A stretch of 64,000 nucleotides of DNA, taken from the NCBI RefSeq assembly GCF_002067135.1, contig NZ_CP020105.1, forward strand, positions 3,968,001 to 4,032,000, read 5' to 3'. The translations under genes were made by a program, and so were the position numbers. Source of the stretch: Spirosoma rigui. GTDB taxonomy: Bacteria; Bacteroidota; Bacteroidia; Cytophagales; Spirosomataceae. The notes beneath the pieces are model-generated. The model was not told where the DNA came from. It worked only from the letters and a program-made list of their open reading frames with translations, and ran no database searches. Shown here in pieces: positions 1-64,000 of this stretch (within the stretch, counting starts at the first letter, position 1; every line of letters starts with the position of its first letter).

Positions 1-2
1 AA

Positions 3-983
3 ACCGCCATCGCCGACGTGATGCTGCCCATGGGCGACGTCAAGACGGGCAAGGGTAATTACAAATTCTATTACGGTCCCAACGATTTCCAGTTGCTGGG
101 CAGCGTAGCGCCGGAGTTCGATCAGAACGTTTACCTGGGCTACTCGGTCCTGAAGCCGATTAACAAGTATTTCTTCGTGCCGGTTTTTAACTTCCTCGAG
201 AAGTTCATCAGTAACTACGGGTTGTTGATCATTGCCCTGGTTGTATTTGTGAAGCTGGTTCTAACACCGTTAACCTATAAGTCATACGTCAGTATGGCCA
301 AGATGCGCGTGTTACAGCCCGAGCTGAATGAAATGAAAGAGCGGGTGGGCGACGACATGGCCAAGCAGCAGTCGGAGCAGATGAAAATCTACCAGGAGGT
401 GGGCGTCAGTCCGCTCAGCGGCTGTATTCCGGTGCTGGCAACCATGCCGATCCTGTTCTCGCTGTTCATGCTTTTCCCGAACCTGATCGAGCTTCGGCAG
501 AAACCGTTCCTGTGGGCCAGTGACCTCTCGACCTACGATGCGTTCATTACGTTCCCGGCCCTGCCGTTCGTGGGTAGCCACCTGAGCCTGTTCACGGTGC
601 TGATGACTGCGTCGTCGATCGCCTTTGCGTATTTCAACAACCAGACGACACCCACCCAGCCCGGTCCGGTCAACATGAAGGCCCTGAGCTACGTGTTTCC
701 CCTGATGTTCATGTTCGTGCTGAACTCGTACCCCGCTGGTCTGACCTTCTACTACTTCGTATCAAACGTAGTGACCATCGCCCAGCAGCAGCTGATCCGG
801 CGGTTTGTCGATGAAGATAAACTGAAAGCCGTGCTGGACGAGAACCGTCGGAAGAACGCGTCGGGACAGGGCAAGAAACCCGGTGGTTTCCAGGCCCTGC
901 TGCAAAAACAGCTGGCAGCCGCGGAGGAAGCCCGTAAACTGGCCGACGAAGCCAGCCGGAAAGCAAAACAAAAGAAATCCTAA
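3..983 (+). CDS. yidC: Membrane protein insertase YidC (3' part)
   Basis: C-terminal part of the YidC/Oxa1 insertase, which folds and inserts proteins into the inner membrane alone or with SecYEG. The frame is open to the left edge, so the start lies outside the window. The visible part holds the end of the periplasmic domain (to about residue 45), then the conserved 60KD_IMP core: a hydrophobic segment with GLLIIALVVFVKLVLTPLTY, a charged cytoplasmic hairpin (MRVLQPELNEMKERVGDD), the GCIPVLATMPILFSLFMLFP membrane segment and two further membrane segments (near SLFTVLMTAS and SYVFPLMFMF). A basic, Ala/Lys-rich tail ends in KAKQKKS, typical of ribosome-contacting tails. A strong hairpin follows the stop. 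Identification is confident; only the N-terminal half is missing. Confidence 0.96.
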   Translation, partial: TAIADVMLPMGDVKTGKGNYKFYYGPNDFQLLGSVAPEFDQNVYLGYSVLKPINKYFFVPVFNFLEKFISNYGLLIIALVVFVKLVLTPLTYKSYVSMAKMRVLQPELNEMKERVGDDMAKQQSEQMKIYQEVGVSPLSGCIPVLATMPILFSLFMLFPNLIELRQKPFLWASDLSTYDAFITFPALPFVGSHLSLFTVLMTASSIAFAYFNNQTTPTQPGPVNMKALSYVFPLMFMFVLNSYPAGLTFYYFVSNVVTIAQQQLIRRFVDEDKLKAVLDENRRKNASGQGKKPGGFQALLQKQLAAAEEARKLADEASRKAKQKKS

Positions 984-1076
984 CCCTGGCCCGTAACCAG
1001 GACGACTATCGGGACTAACTATGGGCAGGGCGAACGAGTTACGGAGTACCCATCGTCATTCCTGTCCATTCCGTCA

Positions 1077-1106
1077 ACAAAAGCAACGCCATCGCGTTGC
1101 TTTTGT
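1077..1106 (+). terminator. Rho-independent terminator after yidC
   Basis: A perfect 13-bp stem (acaaaagcaacgc / gcgttgcttttgt) with a 4-nt loop lies 93 bases after the yidC stop. The right arm ends in TTTTGT. It separates yidC from the next plus-strand gene, which starts 18 bases later. Confidence 0.8.
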
Positions 1107-1124
1107 GTATTAACCCAACAGAAC

Positions 1125-2924
1125 ATGAAGACAACGTCACGTTGGTATGGCATTTTTCTGGCTGGCTGGCTCTTCGCGGCTTTTTCGGTACTGACCGCAA
1201 CCGCTCAGGTTAGTGCCGACGCTCAGAAACGGTACAAGGATGCCGTTCGGCAAGTCCAGTCCGGCGACTATGAACGGGCGAAAACGGCCCTGAATCCCAT
1301 TATTCAGCGGGGTGGACCCCTGGCCCCCTACGCTAATTATTACTACGCGCTGGCCGCCTTCCGGCAGCAGCGTTACGACGAGGCCCGCCTGATGGTCAAG
1401 CAACTGCTGGACCGGTTTCCGGCCTGGCAGAAAGCAGATGACGCGCACTACCTGCAGGCAGCGACCTACCTGGAGACGGGGAATTATGAGGACGGCCTGG
1501 CCGCGCTCCAGCGCATCGGCAACCCGGCGCTGAAAACGGAAGGGGCCAAGCTGGAACAGTATTTCGTGGGACGATTGACTGACCTGAAACAGTTGAAGAC
1601 GCTCAACAGAGCCTACCCCGACGACCGACAGGTGGGTCTGGCGCTGATTGATCTGATTCAACGAAGCGCCACGGATAAAGATGATCTGGAACTGTCGGAC
1701 CGGCTGACCAATCGGTTTGGGGTACCCGTAGCGAGTCGCCCGTCGGGTCCGGTCTCGGCCACCTCGCCGGCGTCGGCACCGGGTCGCCCCGCCCCGCGCC
1801 CGAACCGGACGAAGGGGTACTACAATGTAGCGGTCATGTTTCCGTTTCGTCTGGACGATTTCAACGCCGACAAGCGGGGGCGTTCCAACCAGTACGTGTA
1901 TGACCTGTACAACGGCATCAAGCTGGCCAAAGCGAAACTCCAGGAAGAAGGTATTACGGTAAACCTGTTTGCCTACGACGTTGAGAACGATGCCAACAAG
2001 ACCCTGGAGCTGGTCAACAGCCCCGGCTTCGCCCAGACGGATCTAATCTTCGGCCCGCTGTACGTCGAACCCAACCGGATTGCATCGGCCTACGCCAATC
2101 AGAACAACATGCTGCTGGTGAATCCCATTGCCACCAGCAGCGAACTGGTAGCCAGCCAGCCCCTGTCCTTTCTGGCCCAGCCGTCGGTGAGCCAGCAGGC
2201 ACAAAAAGCCGCCGAACAGGCTCGTTCGCTCAACAACGGCCGTCGGGCGGCCATCTATTACGGATCGACCCGGAAAGATTCGCTGCTGGCGCTGGCTTAC
2301 CAGGCCGAGCTGAAACGTTTGAACATCCAGGTTCTCGACTTCCGGAAAATGAGCGGTACGGCCCAGGCGCTGGCGGGTGCCATGCGGTTCGATGGGTCGG
2401 GGATGCTGGCGACCACGGCACCCGCTGCGTCGGCGGCTACCCCCCCCGTTCAGACCCCCGTAACGCTGAGCCACGTATTTCTGTCGAGCAGCAACGACGA
2501 GGACGGCCCGCGGTTACTCGATGCCCTGAGTCGTCGGCGCGTGTCGGCCCCGCTCATCGCGACGGCGGCCGCTTTCGACTATTACCGGAACATGATGTCG
2601 ACATTCACCCGCCGGGAGCTGTATTTACTGTACCCCGACTACATCGATGCCACGCGTGAACCGGTGGTGGCCTTTCAGGAGCAATACCTTGCCAAACGCA
2701 ACACGATCCCCTCCATTTACGCCAGTGAAGGCTACGACATGATGCTGTTCTTTGGCCGGCAGATGGCCCGGAACGGGATTCCGTTCCGCAGCCGGGTGAC
2801 TGTGCGGACCGATCCGGAGAACGATTATATCCTGTCGGGGTTTGATTATACGCAGAGCAACGAAAACCAGGTCGTCCCCATTGTGAAGTACGAAGGCGGG
2901 CGGTTTGTGAAAATCAATGATTGA
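1125..2924 (+). CDS. TPR plus periplasmic-binding-fold protein (LppC / ABC substrate-binding-like)
   Basis: A 599-residue exported protein. Residues 1-28 form a signal peptide (basic start, hydrophobic core, ATAQV). Residues about 30-190 look like tetratricopeptide helices (ADAQKRYKDAVRQVQSGDYE, YANYYYALAAFRQQRYDEAR). After a Pro/Ala/Ser-rich linker (about 205-228), residues 230-599 resemble a type I periplasmic-binding fold of the Leu/Ile/Val-binding or LppC kind (VAVMFPFRLDD..., DLIFGPLYVEPNRIASAYAN, LLVNPIATSS). The TPR-plus-binding-domain order recalls LpoA-type penicillin-binding-protein activators, but a role in wall synthesis is inference. The stop codon abuts the hemL start, so the two are probably co-transcribed. 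Confidence 0.75.
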   Translation: MKTTSRWYGIFLAGWLFAAFSVLTATAQVSADAQKRYKDAVRQVQSGDYERAKTALNPIIQRGGPLAPYANYYYALAAFRQQRYDEARLMVKQLLDRFPAWQKADDAHYLQAATYLETGNYEDGLAALQRIGNPALKTEGAKLEQYFVGRLTDLKQLKTLNRAYPDDRQVGLALIDLIQRSATDKDDLELSDRLTNRFGVPVASRPSGPVSATSPASAPGRPAPRPNRTKGYYNVAVMFPFRLDDFNADKRGRSNQYVYDLYNGIKLAKAKLQEEGITVNLFAYDVENDANKTLELVNSPGFAQTDLIFGPLYVEPNRIASAYANQNNMLLVNPIATSSELVASQPLSFLAQPSVSQQAQKAAEQARSLNNGRRAAIYYGSTRKDSLLALAYQAELKRLNIQVLDFRKMSGTAQALAGAMRFDGSGMLATTAPAASAATPPVQTPVTLSHVFLSSSNDEDGPRLLDALSRRRVSAPLIATAAAFDYYRNMMSTFTRRELYLLYPDYIDATREPVVAFQEQYLAKRNTIPSIYASEGYDMMLFFGRQMARNGIPFRSRVTVRTDPENDYILSGFDYTQSNENQVVPIVKYEGGRFVKIND

Positions 2925-4208
2925 ATGACAACCAGCGAACAACTTTTCGAAAAAGCTAAAACATTGATTCCCGGCGGAGTCAATTCACCGGTACGGGCCT
3001 TCCGGGCCGTTGGCGGAACCCCCCTGTTCATCAAATCGGCGAAAGGCCCGTACGTCTACGACGAAGATGGACGGCAGTACATTGAACTGATCAACTCCTG
3101 GGGTCCCATGATCCTGGGCCACGCCTTCGAACCCGTCGAACAGGCCGTACGCGACGCTATCCAGTATTCGTTCTCATTTGGTGCGCCCACCCGCAAGGAG
3201 GTCGAGATGGCCGAACTGATCATCAGCATGGTGCCATCGGTGGAGAAAGTGCGGATGGTCAACTCGGGTACCGAAGCAACCATGGCTGCTATCCGGGTGG
3301 CGCGGGGCTACACGGGACGGGATAAAATGATCAAGTTCGAGGGCTGTTACCACGGGCATGGCGACTCCTTCCTGATCGCGGCCGGCAGCGGGGCCATGAC
3401 AATGGGAATTCCCGATTCGCCGGGCGTAACCAAAGCCACCGCGGCCGACACCCTCACTGCGCCTTATAACGATCTGGCGGCCGTGGAGCGGCTGTTCGAC
3501 TCGAACACGAACCAGGTGGCCGCGGTTATTCTGGAACCTGTTGTGGGTAATATGGGCTGCGTGCTCCCTGAGCCGGGTTTTCTGGCAGGCGTGCGCGACC
3601 TGTGCACCAAGCACGGGGCGGTGCTGATCTTCGATGAAGTGATGACCGGCTTCCGGCTCGCCAAAGGGGGAGCGCAGGAACGGTTCGGCATCACCCCCGA
3701 TCTGACCACGATGGGGAAGATTATCGGGGGCGGCATGCCCGTAGGCGCGTACGGCGGCCGGGCGGAGATCATGGACATGGTAGCCCCCGCCGGTCCCATC
3801 TACCAGGCGGGTACCCTGTCGGGCAACCCCATTGCCATGTCGGCGGGCCTGGCGATGCTCCATCACCTCAACGACCACCCCGAGGTATACACGCGGCTCG
3901 ACGAACTGGGTAACAAACTGGCGGCCGGTTTCCGGGATGGTTTCGCGCAGGCGGGGCTTAGCTACACCGTGAACCAGATTGGCTCCATGTTCACGCCGTT
4001 CATGACGGCTCGGACCGTGTCCAACTTTACCGACGCCAAAACCTGCGATATCCCGCTGTTCGGCCGTTATTTTCACGCCATGCTCGAGCGGGGGGTATAC
4101 CTGGCACCGTCGCAGTTCGAGAGTTTGTTCGTATCGGTGGCCCTAACCGACGAGCTGGCCGATCAGGTCATCCGGGCCCACGCCGAAAGCCTGGCCGAAG
4201 TGATATAA
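2925..4208 (+). CDS. hemL: Glutamate-1-semialdehyde 2,1-aminomutase
   Basis: PLP enzyme of the C5 haem/tetrapyrrole pathway, converting glutamate-1-semialdehyde to 5-aminolevulinate in the cytoplasm. It has 427 residues, the normal family length. Visible features are the N-terminal AKTLIPGGVNSPVRAF signature, the cofactor phosphate loop NSGTEA (113-118), YHGHGDSFL (142-150), the FDEV motif with Asp237 for the pyridine nitrogen, and the Schiff-base lysine in TTMGKIIGGGMPVGAYGG (Lys265). The ATG follows directly on the TGA of the preceding gene. It supplies precursors for the siroheme used by the reductase further along this window. A long hairpin follows. Confidence 0.97.
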   Translation: MTTSEQLFEKAKTLIPGGVNSPVRAFRAVGGTPLFIKSAKGPYVYDEDGRQYIELINSWGPMILGHAFEPVEQAVRDAIQYSFSFGAPTRKEVEMAELIISMVPSVEKVRMVNSGTEATMAAIRVARGYTGRDKMIKFEGCYHGHGDSFLIAAGSGAMTMGIPDSPGVTKATAADTLTAPYNDLAAVERLFDSNTNQVAAVILEPVVGNMGCVLPEPGFLAGVRDLCTKHGAVLIFDEVMTGFRLAKGGAQERFGITPDLTTMGKIIGGGMPVGAYGGRAEIMDMVAPAGPIYQAGTLSGNPIAMSAGLAMLHHLNDHPEVYTRLDELGNKLAAGFRDGFAQAGLSYTVNQIGSMFTPFMTARTVSNFTDAKTCDIPLFGRYFHAMLERGVYLAPSQFESLFVSVALTDELADQVIRAHAESLAEVI

Positions 4209-4218
4209 GTTTTAGCAG

Positions 4219-4277
4219 ACCGGCGTGCAGTGCCGTGCACCGATGTCCGACAAGCGGGCCCTGCACTGCACGCCGGT
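4219..4277 (+). terminator. Long hairpin after hemL
   Basis: Perfect 15-bp inverted repeat (accggcgtgcagtgc at 4219-4233, gcactgcacgccggt at 4263-4277) around a 29-nt loop. It begins 10 bases after the hemL stop and ends 13 bases before the next ATG. There is no U-tract. A terminator or mRNA-stabilising role is inferred from position. Confidence 0.55.
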
Positions 4278-4290
4278 TGTTCTGTTCGAT

Positions 4291-5298
4291 ATGCGTTTTT
4301 CCATCATCATCCCCGTTTTCAACCGTCCCGATGAACTGCGCGAACTGCTGGCCAGTCTGACGAAACAGACGTACGCCAACTTTGACGTACTGGTTATTGA
4401 AGACGGATCGACCAACCGGGCCGACAGGGTGTTGCAGGAATTCGCCGGCCAGCTGACCGTTCAGTACTACTTTAAGGAAAATACCGGACAGGGATTCACC
4501 CGGAACTACGGTTTTGAACGGGCGACGGGTGACTACTTCGTCATTTTCGACTCGGATGCGCTCGTTCCCCCGCACTACTTCGCCGTTGTCAACCAGCGGC
4601 TGGAAACGGACTGGCTCGATGCCTACGGCGGACCCGACGCAGCCCATCCGGATTTTACCGATATCCAGAAGGCCATCAGCTACTCGATGACGTCGCCCTT
4701 TACAACGGGCGGTATCCGCGGCAGCACGAACAACCTGGGGGGGACTTACCACCCCCGCAGCTTCAATATGGGGCTTTCCCGACGGGTGTGGGAACAAACG
4801 GGGGGGTATAGACTGAGCCGGATGGGGGAGGATATCGAGTTCGCCATCCGGATTATCGACCGTGGATTTAAAACCGGACTCATCCCCGACGCGTTTATCT
4901 ACCACAAACGCCGGACTTCGTTTGCGCAGTTTTTCCGCCAGCTCCGGTTTTTTGGCCGGGCCCGGATCAACATCGCCCGCTATTACCCCCGGGAACTTAA
5001 GGCCGTTCACGCTTTCCCGGCGCTGTTTACGCTGGGTGTGGCTTCGGTTCCGGTCTGGGCGCTGGTGAACCCGGTGCTGTTCGGCCTGTCGGTGGGCGTA
5101 CTGGTGGTGTTCTCAGGTTTGATTCTGATCCACGCAACCGTAACCCAAAAAAGCCTGAAGGTAGGTATGCTGAGCGTTGTGGCGGCTTTTGTTCAGCTGA
5201 CCGGTTACGGGACCGGCTTTTTGGGAGAAGGGTGGAAACGACTGCGGGAGCCGCGCGATTTTCGCGAAACCGGCGCCACAATTGACTACCCATCCTAA
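4291..5298 (+). CDS. Family 2 glycosyltransferase
   Basis: A 335-residue GT-A fold transferase probably acting on a surface polysaccharide. The N-terminus MRFSIIIPVFNRPDELRELL and VLVIEDGSTNRAD give the nucleotide-binding half. YFVIFDSDALVPPHYF carries the DxD-like metal motif (DSD), and MGEDIEFAIRI the usual acidic acceptor motif. The C-terminal third contains two hydrophobic segments (ALFTLGVASVPVWALVNPVL, LSVGVLVVFSGLILIHATVT), so it is membrane-attached. An upstream in-frame GTG at 4225 lies inside the hairpin stem; I prefer the ATG at 4291 because the GT2 fold begins exactly there. Donor and acceptor cannot be told. Confidence 0.88.
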   Translation: MRFSIIIPVFNRPDELRELLASLTKQTYANFDVLVIEDGSTNRADRVLQEFAGQLTVQYYFKENTGQGFTRNYGFERATGDYFVIFDSDALVPPHYFAVVNQRLETDWLDAYGGPDAAHPDFTDIQKAISYSMTSPFTTGGIRGSTNNLGGTYHPRSFNMGLSRRVWEQTGGYRLSRMGEDIEFAIRIIDRGFKTGLIPDAFIYHKRRTSFAQFFRQLRFFGRARINIARYYPRELKAVHAFPALFTLGVASVPVWALVNPVLFGLSVGVLVVFSGLILIHATVTQKSLKVGMLSVVAAFVQLTGYGTGFLGEGWKRLREPRDFRETGATIDYPS

Positions 5299-5374
5299 CC
5301 GGAAAAGCGATTAAAAAAAGTACTTTACGTCCTGATAGCCCTAATCACCTTACCCTGAACCCTGTCCGAACCGT

Positions 5375-5707
5375 ATGGCTAAAGTTCCTCAACCCCCCGG
5401 CCGCCGACTCGTTAACCGACTCTCAACCCGCACGAAATGGCTGATGCTGGCTCCCCTCAGTCTGTTAATCTTTGGGGCGGGGCTCTGCGTATTCAGCGAA
5501 GCGGCCCATGCCAAACAGACGGGTGCCCCGTTTCGGCAGTGGTTTCTGTGGGGTACCTACAGTCTAATTCTGATCAACGGCGGGCTGGCGCTGTTTGGGC
5601 AGGCCGTCCGATTCCGGGCGCAGCTGGATTACCGCCGGTTTGTGCGTCGGGAGCTAAAAAAACGGGACCGGGAATGGACCGGTAGAAAACGAAAAACCTC
5701 GCCGTAA
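5375..5707 (+). CDS. Small two-helix membrane protein, unknown function
   Basis: 110 residues with a very basic N-terminus (GRRLVNRLSTRTKW), a first hydrophobic helix (LMLAPLSLLIFGAGLCVFSEA), a second (WFLWGTYSLILINGGLALFG), and a basic C-terminal tail (RRELKKRDREWTGRKRK). By the positive-inside rule both ends face the cytoplasm. I do not recognise a family. It follows the glycosyltransferase by 76 bases on the same strand and could be co-transcribed. Sequence composition matches the neighbours. Confidence 0.7.
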   Translation: MAKVPQPPGRRLVNRLSTRTKWLMLAPLSLLIFGAGLCVFSEAAHAKQTGAPFRQWFLWGTYSLILINGGLALFGQAVRFRAQLDYRRFVRRELKKRDREWTGRKRKTSP

Positions 5708-5716
5708 GGGGCGAGG
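5697..5716 (-). terminator. Convergent hairpin terminator
   Basis: 7-bp stem cctcgcc / ggcgagg spanning the stop codon of the plus-strand membrane protein, with AAAAA on its left that reads as a U-tract for minus-strand transcripts. It would stop the small minus-strand gene that ends at 5753. Confidence 0.55.
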
Positions 5717-5752
5717 CTCGCTAGTGGTAATCGATGCGGGGATCAGCAGCGC

Positions 5753-5908
5753 TTAGGCGGCTTTTTTCTCAGCGAACGATGCTTTGATGGCTTCTACATC
5801 AACGTTCTTGATGGTCGGCTTGCGCAGCAGTTGTTTGATGGCGTTTACCTTGTTGGTGGCGATGGCACGATTCCGTTTGCCCTTACGCTTTAATTCTGTT
5901 ACTCCCAT
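5753..5908 (-). CDS. 51-residue basic microprotein, unknown function
   Basis: Translating the minus strand from the ATG at 5908 gives a 51-residue protein beginning MGVTELKRKGKRNRAIATNK and ending ASFAEKKAA. It is highly basic in its first 35 residues with a short acidic patch (NVDVEAIKA), suggesting a nucleic-acid- or ribosome-associated role; that is inference. Support for a real gene: clean start and stop, GC-rich third positions, its own perfect -7 box at 5983-5990 and a terminator after it. It is transcribed divergently from hisS. From memory similar small proteins occur in other Cytophagales, but I could not check. Confidence 0.72.
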   Translation of the reverse strand: MGVTELKRKGKRNRAIATNKVNAIKQLLRKPTIKNVDVEAIKASFAEKKAA

Positions 5909-5982
5909 TATCGTAGTATGTTTTAACTTGTCAGTTCAATAGCGGCCCATCGTCAAACCGGCCGGTTGAACGAAAGCGAGTG

Positions 5983-5990
5983 CAAAATTA
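5983..5990 (-). promoter_or_regulatory. -7 promoter box for the 51-residue gene
   Basis: TAATTTTG on the minus strand, a perfect match to the Bacteroidota sigma-A -7 consensus TAnnTTTG, 74 bases upstream of the ATG. A TTTG lies 14 bases further upstream, closer than the usual -33 spacing. Confidence 0.5.
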
Positions 5991-6043
5991 GTGTTTTTGC
6001 ATGACAAAGTAAATGCCTGATCGGAGTTTTCGGCCTTTGGGCG

Positions 6044-6051
6044 TAATTTTG
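6044..6051 (+). promoter_or_regulatory. -7 promoter box directly before hisS
   Basis: TAATTTTG, a perfect TAnnTTTG match, ends only 4 bases before the hisS ATG at 6056. With the usual box-to-start distance transcription would begin at or next to the ATG, giving a leaderless or nearly leaderless mRNA. No clear -33 TTTG is visible. Confidence 0.55.
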
Positions 6052-6055
6052 CCCC

Positions 6056-7420
6056 ATGCAAAAAACCACTTTACCCAAAGGTACCCGTGATTTTGGGCCG
6101 GAGCAGATGCGCAACCGGCTCTATATATTCGATACCATTCGGCAAACCTTCAAACGCTTTGGCTTTCAGCCCCTTGAAACGCCATCCATGGAAAACCTGT
6201 CGACGCTGACGGGGAAGTACGGGGATGAGGGGGATCAACTGCTGTATAAAATTCTGAATTCGGGCGACTACGCGGCCAGCCTGACCGAACTTGACCTGGC
6301 GGCCGGCTCGAAGAAACTCACCCCTAAAATTGCCGAGAAAGGGCTGCGCTATGACCTGACGGTGCCGTTCGCCCGCTACGTGGTCATGAACCGCAATGCT
6401 CTCCCGATGCCCTTTAAGCGGTACCAGATGCAGCCCGTCTGGCGCGCCGACCGTCCGCAGAAAGGCCGTTACCGGGAGTTTTACCAGTGCGATGCCGACG
6501 TAGTGGGCACGGATTCACTGCTGTGCGAGGCCGAGATCGTGCTGATGATCCATGACGTGTTCAGTAACCTGGGCATCGACTACACCTTAAAGGTGAACAA
6601 CCGGAAAATTCTGGCGGGTATTGCCGAGGTCATTGGCGTACCAGGCCAGGAAGCGACGCTGAGCGTTGCCATCGACAAGCTGGACAAGATTGGCCGGGAT
6701 AAAGTAGAGGACGAACTGCGGGCGCGTGGCTTTTCGGACGAAACCCTTACCCGACTCAGCCCGCTGTTCGATTTCGGAGCACTCACCCTCGAGCAGGTAC
6801 TCAAGACGTTAACGACCTGGCTGGATGCTTCAGCAACAGCACGGGCCGGAATTGCCGAGTTACAGGCGATGATCCAGCTCGTTAACGAGTACGGCCTGTC
6901 GGATACCCGGCTTGACTTTGACCCGACGCTGGCCCGCGGCCTGTCCTACTATACCGGCGCTATTTTTGAGGTCAAAGCCCGGGGTGTCTCGATCGGCAGC
7001 ATCAGCGGGGGCGGGCGGTACGACAACCTGACAGGTACCTTCGGTATGCCGGGTCTGTCGGGCGTGGGCATCTCGTTCGGTGTGGACCGGATCTATGACG
7101 TCATGGATGAACTGAAGCTGTTTCCGGCGGGAGCGGGGCAGGGTTCTCAGGTTTTGCTGATTCCCTTTGACCTGGCGGCCCGCAGCGTTGCCCTGCCGTT
7201 GCTGAGTCAGCTGCGCGCAGCGGGGGTAGCCGCCGAAGTATACCCCGACCTGGCGAAAGTGAAAAAGATGCTGGATTATGCCAATGCGAAAGCCATTCCC
7301 TACGTCGTGCTGATCGGCTCCGAAGAGGTACAGACGGGCCGGCTTTCGGTTAAAAATATGCAAACCGGTGAGCAGACCAACATGACTGCCGACGCCGTAG
7401 TAGCTTTGCTGACGGCCTGA
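6056..7420 (+). CDS. hisS: Histidine--tRNA ligase
   Basis: Class II aminoacyl-tRNA synthetase charging tRNA-His; 454 residues, normal length. The N-terminus LPKGTRDFGPEQMRNRLYIF is the family start. Motif 2 is seen in FKRYQMQPVWRADRPQKGRYREFYQCD. The histidine-specific motif ARGLSYYTGAIFEV and motif 3 GGGRYDNLTGTFG...GVGISFGVDRIYD are intact. The last 90 residues are the anticodon-binding domain (VLLIPFDLAARSVAL...YPDLAKVKKMLDYANAKAIPYVVLIG). The ATG is fixed by the -7 box 4 bases upstream and by the family start. Confidence 0.97.
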   Translation: MQKTTLPKGTRDFGPEQMRNRLYIFDTIRQTFKRFGFQPLETPSMENLSTLTGKYGDEGDQLLYKILNSGDYAASLTELDLAAGSKKLTPKIAEKGLRYDLTVPFARYVVMNRNALPMPFKRYQMQPVWRADRPQKGRYREFYQCDADVVGTDSLLCEAEIVLMIHDVFSNLGIDYTLKVNNRKILAGIAEVIGVPGQEATLSVAIDKLDKIGRDKVEDELRARGFSDETLTRLSPLFDFGALTLEQVLKTLTTWLDASATARAGIAELQAMIQLVNEYGLSDTRLDFDPTLARGLSYYTGAIFEVKARGVSIGSISGGGRYDNLTGTFGMPGLSGVGISFGVDRIYDVMDELKLFPAGAGQGSQVLLIPFDLAARSVALPLLSQLRAAGVAAEVYPDLAKVKKMLDYANAKAIPYVVLIGSEEVQTGRLSVKNMQTGEQTNMTADAVVALLTA

Positions 7421-7441
7421 AGCGCGACAAGCTACCGACAT

Positions 7442-7494
7442 CGCTGATTGTCCGGCGCGGGAGCAGCCCCCGTAGCCCCGCCGGACAGTCAGCG
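7442..7494 (+). terminator. hisS terminator hairpin
   Basis: 16-bp stem with one G-U-type mismatch (cgctgattgtccggcg / cgccggacagtcagcg) starting 21 bases after the hisS stop, with a 21-nt loop. There is no U-tract. Confidence 0.5.
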
Positions 7495-7495
7495 T

Positions 7496-7547
7496 ACCCC
7501 GCTCACCAAATCCGCTAAACGGCGTACAAAACATTGGTGAACGGGGT
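7496..7547 (-). terminator. Hairpin at the 3' end of the hybrid kinase gene
   Basis: A second inverted repeat abutting the hisS hairpin: accccgctcaccaa (7496-7509) and ttggtgaacggggt (7534-7547), one mismatch. It lies 30 bases beyond the stop of the minus-strand kinase and would serve the convergent transcript. Confidence 0.45.
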
Positions 7548-7577
7548 ACAGACGACCCGGCTCAAAACGAAAGCGGG

Positions 7578-9578
7578 TTAACTTTTCAGAAATTCGGTGG
7601 GAGTTTTCTGGTAGAACTCTTTGAACACGGTCGAAAAGTGCCCCGGACTTTCGTAGCCCACCAGGTAGGCGGTTTCGGATACGTTGTGTCCCTCCCGCAG
7701 AAACTGCAGCGCCCGCCGGAGCCGGTACCGTCGGATAAAGTCATTAATGTTGAGATTCGCGACCGCCATAAGCTTCCGGTAGAGACTCCGGCGACTCATG
7801 CCTATGGCAAAAGCCAGCGCTTCGACGCCAAACTGGCTGTCATCCAGTCGGGCTTCGATACAAGCCTGCAGTTTCTGAATAAATTTATCGGGTACGGGAT
7901 GTGGCAGCTCTGGCGCGGACGGCGCGGAAAGGAGCTGCTCGTAGTGAACCCGCAGGGCCTGCTGGCGAGTCAGCAGGTTACGCAGGCGGAGGTAAAGCTC
8001 GTCGAGGTGAAACGGTTTGCTGATGTACTCATCCGCTCCGTGTTTCAAGCCTTCCAGCCGACTGGGCTGCGCGCTCCTGGCCGTGAGCATGACAACGGCG
8101 ATGTGGCTGGTCAGGTCGTCCTGCTTCAGGCGATGGGTTAATTCGTAGCCGTCGAGGCCGGGCATCATGACATCGGTCAGGACGATGTCGGGAAGTTCGG
8201 TTCGGGCGAGTTCCCACCCTTCCGCACCGTCCCTGGCAGTCAGTACCCGGTAAACAACCGACAACTCCCGGGCGATAAACGACCGCAGTTCCGCATTGTC
8301 TTCCACCACCAGTACAAGGTTTCTGTCGGAATCGGCAGCGGGTATCCCGACCGTATCCAATGGTTCTGAGTTGCGCCCGGCAGCTTCCTCCGTACCGACC
8401 GTAGCCGGCTGCGGGTCGGAGAATTCCCGGTCGCTGTACTGTGTGGCTTGAACGGTCGGTAGGGGTAAGTTAATCGTAAAAACGGTACCGGAGGGCTCAT
8501 CGGCAGCGGTGCTCACGGTGCTCTGTACCGAAACCGTTCCATTCATCAGTTCGGTCAATTCCCTGACCAACGCCAGCCCGATTCCGGTGCCGGTGTTCAT
8601 CCAGTCGGCGGATGGTCGCCCGTTCGGTGACAGCGAAGGGAGCACCTGATAAAACCGATCGAATATAACCGGGAGCTTATCGGCGGCAATGCCCACGCCC
8701 GTATCTGCCACCACCAGCCGGATCGATTCCCCCTGCTGCAACTGCACCCGCACATGACCCACCCGGGTGAATTTTAGCGCGTTCATGAGCAGGTTGTACA
8801 CGATCTGCTCGATTTTTTCACCGTCGAATGCCTGATACCCCGTGAGGTCACTGTCGTACCGCAGGTCAATCTGCCGTTCGTCGGCCAGGGGGGCGAACGT
8901 CTGCACAATCTGGCCGACAAAACGGGTCAGATCACCGGTACGGTTTGTCAGCGTCAGCTGACCCGAATCAAGTTTGGCCAGGTCGAGTAATTGATTGATC
9001 AGCCGCAGCAGCTTCTGCGCATTGCGTTCCACCATCCGCAACTGCCGGCGGAGTTCATCCGGGGGGGGCGTCTGTTGCAGCAGCTTCCCGACCGGGGACA
9101 GGATCAGGGTAAGGGGTGTTCGGAATTCGTGGGTGATGTTATCGAAGAAACGGGCTTTCAGCTCACTGATGACCTTGAGCTGCTGGGATTCCCGGCGCTG
9201 GCGAACGTACTGCACCGTTTTGTCAATGGTTGCCACCAGGTCTGTAAAATCGATTGGCTTGGTGACAAAGTCGAACGCGCCCCGGTTCATGGCCGTGCGG
9301 ATGTTACTAATATCCCCGTAGGCCGATACCATGACCGTACCAATCAGCAGATTAAGGGCTGAGATCTTGGTAAGCAGATCCAGTCCGTTCATCTGGGGCA
9401 TGTTAATGTCGAGCAGCACGATGTCAATGGCAGGTTCCTCCTGAAGCAAGGAAAGGCCCTGCGGCCCGTTACAGGCAAACAGAAAAGTATATGTTTGCTG
9501 TTGTATCTGACGGCGAAACCACGACCGCAGCAGATGCTCCAAATCTACCTCGTCATCGATGACTAATATGGTTATCAT
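7578..9578 (-). CDS. Soluble hybrid histidine kinase: REC-HisKA-HATPase-REC-AraC
   Basis: 666 residues combining a phosphorelay and a DNA-binding output in one chain. Domain order: receiver 1 (1-120, acidic Asp8/Asp9, phospho-acceptor Asp57, Lys107); HisKA with His150 in FFDNITHEFRTPLTLIL; HATPase with N-box Asn266, G1 ADTGVGIA (291-298) and G2 TGTGIGLAL; receiver 2 (about 420-540, Asp469 in VLTDVMMPG, Lys521); AraC-type HTH (about 575-666, GMSRRSLYRKL, GYESPGHFSTVFK). Bacteroidota hybrid two-component systems usually carry a periplasmic sensor. This one has no signal peptide or membrane helix and begins with a receiver, so it is probably cytoplasmic and driven by another kinase. No obvious target genes adjoin it. 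Confidence 0.9.
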   Translation of the reverse strand: MITILVIDDEVDLEHLLRSWFRRQIQQQTYTFLFACNGPQGLSLLQEEPAIDIVLLDINMPQMNGLDLLTKISALNLLIGTVMVSAYGDISNIRTAMNRGAFDFVTKPIDFTDLVATIDKTVQYVRQRRESQQLKVISELKARFFDNITHEFRTPLTLILSPVGKLLQQTPPPDELRRQLRMVERNAQKLLRLINQLLDLAKLDSGQLTLTNRTGDLTRFVGQIVQTFAPLADERQIDLRYDSDLTGYQAFDGEKIEQIVYNLLMNALKFTRVGHVRVQLQQGESIRLVVADTGVGIAADKLPVIFDRFYQVLPSLSPNGRPSADWMNTGTGIGLALVRELTELMNGTVSVQSTVSTAADEPSGTVFTINLPLPTVQATQYSDREFSDPQPATVGTEEAAGRNSEPLDTVGIPAADSDRNLVLVVEDNAELRSFIARELSVVYRVLTARDGAEGWELARTELPDIVLTDVMMPGLDGYELTHRLKQDDLTSHIAVVMLTARSAQPSRLEGLKHGADEYISKPFHLDELYLRLRNLLTRQQALRVHYEQLLSAPSAPELPHPVPDKFIQKLQACIEARLDDSQFGVEALAFAIGMSRRSLYRKLMAVANLNINDFIRRYRLRRALQFLREGHNVSETAYLVGYESPGHFSTVFKEFYQKTPTEFLKS

Positions 9579-9765
9579 AGCAAGGAGACGGGGAGAGGTA
9601 CTGATCCGCTTCGCTATAGTAACTCAAATTTTCTGTAATAGCTACAGGCGGTATACAATTGTCGGATACCGGCAAGACGCAGGAGACGAGAACCAACTGA
9701 TCCGGGTCTGGCTTCAATCCGAAGGCGGCAGCTGCTCCGGTGGGTGTTGCTTTCAGAAGCCGAAA

Positions 9766-9779
9766 CGATCAGCTGATCG
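9766..9779. repeat. 14-bp palindrome upstream of the hybrid kinase
   Basis: Perfect palindrome cgatcagctgatcg in the kinase 5' region, nearly 190 bases from its start codon. It could be an operator; nothing further supports a function. Confidence 0.25.
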
Positions 9780-9830
9780 GCTAGATTCTACCAAAATGGT
9801 GCGTTGACCAGGCTTTAACGCTAAAAAATA

Positions 9831-9852
9831 TCCCGGTTCGTGCGAACCGGGA
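9831..9852 (-). terminator. Terminator after SUMT gene
   Basis: Perfect 10-bp stem tcccggttcg / cgaaccggga with a 2-nt spacer, preceded on the plus strand by ctaaaaaata, which is U-rich in the minus-strand transcript. It lies 58 bases beyond the SUMT stop codon. Confidence 0.55.
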
Positions 9853-9909
9853 CGTTAATCATGTCCCGCATGAACGAAGGAGTGCGGGCCGTCCCGGCAA
9901 CAAACCGGA

Positions 9910-10659
9910 TTATTCGGCTACGTTGCTGCTGACAATCGCCTGGATGTTGATTTGGGAGAGGCCGGCCACGTCACCAACGACGATGATGGCGGGGTTGCCC
10001 ACGCCGGATTCGTTTACCTTATCAATGATGTCTCCTACCTGACCGACCACCAGTTGCTGATCGGGGAGGGTACCGTTCTGAATAATGGCAACGGGGGTTT
10101 CGGTTTTACCCTGCTGCGCAAAAACGGCCATGATCTCGGCGAGTTTATGCATGCCCATCAGCACGACGACCGTTGCCGAGGACTGGGCCGCCAGCTGCAG
10201 ATCGGCGGAGAGCTGACCGGCTTTCGTGGTTCCCGTAACGACCCAGAAACTTTCCGACAGGCCGCGGGTGGTCAGCGGTATGCCGGCGGCTGCCGGGACA
10301 GCGTAACTACTCGATAATCCGGGTACGACCGCCGTTTCGATGCCCTGTTGCCGGGCGTATTCCACTTCTTCAAAACCCCGGCCAAAGACAAACGAGTCAC
10401 CCCCTTTCAGCCGAACAACGTGGCCGTACTGCCGGGCGTAGTGAACAATAAGGGGGTTAATGTCTTCCTGCACGCAAGAATAGGCGCCCCGACGTTTGCC
10501 CACATAGACTGTCAGCGCGTCGGGCCGGCAGTATTCGAGCAGGTCCGGGTGCACGAGCGCATCATACATGACCACATCGGCCTGTTGCAACGCCCGAATG
10601 CCTTTCAGCGTTATCAGTTCCGGATCACCCGGCCCGGCTCCTACGAGGGTAAGTTTCAT
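9910..10659 (-). CDS. cobA: Uroporphyrinogen-III C-methyltransferase (SUMT)
   Basis: 249 residues. Adds two methyl groups from SAM to uroporphyrinogen III, giving precorrin-2 for siroheme. The tetrapyrrole-methylase fold is clear: MKLTLVGAGPGDPELITLKG at the start, ADVVMYDALVHPDLL, VRLKGGDSFVFGRGFEE, VVPGLSSSYAVPAAAGIPLTTR and VVVLMGMHKL. I chose the ATG at 10659 because it opens the family signature; an upstream in-frame start would read through the intergenic hairpin. It lies downstream of the siroheme-dependent reductase, which fits siroheme supply for assimilatory sulfite or nitrite reduction. No CysG-type dehydrogenase/chelatase domain is fused. Confidence 0.93.
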   Translation of the reverse strand: MKLTLVGAGPGDPELITLKGIRALQQADVVMYDALVHPDLLEYCRPDALTVYVGKRRGAYSCVQEDINPLIVHYARQYGHVVRLKGGDSFVFGRGFEEVEYARQQGIETAVVPGLSSSYAVPAAAGIPLTTRGLSESFWVVTGTTKAGQLSADLQLAAQSSATVVVLMGMHKLAEIMAVFAQQGKTETPVAIIQNGTLPDQQLVVGQVGDIIDKVNESGVGNPAIIVVGDVAGLSQINIQAIVSSNVAE

Positions 10660-10679
10660 CGTGATGTATGGGGTAAAAC

Positions 10680-10737
10680 GTAGGTTGCAGCATGCTTGAT
10701 GCGTTGCTTGACACGGACCAAGCATGCTGCAACCTAC
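10680..10737 (-). terminator. Perfect 18-bp intergenic hairpin
   Basis: gtaggttgcagcatgctt (10680-10697) and aagcatgctgcaacctac (10720-10737), perfect over 18 bp with a 22-nt loop. It fills the gap between the reductase stop (10745) and the SUMT start (10659), both on the minus strand. It may terminate, attenuate or process the joint transcript. Confidence 0.55.
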
Positions 10738-10744
10738 CTGGTTT

Positions 10745-12892
10745 TTAGCTGTCTTTTGCCTGGCTCAGTTCCTGGAGGGCTGGTACGCCATCCAGGTCAA
10801 GCTGGCTTTCGCGGTAGGCCTGAATACCGGGCAGGAACGCTTCGGCCTGGGCCACAAACTGGCGGGCGAAGTCTTCGGTCGGCTCGTGCCGGTTGATGCC
10901 GAAGACCAGGGTTTTAAAGTCACCCTCGGCTTCGTGAAAATCGGCCTGTCCGGCAAACGTTTTATCGAAGTCGCTCACAATCCCGTGTTGGGTATTGGTG
11001 GGAATGTCGCGGCTCATCAGCGCGGCTTTGGCCCCGGTGATAAAGGTGTTATAGCCGTGGTAGATGGCATCGGCCCAGCGACCATCGGCCAGGGCTTCCC
11101 GCGCCCAGCCCAGTTTTTCACCGGCTTCGGTCAGGGTCGTGGCTACGAGGTCGATCAGGACGCTGGCGCATTCGCCAACCCCGACTTCGGTAACGTACTG
11201 CTCCGTGTGATCCCAGTCAATGTAATCACTGTCGACGAGCGTTTTCAGGTCCGCAATGGGTTTGAGCAGCTGGTAAAAATAGTTTTTCCCCTGCCGGGCG
11301 TAGTAATCGGAATAATACTCGCCGTCGAACCCGTTGGTTTCGTAATCCCGCAGCAGGGTCCGGAGTGACTCAGGTCCGCGTTTGCTCGGGATCTTGATCA
11401 CTTTATCGGCAATCAGTCCTTCGCCTTTGCCGTTAAAGCCACCACCCAGGAGTACCTGAAGGGCTGGCAGGACGTAGGCCCCATTTTTGAGCGATGAGCC
11501 GTGGTAGCCAATGTTGGCGACCGAGTGCTGCCCGCAGCCGTTCATGCAGCCCGAGATCTTGATCTTGATGTCGTCGTTAAAGACAATATCCGGGAATTCG
11601 TCGCGCATCATCGTTTCCAGCGCCCGGGTAATCCCGTAACTGCTGGATATGGCCAGGTTGCAGGTATCCGTACCGGGGCAGGTCGTGATGTCGGCAGTTG
11701 TGTCGAAACCCGGGTCGGCCAGCCCCAGCGCATCGAGGGCCGTGAAGAGGTCGAGCAGGTGTTCGGGACGGATGAACCGGAGCAGATAGCCCTGGTTGAC
11801 CGTTACCCGGATGTCGTCGGCCGCGTATTGCTTCACGAGCTGGGCCAGCGCCCGCGCCGTATCGGCAGACATGTCGCCCAGCAGCACCCGCAACTGAACC
11901 GCGTACCAGCCCGGCTGTTTCTGTTCGAATACGTTCGTCCGCAGCCAGGTGTTAAAGGCCGGATTGTCAGAAACGGGTACCGCGCCCCCGGAGGGTGTCA
12001 GGTCATCGATACCAGCGGTGGCGGGATAGACCAGCTTCTCGGGTACGGGAAGCGTCTGCACGCGCAGGGCCAGGGTTTCTGCTTCGACCCGGCGCAGGAG
12101 TTCATCCAGTCCGATGTCGTTGAGAAGGTATTTCATCCGGGCTTTGTGCCGTTTTACCCGTTCGCCGTAGCGGTCGAAGACGCGGATAACACCTTCAATG
12201 AACGGGATCACCTTTTCCTCGGGCAGAAATTCAAACGCCGTTTGCGCCGGGAAGGGCTGCGCCCCTAATCCCCCGCCCAGCATGACCTTGAAGCCCCGCT
12301 GGCCGTCCTGCAGCCGGGGCACCAGCCCCACGTCATGCATGAAACCATAGGCCGAGTCTTTTTCACTCGATGATACTGATATCTTAAACTTCCGGCCCAT
12401 ATCCTGACAAATGGGATTGCGCAGGAAATAGTCGAAAATAGTGAACGCGTAAGGACTGATATCGAAGGGCTCCAGCGGGTCGATACCCGCCCGGGCGGAG
12501 CCCGTTACGTTCCGGACCGTATTGCCGCAGGCTTCCTTGAGGGTAATGCCCGCGTCTTCCAGGTCGGCCCACAACTGGGGCGAGTCGGCCAGCTTAACGA
12601 AGTGGAGCTGAATGTCCTGCCGGGTGGTGGCGTGGAGATTCCCCGTTGCATACCGGTCGGACAGGTCGGCAATCCGGGTAAGCTGGTCGGCTGTGATGCG
12701 CCCGTAGGGCAGCTTGATCCGGATCATCTGAACCCCCGGCTGGCGCTGGCCATAGACTCCCCGCGTGAGCCGGAACTTCCGGAACGCTTCGTCGGCCATG
12801 GTACCTGACCGGAACGAGCTGATCTTTTGGTCAAGGTCCAGAATATCACGCCGGGCGGCCGCGCTAACGTTATCGGTGAGGTGGATCGACAT
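10745..12892 (-). CDS. Siroheme sulfite/nitrite reductase with C-terminal HEPN-like domain
   Basis: 715 residues. The first ~550 form a ferredoxin-type assimilatory sulfite/nitrite reductase with two pseudo-symmetric halves: KFRLTRGVYGQRQPGVQMIR and NLHATTRQDIQLHFV in the first, the [4Fe-4S]/siroheme ligands in the second. Those are Cys405 and Cys411 (TCPGTDTCNLA) plus Cys449 and Cys453 (SGCMNGCGQ). Sulfite versus nitrite cannot be settled from sequence. Residues ~560-715 are extra: a helical region (GRWADAIYHGYNTFITGAKAALM, DFARQFVAQAEAFL) resembling HEPN domains. The downstream gene makes siroheme precursor. A 20-bp palindrome lies upstream. Confidence 0.88.
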   Translation of the reverse strand: MSIHLTDNVSAAARRDILDLDQKISSFRSGTMADEAFRKFRLTRGVYGQRQPGVQMIRIKLPYGRITADQLTRIADLSDRYATGNLHATTRQDIQLHFVKLADSPQLWADLEDAGITLKEACGNTVRNVTGSARAGIDPLEPFDISPYAFTIFDYFLRNPICQDMGRKFKISVSSSEKDSAYGFMHDVGLVPRLQDGQRGFKVMLGGGLGAQPFPAQTAFEFLPEEKVIPFIEGVIRVFDRYGERVKRHKARMKYLLNDIGLDELLRRVEAETLALRVQTLPVPEKLVYPATAGIDDLTPSGGAVPVSDNPAFNTWLRTNVFEQKQPGWYAVQLRVLLGDMSADTARALAQLVKQYAADDIRVTVNQGYLLRFIRPEHLLDLFTALDALGLADPGFDTTADITTCPGTDTCNLAISSSYGITRALETMMRDEFPDIVFNDDIKIKISGCMNGCGQHSVANIGYHGSSLKNGAYVLPALQVLLGGGFNGKGEGLIADKVIKIPSKRGPESLRTLLRDYETNGFDGEYYSDYYARQGKNYFYQLLKPIADLKTLVDSDYIDWDHTEQYVTEVGVGECASVLIDLVATTLTEAGEKLGWAREALADGRWADAIYHGYNTFITGAKAALMSRDIPTNTQHGIVSDFDKTFAGQADFHEAEGDFKTLVFGINRHEPTEDFARQFVAQAEAFLPGIQAYRESQLDLDGVPALQELSQAKDS

Positions 12893-12937
12893 AAGGTATA
12901 AAGTCTATAGAATTTAAAGGCTTTGTGGTAAAACGAA

Positions 12938-12957
12938 ACGCCGGATCGATCCGGCGT
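12938..12957. promoter_or_regulatory. 20-bp palindrome upstream of the reductase
   Basis: Perfect palindrome acgccggatcgatccggcgt about 46 bases upstream of the reductase ATG. Position and symmetry suggest an operator for a dimeric regulator of sulfur or nitrogen assimilation; the regulator is unknown. Confidence 0.35.
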
Positions 12958-12990
12958 GTGCGTTATAACTTGTGCCTGCAAGATTAACTA

Positions 12991-13020
12991 AAAAAGACCC
13001 CCGACGGGTTCGTCCGGGGC
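12991..13020 (-). terminator. Terminator for the 84-residue protein gene
   Basis: GC-rich hairpin (ccccgacg ... cgtccgggg, one bulge) preceded on the plus strand by AAAAAGA, giving a U-rich tract after the hairpin in minus-strand RNA. It lies downstream of the gene ending at 13109. Confidence 0.6.
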
Positions 13021-13108
13021 ATAGCTTTTACTAATGGACGATAAGAACAGGTTATTGGTCTGATTTCCTGAACGACCCCTTTTGCCCATTTTTTCTAACG
13101 CCCCGCCG

Positions 13109-13363
13109 TCAGAACACGTCGTTACGGTCGCCGGTTTCCTGCCAGTCGGCATCCATCGCCTGAAACCGCTGGGCAACTTTTGTCAGGAAAGCCTCGTCGA
13201 GCATGGCCTGCACGGCCTCGGACCCGCTGATATCCATCTCGCTGACTTTATACGTCTGCTCATACGGACCGGCTTCTATTTTGACGATATATTTGCCATT
13301 CCAGGCGTAGAGACCAATTCGGAACTGTGGGTGGGGAATGTCGTGAACGAAACGCATCGGCAA
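13109..13363 (-). CDS. Conserved-looking 84-residue protein, unknown function
   Basis: An 84-residue cytoplasmic protein without signal peptide or membrane helix. It has a compact beta-rich start (RFVHDIPHPQFRIGLYAWNG, KYIVKIEAGPYEQTYKV) followed by an acidic helical part (SGSEAVQAMLDEAFLTKVAQ). I recall similar uncharacterised proteins in Cytophagales but no function is known to me. Its own terminator supports expression. It is divergent from the TPR lipoprotein gene, with about 40 bases between the two starts. Confidence 0.7.
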   Translation of the reverse strand: MPMRFVHDIPHPQFRIGLYAWNGKYIVKIEAGPYEQTYKVSEMDISGSEAVQAMLDEAFLTKVAQRFQAMDADWQETGDRNDVF

Positions 13364-13402
13364 GGGGTAATTAAGAGTAAACAGAAGTCCGCGTCAAGCA
13401 GT

Positions 13403-14482
13403 ATGAATGAGTTGGCAAAAGTAACGAATATTGCCCGAACGGGCTGGAATCATCGGGTACGGATCGGTATGCTTGTTTTAGGCTGCTGGCTGCTGGCCAC
13501 GCGCTGTTCCAATGACCGGACCGACGAAGCCGCCCAGTTTTTTCTGCGGGGGAATGTGCAGCTGCAAAAGCGCGAGTACCGCGAGGCTATCCGTTTTTAC
13601 ACCGAAGCGCTGGACAAAAAGCCCGACTTTGCCGATGCCTATAACAACCGGGGACTAGCCCGGTTCCGGAACGATGACCGGGAGGGGGCGTTGGCCGACT
13701 ACACCCGCGCCATTGAAACCGATCCCGATTTCGGGGCGGCTTATCTGAACCGGGCCGAGGTGCTGCTCGAAACGGGCGATGCCGCCGGAAGCCTGACCGA
13801 TCTGCAACGGATTGAGAACGAATATCGCGACTCGACGGGGTACCAGACACGGCTGGGCGATACCTACGTCCGGCTGGATGATGTCGCCAAAGCCCAGGCC
13901 GCCTATGACCGGGCCGTGCAGCTCAATCCTGACAACGTCGAAGCGCTGACGAACCGGGCGGCACTGTTCTACAACCAGAAAGCCTATGCGCAGGCCGGAG
14001 CCGACCTGGAGAAGGCGCTGGCCCTGAATCCGAAACAGGACGCAGCCCTCAATAACCAGAGTCTGCTGCTGGCCCGCCGGGGGCAGTATGCCGACGCGCT
14101 GACCTACGTGGAGCGGGCCCTGGCCGTGCAGCCTACGCAAGCCTACTACCTCAATAACAAAGCCTACCTGCTGCTCATGCTCAACCGCCCGGCCGATGCA
14201 CTGCCGCTGGTGGAGCAGTCCCTGCGGTTGGACCCCCAGAATGCCTGGGCGCACCGGACCCTGGGGCTGTACTACCTGAACCGGCAGCAACCTGCCAAAG
14301 CCCTGCCCGAATTACGGCGGGCCGAAGCCATCGATGCATCCGTCGACGAACTCTACTATTATATAGGTACCGCCGAAGCGGCCACGGGTAACACTGCCGG
14401 TGCCTGCGAAGCCTGGCGACGCGGCACCACCGCCGGTGATACCCGCGCCAAAGAAGCCTTTGGAAAAGCGTGTGCGCCATAA
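13403..14482 (+). CDS. TPR-repeat lipoprotein
   Basis: 359 residues from the ATG at 13403. A hydrophobic segment with a lipobox-like end (IGMLVLGCWLLATRCSNDRT) suggests a lipoprotein anchored at the Cys, although Thr-Arg before it is not ideal. The rest is about nine tandem tetratricopeptide repeats (e.g. AIRFYTEALDKKPDFADAYN, ADYTRAIETDPDFGAAYLN, AQAAYDRAVQLNPDNVEALT). It is a protein-interaction scaffold, probably facing the periplasm; no partner can be named. The frame is open further upstream, but that part overlaps the divergent gene and lacks export features. Confidence 0.8.
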   Translation: MNELAKVTNIARTGWNHRVRIGMLVLGCWLLATRCSNDRTDEAAQFFLRGNVQLQKREYREAIRFYTEALDKKPDFADAYNNRGLARFRNDDREGALADYTRAIETDPDFGAAYLNRAEVLLETGDAAGSLTDLQRIENEYRDSTGYQTRLGDTYVRLDDVAKAQAAYDRAVQLNPDNVEALTNRAALFYNQKAYAQAGADLEKALALNPKQDAALNNQSLLLARRGQYADALTYVERALAVQPTQAYYLNNKAYLLLMLNRPADALPLVEQSLRLDPQNAWAHRTLGLYYLNRQQPAKALPELRRAEAIDASVDELYYYIGTAEAATGNTAGACEAWRRGTTAGDTRAKEAFGKACAP

Positions 14483-14591
14483 ACGGGTGTGTAAAGCGGA
14501 GTGAAGAACGGGATTCTGCTTACTTTTAGCCAGAGCGGTTTCATTTCTCCGTCTCCTTCTTGCGGTTCCTCCCTTTTTCCGTTCTTCTTCT

Positions 14592-16781
14592 ATGGATACC
14601 CAAACGCATTACCGGGCCTGTAATTTGTGCGAAGCGATTTGCGGGCTAGCCATTACTTACCGTAGCGGACCGGCCGGTACCGAGATCATCCGCATTGCGG
14701 GGGATACCGATGATCCCTTCAGCCGCGGCCATATTTGCCCGAAAGCGGTTGCACTGGCGGATATTTACCGGGACCCTAACCGGCTGAAGCAACCGCTTAA
14801 ACGAGTCATTGACGATGAGGGGACCATCAACTGGGTGGAAATTGGGTGGGAACAGGCTTTTGATGAGGTAGCCGACCGGCTCCGCCAAATCCGGACCAGG
14901 TACGGGGCCAATGCCATCGGGGTGTACGCCGGCAACCCGTCGGTGCACAACTCCGGTACCTTCCTGTCGGCACCGGGCTTCATCCGGGCCCTTGGCACCC
15001 AAAACCGGTTCTCGGCCTCGTCGGTCGACCAGTTTCCGCACCATTTTGCCGCCTGGCACCTGTTCGGCCATCCGCTCCTGATGCCCGTTCCCGATATCGA
15101 CCGAACCGATTTCTGGCTGATCATTGGCGGTAATCCTGTTGCGTCCAATGGCAGCATTATGACCGCCCCCGACGTAGCGAACCGACTCAAAGCCATCCAG
15201 CAGCGGGGTGGCCGCGTGGTTGTTATCGACCCGCGCCGTACGGAAACCGCGGTCCGCGCCGACCAGCACCAGTTCATCCGCCCCGGTACCGACGTTTACC
15301 TGTTGCTGGCCATGATCCAGACGCTCTTTACCGACGGGCTGATCCGGCTCGGTCGGCTGGATGCGGTAACCGATGGGCTGGATGCCCTGCGCGCTGCCGT
15401 TGCCGACTTCACCCCCGAGCGGGCGGCTTCCCTGACGGGCGTTCCCGCCGACGTTATCCGGCAGGTAACCCGCGACCTGGCCGGGGCCGGGCGGGCAGCC
15501 TGTTACGGGCGGGTGGGCGTATCTATACAACCCTTCGGCGGCTTATGTTTGTGGGCGATCAACGTCATCAACCTGCTGACGGGTAACCTGGACGAACCGG
15601 GGGGAATGATGTTCACCACACCCGCCATCGATGTGCTGGGAAGCGGCAGGGGAGGGCCCCAACTTTACCGGCGTTATGACCGCTACCGGAGCCGGGTAGA
15701 CAAGCGGCCCGAGTTCATGGGCGAACTGCCCGTCTCCTGCCTGGCCACCGAGATCCTGACCGAATCGACGGACCCCGCCCAACCCCGTATCCGGGCCATG
15801 GTCACCAGTTGCGGTAATCCCGTTCTTTCGACACCCAACGGCCGTCAGCTCGATGAAGCCTTCGGGCAACTCGACTTCATGGTATCAGTAGATATTTTTC
15901 TGAACGAGACCACGCGGCACGCCGATTATATCCTGCCCCCGGCCACTGGTCTGGAGACCGCCCATTACGACCTTACCTTTCACGCCCTGGCCATCCGCAA
16001 TACCAGCCGCTATTCAGTGCCCATGATCGACAAAGGGACTGACGCGCGGTATGACTGGGAGATTTTTGACGCACTCCGGCAACGGCTGGAAATCGATACC
16101 TATGACGCGGCTACGGCACCTAACCCGCAGGACCCGGCCATGCAGCTGGATCAGGGGCTTCGCTACGGGCCCTACGGGCAGGCCAACGGGAATCCGTCCG
16201 GTTTTGGCCTCTCGCTCCAAACCCTGCTTGACCATCCGCACGGGATTGACCTTGGACCGCTGCAGACGCAGTTACCCGAGCGGCTGATGACCGACGGTAA
16301 ACGGATCGATCTCCTGCCGGAGCCCTTTCTACAGGATTTGGACCGGGTGCGGGCCAGTCTTAGCGGAGCGGAGCAGGCAGACCATGCACTGCTGCTGATT
16401 AGTCGGCGGCACCTGCGCGACAACAATTCGTGGATGCACAACGCCCAACGGCTCGTGAAAGGACCCAATCGCTGTACACTACAGCTTAACCCCGACGACG
16501 CCCGCCGACTGCATATTGTCAGCGGGCAACGCGTGCGGGTGCGGTCGCGGGTGGGGAGCGTTGAACTTCCCGCCGAGGTTACGGCCGATTTGATGCCGGG
16601 GGTTGTGTGCATGCCCCACGGCTACGGCCATAACCGGAGCGGTACCCGTCTGGACATAGCCCATCAACACGCGGGAGAAAGCATTAATGACCTGACCGAT
16701 GACCGGCGGCTCGATGAATTGACGGGGAATGCCGCCCTGTCTGGTGTGCCGGTAACGGTACAGCCCGTTGCCGAGTCGTGA
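14592..16781 (+). CDS. Molybdopterin-dependent oxidoreductase (formate-dehydrogenase/nitrate-reductase-like)
   Basis: 729 residues of the DMSO-reductase superfamily. The N-terminal [4Fe-4S] motif is Cys10, Cys13, Cys17 and Cys49 (ACNLCEAICGLA ... GHICPKA). Then come the Mo-bisMGD domains (DFWLIIGGNPVASNGSI, RVVVIDPRRTETAVRADQHQ, PGTDVYLLLAMIQTL) and the C-terminal dinucleotide-binding domain (LLISRRHLRDNNSWMHN, VRSRVGSVELPAEVT, GYGHNRSGT). The segment expected to carry the metal-ligating residue (NRFSASSVDQFPHH) has no Cys or Sec, so a classical formate dehydrogenase is unlikely. No Tat signal is present, so it is probably cytoplasmic. No electron-transfer subunit is adjacent. The substrate is unknown. 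Confidence 0.85.
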   Translation: MDTQTHYRACNLCEAICGLAITYRSGPAGTEIIRIAGDTDDPFSRGHICPKAVALADIYRDPNRLKQPLKRVIDDEGTINWVEIGWEQAFDEVADRLRQIRTRYGANAIGVYAGNPSVHNSGTFLSAPGFIRALGTQNRFSASSVDQFPHHFAAWHLFGHPLLMPVPDIDRTDFWLIIGGNPVASNGSIMTAPDVANRLKAIQQRGGRVVVIDPRRTETAVRADQHQFIRPGTDVYLLLAMIQTLFTDGLIRLGRLDAVTDGLDALRAAVADFTPERAASLTGVPADVIRQVTRDLAGAGRAACYGRVGVSIQPFGGLCLWAINVINLLTGNLDEPGGMMFTTPAIDVLGSGRGGPQLYRRYDRYRSRVDKRPEFMGELPVSCLATEILTESTDPAQPRIRAMVTSCGNPVLSTPNGRQLDEAFGQLDFMVSVDIFLNETTRHADYILPPATGLETAHYDLTFHALAIRNTSRYSVPMIDKGTDARYDWEIFDALRQRLEIDTYDAATAPNPQDPAMQLDQGLRYGPYGQANGNPSGFGLSLQTLLDHPHGIDLGPLQTQLPERLMTDGKRIDLLPEPFLQDLDRVRASLSGAEQADHALLLISRRHLRDNNSWMHNAQRLVKGPNRCTLQLNPDDARRLHIVSGQRVRVRSRVGSVELPAEVTADLMPGVVCMPHGYGHNRSGTRLDIAHQHAGESINDLTDDRRLDELTGNAALSGVPVTVQPVAES

Positions 16782-16886
16782 CCCGTGAATGGTGCCGATG
16801 GAAGTAGTTGCGTTGGCGTGGACCAAAGTGGCCGTACCCATCGGGCGGGTCCCATGACAGCATGCCGCCACCCGCTCGATGGTGGT

Positions 16887-16918
16887 GAAACAACTATACC
16901 TATCGTTATAGTTGTTTC
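16887..16918 (-). terminator. menD terminator hairpin
   Basis: Perfect 12-bp stem gaaacaactata / tatagttgtttc with an 8-nt loop. Its right arm contains the last codons of menD and the stop codon lies at the loop junction. It also faces the end of the oxidoreductase gene, so it may act both ways. Confidence 0.6.
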
Positions 16919-18657
16919 GTGAATTGCGCGTTTACGTGTTCTTTATAGTGGCTAAACTGCTGCTGGTTGGCGTGTTTGTCGGTGGTAAGCTCCAGCAGCG
17001 CAGCCGTCTGGCCGGGCTGAAAAAAAACGGGCAGGAGGGACCGCAGGCTGTCGAGCGTGTCGCACGACTGGTACGCAACACCCGCGTCTTCGGCGGTTCG
17101 CCGGGCCGTGTAGCCGTGGGGCGTCTCGAAATACGTTTCCAGTTCGGGCTGGCGGCTGGGGCCGTCGATGATCCGGAAGATATGCCCGCTGTCGTTGTTA
17201 AGCAGGACGATCCGCAGGTTGGGTGGAATGGGGGCTGACCAGAGGGCATTCCGGTCGTAAAAGAACGCTACGTCGCCAATGAGCAGGGTCACGAGCTGAT
17301 CGGTCATCAGGGCTGCCCCCACGGCCGTGCTCAGGCACCCGTCAATGCCGCTGACGCCCCGGTTACCCCAGACACTGACGTGCTTCCGCTCGTCGATCCC
17401 GCACAGGCTGGCGTAGCGAACGGGCATGCTGTTGGCCAGGTGGAGGACCGATCCCGTTGGGAGCTGTTCCAGCACAAGTTGCACCGCCGACCAATCGGTG
17501 AGGGGATAGGTGGTATCGGACACTGTTTGCTGAACCAGTTTGGCCGCCTGCCGGTCGGCCCGTTGCCAGTGCGTCAGAAACCCACCCGTTTCATCCTCGT
17601 CGTCGCCCTGCAAAAACCGCTGGTAATCGAGATCGGCGAATAGTTTTTCCAGGAAGGGCCGGGGTTCGGCCGGAATGAGCGTGGTCAGACTCTGAAAAGA
17701 ATCAGTGATCCGATCGGTGGTGGGCTGGAGGTGCCAGTGTTGCCGGGCCGGGTACTGGCGAAAGAACGTCTTCAGGTTACGGGTCAGGAATGAATTACCC
17801 AGGGTAATCAGCAGATCGGGCCGGAATCCCTGCCCCGCGGATTCGCTCAGGCCCGACAGGAACGTATCGGCTTTGGTAATGAACACATCGTTTGCCGGGA
17901 TGTTGCCCGTACTTTCACCGACGACCGGAACGCCCAGTTCGTCACTGAATTTTTTCAGGATCGCCAGCAGGGCCGGGTCATAGGGCATTTGGCCCACGGC
18001 GATCAGGATGCGCTCGTTTCGGTCCCAGGCGTCCAGCAACTGGTGCCAGGTTTCGGGGGCGAGAACGGGTTGAGCGGTCAGGACATCAATAGTCCGCACC
18101 TTTTCATAGGTGAAGGACTCGCCGGTTGTGGGGTAGAACGGCTCGCGCAACGGCACGTTGATGTGCACCGGACCGGCGGGACTGAGCCGACTGAGGGTTA
18201 TGGCTTCGTTGAGGGTTCGCTCAATGAACCAGCGGGCATCGGGGTGGCTGTAGTCGGCGGGCAGGTCGTAGCCGCGCTTTACCTGATTGCCGAAAATTCC
18301 TACCTGTTCGATCGTTTGCCCATCCTGCTGGTAAAGCCATTCGTGGGGCCGGTCGGCGGTGAGCAGCAGGAGCGGTACCTGCTGGAAATACGCTTCGGAC
18401 ACGGCGGGGGCGAGGTTATAGACTGCGCTGCCCGAGGTGCAGATGATGGCGACGGGGCGTTTGCTCTGCTGGGCCATGCCTACTGCCACAAAACCCGCCG
18501 ACCGCTCGTCGGCCATGACGCGCACCCGCAACCGGGGATGCCGGGCAACGGCCAGCGTCAGGGGGGCCGACCGGGAGCCCGGACACACGACAACGTCGGT
18601 GATGTCTTTCTGGTGGAGGATTTCAGCGATGTTAACGACAGCTTGCAGAATGGCCAT
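16906..18657 (-). CDS. menD: Menaquinone biosynthesis protein MenD (SEPHCHC synthase)
   Basis: 583-residue thiamine-diphosphate enzyme condensing 2-oxoglutarate with isochorismate, the first committed step of menaquinone synthesis. The start MAILQAVVNIAEILHQKDIT and VVVCPGSRSAPLTLAVARHP (substrate and ThDP-activating region) are diagnostic. DERSAGFVAVGMAQ carries the ThDP glutamate region, and GDVAFFYDRNAL...IVLLNNDSGHIF is the cofactor/metal motif. The ATG at 18657 matches the family start; an in-frame upstream start adds nine residues. Other men genes are not in the window. Menaquinone is the usual respiratory quinone of the phylum. Confidence 0.95.
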   Translation of the reverse strand: MAILQAVVNIAEILHQKDITDVVVCPGSRSAPLTLAVARHPRLRVRVMADERSAGFVAVGMAQQSKRPVAIICTSGSAVYNLAPAVSEAYFQQVPLLLLTADRPHEWLYQQDGQTIEQVGIFGNQVKRGYDLPADYSHPDARWFIERTLNEAITLSRLSPAGPVHINVPLREPFYPTTGESFTYEKVRTIDVLTAQPVLAPETWHQLLDAWDRNERILIAVGQMPYDPALLAILKKFSDELGVPVVGESTGNIPANDVFITKADTFLSGLSESAGQGFRPDLLITLGNSFLTRNLKTFFRQYPARQHWHLQPTTDRITDSFQSLTTLIPAEPRPFLEKLFADLDYQRFLQGDDEDETGGFLTHWQRADRQAAKLVQQTVSDTTYPLTDWSAVQLVLEQLPTGSVLHLANSMPVRYASLCGIDERKHVSVWGNRGVSGIDGCLSTAVGAALMTDQLVTLLIGDVAFFYDRNALWSAPIPPNLRIVLLNNDSGHIFRIIDGPSRQPELETYFETPHGYTARRTAEDAGVAYQSCDTLDSLRSLLPVFFQPGQTAALLELTTDKHANQQQFSHYKEHVNAQFTKQL

Positions 18658-18681
18658 GGGACTAGAGACTCGGTTGGGCTG

Positions 18682-18689
18682 CAAACATA
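18682..18689 (-). promoter_or_regulatory. -7 promoter box of menD
   Basis: TATGTTTG on the minus strand, a perfect TAnnTTTG match, 24 bases upstream of the menD ATG. No clear -33 TTTG. Confidence 0.45.
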
Positions 18690-18788
18690 CGCATTGTGGA
18701 CGTACTGCCCTGCCGCCCGAGCGGTTGTCGCGGCCCGGAAACTCGTATCCCGGCCATCTATCCCGGATTTTACGTTACTTTGTTTAGT

Positions 18789-18836
18789 CTATGGCATTGG
18801 TTTGCCTCCTGTGGGATAAACGAACCGGTGCCATAG
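18789..18836 (+). promoter_or_regulatory. Stem-loop upstream of the TonB-like/folC/trmB operon
   Basis: ctatggcattggtt (18789-18802) can pair with aaccggtgccatag (18823-18836), 14 pairs including two G-U pairs, ending 35 bases before the first ATG. It may be a leader structure or an operator. Confidence 0.35.
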
Positions 18837-18871
18837 CCACGTTATACCATCAAATCTGTTCCCGGTAATTT

Positions 18872-19813
18872 ATGAATCGTATCACGTTCGACAACGAAAA
18901 AGAGATCAGGATGAAGTCGTTTGCGGGGGCAGCGGCTATCAACCTGGTCCTGCTTCTGGTCCTGCTGTTTGTGAACCTCTCACAAACGGTACCCAACCCG
19001 CCCCCCATTGAATTCATCGAAGTCAATTTCGGTACCGACGCCATTGGCAGCGGAAAAATTCAGACGTACAACAAAGCGTCGGATTCGCCGAACCCCGTCG
19101 ATGTCAAACCCTCGGAGAATAAGCCCAACCCCAAAGTCAACACCACTCCCCGGGTGGAGCGCACCCGGGTAACCCCGGCCCCGAAGGTTGTGGAAGCCAA
19201 ACCCGCAAAAACCGTCAACGAGAAACCCGATATTGTCAGCAAGGTCGAAAGTCCCGTCACGACTCCCGAACGGCCCGAAACGAAACGGGTGGAGGCCTCC
19301 CGGCCTACGGCCCCGGTTGAACGGCCGGCTCCTCCCGCTCCGCCCAAAAAGGTGGAAACGGTCAACAACGACGCCCTTTTCAAGAAATCCTCGGGTGGTG
19401 GGGGCTCCAATGGCACCGTTGGCAAAGCGTCCGGTACCGGTGGGAATAACAACGGAGACGACGCCAGTGGGGTGGGTGATAAAGGAAACCCCAACGGTAA
19501 GATCGATGCCAAGTCTTTATACGGTACGCCGGGTGGTTCGTCATCTGGCGTGGCCTTCGACGTATCCGGCTGGTCGCTGGCCGGGCGTCCGAATGTGAAT
19601 GACGACTCGGATGAGACGGGCAAGATTGTTTTTAAAATTTCGGTGGACAGTGAGGGGCAGATTACCAGGGTACAGACTCAGCAGACTACCGTCAGTCCCT
19701 CCGTCGTGGACGTATACCGCAAAGCGGTGCAGCGGCTGCGGCTGCGGCCCAAAGGCGGTGCCACGCCCCCCACGGCTACCGGAACCATTACGTTCATCAT
19801 TACTTCCAAGTAA
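18872..19813 (+). CDS. TonB-family energy-transducer-like protein
   Basis: 313 residues with a short cytoplasmic start, one transmembrane helix (about 17-37: GAAAINLVLLLVLLFVNLSQ), a long Pro/Lys/Glu-rich periplasmic linker (about 60-165), a Gly/Asn-rich stretch (SGGGGSNGTVGKASGTGG), and a C-terminal domain (about 225-313) with TonB_C-like GKIVFKISVDSEGQITRVQT and AVQRLRLRPKGGATP. This is the layout of TonB-like transducers linking proton-motive force to outer-membrane receptors. ExbB/ExbD are not adjacent. Its stop abuts the folC start, so the three genes form an operon. Confidence 0.8.
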   Translation: MNRITFDNEKEIRMKSFAGAAAINLVLLLVLLFVNLSQTVPNPPPIEFIEVNFGTDAIGSGKIQTYNKASDSPNPVDVKPSENKPNPKVNTTPRVERTRVTPAPKVVEAKPAKTVNEKPDIVSKVESPVTTPERPETKRVEASRPTAPVERPAPPAPPKKVETVNNDALFKKSSGGGGSNGTVGKASGTGGNNNGDDASGVGDKGNPNGKIDAKSLYGTPGGSSSGVAFDVSGWSLAGRPNVNDDSDETGKIVFKISVDSEGQITRVQTQQTTVSPSVVDVYRKAVQRLRLRPKGGATPPTATGTITFIITSK

Positions 19814-21100
19814 ATGCAGTATCCGGAAGCGCTCGACTACCTCTACAGTCGGCTCCCCGTTTTTCACCGGATTGGCCCGAAGGCGCTCAAACCCGGTCTG
19901 GGCAATACGCTCCGGCTGTGCGCGGCTGTGGGGAACCCCCAGGACCAGTTTCGCAGCATCCACGTGGCCGGTACCAACGGGAAAGGTAGCACTTCCCATA
20001 TGCTGGCGGCCGTCTACGCGGCTGCCGGTTACCGGGTGGGTTTGTATACCTCGCCCCACCTGAAATCCTTTACCGAGCGAATCCGGATTAACGGACAGCC
20101 AATTGCCGAGGAAGCCGTTGCCCGTTTTGTCACGGATCACCAGGCAACTATCGAAGCCGTAGAACCCTCGTTCTTTGAAGTGACGGTGGCCATGGCTTTC
20201 GATTGCTTCGCCCGTGAGCAAGTCGATCTGGCGATCATCGAAGTGGGCCTGGGGGGGCGGCTGGATTCGACGAACGTCATCACCCCGCTTACTTCCGTTA
20301 TTACTAATATCGGCTACGACCATACCGATATACTGGGCGATACGCTAACGCAGATTGCCGCCGAAAAGGCAGGGATCATTAAAAAAGGCGTGCCCGTTGT
20401 CGTTAGTGAAACCCAGCCGGAAACGGAACCTGTCTTCCGGGAAACCGCTGCTTTAGCAAACGCGCCGATCACCTTCGCCGATCGTCTTTACGTCGTCCAG
20501 GATCGCGGCATTGCGGAGGGACATCGTTTGGTCGCTGTCACGCATCCGGATGGCTCAGCGGGCACGTATCGACTCGATCTGTTGGGGCAGTACCAACTCC
20601 GGAATCTGCCGGCCGTACTGGCTGCCATTGCTGGTCTGCAGGCAACCATTCCCGTCCCGGAAACGGCTCTGCAAACCGGTCTGGAAACGGTGTCTTCATC
20701 GACCGGGTTGAAGGGCCGTTTTCAGATCCTGCGCCGGTTCCCGCTGGTGATTGCCGACACGGCTCACAACGAAGCGGGGCTGCGGGTACTATTCGAGATG
20801 ATCGACACGTATCCCCGGCAAACCCTTCGCCTGGTGCTGGGACTCGTTGCCGATAAAGACCGGGCTTCGGTGCTGGCGGTATTGCCTCCCGAGGGTGTTT
20901 ATTACTTCTGCCAGGCGCAGACACCCCGCGCGCTACCTTCCGATCGTCTCCAGGCCGAAGCCGCACTGGCCGGTCTGACGGGAGATGTTTTCCCCGATGT
21001 GGATAGCGCCCTGGCAGCCGCCCTTGCCCAATCGACTCCCGATGATCTGGTCGTCATAACCGGGAGCAACTACATCATTGCCGAATTAACTGACTTATAA
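19814..21100 (+). CDS. folC: Folylpolyglutamate synthase / dihydrofolate synthase
   Basis: 428-residue Mur-ligase-family enzyme adding glutamate to dihydropteroate and folates in an ATP-dependent reaction. The P-loop is in HVAGTNGKGSTSHMLA and the substrate loop in YTSPHLKSFTERIRING. FEVTVAMAFDCFA and LAIIEVGLGGRLDSTNV are the central motifs, TNIGYDHTDILGDTL the Mur-ligase signature, and DTAHNEAGLRVL the start of the C-terminal domain. Length is normal. It starts immediately after the TonB-like gene stop and ends 2 bases before trmB. Confidence 0.95.
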   Translation: MQYPEALDYLYSRLPVFHRIGPKALKPGLGNTLRLCAAVGNPQDQFRSIHVAGTNGKGSTSHMLAAVYAAAGYRVGLYTSPHLKSFTERIRINGQPIAEEAVARFVTDHQATIEAVEPSFFEVTVAMAFDCFAREQVDLAIIEVGLGGRLDSTNVITPLTSVITNIGYDHTDILGDTLTQIAAEKAGIIKKGVPVVVSETQPETEPVFRETAALANAPITFADRLYVVQDRGIAEGHRLVAVTHPDGSAGTYRLDLLGQYQLRNLPAVLAAIAGLQATIPVPETALQTGLETVSSSTGLKGRFQILRRFPLVIADTAHNEAGLRVLFEMIDTYPRQTLRLVLGLVADKDRASVLAVLPPEGVYYFCQAQTPRALPSDRLQAEAALAGLTGDVFPDVDSALAAALAQSTPDDLVVITGSNYIIAELTDL

Positions 21101-21102
21101 CC

Positions 21103-21765
21103 GTGACTCGCAGAAAGCAACACCGATTCCTTCAGAATGCCGATAGTACAAACGTAATTGAAGTAGGTAAACCCCGCTATAAAACCATAAAAGGAAACTG
21201 GCGATCCGACTATTTTGGGAATGAGAATCCCATCGTTCTGGAACTAGCCTGCGGGAAAGGGGAGTACACCGTTGGTTTGGCTCAGGCATTTCCGGCCGTG
21301 AATTTTATCGGTGTTGACATCAAAGGTGACCGGATCGCGCGGGGTTCGCAGGCGGCTCAACGGCTGGGTCTGACTAACGTAGCGTTCCTGCGAACAGACA
21401 TAAATTTCCTGACGGAATTCTTTCAGGATCGGGAAGTAAATGAGATCTGGGTAACCTTTCCTGACCCACAGCCTAGACCAAAACAGGAGAAGCACCGATT
21501 GACGCATCCCCGTTTTTTAACGACGTACAAACGGCTTCTGAGCACTGGCGGAACCTTTCATTTGAAAACAGATAATCCGGAGCTATTCGCCTATAGTCTG
21601 GCAAAAGTAAAGGAAGAACAGTTTACCAATTTACAATATACAACTGATCTGTATACATCACCCTTGAATGCCATCCACCTGGGGATTAAGACCAAGTACG
21701 AACAATTGTTTTTTGATAAAGGATTTACAATTAACTATTTACAATGTAAAACGCCTGTGATTTAA
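21103..21765 (+). CDS. trmB: tRNA (guanine-N7-)-methyltransferase
   Basis: 220 residues with a GTG start two bases after the folC stop. Methylates G46 in the variable loop of tRNAs using SAM. The SAM-binding motif is LELACGKGEYTVGLAQAFP. NFIGVDIKGDRIARG follows, and the family motif WVTFPDPQPRPKQEKHRLTH carries the catalytic Asp. The C-terminus has GIKTKYEQLFFDKGFTINYL. Codon choice is clearly AT-richer than in folC just upstream, marking the edge of the AT-rich zone. Its last codons form the left arm of a 22-bp hairpin. Confidence 0.94.
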   Translation: MTRRKQHRFLQNADSTNVIEVGKPRYKTIKGNWRSDYFGNENPIVLELACGKGEYTVGLAQAFPAVNFIGVDIKGDRIARGSQAAQRLGLTNVAFLRTDINFLTEFFQDREVNEIWVTFPDPQPRPKQEKHRLTHPRFLTTYKRLLSTGGTFHLKTDNPELFAYSLAKVKEEQFTNLQYTTDLYTSPLNAIHLGIKTKYEQLFFDKGFTINYLQCKTPVI

Positions 21766-21790
21766 CATAATCACAGGCGTTTTACATTGT
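21741..21790 (+). terminator. Perfect 22-bp hairpin at the trmB 3' end
   Basis: The left arm (21741-21762, acaatgtaaaacgcctg...) lies inside the last trmB codons. The right arm (21769-21790) is its exact reverse complement, with a 6-nt loop that begins with the rest of the stop codon. It is the longest fully perfect short-loop stem in this part of the window. Confidence 0.65.
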
Positions 21791-21804
21791 ACAACAAATA
21801 TATA

Positions 21805-21843
21805 ATCACCGATGTAATTAATCGTATAATTTACATCGGTGAT
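21805..21843 (-). terminator. gapA terminator hairpin
   Basis: Perfect 13-bp stem atcaccgatgtaa / ttacatcggtgat with a 13-nt AT-rich loop, ending 14 bases beyond the gapA stop. Together with the adjacent 22-bp hairpin it separates convergent trmB and gapA. Confidence 0.6.
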
Positions 21844-21856
21844 TTAGGTTTACAGA

Positions 21857-24062
<2,206 letters not shown>

Positions 24063-24878
24063 ATGATTGAAAAAATTGAGCTTTTGTGGAATGACCGTAG
24101 CTTGTTAACAACACCTGATGCGATCCAGACTATTAAAAACGTAATAGATCAATTAGATAAAGGTGAGTTGCGTGTTGCCACACCGCCAGTTGCAGAAGGC
24201 GAGGAGTGGACCGTTAATGAGTGGGTCAAAAAAGCAATTTTGCTTTACTTCATTAGCCAGCAGATGAAGCCTGATCAGGTAGGAATTTTTTCCTTTCATG
24301 ACAAAATTCCTCTCAAGACAAATTTTGTAGAGTCCAAAGTTCGGGTTGTTCCGCCAGCCGTTGCCCGGTACGGATCCTACCAGGCACCCGGCGTTATTCT
24401 GATGCCATCTTACGTTAACATTGGTGCTTACGTCGATGAACGAACCATGGTCGACACGTGGGCTACCGTGGGGAGCTGCGCCCAGATTGGGAAGGATGTT
24501 CACCTAAGTGGTGGGGTCGGAATAGGAGGGGTACTGGAACCGGCGCAGGCCGCCCCCGTCATTATCGAAGACGGCGCTTTCGTTGGATCACGCTGTATTG
24601 TTGTTGAGGGAGCCCGTATTGGGAAACGCGCTGTGCTCGGCGCGGGCGTTACGATTACAGGTTCGTCTAAAATCATTGACGTTACAGGTACTAGCCCGGT
24701 CGAGTACAAAGGATTCGTTCCTGCTAATTCAGTTGTTATTCCTGGCAGCTATACTAAAGAGTTTCCGGCAGGCAGCTACCAAGTTCCTTGTGCCATCATC
24801 ATCGGCCAGCGTAAAGAATCAACTGATTTAAAAACGTCGCTGAATGACGCCCTACGGGAGAATAATGTATCTGTATAG
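24063..24878 (+). CDS. dapD: 2,3,4,5-tetrahydropyridine-2,6-dicarboxylate N-succinyltransferase
   Basis: 271-residue enzyme of the succinylase branch of lysine/diaminopimelate synthesis, using succinyl-CoA. The helical N-terminus (IELLWNDRSLLTTPDAIQTI) is followed by the left-handed beta-helix of hexapeptide repeats (about 100-210: VARYGSYQAPGVILMPSYVN, DTWATVGSCAQIGKDVHLSG, VGIGGVLEP). The catalytic loop region (EDGAFVGSRCIVVEGARIG) and the C-terminal cap (NSVVIPGSYTKEFPAGSY) follow. Length is normal. It is surrounded by gene-free AT-rich DNA and has no operon partner. Confidence 0.95.
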   Translation: MIEKIELLWNDRSLLTTPDAIQTIKNVIDQLDKGELRVATPPVAEGEEWTVNEWVKKAILLYFISQQMKPDQVGIFSFHDKIPLKTNFVESKVRVVPPAVARYGSYQAPGVILMPSYVNIGAYVDERTMVDTWATVGSCAQIGKDVHLSGGVGIGGVLEPAQAAPVIIEDGAFVGSRCIVVEGARIGKRAVLGAGVTITGSSKIIDVTGTSPVEYKGFVPANSVVIPGSYTKEFPAGSYQVPCAIIIGQRKESTDLKTSLNDALRENNVSV

Positions 24879-24930
24879 CGAAGTAAATCGCCGGCTATTT
24901 GTTTACATACTTTTGTAACGCATACATTTA

Positions 24931-24979
24931 TAAACAACGGCTAATTAACTTCGTGACATTTACAATTAGTCGTTGTTTA
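24931..24979. repeat. 16-bp inverted repeat between dapD and the Xre gene
   Basis: taaacaacggctaatt (24931-24946) and aattagtcgttgttta (24964-24979), one mismatch. It starts 52 bases after the dapD stop and may be its terminator. A second imperfect pair (tagtcag / ctgacta) lies just before the next start codon and could be an operator of the regulator. Confidence 0.4.
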
Positions 24980-25050
24980 TTTACAAATCTTCATTAGTAC
25001 TTTATACAATTAGTCAGTAAGTTTGTAAATCAATCAACGGCTGACTAGCG

Positions 25051-25560
25051 ATGAACATTAATGACAAGATTAAACAGATACTGATTGACAAGAATCTGAC
25101 GCCTTCGTATTTCGCGGATGAAATTGGCGTTCAGCGTTCCAGCATCTCCCACATCTTATCCGGACGCAACCGTCCCAGCTTCGACATTATTCAGAAAATT
25201 ATTCGTCGCTTTCCTGAATTGGGCTACGAATGGATCATGGAAGAAGAACAACAACCCCAACATCAGGCTAATCAATCGAACTACGGTAGTCCAAGAAATT
25301 CTCCTTCGGTTCAGCCAGTCGACCGACGGGAGCAACGATACCCGGTATCTCCATCCGTTTCTTACACCGCTCCATCCATTCACGTCCGCAGTCAGCGTAA
25401 TGAGATTCCCCCAGTAATGCAGTCGGTTAATCCTGCTTCTGTGGATCATCCCGTATTACCCGAGCCAACCGGAGTAGTAGGAAAAGCGGATAAAAAGATT
25501 GATCGAATCCTGATTTTCTTTACTGACGGATCGTTTCAGGAATATGGCCCTACGGCCTAA
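25051..25560 (+). CDS. Xre-family helix-turn-helix regulator
   Basis: 169 residues. Residues 1-65 form a lambda-repressor-like HTH (INDKIKQILIDKNLTPSYFA, DEIGVQRSSISHILSGRNRP, SFDIIQKIIRRFPELGYEWI). This is followed by a Gln/Pro/Ser-rich disordered linker (about 68-145) and a short conserved-looking C-terminus (KKIDRILIFFTDGSFQEYGP). The pattern is that of a Cytophagales housekeeping-type Xre protein rather than a phage repressor. Targets are unknown; inverted repeats immediately upstream suggest autoregulation. Confidence 0.82.
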   Translation: MNINDKIKQILIDKNLTPSYFADEIGVQRSSISHILSGRNRPSFDIIQKIIRRFPELGYEWIMEEEQQPQHQANQSNYGSPRNSPSVQPVDRREQRYPVSPSVSYTAPSIHVRSQRNEIPPVMQSVNPASVDHPVLPEPTGVVGKADKKIDRILIFFTDGSFQEYGPTA

Positions 25561-25729
25561 TCTTACTTACTTTCGGCTATGAATTTTTCCTGTAGGGCTG
25601 TTTTTCCTGTATCAGCCTGTTAAACAATTACTTTGGCTATAGTAGCCAAAATAGGCCATAATTACCCAGAAAGGCCACATTTTACCCCTGACTAGCTAAC
25701 TCCTTGTGAAGCAATACATTAGTGTTCCA

Positions 25730-25761
25730 CGTGGATAAGTTGTTCATAACGTTGTGGGTAA
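25730..25761 (+). other. Cluster of three DnaA-box-like nonamers
   Basis: cgtggataa (25730), tgttcataa (25741) and tgtgggtaa (25753) differ from the DnaA box TGTGGATAA at one, two and one positions. All have the same orientation, at 11- and 12-base spacing. Chance is possible in AT-rich DNA. Confidence 0.25.
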
Positions 25762-26359
25762 CGACCAATTTCTGGTATGTTACGACGCAAGCCAGCGGTA
25801 GAATTTTAGGGCATGTCCGTAGTTGATAGCCAGGCTGTATAACGTTTATCAGGACCATATTTGAATTGCCACCGGAGAATTTCAAGACAAATCATTTCCG
25901 CTGATAGGAGAGCGGGACAACTTCACTTAGGTAAAGACGTTCCACGCCAGAACCACGGTCCAGGATTATTTTAGGCTTTTCAAGAATGAACCGGCACGGT
26001 TATAAGAATCCCTCGATGCTGACTAACCCCCAACCAGTTCAGGAGATGATCTCGTTTGCAATAAGATTCGGCTGTGTATCCTGCCAGACATTATTGACTT
26101 GAACCGTTTGGTTCAACGTGAACACTGAGCCTGATCAATCGAGCACAAACACGCTGATCAATATAAATTCCTTTTCCATTTTATATTTCAGCTGATCGGT
26201 CTATCATCTGGCTGCTTATTCAGAAGCAGCACAAGCCGTCTACAGAAATGCATTCAATACCTAAACGATCTGGGCATTGGATCCGGACAGTACGGGTCTC
26301 CTTGATCCTGCCTGACAGATTCTCCCTTTGTCCTGTTAATTACTTTATAACTAGCTGTA

Positions 26360-26377
26360 TATATAGTTAACTATATA
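26360..26377. repeat. 18-bp perfect palindrome beside the IS left end
   Basis: tatatagttaactatata, 23 bases outside the left IS terminus. Purpose unknown. Confidence 0.5.
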
Positions 26378-26400
26378 CGTATCACGTCATTCTTCTATTT

Positions 26401-26411
26401 CGTATGCTACT
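26401..26411 (+). repeat. IS3 left terminal inverted repeat
   Basis: cgtatgctact, exact reverse complement of the right terminus at 27773-27783. Confidence 0.8.
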
Positions 26412-26420
26412 AGAATAGAT

Positions 26421-27329
26421 TTACAAAGGGGAACAAAACTGATTATCAGCCTGATATTGCACATTTCCGAACCGCACTTTTTTATACGGGTACCATTTTA
26501 AGGACTGATGGCCTCGGCTCTGGTGAGCTTGATTCGGCGTTTTATAGCCTAAAGACGCATGCGGTCGTACCGAATTGTAAGCACAAATGGCTTGCTCAAC
26601 AGCCGTTTCGGCCACGACGAAAGTAGGGAAGCCCCGAAGATGAAAGTCTTCCTTTAAGGTTCGAAAAACCCGCTCCGCTAACGCATTTTCATTTGGGTCG
26701 CCTGACTCGGTCATACTAATAGTAATCTTCGCTTGACGCAGCCGATCCACATAAGCGCCCGAGCAGTACTGAACGCCCCGATCAGAGTGGTGAACAAGCG
26801 CTTGATCAGGTCGCGTACGCGTTTTTAAAGCCATCTCCAGGGCGGCTACTGGCCCTTTAGCTTCCAGGGTTTTATGGAAGGACCAACCGATGATTTTTCG
26901 GGAGTAAGCATCCATCAGCACCGATAAATAGGCGAAACCAATCCCGACTCGAATGTAACTCAAATCGCTTACCCAGAGCTGACCAACTCCATCTGGTTTT
27001 AGCTCCTTGACCTGGTTAGGGTACTTTTCCAAATCATGATCAGAGTCGGTTGTCTTGATTCTAGATCGCTTCTTTGTCAAAAGCAAGTCATTGGACTTTA
27101 GTAAGTTATGCAGCTTATCTCGTCCTAACTTGATTTGATGAGCTACCAAAAAGTCCTGCATCAATTCATATAATTTAGTTGTTCCTAAGCCCGCAACCTG
27201 TTTCCGCAATCGTTTGACTTCAGCCAGCACAATCGCAGCCTGAAAGCCTTGTTTCTCCTGACGCCGGGTAGCCGCATACCAGGCTTGTCGTGTTAACCCA
27301 AACACCCCACACAACTGCTCCATCCCCAC
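26421..27329 (-). CDS. IS3-family transposase OrfB (DDE integrase domain)
   Basis: 302 residues counted from a GTG, but normally made as an OrfAB fusion. The N-terminal HTH_21-like part (QLCGVFGLTRQAWYAATRRQ, VKRLRKQVAGLGTTKLYELM) precedes the retroviral-integrase-type core. The catalytic triad lies in LWVSDLSYIRV (Asp), VHHSDRGVQYCS (Asp) and ENALAERVFRTLKEDF (Glu), followed by YNSVRPHASLGYKTP. The frame is open upstream across the end of orfA, as needed for the frameshift. All catalytic residues are present, so it looks functional. Confidence 0.93.
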   Translation of the reverse strand: MGMEQLCGVFGLTRQAWYAATRRQEKQGFQAAIVLAEVKRLRKQVAGLGTTKLYELMQDFLVAHQIKLGRDKLHNLLKSNDLLLTKKRSRIKTTDSDHDLEKYPNQVKELKPDGVGQLWVSDLSYIRVGIGFAYLSVLMDAYSRKIIGWSFHKTLEAKGPVAALEMALKTRTRPDQALVHHSDRGVQYCSGAYVDRLRQAKITISMTESGDPNENALAERVFRTLKEDFHLRGFPTFVVAETAVEQAICAYNSVRPHASLGYKTPNQAHQSRGHQSLKWYPYKKVRFGNVQYQADNQFCSPL

Positions 27330-27346
27330 TAAGGGGTAGCGACGAG

Positions 27347-27742
27347 TTAGTTGGTTGACTGTTTGGTGCCAGACTTTTTTAAGATCGGGATCTGAAACTG
27401 CTTTTCAGCAATCTGAATGGCCGTTTCAAAAGCTTCGGCTTTGAGTTTAAGTAATTTATTCTCGTCCTCAGTAGCGGCCAGACGTCGCTCAAGGGCTTTG
27501 ACGTAGGCGTCTTGGTTGTGCTTCTTCATGGCTTTGTAACAGCGATAGGGATATAAATAAGGCGCTAATCGGTGCTTGAAATACCATCGGTTCAACTGAC
27601 GTAATTCGGTCAGTGAGATGTGCAAGTATTGCTGGATGTCGTCCGGCTGAGCGATTTCGGCTCGATAGACTTCGACGACCTTTCGCCTGAAATGAAGCGA
27701 TTTTCTATTTTTCTTATTTCGTTGTAATACGCTAATATACAT
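27347..27742 (-). CDS. IS3-family OrfA (DNA-binding / leucine-zipper protein)
   Basis: 131 residues. The N-terminal half is a basic helix-turn-helix region (SLHFRRKVVEVYRAEIAQPD, DIQQYLHISLTELRQLNRWY). The C-terminal part is a coiled coil (ALERRLAATEDENKLLKLKA) as in other IS3 OrfA proteins. The slippery heptamer lies near its 3' end, eight codons before the stop. Confidence 0.85.
   Translation of the reverse strand: MYISVLQRNKKNRKSLHFRRKVVEVYRAEIAQPDDIQQYLHISLTELRQLNRWYFKHRLAPYLYPYRCYKAMKKHNQDAYVKALERRLAATEDENKLLKLKAEAFETAIQIAEKQFQIPILKKSGTKQSTN
27374..27380 (-). other. Programmed -1 frameshift site A AAA AAG
   Basis: On the minus strand the orfA codons read TTA AAA AAG, so the heptamer A-AAA-AAG lies exactly in the X-XXY-YYZ phase. 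The orfB frame is -1 relative to orfA and open from here on. Slippage would make the OrfAB transposase. Confidence 0.8.
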
Positions 27743-27772
27743 AAGCTTACCGATTTACTGTACACAGAAACC

Positions 27773-27783
27773 AGTAGCATACG
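27773..27783 (-). repeat. IS3 right terminal inverted repeat
   Basis: agtagcatacg, exact reverse complement of the left terminus; it is followed after two bases by the dif-like site. Confidence 0.8.
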
Positions 27784-27785
27784 GT

Positions 27786-27813
27786 TTGTTGTATAATTTA
27801 TATTATGTTAAGT
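27786..27813 (+). other. Putative chromosomal dif site (XerCD recombination site)
   Basis: A 28-bp sequence aligning without gaps to E. coli dif at 20 of 28 positions. The XerD-binding arm ttatgttaagt matches 10 of 11 positions, the central hexamer ttata-type matches 5 of 6, and the inner part of the XerC arm (gtataa) retains ATAA. The outer XerC arm differs, as is common between phyla. Gene orientation switches to almost entirely minus-strand right of this point, and plus-strand genes predominate on the left, as expected at a terminus. XerC, XerD and FtsK are not encoded here. Confidence 0.72.
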
Positions 27814-27825
27814 AAAAAATGGCGT

Positions 27826-27857
27826 GAAAGGGCTGGCACCTTCGCACCAGCCCTTTC
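27826..27857 (-). terminator. Terminator after the TPR protein gene
   Basis: Perfect 11-bp stem gaaagggctgg / ccagccctttc with a 10-nt loop, 8 bases beyond the stop codon, preceded on the plus strand by an A-rich run that is U-rich in minus-strand RNA. Confidence 0.65.
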
Positions 27858-27864
27858 CTCCTTC

Positions 27865-29310
27865 TTATTTGCTCTCTACGCAGACAACCTTACGCTCCTC
27901 ATACTGCTTGAGGATGTTCTGTAAGTTCGTCAGGTTTTCGTTCAGATCTGCTTCATCCTTTACCGCTTTGGCTTTGGTGAAGTATGGCAGTGCCTGCTTG
28001 AACTTGCCACAAACCTGACCATCTAATTCCTTACCACGCTTGTTGTAATCGGCCATGTCCATACCGTCGACGCCCTTCTTGAGTTCAACTGCTTCATTGA
28101 AGAAGAAAACACCCATGTTGTAGTTGGCATCGTAGTTAGCCGGATCAATAGCCAGGGCCTTGCTGTAGTACTGCTTGGCCATATCCCGCTGTTCAGTTTG
28201 CTTCTGCTTCAGATCAGCAACTTTCTTTTCGTTGTCGGCCATAGCACCGGCATTGGCAGCTGCTTCTTTCGCCTGAGCTTCCAGTTGCGCAACGCTGGCT
28301 TTCGCATCGGCCTGGCGCTTCTGCACGTCAGCCAGCTGACGCTTGGCTTCGGCGTTCTTGGGCTCTTTCTTAACCTTCGCCGTCAGACGGGCAATTTCAC
28401 CCGTGATCGCACTTAGCGCGTCTTTCTCCGCAGCCAATTTCTTGGCCGACGAATTACCCTGCTTGGCATCACCACCCAGTTTGCGGATATCATCCGTCAT
28501 TTTAGATGCACCGTTGTCATACAGGATACCCAGGTTCACCAGATTCTGAACGTTGTTGGGATCTTTTTCAACCAGCTTCTTCATACCGTCGATAGCCTCG
28601 TCCATCCGGTTCGACGCCAGCATGATGTTAATCCGCTCGTTCGACAGGTCTTTGTTTTCCGGCGACATCGCGATCCCCTTCTCGAGAACGGATAATGCTT
28701 TATCTACCTCTTTGTCATTCCGGTAGAGCATCGCCAGCGAGCCGTAGATCGCTGCGTCTTTACCACCGTTTGCTACGTATCTTTCCAATTGGGTTTTAGC
28801 CGTAGCATTGTCCTGAATCTGCTGCGCACCAATAGCCGTGTACAACGGAGCGAGTGTATCCTGCGGCAGCACTTCTCCGGCAACCGTCATGATTTTCACC
28901 GCGTCAGCGTAGTTTTTCGCCTGGAATTTGGCGACCCCCTGCTGCATGATGGCATTATACATATCCCGGCTCTTCAGCGCTTCGGTAGCTTCTTTAGCCA
29001 GTTTGCCAGGACCACCCTTTTTATCCTTATCCAGCTCGATCACTTTTTTGTACGCTTCCATAGCGGTGATTCCTGCCGTGGAATCCAACCGGATTGACTG
29101 CAACGCTATGTTCTGGTACGTTTTAGCGCGGTCCATCCAGGTGGATGCTTTTGCCGATGCTTTGGCATCAGCAATATCCTTATCGCTCTTCTCCTTTTCC
29201 TTTTTAAATGCTTCCATAGCAAGCGCGTCACCTCCGGCGGCTGCGGTTTGCTGAGCGCGTACACCTGTTGACAGGCAACACGCGACGAGGAACCCAAAAA
29301 CTAGTTTCAT
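27865..29310 (-). CDS. Secreted TPR-repeat protein
   Basis: 481 residues from the ATG at 29310, which opens a good signal peptide (MKLVFGFLVACCLSTGVRAQ). Several tetratricopeptide repeats follow (AMEAYKKVIELDKDKKGGPG, AVKIMTVAGEVLPQDTLAPL, ALSVLEKGIAMSPENKDLSN, MAKQYYSKALAIDPANYDAN). A long charged coiled-coil insert sits at about 285-365 (LAAEKDALSAITGEIARLTA, KRQLADVQKRQADAKASVAQ). It is probably a periplasmic scaffold protein; no specific function. An alternative in-frame start lies 30 bases upstream. It is the first gene right of the dif-like site and has its own terminator. Confidence 0.82.
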   Translation of the reverse strand: MKLVFGFLVACCLSTGVRAQQTAAAGGDALAMEAFKKEKEKSDKDIADAKASAKASTWMDRAKTYQNIALQSIRLDSTAGITAMEAYKKVIELDKDKKGGPGKLAKEATEALKSRDMYNAIMQQGVAKFQAKNYADAVKIMTVAGEVLPQDTLAPLYTAIGAQQIQDNATAKTQLERYVANGGKDAAIYGSLAMLYRNDKEVDKALSVLEKGIAMSPENKDLSNERINIMLASNRMDEAIDGMKKLVEKDPNNVQNLVNLGILYDNGASKMTDDIRKLGGDAKQGNSSAKKLAAEKDALSAITGEIARLTAKVKKEPKNAEAKRQLADVQKRQADAKASVAQLEAQAKEAAANAGAMADNEKKVADLKQKQTEQRDMAKQYYSKALAIDPANYDANYNMGVFFFNEAVELKKGVDGMDMADYNKRGKELDGQVCGKFKQALPYFTKAKAVKDEADLNENLTNLQNILKQYEERKVVCVESK

Positions 29311-29457
29311 GTGCAAATTGGGGTTGTGTTTTGTTTTCAAAAAACGAAATTACGGAATCAATCCGTATAAGCATGGTACTCCATCAATTGTTTGAGCCAC
29401 CCGCCCGACAGACACTGTCAAAACGGATGGCTCAGGAACGGGCAACTGAACGACGTC

Positions 29458-31989
29458 TTATTCGGTAACGTCGGCTGGTTCAACAGGCTCCACGGCTTCA
29501 GCCGCTGCAACCTCCTCCCCTTCTTCCCGCTTGATTTTAGTAACCGATGAAATGGCATCGCCCTCCCGCAGGTTGATCAGTCGAACCCCCTGGGTATTCC
29601 GGCCAATGACGCTGATCTCATCGACCGGGGTACGAATCGCAATACCGGATTTGTTGATGATCATCAGATCGTCATTATCCGCTACGTCCAGAATCGCCAC
29701 CAGCCGACCAACCTTCTCGGTGACTTTCAGGGTACCTACCCCTTTCGCCCCACGGTTGGTGATCCGGTAGCCATCAATGTCCGAACGCTTGCCGTAGCCC
29801 TTTTCGGAGACAACCAGCAGCTGCGCATCGGTCGACGCGATACAAACCATGCCAATTACGTGGTCGGTCGGGTCGTCCTCGTCGAGCGAGATACCCCGTA
29901 CCCCGGCCGCCGTACGGCCCATAGGTCTGGTGCGGGTTTCGTGGAAACGAACCGCTTTACCAGCGCTCGACGCGATGACGATTTCGTTATCGCCGTTGGT
30001 CATGCACACGCCGATCAACTGGTCGTCCTCATCAATCGTGATCGCAATGATCCCGTTCTGGCGCGGCCGGGAATAGGCCTCCAGCATTGTCTTCTTGATC
30101 GTTCCTTTACGGGTACACATCACCAGGTAATTATTGTTGATGTAGTCCTCGTTCTTCAGATCGGTGACGTTAATAACGGCGCGTACTTTATCGTCCGACT
30201 CAATGTTGATAAAGTTAGCCAGCGGACGGCCTTTCGAGGTCCGGGAACCTTCGGGCAACTCGTAAACGGGGAGCCAGTACAACCGCCCTTTCTGGGTAAA
30301 CGCCAGCAGGGTGTTGTGCATGGTTGCCGTAAAGAGATGTTCCGTAAAGTCCTCTTCTTTGGTACCGGCTGCTTTTGCGCCAACCCCACCGCGGCTTTGC
30401 GAACGGTACTCGGTCGTTGGCGTACGTTTGATGTAGCCTTCGTGCGAGATGGTAATAACCATGTCCTCATCGGCAATCAGCGACAGGTCACTGATATTGC
30501 CGTCGCCGAGCGGGTTGATCTGCGTCCGGCGCGGATCACCGTAGCGGGTACGGATATCCATCAGCTCGTCTTTGATCACCTGCCGCTTGCGTTCTTCACT
30601 GGCCAGAATCTCTTTCAGGTCGGCAATTTCCCGCATCAACTCGTCGTACTCTGCCTGTAGCTTGTCCCGCTCCAGACCCGTGAGCCGCTGCAGACGCATT
30701 TCCAGAATCGCTTTTGCCTGGATGTCGCTCAGTGAGAACCGCTCCATCAGGCCCGTCCGGGCTACTTCCGGATCGCGCGACGACCGGATCAGTTCAATGA
30801 CGGCGTCAATGTTGTCAAGCGCAATCAGCAAGCCTTCCAGAATGTGGGCCCGCTTCTCCGCTTCGCGCAGTTCGTATTCCGTCCGGCGGGTGATGACGTC
30901 AAAGCGGTGCTCGACGTAGTACTTCATCATGTCCTTCAGGTTCAACAGCATGGGCCGCCCTTTGACCAGGGCTACGTTGTTGATACTGAACGACGACTGC
31001 AGGGCCGTATGCTTGTAAAGGTTATTGAGGACGACGTTGGGAATGGCATCTTTCCGCAGATCGTACACGACCCGCAACCCATCCCGGTCCGACTCATCGC
31101 GGAAAGCCGTAATACCTTCAATTTTCTTTTCGTTGATCAGCTCGGCCGTTTTCTCCAGCATCACGGCCTTGTTGACCATGTAGGGGACATCGGTAACGAT
31201 GATCTGGGTTTTTCCCTTGTGTTCCTCGATGGTCGCGTTGGCCCGCATAACAACCCGGCCACGGCCGGTCTTGAACGCGGACTTCACCCCTTCCATCCCA
31301 TAGATGGTCGCTCCCGTTGGAAAATCAGGGGCTTTCACATGGTTCATCAGCTCCTCTACCGTGATGTCGTAATTATCGAGGTAAGCCATGATACCGTCGA
31401 CAATCTCGGTCAGGTTATGGGGAGCCATGTTGGTAGCCATCCCCACGGCAATACCCGACGAACCATTCAGCAGCAGGTTCGGCAGTTTGGCCGGCATCAC
31501 GCTCGGTTCTTCGAGCGAGTCATCAAAGTTGGGCTGGAAGTCGACCGTCTCTTTGTAAATATCAGACAGGATCTCGTCGGCAATCCGTTTCAGGCGAGCC
31601 TCGGTATACCGCATAGCCGCGGGGGAGTCTCCATCGATGGAGCCGAAGTTCCCCTGCCCATCAACGAGCGGGTACCGCAGCGACCAGTCCTGGGCCATCC
31701 GGACCATGGTGTCATACACGGATGAGTCACCGTGCGGGTGATACTTACCGAGTACCTCCCCAACGATACGGGCTGACTTCTTATGTGGTTTGTTGTAGTT
31801 GACCCCCAGTTCGGCCATTCCAAACAGAACCCGGCGGTGAACCGGTTTCAGACCATCCCGTACGTCGGGCAGGGCGCGGGAGATGATAACCGACATCGAA
31901 TAATCGATGTAGGCACCGCGCATTTCGTCCTCAATGTTAATTGGAATAATGTTACTGGGCGATTGGAGGTCGGGAGTTTCTTCCGCCAT
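29458..31989 (-). CDS. gyrA: DNA gyrase subunit A
   Basis: 843-residue catalytic subunit that breaks and rejoins DNA for negative supercoiling. The active-site tyrosine is Tyr128 in [13 protein letters not shown]. The quinolone-resistance region [17 protein letters not shown] has Ser89 and Asp93 at the positions of E. coli Ser83 and Asp87, so it is of the sensitive type. The C-terminal beta-pinwheel carries a GyrA-box variant QSRGGVG near residue 535, which distinguishes it from the second A-subunit gene in this window. It ends in an acidic tail ([20 protein letters not shown]). gyrB is not adjacent. Confidence 0.96.
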
Positions 31990-32056
31990 GTGCAGTTGGA
32001 GTTTCGCAGAAAATTACTATTTCGGTACGCTAGTGAAGCGCAAACCGCTGTATACA

Positions 32057-32064
32057 CAAATATA
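32057..32064 (-). promoter_or_regulatory. -7 promoter box of gyrA
   Basis: TATATTTG on the minus strand, a perfect TAnnTTTG match, 67 bases upstream of the gyrA ATG. Upstream of it is T-rich; no exact -33 TTTG at standard spacing. Confidence 0.45.
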
Positions 32065-32252
32065 CAAATTTTTGAGAGAAAAAGGAAATAATGGCGTAAA
32101 TGCCCGCGCTGGCCCACAATTCCCGGCCTTATTGCGTAAACCAGCTGTCGCTAAACAACGGACGGAGGAGCCCGCTATCATCTAAATGAAATACAATTCT
32201 ATTTCAACCAAAACGTACCCGTGGGTTCCGCTGTGGCGGTACTACTCCTCCC

Positions 32253-32714
32253 CTATACGTCTGGTCCGGCTTTGATCCGCGGATCGAACAGAAACGGTTC
32301 TGTGTGCAGCAACCGAATGCGTGAGAACGCCGGGTGTCCGGGGTGCAGCAAGTAGTTGGACTCGTGGGGAATAATGGCCGATGGCACTTGCAACACCGCT
32401 GTCCGGCCGCTGCGCAACCAGTCGGCGCCCATCCGCTGGCAGGCGTCATACTGCCGGAAATCGGACCAGTCGGCGGGTAAGTCGCTGACCGCTATGGTCT
32501 CTATAGTCAACTCGTCGGGTACGTCAATCACCATAACCCGGAATACATCGTGCAGGCCCTCCCCGCTCCGGTGAACAACGTTCTCCAGGCAGGCCAGCGC
32601 GCGCGTTGCGGCCGTGTAGATCACAAATTGACCCCGGCCATTCCAGCGGGCCGCTCCGCCCGATGCCACCAGCTGACTGGCGTACACGGCCTTGGTTATG
32701 CGGTATACAATCAT
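32253..32714 (-). CDS. RES-domain toxin of an Xre-RES toxin-antitoxin pair
   Basis: 153 residues covering one RES domain. RES toxins are known to degrade NAD+. The named residues are visible: arginine in ARWNGRG (Arg23/Arg27), glutamate in RALACLENVVH (Glu44) and serine in VLQVPSAIIPHESNYLLHP (Ser112). The family ending HPAFSRIRLL...PFLFDPRI is intact, so the toxin looks active. It begins 3 bases after the antitoxin stop, the usual antitoxin-first order. The pair sits between gyrA and dnaK, and its composition is like its neighbours. Confidence 0.9.
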   Translation of the reverse strand: MIVYRITKAVYASQLVASGGAARWNGRGQFVIYTAATRALACLENVVHRSGEGLHDVFRVMVIDVPDELTIETIAVSDLPADWSDFRQYDACQRMGADWLRSGRTAVLQVPSAIIPHESNYLLHPGHPAFSRIRLLHTEPFLFDPRIKAGPDV

Positions 32715-32717
32715 CCC

Positions 32718-33101
32718 CTACGCCAGGTCACCGTACTCAATCCGCACGACCTCATCCAGAACCAGATCAATCCCCCCTGAGGTGTGCAACAGATCGAAGG
32801 GTATCTGGTGACCAAGTCCGTAAGCGGGTTTATCCATCCACCGCCGAAATGCATCGGCCGACCCAAAGACTGATTCGCCCGTCTGAAACAGGGCCATGAT
32901 CTTGAGCACTTTCTCGCTATCCTGGGGGTTAAGTTTTTTCTGTTCGCGCTCATACCGCTGAAACGTTTTGAGCGACGTATCAAACACTTCGGCCAGCTGC
33001 TCCCGCTTGTAGCCAGTTAAATCAGCCGCTTCAAAGAAACGGGTAGCCGGTACCCCTTTCAGGGCTGATACGATAAGGGCGGTTCGGTCTTGCAGTATCA
33101 T
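32718..33101 (-). CDS. Xre/MbcA/ParS-type antitoxin (DUF2384)
   Basis: 127 residues. The N-terminal part is Xre-like (MILQDRTALIVSALKGVPAT, YKREQLAEVFDTSLKTFQRY). The C-terminal DUF2384 toxin-binding domain contains KVLKIMALFQTGESVFGSAD, AFRRWMDKPAYGLG and PFDLLHTSGGIDLVLDEVVR, ending in the typical short tail. I chose the ATG at 33101 because an upstream in-frame start at 33134 would lie inside the promoter. The -7 box ends 4 bases before this ATG, so the transcript should be leaderless. It neutralises the downstream RES toxin and probably represses its own promoter. Confidence 0.9.
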   Translation of the reverse strand: MILQDRTALIVSALKGVPATRFFEAADLTGYKREQLAEVFDTSLKTFQRYEREQKKLNPQDSEKVLKIMALFQTGESVFGSADAFRRWMDKPAYGLGHQIPFDLLHTSGGIDLVLDEVVRIEYGDLA

Positions 33102-33105
33102 AGCG

Positions 33106-33113
33106 CAAAAATA
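33106..33113 (-). promoter_or_regulatory. -7 box of the Xre-RES operon, with -33 TTTG
   Basis: TATTTTTG on the minus strand, a perfect TAnnTTTG match, 4 bases before the antitoxin ATG. A TTTG (33132-33135) lies 18 bases further upstream, near the expected -33 spacing. This is the most complete promoter in the window. Confidence 0.65.
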
Positions 33114-33246
33114 TGACTTTTGTCCAGTAAACAAAGAAATTTGTCTGAGGGTTCCGGCAGACCATTCGATAGGAGTCTCTCCCGGGTAAAACTTACCACC
33201 CCCCCGCTGGTTTACGTAAGTAGTTTACCATCTTACCAACAACGCT

Positions 33247-33822
33247 ATGAAAAAGATAACATTGATGCTCGCCGTGTTAGTTGCCTCACTGGGCTTCCAG
33301 GCCTGTAATGAAAACAAGAAGAATGGCACTGACAGTGTCGAAAATGCCCATGATGCCAATGACATCAAAGAAGAAAAAGGAACCGGGCAGGACGACGATG
33401 ACAACGACTTTGCGGTGAAAGCCGCTAACGGCGGGATGCTTGAACTGGAACTGGCGCGCCTGGCCCGCGAGAAATCCCAAAGCAATGAAGTCAAAGAGTT
33501 TGCCGCCATGATGCTGACCGATCACCAGAAAGCCAACGAAGAACTCAAGGCGCTGGCCGGCCGGAAAAACATTACCCTGCCCGCGCGCCTGGGCAACGAT
33601 GAACAAAAGCACGTTGATGAACTGGCCAAGCTAACCGGCAGCGAATTCGATAAGAAGTATGTGGATCTGATGGTTGATGACCACGAGGAAGACGTAAAAC
33701 TGTTTAAAGAAGCCGCCGACGATGCCGATGACGCCGACCTGAAAGCGTTTGCCGCCAAAACGCTGCCAACGCTCCAGAAACACCTGGAACACATCACGAC
33801 GATCGACAAGAACATGAAATAG
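33247..33822 (+). CDS. DUF4142 lipoprotein
   Basis: 191 residues. The signal peptide ends in a lipobox (LVASLGFQACNEN), predicting a lipid-anchored Cys20. A very acidic linker follows (about 22-55, including GTGQDDDDNDF). The rest is the four-helix, ferritin-like DUF4142 domain (KAANGGMLELELARLAREKS, EVKEFAAMMLTDHQKANEEL, DEQKHVDELAKLTGSEFDKK, DLKAFAAKTLPTLQKHLEHI). Function of the family is not established; members are often linked to stress. One of only four plus-strand genes right of the dif-like site. Confidence 0.9.
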   Translation: MKKITLMLAVLVASLGFQACNENKKNGTDSVENAHDANDIKEEKGTGQDDDDNDFAVKAANGGMLELELARLAREKSQSNEVKEFAAMMLTDHQKANEELKALAGRKNITLPARLGNDEQKHVDELAKLTGSEFDKKYVDLMVDDHEEDVKLFKEAADDADDADLKAFAAKTLPTLQKHLEHITTIDKNMK

Positions 33823-33863
33823 CCGGGGGGAAGTGCGTTACACCGGAACATCCTCCAAAAAGA

Positions 33864-33893
33864 AAAGCCCCTATCGTTTCCGACAGGGGCTTT
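33864..33893. terminator. Bidirectional terminator between DUF4142 gene and dnaK
   Basis: Stem aaagcccctatcg / cgacaggggcttt (one mismatch) with a 4-nt loop, A-rich on the left and T-containing on the right. It fits both convergent genes. Confidence 0.7.
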
Positions 33894-33912
33894 CTTGTGC
33901 AGCTTAACGCGC

Positions 33913-35844
33913 TTATTTCACTTCCTCGTACGGAACGTCCGATACGTTACCGTCCGTCGGCTGCCCCTGGCCTGCGCCGGGGTTCGCGTTACCACCGTCG
34001 AAACCGGCCCCATCCATAGGATTGGCACCTGCGCCGTTGGTCGCATTATACATTTCGGTCGACGCCGTAGCCCAGGCTGCGTTCAGCGCTTCCAGGGCCG
34101 TATCGATACCGGCGGCATCGCGGGAACTGTGCGCCGTCCGCAGGGTAGCAAGTGCGTCTTCGATGCCCGTTTTATTGGCTGGGCTCAGTTTATCACCGTA
34201 CTCTTTCAGCTGTTTCTCCGTCTGGAAAATCATCGAGTCGGCCGCGTTGACTTTCTCAACGGTTTCGCGCTCGGCTTTATCGGCGGCTTCGTTGGCTTTC
34301 GCTTCTTCACGCATCCGGTTGATCTCCGCATCGGTCAAACCGCTCGATGCTTCGATTCGGATCTTCTGCTCTTTTCCGGTGCCTTTGTCCTTCGCGGTTA
34401 CGTTCAGGATACCATTGGCATCCACATCGAAGGTTACTTCGATCTGCGGAACGCCCCGCGGAGCAGGCGGAATGTCAGACAGAATGAACCGGCCTAGCTG
34501 ACGGTTCTGCTGGGCCATCGGGCGCTCACCCTGCAGGATGTTAATCTCAACGCTGGGCTGGTTGTCCGAAGCCGTCGAATACACCTCTACTTTCTTGCTC
34601 GGAATCGTAGTATTAGCTTCGACCATCTTGGTGAATACGCCACCCATGGTTTCAATACCCAGCGACAGCGGGATAACGTCCAGCAGAAGTACGTCTTTCA
34701 CTTCACCCGTTAATACACCACCCTGCACGGCTGCGCCAATGGCAACGGCCTCATCGGGGTTAACGGCTTTCGATGGCTTACGGCCAAAGAGTTTTTCTAC
34801 CTCGTCCTGTACTTTAGGAATCCGGGTCGAGCCACCCACCAGAATCACCTCGTCGATCTGGCTGGCCGACAAACCGGCGTTTTTCAGCGCTTTGCGGCAA
34901 GGCTCCAGGCTCCGCTGGATCAGCGAATCGGCCAGTTGCTCAAACTTCGAACGGCTCAACGTGCGCACCAGGTGTTTGGGGATACCATTCACCGGCATGA
35001 TGTACGGCAGGTTGATCTCGGTCGATGTCGAACTCGATAATTCAACTTTGGCTTTTTCAGCCGCTTCTTTCAGGCGTTGCAGGGCCATGGGGTCCTGGCG
35101 CAGATCGATTGCTTCGTCTTTCTTGAATTCGTCGGCCAGCCAATCGATGATGACCTGGTCAAAGTCGTCACCACCCAAGTGCGTATCGCCGTCGGTAGCT
35201 TTTACTTCGAATACCCCGTCACCAAGTTCCAGGATCGAAATATCGAACGTACCACCACCCAGGTCAAAGACTGCAATCTTCTGGTCTTTGTCGGTTTTGT
35301 CCAGACCGTAGGCCAGAGCCGCTGCGGTGGGCTCGTTAATGATCCGCTTCACGTCGAGACCGGCAATGGCACCCGCTTCTTTGGTTGCCTGACGTTCGGC
35401 ATCGTTAAAGTAAGCCGGTACCGTGATAACGGCCTCGGTTACGGTCTGGCCCAGGTAATCCTCGGCTGTCTGCTTCATCTTCTGCAGAATCAGGGCCGAA
35501 AGCTCCTGGGGTGTATATTGGCGATCACCGATCCGGACGCGGGGCGTCGAGTTGGGACCGTTCTCAACGTCATAGGCGACGTTTTTAATTTCGTTGGTGA
35601 CTTCGCTGTAGCGTTTACCCATGAAACGCTTGATCGACGAAATTGTATTTTTAGGGTTGGTGATGGCCTGGCGTTTGGCGGGAGCCCCGACTTTACGCTC
35701 GCCGTTGCCGTTGTCCATAAACGCGACGACCGATGGAGTCGTGCGTGCGCCCTCCGAATTGGGGATCACGACCGGCTCGTTGCCTTCCATCACGGCTACG
35801 CACGAGTTCGTGGTGCCTAAGTCAATACCAATTATTTTTCCCAT
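33913..35844 (-). CDS. dnaK: Chaperone protein DnaK (Hsp70)
   Basis: 643-residue ATP-dependent chaperone. The start [20 protein letters not shown], the phosphate-2 motif [19 protein letters not shown] and the [15 protein letters not shown] signature define the ATPase domain. [18 protein letters not shown] marks the linker and substrate-binding domain, and the C-terminus ends EEVK as expected for Bacteroidota DnaK. Length is normal. dnaJ and grpE are not adjacent. The 5' region shows no clear -7 box, so it may use heat-shock control that I cannot identify. Confidence 0.97.
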
Positions 35845-36082
35845 GATTACTCTCTTGAATTATGGTTTAGTTTCTTTGCTTGCTGCGGTTGTACACTGAC
35901 AGACATACTCCCTCTATCAATCTAAATGCCAGCCGGGCCTAATGATTCGTTTGCTGTCAGATTGGCAGTAGAATCCACTTAACTGGGCCACTTTGGCGCT
36001 TCTGGTAACCATTGATCAAACGGTCTGTCAGCTTTTCTCAACCCCAGCCGATGATAAGAACCCGGAGAACTAAAATCGGTTC
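35845..36082. other. dnaK 5' region
   Basis: The gap from the dnaK start to the next gene end (36150) is 305 bases. It should hold the dnaK promoter. A pair of ctgacag/ctgtcag words (near 35896 and 35955) could form a long-range stem, but I see no gene or consensus -7 box. Confidence 0.4.
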
Positions 36083-36110
36083 AAAAAAAAGGCAGACCTT
36101 CCGGCCTGCC
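36083..36110 (-). terminator. Rho-independent terminator of the DUF937-like gene
   Basis: Stem ggcagacc / ggcctgcc (one mismatch) with eight A residues on its left (36083-36090), a classical U-tract in minus-strand RNA, 40 bases beyond the stop codon. Confidence 0.75.
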
Positions 36111-36149
36111 ACTGGTCCTAATCACTACGTTCAGGCACTGGTACCGGAT

Positions 36150-36704
36150 CTACCGGCCAAACAAACCGCCCAGCATGCCACCCAGACCGCCACCGGACTG
36201 CTGGCCGCCCCCCTGCTGCCCGCTCACAACGCGCATCAGGTCATTCATATCCAGTTTCCCGTCGGCCATGGCCGATGATGCCATACCCATCCAGTCGGTA
36301 CCCTGCTGGCCGGTTGCCGCACCTAATATGGTGTTGCCATCCACGCTGGCATCGTTCGGATCGGACGCTTTGTGCATCAGTTTGCTCAGGACCATAGGGA
36401 CCACAGCACTGGCAACGGACATGGCCACCTGGGGCGATATCCCCAGTTTTTCCATCAGGTTTTGCTCCACGTGCTGCTGAACACCCGCCGTAACGGGGCT
36501 TTGCGCTACGTTACCGCCCCCATTGACGACCATACCCAGCAGGTTACCCAATCCACCCCCCTGCGCCTGCTGGCCCAGGCCACCCAGGATGCTGCTGGCC
36601 ACGGTTTGCATCACGTTGTCATTCTGATCGTTGGGGATAGCCGGGTTGTTGATGACAGCCTGACCCGATTGCTGCTGTACGAGGTTCATTAAGGTTTCAA
36701 ACAT
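36150..36704 (-). CDS. DUF937/YidB-like Gly-rich protein
   Basis: 184 residues, no signal peptide. It begins MFETLMNLVQQQSGQAVINN and consists of amphipathic helices (ASSILGGLGQQAQGGGLGNL, VEQNLMEKLGISPQVAMSVA, SAVVPMVLSKLMHK) with Gly-rich turns. A calcium-loop-like acidic segment (ADGKLDMNDLMRVV) and a Gly/Gln-rich tail ending GGMLGGLFGR follow. This resembles the DUF937/YidB family, whose function is unknown. It has its own terminator and is not clearly part of the dnaK transcript. Confidence 0.72.
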   Translation of the reverse strand: MFETLMNLVQQQSGQAVINNPAIPNDQNDNVMQTVASSILGGLGQQAQGGGLGNLLGMVVNGGGNVAQSPVTAGVQQHVEQNLMEKLGISPQVAMSVASAVVPMVLSKLMHKASDPNDASVDGNTILGAATGQQGTDWMGMASSAMADGKLDMNDLMRVVSGQQGGGQQSGGGLGGMLGGLFGR

Positions 36705-36824
36705 GATCGAATTGAATTTAAACGGTTAACGGGAATGGAACGGAGTTCCTTACTAAAATAAGCCGGCACACCACACCTTCTTTAGCGTGAATCCGTTATT
36801 TTGTCGCGAATCCATTCTATACGT

Positions 36825-37268
36825 ATGACGAACGAAGAGCCTAAAAGTACCGAATTGGTACCCGAAAATAAACCAGCTTTCCCCGAACAGCTTAACCCGA
36901 TCCTAACGGGTTTGTTTTACCCCAGTGAATCCGATGAGCCAATTGAGCCGGTTAGCTGCTACCTCGACCAGGCCGGGCCCCTTACCGTGAGTCAGATCAA
37001 GGACTGGCAGATGCTACCGCCCGCCATCTACGTCGACGAAATTCCCGAAGCGCAGTTCTGGGAGCCCGTTATCACGGAGGAGGACTGGTATGGCGACGAT
37101 GAGAAAAAACGTACGAGTCAGTTTCAGCAACTCAAAGCCCTGCTCGAAGCCGAGTTGACCGTTCGTCAGGTCTTCCGCGTGGGCGACACCGAGCGGGATG
37201 TGTACCTGCTGGGGCGGCAGGCCGACGGCGAGCGGGCGGGCATTAAGACTAAAATTGTTCAGACGTAA
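36825..37268 (+). CDS. NuiA-like nuclease inhibitor family protein
   Basis: 147 residues, acidic, no signal peptide. After about 20 disordered residues, the segment LNPILTGLFYPSESDEPIEP matches what I know of the nuclease-A-inhibitor (NuiA) fold of cyanobacteria. The C-terminal half (TSQFQQLKALLEAELTVRQV, FRVGDTERDVYLLGRQADGE) would complete the alpha/beta sandwich. NuiA blocks a DNA/RNA non-specific nuclease; no such nuclease gene lies nearby, so the target is unknown. The ATG at 36825 is preferred over an upstream in-frame GTG-type start because the promoter-like AT-rich sequence lies between. Confidence 0.72.
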   Translation: MTNEEPKSTELVPENKPAFPEQLNPILTGLFYPSESDEPIEPVSCYLDQAGPLTVSQIKDWQMLPPAIYVDEIPEAQFWEPVITEEDWYGDDEKKRTSQFQQLKALLEAELTVRQVFRVGDTERDVYLLGRQADGERAGIKTKIVQT

Positions 37269-37331
37269 CGCTCCGGATCAGTAGCGTTCGTTTTCGGTAT
37301 CCGGCCAGAACCTTTCAGCAACGGACAACAA

Positions 37332-37360
37332 AAAAGCCCCGGTTCATCACCGGGGCTTTT
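37332..37360. terminator. Terminator between NuiA-like gene and rplT
   Basis: Perfect 12-bp stem aaaagccccggt / accggggctttt with a 5-nt loop, flanked by A- and T-runs. It suits both convergent transcripts. Confidence 0.82.
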
Positions 37361-37376
37361 GCTTAATCAGGTCTGT

Positions 37377-37721
37377 TTACTTTACTTGGTCCACAACGGC
37401 TTTGAACGCTTCCGGGTGGTTCATGGCCAGATCGGCCAGTACTTTGCGGTTGAGCTGAATGTCGGATTTGTTCAGCGCGCCCATTAATGCCGAATAGGAC
37501 AGGCCATGAATCCGGGCACCAGCGTTGATACGCTGAATCCAGAGGGAGCGGAAATCGCGCTTCTTGGCGCGACGGTCGCGGTAGGCATAGCCTAAACCTT
37601 TCTCAACGGCATTTTTGGCAACCGTCCAGACATTCTTACGCCGACCAAAATAGCCTTTGGCCAGCTTCATTACTTTTTTCCGGCGCGCCCGTGAGGCAAC
37701 GTGATTGACGGAACGTGGCAT
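37377..37721 (-). CDS. rplT: 50S ribosomal protein L20
   Basis: 114-residue, strongly basic protein that binds 23S rRNA early in 50S assembly. The start [20 protein letters not shown] and the motif [20 protein letters not shown] are typical, with [16 protein letters not shown] and [20 protein letters not shown] following. In many bacteria L20 also represses its own operon by binding an mRNA structure upstream. Candidate hairpins lie in the 159 bases between rpmI and this gene (e.g. agacgca/tgcgtct at 37849-37864). Last gene of the thrS-infC-rpmI-rplT cluster. Confidence 0.97.
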
Positions 37722-37880
37722 AGTGTTTTTGTTTTTTGACGATCGGCGACAAGTCAGGTCTCAGGGACCAGCTAATCGGATGACAACTGCTGATCACTGC
37801 GTACTGATCACTGTGCTTAAGGCCGGGCATCGGGTGAAACGTGAAACCAGACGCAACTGCGTCTTTCTTTACTCCTTCCC

Positions 37881-38075
37881 TTAGATGTTCAGCAACGCTT
37901 TGATGCGGGGCTGATCAGGGCCAACGACCAGGGCGTCATGCACGAGGTTGCGCTTCTGCTTGGTCGTTTTCTTGGTCAGGATGTGACTGTGGAAGGCATG
38001 CTTCCGCTTGATTTTTCCGGTGCCGGTCAGCTTGAAACGCTTTTTGGCCGCCGAATTGGTTTTTACTTTTGGCAT
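37881..38075 (-). CDS. rpmI: 50S ribosomal protein L35
   Basis: 64-residue basic protein: [40 protein letters not shown], then QKRNLVH. Length and sequence are typical for L35. It lies between infC and rplT in the canonical order, but is separated from infC by 148 bases filled by a very long hairpin. Confidence 0.97.
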
Positions 38076-38141
38076 TATAGTAAACCGCTAACTGTGGAGA
38101 AAATAGTAAACAGGCCGCAAAGATACGAAAAAAAGTCAAGC

Positions 38142-38213
38142 AAACGGGAGAAGGGTCAACCAGCGAATGGAAATCGAACGAAATCCATTCGCTGGTCGAC
38201 CCTTCTCCCGTTT
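38142..38213 (-). promoter_or_regulatory. 30-bp-stem hairpin between infC and rpmI
   Basis: Left arm 38142-38171 and right arm 38184-38213 are reverse complements at 29 of 30 positions (for example cgggagaagggtc / gacccttctcccg), with a 12-nt loop. On the minus strand it follows the infC stop by 10 bases. In the middle of a translation operon it could be an attenuator, a processing site, or a true terminator with rpmI-rplT having their own promoter. Confidence 0.7.
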
Positions 38214-38223
38214 AGTGCACCGT

Positions 38224-38781
38224 TTATTTTTTGGGCGTAACCACTTTAGGGGCCAGGAACATGCTCATGCGCTTGCCCTCCAGCTTGGGTTCGGCCTCGA
38301 TTTTACCGTATTCTTCCAGACCTTTCGAAAACCGGTCGAGTAATTGAAAACCCCGGTCTTTAAAGACAATAGCCCGGCCAACGAACTGAACGTAGGCCTT
38401 TACCTTGGCGCCTTCTTTCAGAAAGTTAATGGCGTGCTTGAGCTTGAACTCAAAGTCGTGATCGTCGGTGTTGGGACCGAACCGGATCTCCTTAATGACA
38501 ACTTTCGTTGCATTGGCCTTGATTTCTTTCTGCTTTTTCTTCTGCTCGTATTTGAACTTGGAGTAGTCCACGATCCGGCAAACGGGCGGAACAGCATTGG
38601 GCGACACCTCAACCAGGTCAAGGTTCTGGGCCTTCGCCATGGCCTGCGCCTGGTTTGTCTCGTAAATTCCCTGCTCTACATTTTCACCAACGACCCGCAC
38701 TTCGCGGGCCAAAATGCGCTCATTGACTTTGTAGGGTTCTTCAACCACGCGACGGGGTGGTCTGCGCTGGGGTAATGCCAT
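38224..38781 (-). CDS. infC: Translation initiation factor IF-3
   Basis: 185 residues. Binds the 30S subunit and checks start-codon pairing. The N-domain (YKVNERILAREVRVVGENVE, AQNLDLVEVSPNAVPPVCRI, VDYSKFKYEQKKKQKE) and the C-domain (IKEIRFGPNTDDHDFEFKLK, AINFLKEGAKVKAYVQFVGR) are intact. A Pro/Arg-rich 12-residue start precedes the fold. In other phyla infC uses AUU for autoregulation; here an ATG is present, so that mechanism is not evident. Confidence 0.97.
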   Translation of the reverse strand: MALPQRRPPRRVVEEPYKVNERILAREVRVVGENVEQGIYETNQAQAMAKAQNLDLVEVSPNAVPPVCRIVDYSKFKYEQKKKQKEIKANATKVVIKEIRFGPNTDDHDFEFKLKHAINFLKEGAKVKAYVQFVGRAIVFKDRGFQLLDRFSKGLEEYGKIEAEPKLEGKRMSMFLAPKVVTPKK

Positions 38782-38918
38782 ATAGTGTGTTTAGGGTAAC
38801 GGAGTTGGTAAGCGACTGTAAGAAGTCGGTTGGATAACGTACCGGGTAGTAAAAAGTTCGGGAAACTATTGAAAATACCGATGCCAAGCAAGTTTATCAG
38901 TCGGAGAATTGATCAGCG

Positions 38919-38969
38919 GGGGAGTCTGTCAGCGAGCGTATGCGTTGTTTTTTTGCTGACTGACTCCCC
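38919..38969 (-). terminator. Hairpin between thrS and infC
   Basis: ggggagtctgtcagc (38919-38933) and gctgactgactcccc (38955-38969), one mismatch, 21-nt loop, 25 bases beyond the thrS stop. The loop holds a T7 run on the plus strand, so in minus-strand RNA it is A-rich. Terminator or attenuator within the thrS-infC region. Confidence 0.5.
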
Positions 38970-38994
38970 GACTGACCCACTATCCGACTAACGA

Positions 38995-40938
38995 TCACAG
39001 CTTCACCTCCGCCTGGAAGGAGCGCACAAAATCGTCGACTGTCATCATACCCAGGTCACCCTGGCCCTTCCGCCGGACGGAGAGCTTGCCTTCGGCCGAC
39101 TCTTTCTCGCCGACGATGAGCATATACGGTACTTTGTTGACTTCCGCATCGCGGATCTTCCGGCCGATCTTCTCATCGCGCAGATCGACAAACCCGCGGA
39201 TATCATGCTCCTGCAGGGTGAAGAACAGGTCATTGGCGTATTCTTCGTACTTCTCCGAGATGGGCAGGATCGCGATCTGGTCGGGCGAGAGCCAGAGCGG
39301 GAAGTTACCCGCCGTCTGCTCGATCAGGATAGCAATAAACCGCTCCATCGATCCGAACGGTGCCCGGTGGATCATCACCGGCCGGTGCTTCTGGTTATCA
39401 GCGCCGATGTACTCTAGCTCAAAGCGGTTAGGCAAATTGTAATCCACCTGGATGGTACCCAGTTGCCATTTGCGGCCGAGCGCATCCCGCACCATGAAAT
39501 CCAGCTTGGGTCCGTAAAAAGCGGCTTCGCCCAGCTCCGTTACCGTCGGCAACCCTTTCTCAGCGGCTGCTTCGATAATGGCCGACTCTGCCTTCTCCCA
39601 CAGCTCGTCCGACCCGATGTATTTGCCTTCCTTCTCGGGGTCCCGCAGCGAAATCTGGGCGCTGTAGTCAGAAAACCCGAGGGATTTGAACACATACAGG
39701 ACCAGATCGATGACTTTCATAAACTCGTCTTTCACCTGGTCGGGCCGGCAGAAAATGTGAGCATCATCCTGAGTGAAGCCCCGCACCCGCGTCAGGCCGT
39801 GCAACTCGCCCGACTGCTCATAGCGGTACACCGTGCCGAACTCGGCCAGCCGCAGGGGCAGGTCGCGGTACGAGCGGGGTTTGGTTTTGTAGATCTCGCA
39901 GTGGTGCGGGCAGTTCATGGGTTTGAGCAGGAACTCCTCGTTCGGATCAGGCGTCTTGATGGGCTGGAACGAGTCCTCGCCGTACTTATCCCAGTGGCCC
40001 GACGTGACGTAGAGCTGCTTGCTGCCAATGTGGGGCGTTACCACCTGCTGGTAGCCCGCCCGGATCTGGGCACGACGCAGGAAATTCTCCAGCCGTTCGC
40101 GCAGCATGGTCCCTTTGGGCAGCCACAGGGGCAGTCCCGCCCCTACTTTCTCCGAGAAAGCAAACAGTTCCAGCTCCTTGCCCAGCTTGCGGTGGTCGCG
40201 CTTTTTTGCTTCCTCCAGCAGGAACAGGTAATCGTCGAGTTCCTTCTGTTTGGGATAGGTAACGGCGTAAATCCGGGTCAGCTGCTTATTCTTCTCGTTA
40301 CCGCGCCAGTAGGCACCCGCTACGTTCATCAGCTTCACGGCTTTGATAAAGCTGGTATTGGGAATGTGGGGGCCCCGGCAGAGATCCGTAAAGTTACCCT
40401 GGGTATAAAACGTAATAGTCCCGTCGGCCAGACCCTCAAGGAGGTCAAGCTTGTAGGGGTCTCCTTTCTCGGTAAAATAAGCAACAGCATCGGCTTTGCT
40501 CATGGGCTTGCGTACGTATGACTCTTTCCGGCGGGCCAGTTCGATCATCTTGTCTTCTACTTTCTTGAAGTCTTCCTGCGAAAACGGCTGCCCGTTCAGG
40601 TCGACATCGTAGTAAAATCCGGTTTCTACCGCCGGACCGATACCAAACTGCACACCCGGGTAGAGACTCTCGAGAGCCTCGGCCAGCAGGTGAGCGGAGG
40701 AGTGCCAGAACGTAGCTTTCCCCTCAGCGTCGTTCCAGGTCAGGAGCTGAACGTTGGCGTCGGTATCAATGGGGCGGGTCGCGTCCTGAATGACGCCGTT
40801 CACCTTGGCGGCCAGCACGTTGCGGGCCAGGCCTTCACTAATTTGGGTGGCGATATCCAGCCCGGTGCTTCCTTTGGGATAAGGCCGAACGCTGCCGTCG
40901 GGCAGCGTCACGCGGATTTGTTCGTCCTGCGCAATCAT
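38995..40938 (-). CDS. thrS: Threonine--tRNA ligase
   Basis: 647-residue class II synthetase with editing. TGS domain at 1-65 ([20 protein letters not shown]), editing domain with [11 protein letters not shown] and CRGPHIPNT (zinc-type His/Cys residues), catalytic core with the Zn-binding Cys in [15 protein letters not shown], motif 2 [20 protein letters not shown] and motif 3 [19 protein letters not shown], then the anticodon domain ([20 protein letters not shown]). Full length. Its position upstream of infC is the classic arrangement known from Gram-negative bacteria. Confidence 0.97.
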
Positions 40939-40963
40939 TGGGTGTACTTGGTTAAACTATGGG

Positions 40964-41003
40964 CATCCGCAGCCTACCTACAACTGTAGGCTACGTTCGG
41001 ATG
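40964..41003 (-). terminator. Hairpin after the TPR lipoprotein gene
   Basis: Two-part stem: catccg / cggatg outside and agcctac / gtaggct inside with an 8-nt loop, 36 bases beyond the stop of the minus-strand TPR gene and just upstream of thrS. Confidence 0.45.
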
Positions 41004-41038
41004 GACGCGGTTTTACGGGCCCATCCATTCTCACTACA

Positions 41039-42244
41039 TCAATTCTGTCCAATTGGTTTGACGGCCCGCCGGAGGGAATCTCCGTCTCCGCTAACCACCC
41101 TGGCTTTCGGCTGTATCGTTGAAATACGAACGCGGGTGGTGTCGAGCACGGCCCGGCCCGGTGTCGATGCCTCCGTGGTGGCGTCGGGCAAAAATAAGGA
41201 GTTATATGGGTTTTTCGCGTACCGGCGCCGATCGGAGCGCCACAGACCGGCCGCTGCCTGCCGATCGGCGGGGTTAAGTTTGGTAGCTTTGGTATAAGCC
41301 TCGATGGCCAGGTCATACTGCCCCATCTGCTCGTGGCAATAGCCCAGGTACGTATCGATGCGGGGAAACTGGGGGCGCAGCTGCTGCACCCGCTGGTAAT
41401 TAGCCAACGCATTGTAATAATTACGGTACTTCTGGTTGATGAGTCCCATCTGGAAATAAGCCTGGTAATAGCCGGGCTGCACCTGAACCGTTCGCTGGTA
41501 ATAGGTCATGGCGCTGTCTATTTTTCCGGTCGTGTGGTAGATCAGGCCCCGTCCGTAACTAAGCCGGGCGTTGGTGGGAAAATACCGGAGTGCCTGCCCG
41601 TTGTAGGCCAGCGCAGAGGGAGCATCGCCCAGCGTCCGGTAAATAGCCGCCAGCTGATTGTAGGTCTCCAGGTAGCGCGGTTTCAGCCGCAGTGACTGCT
41701 GATAGAGGGCCAGCGCCTGGACCGTATCACCCTGTTTAGCGGCCATCAGCCCGTTGAAAAAATAAGCTTCCCCGTCGTAGGGGGCCATTTGCAGCGCGCG
41801 GGCTACGTAGAGACGGGCTTTCCCGAACTCGTTCTGCTGCTGGTACAGATCGCCCTGTAGGGTATATAATTCGGGGGTATCTATGCCCAGAATTTCAGCC
41901 CGCTGGGCGTTGACCAGTGCCTTGTCCGGCTGCTGCAATGCCCGCAGTATCTGGGCGCGGGTGAGGTAGTACGATCCCGTATTATCGTTCCGGCTGATTG
42001 CTTCGTCGATGTCGGCCAGCGCATCGCTCACCCGGCCCATCGCCAGCAGCAGCACGGCGCGCTTGGCGTAGGCCGACGCAGGACCGGACTGATTGATGGC
42101 CCGGGTCAGCGCGCGCAGGGCACCGGCCGTCCGGCTACTGTCGCCCGGTTTCGGAAAATCCGGGATACCCGCGGTCTGCCGGTTATCGCTGCCACAGGCC
42201 GTCAGCAGGGCGGCCAGGCCGAAAATAAACAGGAATTTTATCAT
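41039..42244 (-). CDS. TPR-repeat lipoprotein
   Basis: 401 residues. The start MIKFLFIFGLAALLTACGSD is a clear lipoprotein signal with lipobox LTAC, so I place the start at 42244. About eight or nine tetratricopeptide repeats follow (ALADIDEAISRNDNTGSYYL, ARLYVARALQMAPYDGEAYF, ALALYQQSLRLKPRYLETYN, AMTYYQRTVQVQPGYYQAYF, AIEAYTKATKLNPADRQAAA). A C-terminal tail of about 60 residues lacks repeats. Probably an outer-membrane or periplasmic scaffold; resembles the TPR lipoprotein at 13.4 kb in layout, though it is a distinct protein. Confidence 0.85.
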   Translation of the reverse strand: MIKFLFIFGLAALLTACGSDNRQTAGIPDFPKPGDSSRTAGALRALTRAINQSGPASAYAKRAVLLLAMGRVSDALADIDEAISRNDNTGSYYLTRAQILRALQQPDKALVNAQRAEILGIDTPELYTLQGDLYQQQNEFGKARLYVARALQMAPYDGEAYFFNGLMAAKQGDTVQALALYQQSLRLKPRYLETYNQLAAIYRTLGDAPSALAYNGQALRYFPTNARLSYGRGLIYHTTGKIDSAMTYYQRTVQVQPGYYQAYFQMGLINQKYRNYYNALANYQRVQQLRPQFPRIDTYLGYCHEQMGQYDLAIEAYTKATKLNPADRQAAAGLWRSDRRRYAKNPYNSLFLPDATTEASTPGRAVLDTTRVRISTIQPKARVVSGDGDSLRRAVKPIGQN

Positions 42245-42310
42245 GGATGACCCCATTCGCTGGCCCGGTGCGTAGCGGCTGGTCGTGCCGCTCACTCGGT
42301 AGCTTCTCCG

Positions 42311-42318
42311 CAAATATA
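42311..42318 (-). promoter_or_regulatory. -7 promoter box of the TPR lipoprotein gene
   Basis: TATATTTG on the minus strand, a perfect TAnnTTTG match, 66 bases upstream of the ATG and just past the stop of the preceding methyltransferase gene. Confidence 0.5.
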
Positions 42319-42324
42319 CGCGTT

Positions 42325-43221
42325 TCAAAGCGACGCAAAGCGGTAAAACACCCCCAACGGCAACCGTTTGTGAACGCTGTCGGTCATGAACAGCTCCCCC
42401 CATTCAGCGTTGGGTACCTCCCCAAAGGTCTGCCCCATCAGGTTATCGAGGATCAGCGACGAGAAACCCAGCGAGTATAAGTTGATGATGAAAAAGAAAT
42501 TGTCCCGGTCAAGCAGGTCGGCGCAGGACTGGAGCAGGTCGTTTAGGTGTTCTTCGAGGACCCATTTCTCCCCGTCGGGTCCACGACCGTAGGCGGGTGG
42601 GTCGAGGATGATACCATTGTAGAGGTTTCCCCGGCGCACCTCCCGCCGAACAAATTTGGTGGCATCCTCAACGATCCAGCGAATGTTATCCAGTTCACTA
42701 TGGTCCATATTCTCCCGCGCCCAGCTGATTACGGGCTTCACGGCATCCACGTGGGTTACGTCGGCACCCGCCTGCCGGGCCGCGAGCGAAGCCCCCCCGG
42801 TATAGGCGAAGAGATTCAGCACCCTGGGCCGTCCTACGCCCTGCCCGGTATCGATCATGGCCTTCACCTTATCGTGGATATAGACCCAGTTGTCGGCCTG
42901 TTCGGGAAACAACCCCACGTGCTTAAACGAGGTCAGTGCCAGCTTAAAGGTTAGGTTCAGACCAGCCTGCTTGAAGGTAACGAACCAGGGATCGCGCATC
43001 GCAGGCGTCGTTTGCCAGTCCCCACGTTCGGGCGACTGGCGGTCACGCCGAAACAGGGCATGGGTACGCTCTTCCCATTCATCGTCGGTGAGGGATTTTG
43101 ACCAGATAGCCTGCGGCTCGGGACGGGCCAGCACAAAGTCACCGAAGCGTTCGAGTTTCTGAAAGTCGCCCGAGTCGATCAGTTCATAGTCGGACCAGGG
43201 GGCGGGGGTAATGAGTTGCAT
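42325..43221 (-). CDS. Class I SAM-dependent RNA methyltransferase (RlmI/COG1092-like)
   Basis: 298 residues from the ATG at 43221, chosen because MQLITPAPWSDYELIDSGDF opens the conserved part. SAM-binding motif VLNLFAYTGGASLAARQAGA, acidic motif HVDAVKPVISWAREN, and the catalytic-type motif IILDPPAYGRGPDGEKW characterise the rRNA-methyltransferase group related to RlmI/RlmK, which methylates 23S rRNA bases. No PUA domain is attached. The exact target base is not deducible. It follows the EVE-domain gene with about 60 bases between them and may be co-transcribed. Confidence 0.85.
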   Translation of the reverse strand: MQLITPAPWSDYELIDSGDFQKLERFGDFVLARPEPQAIWSKSLTDDEWEERTHALFRRDRQSPERGDWQTTPAMRDPWFVTFKQAGLNLTFKLALTSFKHVGLFPEQADNWVYIHDKVKAMIDTGQGVGRPRVLNLFAYTGGASLAARQAGADVTHVDAVKPVISWARENMDHSELDNIRWIVEDATKFVRREVRRGNLYNGIILDPPAYGRGPDGEKWVLEEHLNDLLQSCADLLDRDNFFFIINLYSLGFSSLILDNLMGQTFGEVPNAEWGELFMTDSVHKRLPLGVFYRFASL

Positions 43222-43279
43222 AACTAAGCAGGTAAAGCAGACTGGCTGCATGAGGGTACTGAACGGGCGGCATCTTTCC

Positions 43280-43708
43280 TCATTCGGTTGCCGTTCCCAG
43301 TCGGAGAATCTGTTCAAATTCGTTGGGACGAATGGGCATCACCGACAGGCGTGACTGCTTGATCAGACCGATGTTGGCCAGCAGGGGCTCGGCTTTAATG
43401 GCCCGCAGCGAAACGGGTGTTTCCAGCTTCATAATGGGCGCCAGCTCTACCACGACCCAGGTTGCGCTCTTGCCGGGCTCGACAGTCACCGTTGGGTCCG
43501 GATAGGCTTCACGAACGACGCGCGCCAGCCCAACTACGGCGGGATTGGTGACGCTATGGTAAAACAGCACCTGGTCGCCGGTGCGCATGGCATTCAGGTT
43601 ATTGCGGGCCTGGTAATTGCGAACACCGTCCCAGACAGCGATGCCCTGTTGGGTGAAATGGTGCCACCCGTAGACATCGGGTTCGGATTTAACGAGCCAG
43701 TAATTCAA
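43280..43708 (-). CDS. EVE-domain protein
   Basis: 142 residues forming one EVE domain, a PUA-like fold thought to bind modified bases in RNA or DNA. MNYWLVKSEPDVYGWHHFTQ, AVWDGVRNYQARNNLNAMRT, GDQVLFYHSVTNPAVVGLAR and MPIRPNEFEQILRL are hallmark segments. Standalone EVE proteins of this length are common and cytoplasmic. Its position next to an RNA methyltransferase gene supports a link with RNA modification, which is inference. Confidence 0.9.
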   Translation of the reverse strand: MNYWLVKSEPDVYGWHHFTQQGIAVWDGVRNYQARNNLNAMRTGDQVLFYHSVTNPAVVGLARVVREAYPDPTVTVEPGKSATWVVVELAPIMKLETPVSLRAIKAEPLLANIGLIKQSRLSVMPIRPNEFEQILRLGTATE

Positions 43709-43742
43709 GGTAAGTCAGGTGAATAAGCGGGGCTGCAATAAA

Positions 43743-43790
43743 ACAACTGCGTGAACGAACGGGTGGTATACCGTTTGTCCACGCAGCTGG
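43743..43790 (-). terminator. Terminator of the DinB-family gene
   Basis: 20-bp imperfect stem (acaactgcgtgaacgaacgg / ccgtttgtccacgcagctgg; the differences are mostly G-U-compatible) with an 8-nt loop, 17 bases beyond the stop codon. Confidence 0.55.
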
Positions 43791-43806
43791 CGGGCGTTGT
43801 CCGGAA

Positions 43807-44382
43807 TCAATAATAATCGTCGTGTTCCTGGCTGCCACCGAAGGGTGAACCATATTCATCCTCGTCGGTATCGGCAAACCGGGATCCCGCCGTTTTGAAC
43901 GTCAGGGCTTTCTTCAGAATCACGATCTGGCCCGTATGGTACAGGTCGTGGTTGATGATGCCGTGCAGCATATCGTAGTACGTATAGTCCCGACCGGGCA
44001 CGATATCTTCCAGAAATTCATCATCATCGCGCTTGTCAAGTTCGTTGATCAGCTCCTCCTGACTCAGGCTTAATTCCATTTCGAGCGCTTCCCACTCAAA
44101 ATCATCGATCCGGTCCGGCAACGCGCCAAAATCCTTGGCGGGGGTCGTGATGTCGAAGTCGATATCACCCTGCATCTTCTTAACGCAGAAGATCCGCCAG
44201 CTGGTCATGTGGAAAACCAATTCCGCAATGGTATGCGTGTTCGGCGTTATGCGTTTGCCGGCAATATCGGGCGTTACACCCCGTAGCGCTTCCACCACCG
44301 AAGGCCCGTGCCAGGCTTCCTCGCTTTCGTACGTGGTATTAAGCAGATCAATAATACGAATCAGTTCGTCGTTCGGAACCAT
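43807..44382 (-). CDS. DinB-family protein
   Basis: 191 residues with the DinB/YfiT four-helix fold. LIRIIDLLNTTYESEEAWHG, then THTIAELVFHMTSWRIF carries the first metal-ligand His, and YYDMLHGIINHDLYHTGQIV gives the His...His pair of the usual three-histidine metal site. DinB-like proteins are putative metal-dependent thiol transferases or damage-associated enzymes; no precise reaction is known. The acidic C-terminus (DTDEDEYGSPFGGSQEHDDY) is likely disordered. Confidence 0.85.
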   Translation of the reverse strand: MVPNDELIRIIDLLNTTYESEEAWHGPSVVEALRGVTPDIAGKRITPNTHTIAELVFHMTSWRIFCVKKMQGDIDFDITTPAKDFGALPDRIDDFEWEALEMELSLSQEELINELDKRDDDEFLEDIVPGRDYTYYDMLHGIINHDLYHTGQIVILKKALTFKTAGSRFADTDEDEYGSPFGGSQEHDDYY

Positions 44383-44429
44383 AATCTCTGTTCGTTGGCT
44401 AGTGCCTCCCGGTGCCCGACAGGACCGGT

Positions 44430-44672
44430 TTAAGACGCTACCGTATGTTTAGTAGATGAACGCGTTTGTTTTTTCTGTACCCGGCGGGTGCCTTTCCGCC
44501 CTGCCGACACATCATCCGTCACCACCCCGGAATTCGTCGGGTTGGCCAGATCGGAAATTTCCAGCAAAGGTAAGCCAATATTGATGCTGTTCCGAAAAAT
44601 AAGTGTGTGGATCCGCTGGTGCCGGCTCACTGGCCTATCCGAAGACGTAACAAACGGGTGACAAGCGTGCAA
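44430..44672 (-). CDS. Possible small protein, unknown (doubtful)
   Basis: An 80-codon frame ending in a polar, basic tail (GRKGTRRVQKKQTRSSTKHT). The C-terminal 50 residues (from about LPLLEISDLANPTNSGVV) have composition like coding sequence here, whereas the first 30 do not. If real, the true start may be internal and non-ATG. No family recognised. Confidence 0.25.
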   Translation of the reverse strand: MHACHPFVTSSDRPVSRHQRIHTLIFRNSINIGLPLLEISDLANPTNSGVVTDDVSAGRKGTRRVQKKQTRSSTKHTVAS

Positions 44673-44880
44673 ACCCAGTATCCTAGTGGTTCAATAGGTT
44701 AAAAAGGAGGTTTCACACCCGACCGCCCAGTAAACGAATGGACCTACCGAATAGTAAATACAGCGTACGTCTGTTACCCGATAGTTTATATTCACAGATT
44801 GTAACCAGTAACGAAAATGGGGCTATCAATACGCTGACCCATAATCAGTTACGATTAATTTATGATCAAAAAGGAACGAA

Positions 44881-44956
44881 TAATCTATAGTATCTTTATT
44901 AGATTATAAATAAACCTCTTGTTTACTTAATACACCAATATTGGTCAATAAGAGGT
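44881..44956 (+). promoter_or_regulatory. Nested inverted repeats upstream of sigma-factor gene
   Basis: taatcta/tagatta (44881-44887, 44900-44906), then acctctt/aagaggt (44914-44920, 44950-44956) enclosing the perfect 12-bp palindrome accaatattggt (44934-44945). They end 39 bases before the ATG. Such symmetry in the promoter region suggests one or two operators. Confidence 0.4.
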
Positions 44957-44995
44957 ACGACTGAATCTAACCCAATCATAAACATAAACGTAATT

Positions 44996-45550
44996 ATGGC
45001 TTCTCACTATCAACTGAATGACGAAGAGTTGATTAAACTGTATCTGCACACCCAGCAGAACAATTATTTCGAAGTGCTGTACAAGCGGTACGTAAGCAAA
45101 GTGTACAGTCGCTGTCTATCCTTAACCAAAGATGCCTATCGCGCTGAAGACTACACCCACGACATTTTCCTTCGCGTATACGGGAACCTGGGCAAGTTCA
45201 AAGAAAATTCTGCCTTCTCCACCTGGCTGTATTCAATCTCCTACAATTACTGCATGGATCAGATTCGCTCGGCCAACCGGAACCTGACCGTTGCCCTTGA
45301 TGATCAGGATGAACACAGTCTGACCGAATCGGGCGACCCTGAACTGGTTGAAGCGCAGCTTCAGCAACTGGCCCGGGTAATGAACACCATCACACCGGAA
45401 GAAACGCACATGCTGCAACTCAAATACGAAGAAGGATTGGATATCAGGGCCATTGCCGAACAGCTGGCCCTGAAAGACAGTGCGGTGAAAATGAGGCTCA
45501 AACGCACCCGCGATAAAATTCGCCGGCTTTACGGCGAACCCCTGTCCTGA
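44996..45550 (+). CDS. RNA polymerase sigma-70 family factor (ECF-like)
   Basis: 184 residues. Region 2 (about 25-95) includes YRAEDYTHDIFLRVYGNLGK and FSTWLYSISYNYCMDQIRSA; region 4 (about 120-175) includes LQLKYEEGLDIRAIAEQLAL and SAVKMRLKRTRDKIRRLYGE. Typical two-domain ECF layout without region 3. No anti-sigma gene adjoins. It is a paralogue of the factor encoded convergently at 45691-46251, and both end at a shared 23-bp hairpin. The upstream AT-rich repeats suggest specific control. Confidence 0.92.
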   Translation: MASHYQLNDEELIKLYLHTQQNNYFEVLYKRYVSKVYSRCLSLTKDAYRAEDYTHDIFLRVYGNLGKFKENSAFSTWLYSISYNYCMDQIRSANRNLTVALDDQDEHSLTESGDPELVEAQLQQLARVMNTITPEETHMLQLKYEEGLDIRAIAEQLALKDSAVKMRLKRTRDKIRRLYGEPLS

Positions 45551-45622
45551 CGGGATCGGGACGCACGGGGGGCCAGGGAGTTCCGGCGCTTGCGGCCGAC
45601 TCCTCCCCTACCCGCTTTCGGT

Positions 45623-45685
45623 CAACGCCCGCTGCCCAATCTGTCGCCGGATACTATCCACGGACAGATTGGGCAGCGGGCGTTG
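45623..45685. terminator. Perfect 23-bp hairpin between convergent sigma-factor genes
   Basis: Left arm 45623-45645 (caacgcccgctgcccaat...) is the exact reverse complement of 45663-45685, with a 17-nt loop. It ends 6 bases before the stop of the minus-strand gene, so it can terminate either transcript. Confidence 0.65.
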
Positions 45686-45690
45686 CTGGT

Positions 45691-46251
45691 TCAGTCGTAC
45701 TCGTCACCGGAAACAATCTTGTCATAGAGGATGCGGGCCCGGTCACGCGCCCGCTTGATACGCATTTTTACGGCACTCGTCGTCAGCTCCTGACGCGTCG
45801 CTATATCTTTTATCTGTGCGCCCTCCTCGTACTTGGCCAGCAGTAGTTCGCGCTGCTGGCGGGGCAGTTGGTTAAGCACCCGTTCAAAAGCTTCGAAGTG
45901 CGCATCATCCGGTGCATTACCCCAGTCGTTGGTATGGGCAGGATCGAGGAGGTAGGCGCGCCAGAGGACCTCGTCCTGCTGCTGTTTTCGGAGCTGATCG
46001 ATGCAGTAGTTGACCGTTACCGTATGGAGCCAGGTGGTGAACTTGGCGTCACCCTTGTAACTGGTTAGTTTTCGGGTCAGCCGCACGAAAATGTCTTGAA
46101 CGAAATCTTCCGAATCATCGGAACAACCTGTGTAAAACAGACACTTCTGGTAAACCCGCTGTCGGTGTCGGGTATAGATCTGCGCAAAATAATGATCGCT
46201 GCCCGTTTGTATATACAGGGCAACCAATTCCTGATCAGTGTGGTACATCAT
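45691..46251 (-). CDS. RNA polymerase sigma-70 family factor (ECF-like), paralogue
   Basis: 186 residues. Region 2: SEDFVQDIFVRLTRKLTSYK and FTTWLHTVTVNYCIDQLRKQ; region 4: LLLAKYEEGAQIKDIATRQE and TSAVKMRIKRARDRARILYD. The shared KYEEG..I..IA and SAVKMR.KR.RD motifs show it is a close relative of the convergent sigma gene. The acidic tail (KIVSGDEYD) is unlike the partner. A perfect -7 box lies 30 bases upstream. No anti-sigma gene is nearby. Confidence 0.92.
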   Translation of the reverse strand: MMYHTDQELVALYIQTGSDHYFAQIYTRHRQRVYQKCLFYTGCSDDSEDFVQDIFVRLTRKLTSYKGDAKFTTWLHTVTVNYCIDQLRKQQQDEVLWRAYLLDPAHTNDWGNAPDDAHFEAFERVLNQLPRQQRELLLAKYEEGAQIKDIATRQELTTSAVKMRIKRARDRARILYDKIVSGDEYD

Positions 46252-46280
46252 TTGTCAAGTAGTGAGGGAGGATAGTGTAA

Positions 46281-46288
46281 CAAATATA
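46281..46288 (-). promoter_or_regulatory. -7 promoter box of the second sigma-factor gene
   Basis: TATATTTG on the minus strand, a perfect TAnnTTTG match, 29 bases before the ATG. Its housekeeping-type box suggests basal rather than self-driven transcription. Confidence 0.5.
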
Positions 46289-46419
46289 AATTTTTGTCAC
46301 TTCCTTTTTACTTCCGTCCTCATCTAAAGAACAAACGCGTCATATAGTCAATAAACAGGTGAATTACGCAATAAACTAGTCCCTTCTGGTCACTCTATAG
46401 AGCTAACGGTTAGCATACC

Positions 46420-47115
46420 TCACCGGCTTATCCCGATTACTTTCTCCACCTGCTCCCGGTAAGTAGCACCCAGCGGAATCTGATACTGCTGAATAAAGAC
46501 AAATTTTGAAGAGATTTTAGTGATCCAGTGCCGGGCGGCAATGTAGGATTTATGCACCCGCAGAAATTCCCCTTCCGGCAACTGGTCGTGCAGATCGGCC
46601 AGTAGTTCACTCACAACCAGCACAGCCGTGGGTGTGTATACTTTACTCAAAGCGCCGAACGCTTCTACGTAAAGAATATCGCTAATCAATGTCCGCACCG
46701 ATTCGCGGCCGGTTTTAAAAAAAACGTGGGTGGGGGTTTTCACGGGTACGTTCGTATCCGAAACCGTGATGGCCCGGTTGACGGCTTTCAATAACCGTTC
46801 GAACGAAAAAGGCTTGACCAGGTAATCGGTTACACCCGCTTCGAACGCATCCAGGGCAAAGGCCGGATCGGCAGTGGTGATAATAACCCGGGGGGGATGA
46901 CTGAGCGATTTCAGAAAATCCAGTCCATCAATGCCCGGCAGGTGCATGTCGAGAAACAACAGGTCGATCTCGTTGCTATACAGCGCCGGTAAGGCATCAA
47001 GCGGATTCTCGAATACGTCGACAACGTTGAGGTAAGGCAAACGGGTGAGGTACATGAGCAGGTACTGCTGGGCAACCTGATCGTCTTCAATAATGATGCA
47101 TTGGCGTGTAGGCAT
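46420..47115 (-). CDS. LytTR-family response regulator
   Basis: 231 residues. The receiver (1-120) has acidic residues in CIIIEDDQVAQQYL, the phospho-acceptor Asp in LLFLDMHLPGIDG, and Lys in YLVKPFSFERLL. The LytTR DNA-binding domain (about 130-231) has FFKTGRESVRTLISDILYVE and FLRVHKSYIAARHWITKISS, ending in IPLGATYREQVEKVIG. These regulators normally pair with a 5TM/His_kinase sensor (YehU-like) encoded next to them. None is present, so it is an orphan in this window. Confidence 0.92.
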   Translation of the reverse strand: MPTRQCIIIEDDQVAQQYLLMYLTRLPYLNVVDVFENPLDALPALYSNEIDLLFLDMHLPGIDGLDFLKSLSHPPRVIITTADPAFALDAFEAGVTDYLVKPFSFERLLKAVNRAITVSDTNVPVKTPTHVFFKTGRESVRTLISDILYVEAFGALSKVYTPTAVLVVSELLADLHDQLPEGEFLRVHKSYIAARHWITKISSKFVFIQQYQIPLGATYREQVEKVIGISR

Positions 47116-47206
47116 GGTGTTTGTGACGAAAAGACTGCCATAAAGTTACATGGCCGCTGAGTGTAAGCACAAAAGCACAACTGGGCCGTGTGCTACTCCA
47201 ATCGTC

Positions 47207-47902
47207 TTACTTACGTTGCCAGTTTCCTTTCTCGGGTTGGGGTCGCAGCACGTACACGTCAAGCAGGGCGTAAGGCCGGGCGAGGTACTCCCGAATCAGG
47301 GTTCGGAGCGAATACCCGTCGGGTACGTCCTGTGCCGCAAAAGCAACGGCTTCAATGCCTTCGTGGTTACCAATGTAGAGGGCCCGGGCATTGTGGAAAT
47401 TCTGGGAGATAATCGTAATCTTTTCCTGGTTGAATACGTCCTTGCACCGCACGACGGAATCGAACGTTCGGTAGCCGGCGTAATCAAGCGTCATAACCGA
47501 CGCCGGTACTCCCAGTTTAACGAGCGCCCGCTGCATATCGGCCGGTTCATTGTAGTACTCGGAGTCGTTGTTTCCGCTCAGGATCAGGTATTTCACCTTC
47601 CCCTCCTTCCAGAGACGGGCTGTTGCCTCCATCCGGTACCGAAAAAACAGGTTCTCCTTGCCGGTACGGACAAACTTACTCGTTCCCAGCACGAGTCCTA
47701 CATCGTTGGCCGGGAGTTTATCGATCCGAAAGAAAATCTGTTTCTCGGTTGTGCGAACCACCCACCAGTTGCAAACCAGCACCACCATAGCCCCGGTAAA
47801 CACCAGGGCTATGGTGGCTTTCATGGTCAGTTTGACCACGCGTACCCCAACCGCTTCGCGGGGCGTATCATCGCTGTAGTCGGTGGCCAACGTTGTCTCC
47901 AT
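47207..47902 (-). CDS. SanA/YdcF-like DUF218 membrane protein
   Basis: 231 residues with a cytoplasmic start, one transmembrane helix (about 27-49: MKATIALVFTGAMVVLVCNW) and a periplasmic DUF218 domain: DVGLVLGTSKFVRTGKENLF, RYRMEATARLWKEGKVKYLI, LSGNNDSEYYNEPADMQRAL, LDYAGYRTFDSVVRCKDVF and ITIISQNFHNARALYIGNHE. SanA homologues affect envelope permeability and vancomycin exclusion, but their biochemistry is unknown. It precedes the LytTR gene on the same strand with 92 bases between. Confidence 0.88.
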   Translation of the reverse strand: METTLATDYSDDTPREAVGVRVVKLTMKATIALVFTGAMVVLVCNWWVVRTTEKQIFFRIDKLPANDVGLVLGTSKFVRTGKENLFFRYRMEATARLWKEGKVKYLILSGNNDSEYYNEPADMQRALVKLGVPASVMTLDYAGYRTFDSVVRCKDVFNQEKITIISQNFHNARALYIGNHEGIEAVAFAAQDVPDGYSLRTLIREYLARPYALLDVYVLRPQPEKGNWQRK

Positions 47903-47960
47903 TTACGCACTTACCTATTGCATACCAGAATCCACTTACCTACTCTCTCCCGGCTGGTAA

Positions 47961-47988
47961 GCCGTTCCGCCCTCATTGGGCGTGTGGC
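47961..47988 (-). terminator. Weak hairpin after parC
   Basis: Interrupted stem gcc..ccgccc / gggcg..ggc with a 5-nt loop, about 10 bases beyond the parC stop. Modest evidence. Confidence 0.35.
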
Positions 47989-47997
47989 GGGGCCTGC

Positions 47998-50730
47998 TCA
48001 GGAAAAAAGTCCCAGTTGTACAGACTCCGTTACGTCCGAATCGGTTGTATCCACCGGCGTAGTTTCGTCCGCAAAAGCCACGGATGCCTCTTTCGGCACC
48101 GGCGTACCCGCGGGTACAATTTTGGGCGCCAGGAGTTTAACATCTTTGACTTTAGCGAAGGGAAGTTTATTACCCAGCGCCTTCCACCCCCGTATCTCGA
48201 TGAATCCTTCCGGTTCAAGAACCATCTTTTCGAGTGGTCCCCGCTCTTTCACCTGGTGCACGATCTCGATCCGTGGGTACCGGTCGGCCGTGACCGCCAG
48301 TGATTTCGACCCTTTCCCATCGCCAATAAAACTAAACTTCTTGTCGAGTGTTGTGGTCTCTACCTTAAACCGTTTTACGTACCAGCACTTCTGGTTAGCT
48401 TCGTAGTAAATGGCCGACAGGACCGTTTCGGGGTCAAATTTCATCAGCACGGCTACGTCGTTCGGCTCAAAACGGTTGGTCAGGTCGAAGCCCGTCAGTT
48501 CATACTGCCCGTCTTTATAAACGACCAATATACTGTCTTTGGCGTCAAAGTTACCCAACAATTTACCCCGCTCGTCGCGATTGAGCCGCCCCAGGTGATC
48601 GTCATACCAGATATTGACGCCCCCCAGCGTGGATACCCCGCCCGTTTTCTGGGTGATTTTCCGAACCGGGTATTTCGTCAGAATATTACCCTGCGCCGAG
48701 CGGTTCTTAATACCCACCGACGCAAAGTCATAATCGAACTGTTTGATCTTGGCCGAACTCTGAGCCGTCAGGTTGATCGTAATCACCTCGGCTTCCCCGT
48801 TATCGTTGGCGCTGAAGTACGTCAGCTTCGACTTCGGATTGCCCATCGTCAGGTCATATTCCCGATCACGGGTGACGCCCGTAACGGGGAATCGCTTCGC
48901 CATCGAGATCCCCGATTTACCGTCGAGGTAAATCAGGTTATAAATTTTCCGCTCGTCATTCTTCTTGAACACCGATACGTAGACAATATCCTTGCCAACA
49001 AAAACCTTTTCCTGAACCTTGGTAACGACGCATGTACCGTCGCGCCGGAATACGATGATATCATCGATATCCGAGCAGTCGCTCACGTACTCATCTTTCT
49101 TGAGCCCGTACCCGATAAACCCACCCTCACGGTCTACGTACAGCTTCTGATTGGCGGCTGCGACCACACTGGCGGCAATGGTATTAAACGCCCGGATTTC
49201 GGTTTTGCGCTCGCGCCCCTTGCCATACTTACGCTGCAATTCTTTGTAGTAAGCAATGGCGTAGCGGGTGATGTTGGCCAGATTATCATCCGTCTCGGCC
49301 AGTTCCTGCTCCAGCCGACGCATCAGTTCGTCGGCCTTAAAGCCGTCGTACTTGGAAATTCGTTTGATCTTGATCTCCGTCAAACGAATGATGTCGTCTT
49401 CGGTAATCTCGCGATAGAACAGCTTCCGGTGAGGCTTAAGGGCTTTGTCAATTGTGGCAATAACGGCTTCGAACGTTTCGCACTCCTCAATCTTGCGGTA
49501 GATACGATTCTCGATGAATATTTTTTCGAGCGAACTGTACAGCAGCCGCTCCATAAGTTCACTACGCTTGATCTCCAGCTCCCGTTGCAGCAGCTGCACC
49601 GTTTGATGGGTGTTTACGCGCAGAATATCGGTGACGCTCACGAAATGGGGCTTATCGCCGATGATGACACAGGCGTTGGGCGAGATACTCACCTCACAGT
49701 CGGTGAATGCATAGAGCGCGTCGATGGTGACGTCGGGCGAGACGCCGGGCTGCAGGTGCACGAGAATCTCAACGTCCTTGGCCGTGTTGTCAACCACAGC
49801 CGCTACGTTACGGCTCGGCGCTTTGATCCGGATCTTGCCCAGTTCGGCCGCTTTCACGATCGAGTCGATCAGTTGTGGAGTCGTGACGCCGAAGGGTACG
49901 TCCCGGATGGCGAGTACCTTTTTGTCAACCTCTTCAATCCGGGCCCTCACCCGAACCTTCCCCCCCCGGTGGCCGTCGTTGTAATTACTGACGTCGATGT
50001 AACCGCCCGTCTGGAAATCGGGGAACAGCGATACGGGTTTATCCTTCAGAATGTTAATCGACGCGTCGATCAGTTCATTGAAGTTGTGGGGCAGAATTTT
50101 GGTGGATAAGCCCACCGCAATACCTTCTACGCCCTGCGCCAGCAGCAGCGGGAATTTTACGGGCAACGTGACGGGCTCGCGTTTGCGGCCATCGTACGAC
50201 AACTGCCACTCGGTGGTTTTATCGTTATAGACGGCATCCTGGGCGAACTTGGACAACCGCACCTCAATGTAACGCGGGGCTGCGGCTCCGTCGCCGGTAC
50301 GCACATCCCCCCAGCTTCCCTGGGTGTCGAACAGCAGTTCTTTCTGGCCGATGTTCACCAGGGCTTCACCGATGGACGCGTCGCCGTGGGGGTGGAACTG
50401 CATCGTCTGGCCAATAACATTAGCCACTTTATTGAAACGACCGTCGTCCATCTCGCGCAGGGCGTGCAGGATTCGGCGCTGAACGGGTTTCAGCCCATCT
50501 TCAACGGCGGGCACGGCCCGTTCAAGAATAACGTAGGATGCGTAATCGAGGAAATACGTTTGGTACAGGCCCGACACGACAGTCTGGTCATGGAGGACTT
50601 CAGTGGCGGTGTCGATTGGTTGTTCATCGGGTTCAGTGGCGTCGACTGGTTCCGTCTCGTCGGCCGGCAGATCGGCTGGCGATGGCTGGAGATCGTCGTC
50701 CATCGGTTCCTGATTTTCGTCGTTCATCAT
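47998..50730 (-). CDS. parC: DNA topoisomerase IV subunit A-type protein
   Basis: 910 residues, a type IIA topoisomerase A subunit distinct from the GyrA of this window. An acidic N-terminal extension of about 45 residues precedes the fold. The catalytic tyrosine is Tyr154 in GAAAPRYIEVRLSKF. The equivalent of the quinolone-resistance region reads QFHPHGDASIGEALV, with Ala118 where gyrase has Ser. No GyrA box is found in the C-terminal domain, so decatenation rather than supercoiling is expected. The long C-terminal part (about 560-910) and acidic tail (TPVDTTDSDVTESVQLGLF) fit the Bacteroidota form. The parE gene is not adjacent. Confidence 0.92.
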   Translation of the reverse strand: MMNDENQEPMDDDLQPSPADLPADETEPVDATEPDEQPIDTATEVLHDQTVVSGLYQTYFLDYASYVILERAVPAVEDGLKPVQRRILHALREMDDGRFNKVANVIGQTMQFHPHGDASIGEALVNIGQKELLFDTQGSWGDVRTGDGAAAPRYIEVRLSKFAQDAVYNDKTTEWQLSYDGRKREPVTLPVKFPLLLAQGVEGIAVGLSTKILPHNFNELIDASINILKDKPVSLFPDFQTGGYIDVSNYNDGHRGGKVRVRARIEEVDKKVLAIRDVPFGVTTPQLIDSIVKAAELGKIRIKAPSRNVAAVVDNTAKDVEILVHLQPGVSPDVTIDALYAFTDCEVSISPNACVIIGDKPHFVSVTDILRVNTHQTVQLLQRELEIKRSELMERLLYSSLEKIFIENRIYRKIEECETFEAVIATIDKALKPHRKLFYREITEDDIIRLTEIKIKRISKYDGFKADELMRRLEQELAETDDNLANITRYAIAYYKELQRKYGKGRERKTEIRAFNTIAASVVAAANQKLYVDREGGFIGYGLKKDEYVSDCSDIDDIIVFRRDGTCVVTKVQEKVFVGKDIVYVSVFKKNDERKIYNLIYLDGKSGISMAKRFPVTGVTRDREYDLTMGNPKSKLTYFSANDNGEAEVITINLTAQSSAKIKQFDYDFASVGIKNRSAQGNILTKYPVRKITQKTGGVSTLGGVNIWYDDHLGRLNRDERGKLLGNFDAKDSILVVYKDGQYELTGFDLTNRFEPNDVAVLMKFDPETVLSAIYYEANQKCWYVKRFKVETTTLDKKFSFIGDGKGSKSLAVTADRYPRIEIVHQVKERGPLEKMVLEPEGFIEIRGWKALGNKLPFAKVKDVKLLAPKIVPAGTPVPKEASVAFADETTPVDTTDSDVTESVQLGLFS

Positions 50731-50917
50731 GAATTGCTTCGGAACTGTTCTATTGAATTATTGGCGGGTCAACCGACTATTCGTTGACTGGATCGGCTCC
50801 TTAAAGATACAAAAAAAAGTCGAAACCTGTGCTGTTTTGGCGGTTTTTGTGCCAATTCGGGTCTTGACAGGCTAGCCGCCCCCACCCCGCCGTTACGTAG
50901 TAAATCCCAGCGACCCG

Positions 50918-51865
50918 CTAGTAACCGCGGTTCAGCGTCACGGCGTTTTCCAGGGGCTGACCCGCGCTGAAGTGTGTCAGGTTTTTTAAAAACTGGGTCA
51001 CCTTTCCCGCGTCCTCCGCCGGCTGGCCACCCCCCGTATGCTGGGTCAGCAAGACGTTCGGCAGCGACCACAGCGGACTCTCAGCGGGCAGGGGCTCGGT
51101 AGCCGTCACGTCCAGCACGGCCCCGCCCAGCCGGCCCGCCTGCAAGGCTTCGATCAGAGCGGGCTCGTCGGTCGTACTCCCCCGGCCTACGTTGGCGTAG
51201 AGGCTGTCCGGCGACATGGCGTTGATCAGATCGGCCGAGAAGAAGCCGGTGGCGGTTCCCGGCAGACAGTTAACCACGATATCCGTTTGCGGCAGAACGG
51301 CTTTCAGGTCGTCGGCCGAGTGGAGCGCGGCCCGGGGGTCGGTACGGGCGAGCATCGTCAGGGTGCAATCGAAGCCGGTGAGCATTTGACGAACGGCCTG
51401 CCCGATGGTTCCGGTACCGAGGATCACGACACGTTTGTGACGCAGCAAGCCCGTCCGGGTACGGACCGGGGCGCCTACCCATTCGTGCCGACTCTGCAGG
51501 AGAGCCAGCTCGGGAATCCGGCGGTAGAATGCGAGCAGGCCGGCAACCATCGTTTCGGCGCAGGGCCAGGCGAAGTAGTCGCCCATGTTCGCCACCTGCG
51601 CCGGCACCTGAACGCCCTGGTACCCGTCGAAACCCGCCGAATCCAGCTGCCAGAATTTCAGCGACGGCAGCGGCTGGTCAAACCAGGCCAGGGGCGGGTT
51701 GCCCAGCAGCAGGTCGGCCGACTGAAAGGCGGCCCGCTGCGCTGAATCGGGTAGCTCATGCCGAAACACGGCGGTAATTGACTGATCGGCAAAATCGTCC
51801 AGCAGTCGCTGGCGCAGGGTGTCCTTCAGGGTATCGTCGAGCTGCGAATTAACAAAGAGTATCAT
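50918..51865 (-). CDS. D-2-hydroxyacid dehydrogenase
   Basis: 315 residues from the ATG at 51865 (MILFVNSQLDDTLKDTLRQR). NAD-binding Rossmann motif in RVVILGTGTIGQAVRQMLTG; TDIVVNCLPGTATGFFSADL and YANVGRGSTTDEPALIEALQ carry the catalytic Arg region; LWSLPNVLLTQHTGG carries the catalytic His. Family reduces 2-oxoacids with NAD(P)H, related to glyoxylate/hydroxypyruvate reductases. The substrate cannot be deduced. A longer in-frame start exists 90 bases upstream but adds no conserved sequence. Confidence 0.9.
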   Translation of the reverse strand: MILFVNSQLDDTLKDTLRQRLLDDFADQSITAVFRHELPDSAQRAAFQSADLLLGNPPLAWFDQPLPSLKFWQLDSAGFDGYQGVQVPAQVANMGDYFAWPCAETMVAGLLAFYRRIPELALLQSRHEWVGAPVRTRTGLLRHKRVVILGTGTIGQAVRQMLTGFDCTLTMLARTDPRAALHSADDLKAVLPQTDIVVNCLPGTATGFFSADLINAMSPDSLYANVGRGSTTDEPALIEALQAGRLGGAVLDVTATEPLPAESPLWSLPNVLLTQHTGGGQPAEDAGKVTQFLKNLTHFSAGQPLENAVTLNRGY

Positions 51866-52037
51866 ACTATATGTACGAAAAAATGGCCCGGTTGGTTGCG
51901 TTTTTCGGGCCGATGTGGTTGGTAACAGAAGAACAGGCACGAGCAGGTCAGCCATATCCGTTCCGGCATCGCCGGTGCGGCTGGCTCACGTTCCCGACCT
52001 GAACGGATTCCGGGGACGAACAAACCGGTGGACTGCC

Positions 52038-53333
52038 CTACCGAGCGCCTTTCAGCTGTCCCAGCAGCCAGCTGGTCATTTTCTCGGTTTGTTCCGTGTA
52101 CGTCCAGTGCCCCGTATCCAGATACATCGTATCGAGTTGCTTGGGGCCGGGAATAACATTATAGGCCGCATACATGGATGTCGGCGGACAGGTTTCGTCG
52201 TTGTAGCCCCAGGAGTAATACCCCGGTACGTTGACCAGGCGGGCAAAGTTCACAACGTCGTAATAACCCGTGGTTCGGATCCGGTCTGGTTTGTTGTTAT
52301 ACGCCAGATTGTCGCCCGCGAACAGGTGGGGCCAGCCACCGGCGCGGCCGTTGAGGTAGCCCGTAACGTCGCACAGGGCGGGATAGTAAGCGCCCAGCCA
52401 CTTTACCCGGCTGTCCAGACCCGCCGTTACAATACTCAGCGCTCCGCCCTGGCTCCCGCCCGTCACGGCCAGGTTCTGCCCGTCGAACTGCGGCATCCCC
52501 GCCAGGTAATCGACGGCCCGCACGCAGCCCAGGTACACGCGTTTGTAGTAATACCGGTCGCGGTCGTCGAGGTTGGTGGCCTGGTACCCGTTGAGCGGCC
52601 CCCGGCTGAGGTTTTCGTACACGGCGGGTTCCATCGTGACCGGTACCCCGTGAATTCCTACTTCGAGGGTGATGAATCCTTTGTCGGCTTCGGTAATCAT
52701 CCCCCCGTAGGGACGAACACCGGCTCCGGGCACCCGCAGGATGGCCGGGTATTTACCGTCTTTTTTGGGTACGCACAGAATACCGTAGAAACGCGAGTTG
52801 TTGATATTCTGCAGGTTGAGTTGATACACATTGGTCAGCTCGGTGCAGCGCTCGGGCAGCAGTGTCAGCCGGGCATCGACCGGCACCTTCGCCAGCTCGG
52901 CTTTGGCATTGGTCCAGAACTGAGTAAAATCGGCGGGGTTGGCCACGGTTGGCTGAATACGCTGCGGATCGAAACCGGCGGTCATTAAGCCGCGGTATTC
53001 TTTCCCATCAACCTCTGCCGTGGCAATACAGCGCAGGAATCCCGGTGTCCGCATCGTTCCCCCGTCGAGCGCCAGGGTCCCCTCTTTCAGGGTGACGGTT
53101 TCTTTTTTGGTCGGCTCCATTTTTTCCGGGCCGATCTCGTAGCGGAGCTTCACGCCTTTCAACAACACGTTGCTCCGGTAGACCGATACATTGAATTTGA
53201 CGGACTCTCCGGGTTTATACAACCAGTTGGCATGGTCGGGGGTGACGATGACTTTTACAAGCCGTTCAACGGGTTGAGCCAGCACATTGGTTACCCAGAT
53301 CAGGAGCAGGCCGGGAAGCAGAATACGTTTCAT
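52038..53333 (-). CDS. Secreted acetylxylan-esterase-like alpha/beta hydrolase
   Basis: 431 residues. Signal peptide MKRILLPGLLLIWVTNVLAQ, then an N-terminal beta-sandwich-like region of about 120 residues (VTPDHANWLYKPGESVKFNV). The AXE1-type hydrolase domain follows, with nucleophile Ser in LAVTGGSQGGALSIVTAGLD, the family segments YGILCVPKKDGKYPAILRVP and RCVRAVDYLAG-like (here LGCVRAVDYLAGMPQFDG), and the catalytic His in LDTGHWTY. Likely removes acetyl groups from polysaccharides or antibiotics outside the inner membrane. I use the ATG at 53333, which gives the signal peptide; it lies at the edge of a perfect hairpin. Confidence 0.85.
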   Translation of the reverse strand: MKRILLPGLLLIWVTNVLAQPVERLVKVIVTPDHANWLYKPGESVKFNVSVYRSNVLLKGVKLRYEIGPEKMEPTKKETVTLKEGTLALDGGTMRTPGFLRCIATAEVDGKEYRGLMTAGFDPQRIQPTVANPADFTQFWTNAKAELAKVPVDARLTLLPERCTELTNVYQLNLQNINNSRFYGILCVPKKDGKYPAILRVPGAGVRPYGGMITEADKGFITLEVGIHGVPVTMEPAVYENLSRGPLNGYQATNLDDRDRYYYKRVYLGCVRAVDYLAGMPQFDGQNLAVTGGSQGGALSIVTAGLDSRVKWLGAYYPALCDVTGYLNGRAGGWPHLFAGDNLAYNNKPDRIRTTGYYDVVNFARLVNVPGYYSWGYNDETCPPTSMYAAYNVIPGPKQLDTMYLDTGHWTYTEQTEKMTSWLLGQLKGAR

Positions 53334-53370
53334 GCATGGTTGGACAGGGGTTTGTCTGTCCAACCATGCA
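53333..53370 (-). terminator. Perfect 15-bp hairpin before the esterase start
   Basis: tgcatggttggacag (53333-53347) and ctgtccaaccatgca (53356-53370) with an 8-nt loop. It lies 36 bases beyond the DUF4105 stop and its left arm touches the esterase ATG, so it may terminate the upstream gene and also mask the esterase start codon. Confidence 0.5.
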
Positions 53371-53405
53371 AAGCATATCCAGGCCCGATTATAACCGGGC
53401 CGGTT

Positions 53406-54632
53406 TCAGGCAACCCGCGCCGGAATCTGCCGTCGGTTCAATACGGGCTGCAGATTGACGATACACCGAACCAGCAGTGTGAGCGGAAACAGCACATCCA
53501 CGCCCCCCGGCACCCGCGACAGCAGCATCCCCAGCAGGATCAGTACCGCCGTCATTCCAAAATACACCGTCCGGCGTCGGGCCGTGGTCGACGGACCCGT
53601 TGCCCAGTACACCAGGGGCAGGTGAAGAGGCATCAGGTAGAGCAGCGTCGGGTTCCAGGCCGTAACGCCGTGGTCGGTGGCGACCCAGAGCAGGAACAGG
53701 AACCAGCCGAAAACACCCGACAGGCCAAACAGCAGGCGGTCGAGCCAGCGGTCGACCCACCCGCGCTGGTAGCGCCGGATCGTGAACAGCGCTACCGCGA
53801 TACCGATAAAGGCAAAGACCACCTCCGGGTCAAAGATGAACGGCAGTTCCTGCCGAAACACACGCGGTGCTTCGAAGGGGGTCAGGTTCTGCGCAACCAG
53901 CGGCACCACGCGCCCATCGGCCCGGACCAGCGTAGCCCGCGCCAGCTGGTCGTGTAGCTGGTCGGGTAAGTACATAGCCTGCCAACCGGTGGTCTTCACG
54001 TCGGCGGGAGTGCCGAGCGCCAGGTTCATGCCCACTTTCGCCCAGGGCTGCTGCCCGAGGTAGTCGTTCATCCAGTCGCGGTACGACTTGCCCGTCATGA
54101 TCGTTTTCGACGGTACGCGCAGGCTATCGCCACAGGCTTCCGCGAGTTTGTCCCGCGGCCGGGTCGCGCAGTTATCGTAATAGAATTTATACTGATACGT
54201 CCGGTTTTCGGGTCGGTAGTTCTCATTCAGCAGGTCGAACAACCGCTGCCGCTGGTCTGCCGACAGGTCGAGGACCTGCTCCCGGATGGTGCGGTTTTCA
54301 ATCTGGTAACCGTACTGCATCGAGTACATATCGGTGATCGATACGGTGTAGGGCAGCGTTCCCCGCAAAAATTTGACGTAAAAATTATCGGTTCTAAAAT
54401 CGAAAGTACCCCAGCCGAAAATCCGCTCCTGGCTCACAACCGGATCGACGACCCGAATGGCGGAATGCCCGAAGCTTGAATACAGCTCAGAACCGGGCGA
54501 TACGGTGATCAGGCTAATCCGGGCGGCTGGCGACAGCGTCTGCCCGTTCGTAACGGTCGTCGCCAGCAGGCCACCCAACGCCAAGACGACTACCCGTAGC
54601 GCGGCCGTCAGTCGGGACCAGTTATTCCTCAT
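53406..54632 (-). CDS. DUF4105 (Lnb N-terminal periplasmic domain) membrane protein
   Basis: 408 residues from the ATG at 54632. A signal or anchor helix (LTAALRVVVLALGGLLATTV) leads to the DUF4105 domain: ISLITVSPGSELYSSFGHSA, IRVVDPVVSQERIFGWGTFD, YYDNCATRPRDKLAEACG. The conserved Cys/His residues resemble an NlpC/P60-like fold. The C-terminal third has about four transmembrane helices (VVFAFIGIAVALFTIRR, LLFGLSVGVFGWFLFLLWVA-type, MTAVLILLGMLLS). Function unknown; common in Bacteroidota. Its start overlaps the rsmI stop by 11 bases, implying translational coupling. Confidence 0.88.
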   Translation of the reverse strand: MRNNWSRLTAALRVVVLALGGLLATTVTNGQTLSPAARISLITVSPGSELYSSFGHSAIRVVDPVVSQERIFGWGTFDFRTDNFYVKFLRGTLPYTVSITDMYSMQYGYQIENRTIREQVLDLSADQRQRLFDLLNENYRPENRTYQYKFYYDNCATRPRDKLAEACGDSLRVPSKTIMTGKSYRDWMNDYLGQQPWAKVGMNLALGTPADVKTTGWQAMYLPDQLHDQLARATLVRADGRVVPLVAQNLTPFEAPRVFRQELPFIFDPEVVFAFIGIAVALFTIRRYQRGWVDRWLDRLLFGLSGVFGWFLFLLWVATDHGVTAWNPTLLYLMPLHLPLVYWATGPSTTARRRTVYFGMTAVLILLGMLLSRVPGGVDVLFPLTLLVRCIVNLQPVLNRRQIPARVA

Positions 54633-55353
54633 CGTCCGTTTCGTCCTCTTCATTATCATATTTCCGTTTGGCCTTTCCTTTGACCGCTTCTTTTCCCTGA
54701 ACGCAAACAACAAGCTCACCTTTCACCGTTTTTTCGGCAAAATACGCAATAAGTTCGGACAACGGCCCGCGCCGGTTTTCCTCGAACAGTTTGGTCAGTT
54801 CGCGCGAGACACTGGCGGGTCGGTCGGGTCCGAACACCTCGGCAAACTGCCCGAGTGTTTTCAGCAGCCGGTGGGGCGATTCGTAAAAAATCATGGTGCG
54901 TTCCTCCCCCGCCAGCTCAGCCAGGCGCGTCTGCCGGCCTTTTTTGTGGGGCAGAAACCCTTCGAAAGTAAAGCGGTCGTTGGGCAGGCCTGAGTTAACC
55001 AGCGCCGGCACAAATGCCGTTGGCCCCGGGAGGCATTCCACGGGTATATCGTTCTGGATACAGGCCCGCACCAGCAAAAAACCGGGGTCCGAAATACCGG
55101 GCGTACCGGCATCGGAGATCAGGGCGAGTGTTTTCCCGCTCCTGAGCTGGTCAACAACGCGCTGCACGGTCTGGTGCTCATTGAAAATATGGTAACTATG
55201 GAGCGGCTTGCTGATGGCCAGGTGTCGGAGCAGCACACCCGACGTTCGGGTATCTTCGGCCAGAATGGCATCAACCTGCTGGAGGATTTTAATCGCCCGC
55301 AGGGTGATATCGTCGAGGTTACCGATGGGCGTCGGCACGAGGTAAAGTTTCAT
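54622..55353 (-). CDS. rsmI: 16S rRNA 2'-O-ribose C1402 methyltransferase
   Basis: 243 residues from the ATG at 55353. Tetrapyrrole-methylase fold: MKLYLVPTPIGNLDDITLRA, LAEDTRTSGVLLRHLAISKP, LISDAGTPGISDPGFLLVRA, CLPGPTAFVPALVNSGLPND, FEGFLPHKKGRQTRLAELAG and MIFYESPHRLLKTLGQFAEV are all diagnostic. It methylates the ribose of C1402 in 16S rRNA. Charged C-terminal tail (AKRKYDNEEDETDDEE). An upstream in-frame start would read through the large intergenic hairpin and is rejected. It overlaps the DUF4105 gene. Confidence 0.96.
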   Translation of the reverse strand: MKLYLVPTPIGNLDDITLRAIKILQQVDAILAEDTRTSGVLLRHLAISKPLHSYHIFNEHQTVQRVVDQLRSGKTLALISDAGTPGISDPGFLLVRACIQNDIPVECLPGPTAFVPALVNSGLPNDRFTFEGFLPHKKGRQTRLAELAGEERTMIFYESPHRLLKTLGQFAEVFGPDRPASVSRELTKLFEENRRGPLSELIAYFAEKTVKGELVVCVQGKEAVKGKAKRKYDNEEDETDDEE

Positions 55354-55387
55354 GCCGCAAGATAGGGCAAAATCAGTTGACCGGTTG

Positions 55388-55451
55388 GTGAGTCGGTGCG
55401 TTGGTCCGTGGCTAACACACGCGTCAGCCACGGACCAACGCACCGACTCAC
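55388..55451 (-). terminator. Perfect 26-bp hairpin after the pterin dehydratase gene
   Basis: Left arm 55388-55413 (gtgagtcggtgcgttgg...) and right arm 55426-55451 are exact reverse complements over 26 bp, loop 12 nt, ending 4 bases before the stop codon of the minus-strand gene and 35 bases before rsmI starts. Confidence 0.6.
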
Positions 55452-55454
55452 TCC

Positions 55455-55688
55455 TTAACCAACCAATTTATCAATAGCCTCCGCCAGTGTACGGTCTTTA
55501 TCGGTGACGATATTACCCGCGTCATGGGTCGACAGTTTGATGGTTACTTGATTGTAGACGTTTGACCACCAGGGGTGATGATCCATTTTTTCGGCGACTA
55601 GGGCCACACGGGTCATAAATGCAAATGCCTCACTGAAATCGGCGAAGGTAAACGTGCGGGTTAGTTGATTATCGAGTTCCTGCCACAT
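55455..55688 (-). CDS. Pterin-4a-carbinolamine dehydratase
   Basis: 77 residues, a short form of the family. The active-site signature [20 protein letters not shown] with the His-His pair and [20 protein letters not shown] are intact. [20 protein letters not shown] forms the first helix. The enzyme dehydrates 4a-hydroxytetrahydrobiopterin to recycle the cofactor of aromatic amino-acid hydroxylases. No hydroxylase gene is visible here. The short length removes only the poorly conserved N-terminal strand. Confidence 0.9.
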
Positions 55689-55847
55689 CGGAATAAAGGA
55701 AAAGTTGGTTTGGAGTTATGTCGCTGGCCCAGCACCGGACGTACGGGGGCAGGGTATGAACCACAAAGGACGCGTAAATGGATCGACAACCGCTAAAAAA
55801 ACACGTTTCCGACCCCATTCCCCCAAACGCCGGGCGCGGTCATCCAG

Positions 55848-57131
55848 CTAGGTTACCGGCATAATTTCTTTCCAGTTCGTCGTGTAACGCGGGGAAAGCC
55901 AATCCTGCCGGTGCCCCCAGTCGGGATCGAAGCCCTGGTTCGCCAGCCGTACCCGATCCCGGCCGTAGCGGTTATTCAGGCTATCCATCACCCCGGCCAG
56001 CCTGATCAACCGCTCATCGGGTCCGGCCACAAAAACCCCCGCCTGCCGATAGTCGGCCGGTAGCAGATTGGACAGGATTACCCCTACTTTCTGGTACGCA
56101 TAGCCAAACTTGAAGATGGACCTCAGCACCGATTCGGCATACGCGAGCAGTTCGATCGTACTCCCCGTAGGATGGGGTACTTCAACGGAGCATGAATTAT
56201 AGTACGGTCTGGCCGGCTGGCCGTTGCCCGGCGTTCGGCGAAAACGGTTGGTATGGATAAATACCGTAATTGTACCACACAGGGAACCCTGCCGACGCAA
56301 TTTTTCGCACGCCCGGCCCAGATGGGTCGTCAGCGCCTGAACCATGGTCGGCAAATCGGATACAGGCCGGCCAAAACTGGGGGCGGCACAAATGGACTTC
56401 TTCGGCGGCATGTCCACTGCCAGCATCCGGCACGGAACGCCCCTGAGCTCATAGGCCAGGCGCAGGCCGTTGACGGTCATGTGCTGGTTGATCCAGTCAT
56501 CGGGCGCGTCGCGCAGGTGGGCGGCTGTGCGGATAGCATGCCGGATCAGTCGCGATGCGTAGCGCCGGCCCACGCCCCATAACTCCCCAACCGGAAAATC
56601 AGCCAGTGCGCGGTCAATGGCTTCCGTAGTGTCGAGTACGCAGATCCCCCCCAGTTCCGGGTTCTGTTTCGCTATCCGGTTTGCTACCTTGGCCAGAGTT
56701 TTGGTAGGTCCGAACCCAATACAAACGGGAATACGAAGCCACTGGGCAACCGTCGACCGGATGGCTTCACCAAGGTCCCGGTACGCGGCATATACTCCCT
56801 CGTACCCGTTGACCTGCAAAAATGCTTCGTCGATGCTGTATACTTCCACATTCTCCACGAACCGGTTCAGGATACCCATGAGCCGGGCACTCATATCGCC
56901 ATACAGGGTATAGTTGGACGAAAAAACGGTCAGTTCATGCGCCTGCCGAAGTGGCTCCAGCTGGAAGAAAGGCACCCCCATTTTAATACCCAACGCTTTG
57001 GCCTCGTCGCTGCGGGCTACTACACAACCGTCGTTGTTGCTGAGCACAACCACCGGCTTTCCGTTGAGGCCCGGATTAAAGCTGCGTTCACAGCTGACAT
57101 ACATATTATTGGCATCAACAAGCGCGAACAT
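55848..57131 (-). CDS. umuC: Error-prone Y-family DNA polymerase V subunit UmuC
   Basis: 427 residues from the ATG at 57131. Translesion polymerase. [20 protein letters not shown] gives the first catalytic Asp, [20 protein letters not shown] the dNTP loop, and [15 protein letters not shown] the Asp-Glu pair. [20 protein letters not shown] and [16 protein letters not shown] form the thumb HhH region, and [20 protein letters not shown] the C-terminal signature. The catalytic residues are all present. The start lies 1 base after the umuD stop. Confidence 0.93.
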
Positions 57132-57132
57132 A

Positions 57133-57585
57133 TCAATAAACCGTCTGAATGTTGAATGTAACGACCCCCAGTACACTAAAGGCTTCCCCCGGATGCACAT
57201 AAATAGGCAGATAAGCCTCATTGGACGACTCCAGGACGATGAGCTTACCGGAATAACGAATTCGTTTAACGGAGTGCCCTCCGTCATACCAGACCACAAC
57301 GATCTTACGATCGATGCTCGTTCGGGCGCTGTCGACAACTAGTATGTCGCCGGGATAAATACGGTCGCCGGTCATGCTGTCGCCCGTTACCCGGGCAAAA
57401 TAGGTAGCCTCCGGGTGAGCAATGCAAAGCTCATTCAGGTCCAGCCGCCGTTCGATGTAATTTTCGGCGGGCGACGGAAAGCCACCACCTTGCACCAGCG
57501 ATGACAGGAACGGAATGGCAAGGCGGGTGGCTACGGTAGCCCGTACAAGAGAGCCGGGGGCGAGGTGGTCAATGGTATCGATCAT
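57133..57585 (-). CDS. umuD: UmuD-like S24 autoprotease
   Basis: 150 residues from the ATG at 57585; a second ATG 36 bases upstream is also possible. LexA-like self-cleaving partner of Umu[41 protein letters not shown] with nucleophile Ser70, and [12 protein letters not shown] with the base Lys107 are present. At the expected cleavage site, Cys-Gly in E. coli (VQCGFPSP), this protein reads VQGGGFPSP, so cleavage would fall at Gly-Gly with one extra Gly. The pair forms the polymerase V operon. I see no recognisable SOS box upstream. Confidence 0.9.
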
Positions 57586-57652
57586 AGTGATTCTGCAGGC
57601 AGGAATCGCTATATTATACATTTATTATATATACCACAACTTAATCACAAAA

Positions 57653-57680
57653 AAAGGCCAGGCTATCCAGCCGGGCCTTT
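57653..57680 (-). terminator. Rho-independent terminator downstream of the tRNA-Ser genes
   Basis: Stem aaaggccaggct / agccgggccttt (one mismatch) with a 4-nt loop and an A-run on its left (57648-57655), which is a U-tract for minus-strand RNA coming from the tRNA genes. Confidence 0.7.
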
Positions 57681-57734
57681 AACGTACTACAGCGATGCAG
57701 TTTAGCTGCATGCTTAAACCGCAATCATTTCAGT

Positions 57735-57878
57735 TTAGACAACCGTTCCATCATAGGTCACATCAACGGGCACACCAAGTGACGGGGTCCACTCAGCAAC
57801 CGTAACTATGACGGGGATCGTTTTTTTGGCTCCGGTTGAGCCAGCGTAGAAGCAGTACAAAAAAATAACGAGCAACAT
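57735..57878 (-). CDS. Possible 47-residue peptide (doubtful)
   Basis: Minus-strand frame from ATG at 57878 beginning MLLVIFLYCFYAGSTG and ending DVTYDGTVV. A hydrophobic start followed by a polar part could be a small secreted peptide. It lies just downstream of a tRNA gene and upstream of the terminator. No family recognised; chance is a real alternative. Confidence 0.25.
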   Translation of the reverse strand: MLLVIFLYCFYAGSTGAKKTIPVIVTVAEWTPSLGVPVDVTYDGTVV

Positions 57879-57909
57879 ATTGATTGCCAATATATCGCTC
57901 GTTTCAATG

Positions 57910-57996
57910 CAGAGAGGAAGAGATTCGAACTCTCGATACGGTTGCCCGCATACACACTTTCCAGGCGTGCTCCTTCAACCACTCGGACACCTCTCT
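57910..57996 (-). tRNA. tRNA-Ser (anticodon GGA)
   Basis: On the minus strand a 7-bp acceptor (agagagg / cctctct), D-arm with ccgagtggttgaagg, anticodon loop ctGGAaa in an 11-nt-class stem (cacgcct GGA aagtgtg), a long variable arm typical of class II tRNAs, T-arm gagttcgaatctc, and G at the discriminator position. 87 nt. CCA is not encoded. Confidence 0.93.
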
Positions 57997-58002
57997 AAAA
58001 AC

Positions 58003-58030
58003 GAAGTCAGCAACTTAAAGTGCTGACTTC
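58003..58030 (-). promoter_or_regulatory. Hairpin in the spacer between tRNA genes
   Basis: Perfect 10-bp stem gaagtcagca / tgctgacttc with an 8-nt loop fills the 37-base spacer between the two serine tRNAs. Likely a processing signal for a joint precursor, or a terminator of the first. Confidence 0.45.
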
Positions 58031-58033
58031 CGG

Positions 58034-58120
58034 CAGAGAGCGAGGGATTCGAACCCCCGGTACCCTTGCGAGTACTTCTGATTTCGAATCAGACCCATTC
58101 GACCACTCTGGCAGCTCTCT
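58034..58120 (-). tRNA. tRNA-Ser (anticodon CGA)
   Basis: On the minus strand acceptor agagagc / gctctct, D-arm gccagagtggtcgaatggg, anticodon arm ctgatt CGA aatcag, long variable arm (agtactcgcaagggtacc), T-arm ggggttcgaatccc, discriminator G. 87 nt, class II. Upstream on the minus strand, catctttg differs from the -7 consensus at one position. Confidence 0.93.
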
Positions 58121-58223
58121 GTGTCTTTCGGACTGCAAAGATGTGGGATTCGTCCGGAGAACGCAAGCATTTCGGCGCAAAAAATTTACGTTTCCCCAGC
58201 CGCCACGGGCCGCCCGATGCCTC

Positions 58224-59369
58224 TTATTCGCTCATTTCGCCACTAATTGGCTGGGCCAGAAGGGTTCGCAACCGTTCCATAGCCACCGGCCCCTGCTCCT
58301 GTTCCCGGCCCAGGAGCACCATCAATTTCGTGATGGCAGCTTCGGTGGTAATATCGGCCCCGCTCACCACCCCGATCTGCTCCAGTTGTTTACTGGTCTG
58401 GTAACGGCCCTGGGTCACGCGTCCTCCTTCGCACTGCGATACGTTGATGATCAGCACCCCCCGATCAATAGCGGTTTTAAGGGCATCCAGAAACCAGTCG
58501 TCGGTGGGCGCGTTGCCCGCCCCAAAGGTTTCGAGCACAACACCCCGTAGCGCCGGTATACCCAGGATTGACTCAACTACGGGCTGGGTAATGCCCGGAA
58601 ATAGCTTCAGGATGGTTACGTTCGGGTTCAGCTGGGTACGGATACGTAGGGGTTGTTCCGGCTCGTAGGGCCGTATATAGGGTCGATTGTAGTCAATGCT
58701 GACACCCGCCGTGGCCAGGTGCGGGTAGTTTTGCGAGGCAAAGGCGTTGAACTGAACGCTTTCCTGCTTGGTCGACCGGTTTCCCCGCAGCAGCAGGGAA
58801 TTGAAATAGACGCATACCTCCGGCACGAGGGGCCGGCTGGTTCCGGCGGGCACTCTGTCTTCGGCCGCATCCACGGCGGCCGTATCCACAGCGGCCGCAA
58901 TTTCGAGGGCGGTTATGAAGTTTTCACGGGCATCGGTCCGGGCGGCCCCGATGGGCAGCTGGGCACCGGTCAGGATAACGGGTTTGCTCAGTCCCTCGAG
59001 CATGAAGCTCAGGGCCGACGCGGTATAAGCCATGGTGTCGGTACCGTGCAGGATCACGAAACTGTCGTAGTGGTCATAGTTCGTCGCGATCAGCTGGGCG
59101 AGTTCAACCCACACGGCCGGCTTCATGTTGGATGAGTCGATGATGACGGGCAAGGTAAGCAGCGTGCTATCAAAATCGAGCCGTTGCAGCTCCGGCAGGC
59201 GTTCGGGGACGCGCTCGAAATCAAATGGAATCAACTGGTCGGCCTGGGGGTCGTACACCATCCCGAACGTGCCACCCGTGTAAATAACCAGGACCGACCG
59301 ACGGGCAGGTCCACTCACGCCCCGTTTTGAATCGGCCCGGGCGTTCAGGCGTACTGTTTTATAATTCAT
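58224..59369 (-). CDS. ansA: Type I L-asparaginase
   Basis: 381 residues, cytoplasmic type (no signal peptide). Hydrolyses asparagine to aspartate and ammonia. First threonine motif VLVIYTGGTFGMVYDPQADQ, second motif VILHGTDTMAYTASALSFML with the Thr-Asp pair, and VILTGAQLPIGAARTDAREN. The C-terminal domain contains GVVLETFGAGNAPTDDWFLD and LIINVSQCEGGRVTQGRYQT. A Pro/Ala/Val-rich insertion (AAAVDTAAVDAAEDRVPAGT) at about 180-200 lengthens it slightly compared with typical family members. Followed on the same strand by the tRNA genes. Confidence 0.94.
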   Translation of the reverse strand: MNYKTVRLNARADSKRGVSGPARRSVLVIYTGGTFGMVYDPQADQLIPFDFERVPERLPELQRLDFDSTLLTLPVIIDSSNMKPAVWVELAQLIATNYDHYDSFVILHGTDTMAYTASALSFMLEGLSKPVILTGAQLPIGAARTDARENFITALEIAAAVDTAAVDAAEDRVPAGTSRPLVPEVCVYFNSLLLRGNRSTKQESVQFNAFASQNYPHLATAGVSIDYNRPYIRPYEPEQPLRIRTQLNPNVTILKLFPGITQPVVESILGIPALRGVVLETFGAGNAPTDDWFLDALKTAIDRGVLIINVSQCEGGRVTQGRYQTSKQLEQIGVVSGADITTEAAITKLMVLLGREQEQGPVAMERLRTLLAQPISGEMSE

Positions 59370-59531
59370 CCGCCAAAGATGCGAAAAACCGGGTAACCCG
59401 CCGAATTAAGCCTATGCTGCGGGGTGGCAGGCCATCGTAGCGCGGCACCAGCCCCAGTTTCAGACGCGACCACCAAACTACCAGCCGCTCGGTATTCGCT
59501 ACTACGCGACAGTTGTTAGCTTTACGGTCGA

Positions 59532-60566
59532 ATGGATAAGTTAAGCACAGTCCTCGGGCGAATGCCCAAACGTATTGCCATCTTTCGGGCGCTGAACCTG
59601 GGCGATCTGCTCTGTGCCGTCCCCTCCTTCCGGGCGCTGCGCCGGGCCTATCCCGACGCCCACATTGCGCTCATCAGCCTGCCCTGGGCTCAGGAATTTG
59701 TCGACCGTTTTCCGGCATATCTCGACGAGTTCATCTTGTTTCCCGGCTGGCCCGGCTTGCCCGGACAACCCCTCGATCCACCCCGGACGGTGCAGTTCCT
59801 ACAGGCGATGCAGGCCCGGCAGTGGGATGTGGTTCTGCAGCAGCAGGACAACGGCAGCCTGGCTAATACCCTGCTGGCCCTGGTTGGAGCGGCAGCCGTG
59901 GGTGGGTTTCACCCCACGGACCAGCCCGAGTGGTTCGCGGTCAGGCCGGATCTGTTCATGCCTTATCCCGAAGGTGAACATGAGATCAGGCGGCATGTCC
60001 GACTGATGTCGTTCCTGGGGATTTCCGACCAGGGCTATGACCTGGAGTTCCCCCTTACCGACGACGACCGAACGGCGGCCCGGCCGTTACAGACGACCCA
60101 CGGCCTGAGCCCGGGATCCTACGTATGTATGCACCCGGGGGGCGTGTCGGGGCGTCGGTGGCCCGCGGCTAACTTCGCCCGCGTGGGTAATGCACTCGCC
60201 GAATACGGCCTGACAATCGTGCTCACCGGCACGCCCGGTGAGCAGCCCGTTGTGCAGGAGGTACGGGACCAGATTCGCTTTCCTACGGTCAGCGTCGTGG
60301 GCAAAACCAGCCTGGGTACGCTGTCGGTACTGCTCAGGGAATCGGCAATGCTGATCAGTAATGACACGGGCGTATCACACGTAGCAGCGGCCAATGCGGT
60401 CAACAGTGTGATCGTGTTCACCTCGGCCGACCCCGCTCAGTGGGCCCCCCTCGATGCCGGTCGCCACCGCGTCGTTCACGAAACCGAACCCGACGCAGTA
60501 GAGCGGGTAATCCTGGAAGCCACGCGGTTCCTGCCCCCCACGCGCGCCCCCCGTGCGGAGCGTTAA
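59532..60566 (+). CDS. Family 9 glycosyltransferase (heptosyltransferase-like)
   Basis: 344 residues. GT-B fold of the ADP-heptose:LPS heptosyltransferase family, which builds lipopolysaccharide core on the cytoplasmic face. Diagnostic segments are RIAIFRALNLGDLLCAVPSF, DVVLQQQDNGSLANTLLALV, VCMHPGGVSGRRWPAANFAR, LTIVLTGTPGEQPVVQEVRD and AMLISNDTGVSHVAAANAVN. The ATG at 59532 and an internal ATG at 59562 (MPKRIAIFRALN) are both possible; the second matches the family start better. It is a plus-strand gene between minus-strand neighbours. Confidence 0.88.
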   Translation: MDKLSTVLGRMPKRIAIFRALNLGDLLCAVPSFRALRRAYPDAHIALISLPWAQEFVDRFPAYLDEFILFPGWPGLPGQPLDPPRTVQFLQAMQARQWDVVLQQQDNGSLANTLLALVGAAAVGGFHPTDQPEWFAVRPDLFMPYPEGEHEIRRHVRLMSFLGISDQGYDLEFPLTDDDRTAARPLQTTHGLSPGSYVCMHPGGVSGRRWPAANFARVGNALAEYGLTIVLTGTPGEQPVVQEVRDQIRFPTVSVVGKTSLGTLSVLLRESAMLISNDTGVSHVAAANAVNSVIVFTSADPAQWAPLDAGRHRVVHETEPDAVERVILEATRFLPPTRAPRAER

Positions 60567-61035
60567 CCGTTTCGTGCAACCCTATCCAGGCAATAGTGGC
60601 CTATTCTGGTCTGGTCTATCCACAGGACCTACCTGAGGGCCATCACTCCCACCGAACACAAACGGTTGGCCCTGGCCTCTGTCTGCAACCCATCAGGGAG
60701 CGGTCACGTTACCGGGTTGGAGCTTCAGGGCAACGCCGGATGGGCATCAACCATTTTGGCGAACCTTGAAGCATGATCTATAGCGCCGGCTACAGGTCTG
60801 GCGTTCCGTGGATAGTTTTGTAGCGCTTCTGGTTCCGCTTAAAGGCAAACCCGATACCAGTACGTTCATCCGCACTACGCCGGGTGGCTGGCTTTACGTA
60901 CCGAGGACAGTTTTATTCGGTCGTAAGCCTGAGCATTCAATTTGTTTTTATTCACCCGGTTGGCGTGACCTGGTAGCGAACGGAAATTTCCCTTTTCAAA
61001 CCTACCTGCTTCTTCGGAAAGAACGGTTGTTGAGA
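60567..61035. other. 469-bp region without a supported gene
   Basis: Between convergent glycosyltransferase and tatD genes. A 90-codon plus-strand frame (60808-61080) overlaps the end of tatD and shows no family or codon support. I see no strong hairpin here, unlike most intergenic gaps in this window. Confidence 0.5.
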
Positions 61036-61842
61036 CTACTCCGGCAACAAATTGGCGTACAGAACGGGCAGGAGCGATAGTGCATTGGCGGTGGTGTGCC
61101 GCGCTACGTCGTCGATGTGGATCTGGTTAAGATCAGCGACCCGCTGGGCAATCAATCGCAGGTAGGCCGGCTCGTTTCGTTTGCCCCGGTAGGGCACCGG
61201 AGCCAGGTACGGCGCGTCGGTTTCGAGCACGATATGGTCCAGGCCAATGTGGGGCAACACCGTATCGAGTCCCCCGTTCTTGAACGTAGCTACGCCCCCG
61301 ATGCCCAGCTTGAAACCCATATCGATGGCGCGCCGGGCCTCATCGAGGGTACCCACAAAACAGTGAAAGATACCCGTCAGGCCGGGTAAAGCCAAGTGTT
61401 CAATGAGGTCAGCGGCTTCGGCGAAGGCGTTCCGGTCGTGACCCGAGCGGGTATGCATCGACACGGGCAACCGTTGCCCGGCGGCCCAGCGCAGCTGCGT
61501 CTCGAAAGCCATAAACTGCTGCTCCACGTACGTCATATCCCAGTAAAAATCCAGCCCGATCTCCCCGACGGCCATGAACGCGTTGCGGTTCAGGTGGTCT
61601 TCAACGGCCGCGAGTTCGTCTTCCACGGTTTCGGTGACATAAGCCGGGTGCAGGCCCATCATGGGTAAACAGCGTTCGGGATACTGGTCGGCCAGGGCCA
61701 TCATACCCGGAATAGTTTCCCGGGCGCAGTTCGGCATCCAGATCTGGCTGATCTGCTGAGCCGTTGCCCGGTCCAGCATGGCGTCGCGCTCGCCCTCAAA
61801 CTGAGGATCATAAATATGCGCGTGGGTATCGATAAGAAGCAT
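61036..61842 (-). CDS. tatD: TatD-family metal-dependent deoxyribonuclease
   Basis: 268 residues, TIM-barrel metal hydrolase. The first metal motif LLIDTHAHIYDPQFEGERDA has the HxH pair; VGEIGLDFYWDMTYVEQQFM provides Glu; LPVSMHTRSG and GIFHCFVGTLDEARRAIDMG supply His ligands; HIVLETDAPYLAPVPYRGKR gives the Asp. Members act as 3'-5' exonucleases in DNA repair and fragmentation. Length is normal. Confidence 0.95.
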   Translation of the reverse strand: MLLIDTHAHIYDPQFEGERDAMLDRATAQQISQIWMPNCARETIPGMMALADQYPERCLPMMGLHPAYVTETVEDELAAVEDHLNRNAFMAVGEIGLDFYWDMTYVEQQFMAFETQLRWAAGQRLPVSMHTRSGHDRNAFAEAADLIEHLALPGLTGIFHCFVGTLDEARRAIDMGFKLGIGGVATFKNGGLDTVLPHIGLDHIVLETDAPYLAPVPYRGKRNEPAYLRLIAQRVADLNQIHIDDVARHTTANALSLLPVLYANLLPE

Positions 61843-61860
61843 GTTCGTCTGTGAATTGGG

Positions 61861-61901
61861 GAGTCGGTCAGTAGTACGCCAGGGGATAAACTGACCGATT
61901 C
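61861..61901 (-). terminator. Hairpin between glycosyltransferase and tatD genes
   Basis: gagtcggtcagt (61861-61872) and actgaccgattc (61890-61901), one mismatch, 18 bases beyond the glycosyltransferase stop. Confidence 0.45.
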
Positions 61902-61918
61902 GTTAGCGGATCAACTCC

Positions 61919-62923
61919 TTACCGGTACTCCCGTCCTTTCCACTCGATCGGGCGTGGGGACAGGTAGTACAGGACCGACAGGGGGCCGATGATAAGTTGA
62001 TAGATCTCGAATAACAACGCGTAAGGCATCAGGCTGGTTTGCCGTAGCCGGCCCAAACCGAACGAAATAACGAGAGTCTGGATAAAAATCTTCAGCAGGT
62101 ACCCCCCCACCGCCAGTACCGGCGACAGCCAGCCGAGCAACAGCAGCAGCGGTCCGGCGAGGTACTGAGCATACAACGCAATGACAATCCAGCCCGGCAA
62201 ATCGGTGGCACCCCGCATCCAGCGTTTACGCTGGTCCAGAAACTGGCGCAGCGAATCGACGGGGCGGGTTCGGGCCAGCACAGCCTCGGTCAGTACGTTC
62301 CGAAAGTCGTACCCCTTCGCTACGATGGTTTTGAAAAGCGTGTAGTCTTCCACCACCGAAAACGGCAGGGATTCGTAGCCACCAACGGCGGTGTAAGCCG
62401 CCCGCGACACAGCCATGTTGTTACCCATGGCCGTGAGGGCAACCCCAAAGCTGCTCATCAGGTGCGTGAGTGTCAGGTTGTAAAGCCAGTCGATGCCCTG
62501 AAGCTGGTGGAATAGCCGGGGGCCGTCGGGTAACGTAACACCGGTGACAACCCCTACCCTGCCCGTAAACTGCCCGCGCATGGCCGTGAGCCAGTCGGGT
62601 GACACCTGCGTATCGGCATCAGTGAAAAACAGGTACTCACCCCGCGCCTGCTGCGCCAGTTGCGCCAGTACGTTCGCCTTGCCGCGCAGGCCCGCGGGAC
62701 TGTCGACGGTGGTGATCAACCGGAAAGCAGGTTTATCGGCGATGTAGTTCGCTACCACAGCGGCTGTCGCGTCGGTCGACTGGTCATTGCCGATCAGGAC
62801 TTCGAACCGGCCGGCGGGGTACTCCAGTGCTTCCACTGCCCGCAGGCACGCGACAATCGTTGTTTCTTCGTTCCGGGCGGCAATCAGCACACTGATGTCG
62901 GGAGCCACCTCAGTATCCGGCAT
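61919..62923 (-). CDS. Family 2 glycosyltransferase, membrane-bound
   Basis: 334 residues. Processive-type GT2: ISVLIAARNEETTIVACLRA, VLIGNDQSTDATAAVVANYI, YLFFTDADTQVSPDWLTAMR (DxD motif), GGYESLPFSVVEDYTLFKTI (acceptor ED) and the QxxRW-like LDQRKRWMRGATDL. Hydrophobic helices follow at the C-terminus (AQYLAGPLLLLLGWLSPVLA, YALLFEIYQLIIGPLSVLYY). Such enzymes make or extend surface glycans or glycolipids. It overlaps the deacetylase start-side gene by 14 bases, so the two are translated together. Confidence 0.9.
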   Translation of the reverse strand: MPDTEVAPDISVLIAARNEETTIVACLRAVEALEYPAGRFEVLIGNDQSTDATAAVVANYIADKPAFRLITTVDSPAGLRGKANVLAQLAQQARGEYLFFTDADTQVSPDWLTAMRGQFTGRVGVVTGVTLPDGPRLFHQLQGIDWLYNLTLTHLMSSFGVALTAMGNNMAVSRAAYTAVGGYESLPFSVVEDYTLFKTIVAKGYDFRNVLTEAVLARTRPVDSLRQFLDQRKRWMRGATDLPGWIVIALYAQYLAGPLLLLLGWLSPVLAVGGYLLKIFIQTLVISFGLGRLRQTSLMPYALLFEIYQLIIGPLSVLYYLSPRPIEWKGREYR

Positions 62924-63557
62924 AGACGGGTTGGGGAACTGCCCGGAACGAATAGCCGCGCTCGGCGAAATGCGCCAGCATCCGGGGCAGGACGTAGCGC
63001 ATAGTGGGCCAGGCTTTCAGGCTGTCGTGGAAAACGACGATGGAGCCGGGCTCGGTGTACTGAATGGTTTTGCGCAGGCACACGTCGGCGGGGAGCTTCC
63101 GGTCAAAATCACCGGTCAGCACGTCCCACATCACGATCGAGTATTTCTCAATGACCTGGGCCGCCTGCGTTTTCCGGATCCGGCCGTAAGGGGGCCGGAA
63201 CAGCGCCGTTTCCACGCCGAGCTGCTGCTGGCATTTTTGGATATTTTCCAGATAGACCGTATCGTCGGTTTTCCAGCCGTTGAGGTGGTTGTAGGTATGG
63301 TTACCGACCATATGCCCCGCTTCGAGCACCTGAAACAGGACGTCGGTATGTTTTCGGACGTTGTCGCCGATGCAGAAGAACGTTGCCTGGGCCGCGTACT
63401 TATCCAGTTGCTCCAGCACGAACGTGGTCACATCGGGAATGGGTCCGTCGTCGAACGTCAGGTAAATCGTTGGCGAGGCTTCATCGTCGATTTTCCACCA
63501 GAATTCGGGGTAGACGGTCCGGATGAGGAAGTTGGACTTATGGAGAAAGAAAGGCAA
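62910..63557 (-). CDS. Polysaccharide deacetylase (NodB/CE4)
   Basis: About 215 residues. NodB-homology domain: TIYLTFDDGPIPDVTTFVLE with the catalytic Asp and metal Asp, HMVGNHTYNHLNGWKTDD with the His-x3-His metal pair, LFRPPYGRIRKTQ, VMWDVLTGDF and IVVFHDSLKAWPTMRYVLPR. It removes N-acetyl groups from peptidoglycan or another amino-sugar polymer. No ATG fits: I place the start at the TTG of MPFFLHKSNFLIRTVYPEFW (63557). A longer ATG-started frame from 63692 would overlap the next gene and a GC-rich hairpin. It sits between two glycosyltransferase genes. Confidence 0.85.
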   Translation of the reverse strand: MPFFLHKSNFLIRTVYPEFWWKIDDEASPTIYLTFDDGPIPDVTTFVLEQLDKYAAQATFFCIGDNVRKHTDVLFQVLEAGHMVGNHTYNHLNGWKTDDTVYLENIQKCQQQLGVETALFRPPYGRIRKTQAAQVIEKYSIVMWDVLTGDFDRKLPADVCLRKTIQYTEPGSIVVFHDSLKAWPTMRYVLPRMLAHFAERGYSFRAVPQPVYAGY

Positions 63558-63582
63558 AATGTGTTCGGTTAGAGGTTTATAC

Positions 63583-63630
63583 GGCTGCCCCGCGCGGCAA
63601 TGCGTCGTTCGGCGCGCGGGGGGCCAGCCC
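63583..63630 (-). terminator. GC-rich hairpin between glycosyltransferase and deacetylase genes
   Basis: ggctg-ccccgcgc (63583-63595) pairs imperfectly with gcgcgcgggg...ccagcc (about 63612-63629). It lies just after the stop of the upstream minus-strand gene and inside any longer version of the deacetylase frame. Confidence 0.45.
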
Positions 63631-63636
63631 GTCAGG

Positions 63637-64000
63637 TCATTCCAGGTTTCGGCCTTTCCAGCGGTAGCCCTTACCCTGGGCGGCCAGGCCAAAGAAAACT
63701 ACATAGAACGGATAGATCAACTGCGTTAACGGGATAAATCCGACAGCCGATTTTTTTTGTAAAAAAACAAGAATCTGCCGTAAAAACAAAAACTCGGTTA
63801 CCGCCTTTAACCCGATAACGGCCAGTGCCGCATTTCCGGGTAAAAAACCGAGCCACCAGCCTGCCAGCGCCACCACGGGGGCGGCATTACTCATAAAAAC
63901 AAAGACAGCGAGCGCGGTAGGCAGCCAGCTTTCGTAGGCTTTCCACTTACTCGCCCAGCGTTTGCGTTGCTGGTAAAACGCCCGCAGCGACGCATGGGAC
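63637..64000 (-). CDS. Family 2 glycosyltransferase (3' part)
   Basis: C-terminal 120 residues of a protein that runs off the right edge on the minus strand. The visible sequence starts SHASLRAFYQQRKRWASKWK, containing the QxxRW motif of processive GT2 enzymes. Two or three membrane helices follow (LPTALAVFVFMSNAAPVVAL, LAGWWLGFLPGNAALAVIGL, LIYPFYVVFFGLAA), ending KGYRWKGRNLE. It resembles the GT2 at 61919-62923, which ends IEWKGREYR. Together with the deacetylase they form a glycan-modification cluster. Confidence 0.82.
   Translation of the reverse strand, partial: SHASLRAFYQQRKRWASKWKAYESWLPTALAVFVFMSNAAPVVALAGWWLGFLPGNAALAVIGLKAVTEFLFLRQILVFLQKKSAVGFIPLTQLIYPFYVVFFGLAAQGKGYRWKGRNLE

Follow-up and report, generated by a model that had tools for sequence, protein, structure and literature searches.

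Genes and features of the locus

The window, i.e. the whole stretch of DNA that was analysed, covers 64,000 nucleotides of the chromosome of Spirosoma rigui, positions 3,968,001–4,032,000; the genome is a single contig with 5,828,404 bases (5.83 Mb). Its plus strand carries at 27786–27813 the 28-mer TTGTTGTATAATTTATATTATGTTAAGT, which is laid out as a dif site, with an XerC arm on the left (27786–27796), a central hexamer (27797–27802) and an XerD arm on the right (27803–27813); on the chromosome, dif lies at 3,995,786. On the XerC side lie, in order toward dif, a gene for an HTH_3 protein pointing toward dif (Pfam; 25051–25560, plus strand), a conserved element that spans 25696–25761, and two transposase frames of an insertion sequence (IS) (26421–27742, minus strand). 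On the XerD side, a gene for a TPR protein (Pfam; 27865–29340, minus strand), which is convergent with the HTH gene, is followed by a gene of the DNA gyrase subunit A type (29458–31989, minus strand; Pfam DNA_topoisoIV and DNA_gyraseA_C, six stretches).

The genes on either side of dif are conserved in the genus. The HTH gene was found upstream of dif in 32 of the 33 genus loci, the remaining one being cut by a contig end, and the TPR gene also in 32 of 33, with the near edge of the match 49–84 bp from dif. Both are present in 31 of the 33 loci and are convergent in 31/31, so that a promoter operator for the flanking genes is unlikely to lie between them. The gyrase A type gene adjoins the TPR gene in relatives, and other genera of the family likewise show the order dif, TPR gene, gyrase A type gene (27865–31989 in the window for the two genes).

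The dif site

Counted by eye against the E. coli dif sequence, the 28-mer agrees at 20 of 28 positions, namely at 5 of the 11 XerC-arm bases, 5 of the 6 central ones and 10 of the 11 in the XerD arm; this recount agrees with the figures of the preliminary description (20/28 overall, 10/11 in the XerD arm, 5/6 in the hexamer). The whole 28-mer is unique in the 5,828,404-base genome at up to 3 mismatches (reversed control, 0), and the same search yielded no better dif match elsewhere. With the 19-base dif core at up to 2 mismatches, one further match was obtained in the genome, at 594,135 with 2 mismatches; since the reversed control also yielded one, this match is at chance level. Within the window, the core matched with 0 mismatches, and at up to 3 mismatches there were 3 matches against 0.05 expected, the other two having 3 mismatches.

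Conservation of the site in relatives, on which the earlier claim also depended, was borne out. Of the 36 genus genomes, the present one included, 34 have the core with no more than 1 mismatch; at this threshold it was not found in G021 (82% complete) and G033 (71% complete). For G008, the core was taken from a separate search of Cytophagales, while the other genus rows come from the core scan. At up to 2 mismatches, 76 of 79 genomes of relatives contained the core; the strict count is preferred because the reversed control also matches at the looser threshold.

The genome encodes the proteins that would act on such a site. A search with the XerD model gave XerD at 338.5 bits, over the cut-off, and a second Xer recombinase at 262.8 bits, under that cut-off and taken as XerC; an FtsK_gamma domain is also encoded (94.5 bits). 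The site thus resembles known chromosomal dif sites in its 28-bp architecture of two 11-bp arms and a 6-bp centre, in its E. coli-like XerD arm, in its single copy close to the GC-skew shift and opposite the origin, and in the accompanying XerD, XerC-like and FtsK-gamma genes. It differs from them in its divergent XerC arm and in a linked half-parS element, which goes unmentioned for known sites in the accessible parts of the sources. Sites of this kind were predicted in 19 of 19 Bacteroidetes by Kono et al., in whose text, as far as it was accessible, Spirosoma is not named (PMC3025954).

Terminus and origin of replication

GC skew was sampled in 40 spread stretches of 12 kb. It was positive in 16 of the 20 samples between 1.17 and 3.93 Mb, the other 4 being negative, whereas the 20 samples of the other half, which runs from 4.08 Mb past zero to 1.02 Mb, were all negative. 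A contiguous local scan of 264 kb around the window placed the maximum of the cumulative skew at 3,986,678, i.e. 9.1 kb to the left of dif, so the skew switch falls near the site, as the preliminary description had anticipated. At the other switch, a local scan of 200 kb gave the minimum at 1,125,099.

The presumptive oriC (1,100,026–1,116,677) was located by skew, DnaA boxes, parS and rRNA, because in this genus dnaA lies away from the origin. As an origin marker dnaA was discarded: its distance from dif is 24.8% of the chromosome here and 24.8–41.1% in the 12 genomes for which it was computed. At least three DnaA-box-like 9-mers (TGTGGATAA-like, at most 1 mismatch) per 120 bp occurred, in the genome sample, only at 1,100,026–1,103,750. 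Beside these clusters lies a 16S gene (1,096,502–1,098,008), and two parS-like sites follow at 1,106,688 and 1,116,664, which are 9,976 bp apart. The distance of about 21 kb between the skew minimum and the DnaA-box cluster is a point against this placement. A partial, isolated 16S rRNA match was also noted at 5,530,048–5,530,395 on the minus strand.

At 1 mismatch, the reversed control equals or exceeds the origin parS pattern in number of matches (12 against 8 in this genome); single matches therefore mean nothing, and reliance is placed on the recurring pair about 10 kb apart. This pair recurs in 9 of the 10 genus genomes shown in full, the present one included, G019 having one site; the count leaves out G013 (partial rows), G003, G014, G015 and G017. 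The shortest arc from dif to the first origin parS site amounts to 49.6% of the chromosome, and in 9 of the 11 genomes computed, this one included, it lies between 46.9 and 50.0% (G035 was computed on its main contig only). The exceptions are G018 (21.1%) and G023 (40.4%), in which dif is not antipodal to the pair; the two arms may be strongly unequal there, or the assembly or a rearrangement may be responsible. In G052 and G057, parS was found opposite dif, as expected.

The KOPS motif guides FtsK in E. coli. The sequence GGGNAGGG occurred at 104 sites oriented toward dif and at 51 oriented away (one of the latter counted twice, in overlapping stretches). As it ranks only 21st among 42 arrangements of the same letters, no KOPS signal beyond the G skew is present, and this candidate was rejected.

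Uniqueness, the skew switch, an origin half a chromosome away, the Xer and FtsK genes and conservation together make the 28-mer very probably a working dif, and the earlier placement of dif at the terminus is strongly supported by the skew, the uniqueness and the conservation. That a pdif-type copy, non-functional or belonging to a mobile element, is being seen here while the true dif lies elsewhere is barely credible: mobile DNA does adjoin the 28-mer, but there is no further match in the genome at up to 3 mismatches, and the 28-mer is kept in the same gene neighbourhood across the genus and sits at the skew switch. The 28 bases are accordingly read, with high confidence and from sequence evidence, as the functional chromosomal dif of this genome, to which a conserved element is linked on the XerC side. 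They would very probably be the single site, opposite the origin, at which joined sister chromosomes are separated. In the proposed mechanism, FtsK would align chromosome dimers that reach the septum, with XerC bound to the left arm of the site and XerD to the right; acting at the central hexamer, which lies half a chromosome away from oriC, the two recombinases would convert the dimer back into monomers. As a dif, the site is unremarkable.

Gene orientation and base composition

With a simple codon model of our own, 28 of the 32 genes called to the right of dif in the window lie on the minus strand and 11 of the 18 called to its left on the plus strand. These counts are near those of the preliminary description, which had taken the polarity switch as an independent mark of the terminus. 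The local switch stands, but it is not evidence for a terminus, because among the genes sampled outside the window co-orientation with the fork holds for 106 of 209 (right replichore) and 61 of 190 (left replichore), i.e. for 167 of 399 genome-wide. Already at 4.072–4.132 Mb, 26 of 39 called genes lie on the plus strand. In the samples from 4.03–5.83 Mb and 0–1.09 Mb, the inferred fork meets 129 of the 190 called genes head-on, which is an unusual bias.

The AT-rich flank that had been described was confirmed, the region from 20 to 28 kb having 41–52% GC against 51–62% elsewhere in the window. Among the chromosomal samples, one stretch of 12 kb (L094; 437,131–449,130) has 39.9% GC against 50–57% in the others, and its called genes are nearly all on the minus strand; it is possibly an island. 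Two tRNA-Ser genes (gga and cga) lie side by side on the minus strand at 57909–58120 of the window.

A conserved parS-like element on the XerC side of dif

Alignment of the flanks revealed a conserved block upstream of the XerC arm, an element that the preliminary description had missed. In the window, the block comprises 43 bp (25696–25738, plus strand), with 41/43 identities to the query form, and ends in the parS-like core TGTTCCACGTGGATAA (25723–25738, plus strand). The left half of this core is a canonical half-parS, and the right half deviates from parS at two positions. All 33 genus loci examined have the first 14 bases of the core, TGTTCCACGTGGAT, upstream of dif and on its strand, with no more than 1 mismatch and, in 29 of the loci, exactly; the count left out L006, L019, L023 and L026, which have no dif core at up to 1 mismatch. 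As G008 also has the core at its dif, all 34 genus genomes with dif carry a linked core.

The distance between element and dif is often fixed. The 43-bp block lies 33–34 bp from dif in 20 of 32 genus relatives and 2047 bp from it in the window; measured from its start, the core lies 49–50 bp from dif in 21 of 34 cases (20 of the 33 loci plus G008) and 85–2063 bp from it in the other 13 genus loci, the window having the largest value, 2063. Since the fixed spacing is lost in 13 of 34, close contact of the element with dif is not essential. From the core to the HTH gene, the distance varies from 67 to 1447 bp, so that dif is the closer partner of the element. The dif-linked copy is the sole match of TGTTCCACGTGGAWMA at up to 1 mismatch in 15 of 23 genus genomes; of the rest, 6 have others elsewhere and 2 (G003 and G021) have none.

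Beyond the genus, five further genera of the family include genomes with the element near dif, and in a family sample outside the genus it was present in 4 of 12 genomes and not in 8. An exact core lies near dif in G036 (at −976), G037 (−484) and G040 (−2248), and a variant, CGTTTCACGTGGAT, at −50 in G042. At the level of the order, the core was found in none of 20 loci with dif; these loci and six of the family loci span only about 1.5 kb either side of dif. The compact arrangement was observed in 13 of 390 Cytophagales genomes, all Spirosomataceae (8 of 17 drawn from the genus, 4 of 4 from g8 and 1 of 4 from g50). A search for the exact 19-base sequence TTASTGTTCCACGTGGATA in bacteria and archaea, with one genome per species, returned 17 stretches, from Spirosoma (13), Fibrisoma (2), Rudanella (1) and Rossellomorea (1). 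In 15 of the 16 stretches from Spirosomataceae, dif is in the same stretch, and the sixteenth ends just past the motif; the Rossellomorea stretch contains no dif core, the best match having 6 mismatches.

The element gave no sign of a special DNA fold (z 0.7 to 1.0). A structured RNA was considered and rejected, as there was no fold signal and the only two Rfam matches, to lncRNA families, were far below the gathering score. The element is probably a protein-binding site linked to dif on the XerC side, with a half-parS as its core and, in many cases, DnaA-box-like repeats behind it. No such element appears among the matches listed for literature on parS or ParB sites or DnaA-box clusters at dif or the terminus and on Bacteroidetes dif, as far as the sources were accessible, subscription papers being mostly outside this scope. 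What the present analysis adds is this conserved parS-like element linked to dif.

The insertion sequence between the element and dif

In the window, the element is parted from dif by the insertion sequence and about 0.65 kb of other DNA; other DNA also occupies this interval in eight other genus loci that were compared. The two transposase frames (26421–27742, minus strand) encode 302 and 131 amino acids. The longer one has an rve integrase core (Pfam rve and rve_3), and the shorter one has no Pfam match; the name IS3-type is our own reading. The genome contains one copy.

Insertion sequences that seek out dif are known from Acinetobacter (PMC10132070), and bases adjacent to dif shared among nine loci had suggested that the present one behaves like ISAjo2. 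As in the ISAjo2-type elements of the IS1202 family, the insertion lies on the XerC side of dif, with 43 bases between the end of its transposase frame and the XerC arm; 12 other genus loci also have other DNA between the conserved element and dif, and the locus L060, which shares 50 bases (94%) beside dif with the window, contains by eye a degraded transposase-like piece that is possibly a relic. The dif hunters of IS1202 type, as described in the accessible part of that source, have a single transposase of 441–457 amino acids and lie 5 bp from the XerC site; the transposase organisation differs here, with two frames (131 and 302 amino acids) and an integrase core, and no insertion at a constant distance from dif was found in relatives. 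Moreover, the copy is single, tblastn detected no homologous transposase upstream of dif in 39 other loci, and the other loci whose dif-proximal bases are similar showed no inverted end. The idea was largely dropped for want of a transposase or inverted end in the others, and a dif-hunting habit is very improbable.

Some further features of this interval were noted. A 13-base sequence (CGTATGCTACT[A/G]G) occurs in inverted copies at 26401–26413 and 27771–27783, which bracket the insertion sequence, and its dif-proximal copy is shared by some relatives in which no IS was detected. A perfect 18-base palindrome, TATATAGTTAACTATATA, lies at 26360–26377, between the conserved block and the IS. In L064, the sequence immediately upstream of dif looks, by eye, as if it could code for the terminal part of an integrase-type transposase, so that a different IS may have inserted between the element and dif at that locus.

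Candidate ligands of the element

The sequence TGTTCCACGTGGA equals the first 13 bases of the palindromic Cytophagales parS TGTTCCACGTGGAACA, which is present in G051, G052, G054, G058 and G060. The dif-linked copy is not a full parS by definition: against the 16-bp palindrome TGTTNCACGTGNAACA, positions 25723–25738 have 2 mismatches, both in the right half, and this half (GTGGAT) differs from parS while being conserved equally, nearly invariant in the genus. In sharing 14 of the 16 bases of TGTTCCACGTGGAACA it is like the parS of ParABS systems as covered in the accessible parts of the sources, and it is unlike them in not being palindromic and in lying at the terminus and not near the origin (PMC7333895, PMC7383237), where this genome has its own pair of sites about 10 kb apart. 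It does contain the heptamer of a half-parS (GTTCCAC or GTTTCAC). Both heptamers are bound by ParB of P. aeruginosa (PMC7022226, PMC10419367), and the change from GTTCCAC to GTTTCAC in the g8 form is the variation seen there. The two cases share a half-site that is not part of a full palindrome; in P. aeruginosa, according to the parts of these sources that were accessible, half-sites number hundreds genome-wide, whereas here there is one, tied to dif across several genera and with conserved flanks.

A ParB gene is present (181.8 bits), beside which a ParA-like frame was recognised by eye. Two base-reading positions (173 and 201) distinguish ParB from Noc. In the encoded protein, with numbering aligned by eye, these positions are Arg and Gly, as in ParB, but there is a Lys at 184, which is the Noc residue, and a Tyr at 179. 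The bare half-parS octamer is a weak sign, because its scattered occurrences near dif in other families are chance: GTTYCACG was found in 14 of 38 loci outside the genus, several of them scattered (L164 repeats L030). Six of the 32 genus loci (L035, L039, L048, L054, L057 and L060) also have a second octamer, located some 2,125–2,155 bases downstream of dif, where it probably falls inside the gyrase A gene.

The parS-like core overlaps the first of three direct repeats, spaced 11–12 bp and resembling the DnaA box TGTGGATAA (25730–25761, plus strand): CGTGGATAA at 25730–25738, TGTTCATAA at 25741–25749 and TGTGGGTAA at 25753–25761. Two of these have 1 mismatch to TGTGGATAA and TGTTCATAA has 2. 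The element might instead be a DnaA-binding site, for titration or regulation of DnaA as at datA or DARS, its likeness to half-parS being incidental. We consider this rather unlikely, the evidence being divided as follows. Of the 33 genus loci, 11 have a cluster of three such repeats within 1 mismatch, and 260 kb of these loci contained no other triplet of this kind; the variants TGTTGATAA and TGTGGATTA are adjacent in the presumptive oriC, and similar repeats are kept in g8 loci. The boxes are seldom exact, though, and 9 of the 33 loci lack a box within 1 mismatch, while the parS-like core is kept in all 33. Several box-like repeats outside oriC are also what characterises datA, DARS and other DnaA-box clusters; judged from the accessible part of that source, the present ones differ in being imperfect, not universal in the genus and linked to dif (PMC4585315).

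Another protein, e.g. the neighbouring HTH protein or an unknown organiser of the terminus, is a distinctly unlikely ligand. It would suit the nearly invariant right half, which differs from parS, and the constant presence of the HTH gene nearby in the genus; against it stand the spacing to dif, which is fixed in 21 of 34, as against anything between 67 and 1447 bp to the HTH gene, and the g8 change, which follows a known half-parS variation. Binding by ParB has its own difficulty in that the candidate site is without the parS right half and that this deviation is itself conserved. On balance, the sequence and residue evidence would favour ParB, and as the likeliest of these readings, though at somewhat less than an even chance, it is tentatively suggested that ParB is the ligand of the dif-linked element and would form a small complex near dif. 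The further step, that Spirosoma and related genera have at dif a second ParB loading site of a terminus type beside the pair at the origin, is unlikely.

Implications for chromosome biology in Spirosoma

In a genus whose dnaA lies away from the origin, dif allows the chromosome to be oriented. A half-centromere sequence that is kept near dif in 34 genus genomes is unexpected under models in which ParB acts at the origin. If such a second ParB loading site is real, one segregation protein would mark both the first and the last chromosome loci to separate and, possibly together with DnaA, would couple partition, SMC loading or initiation control to the resolution of chromosome dimers.
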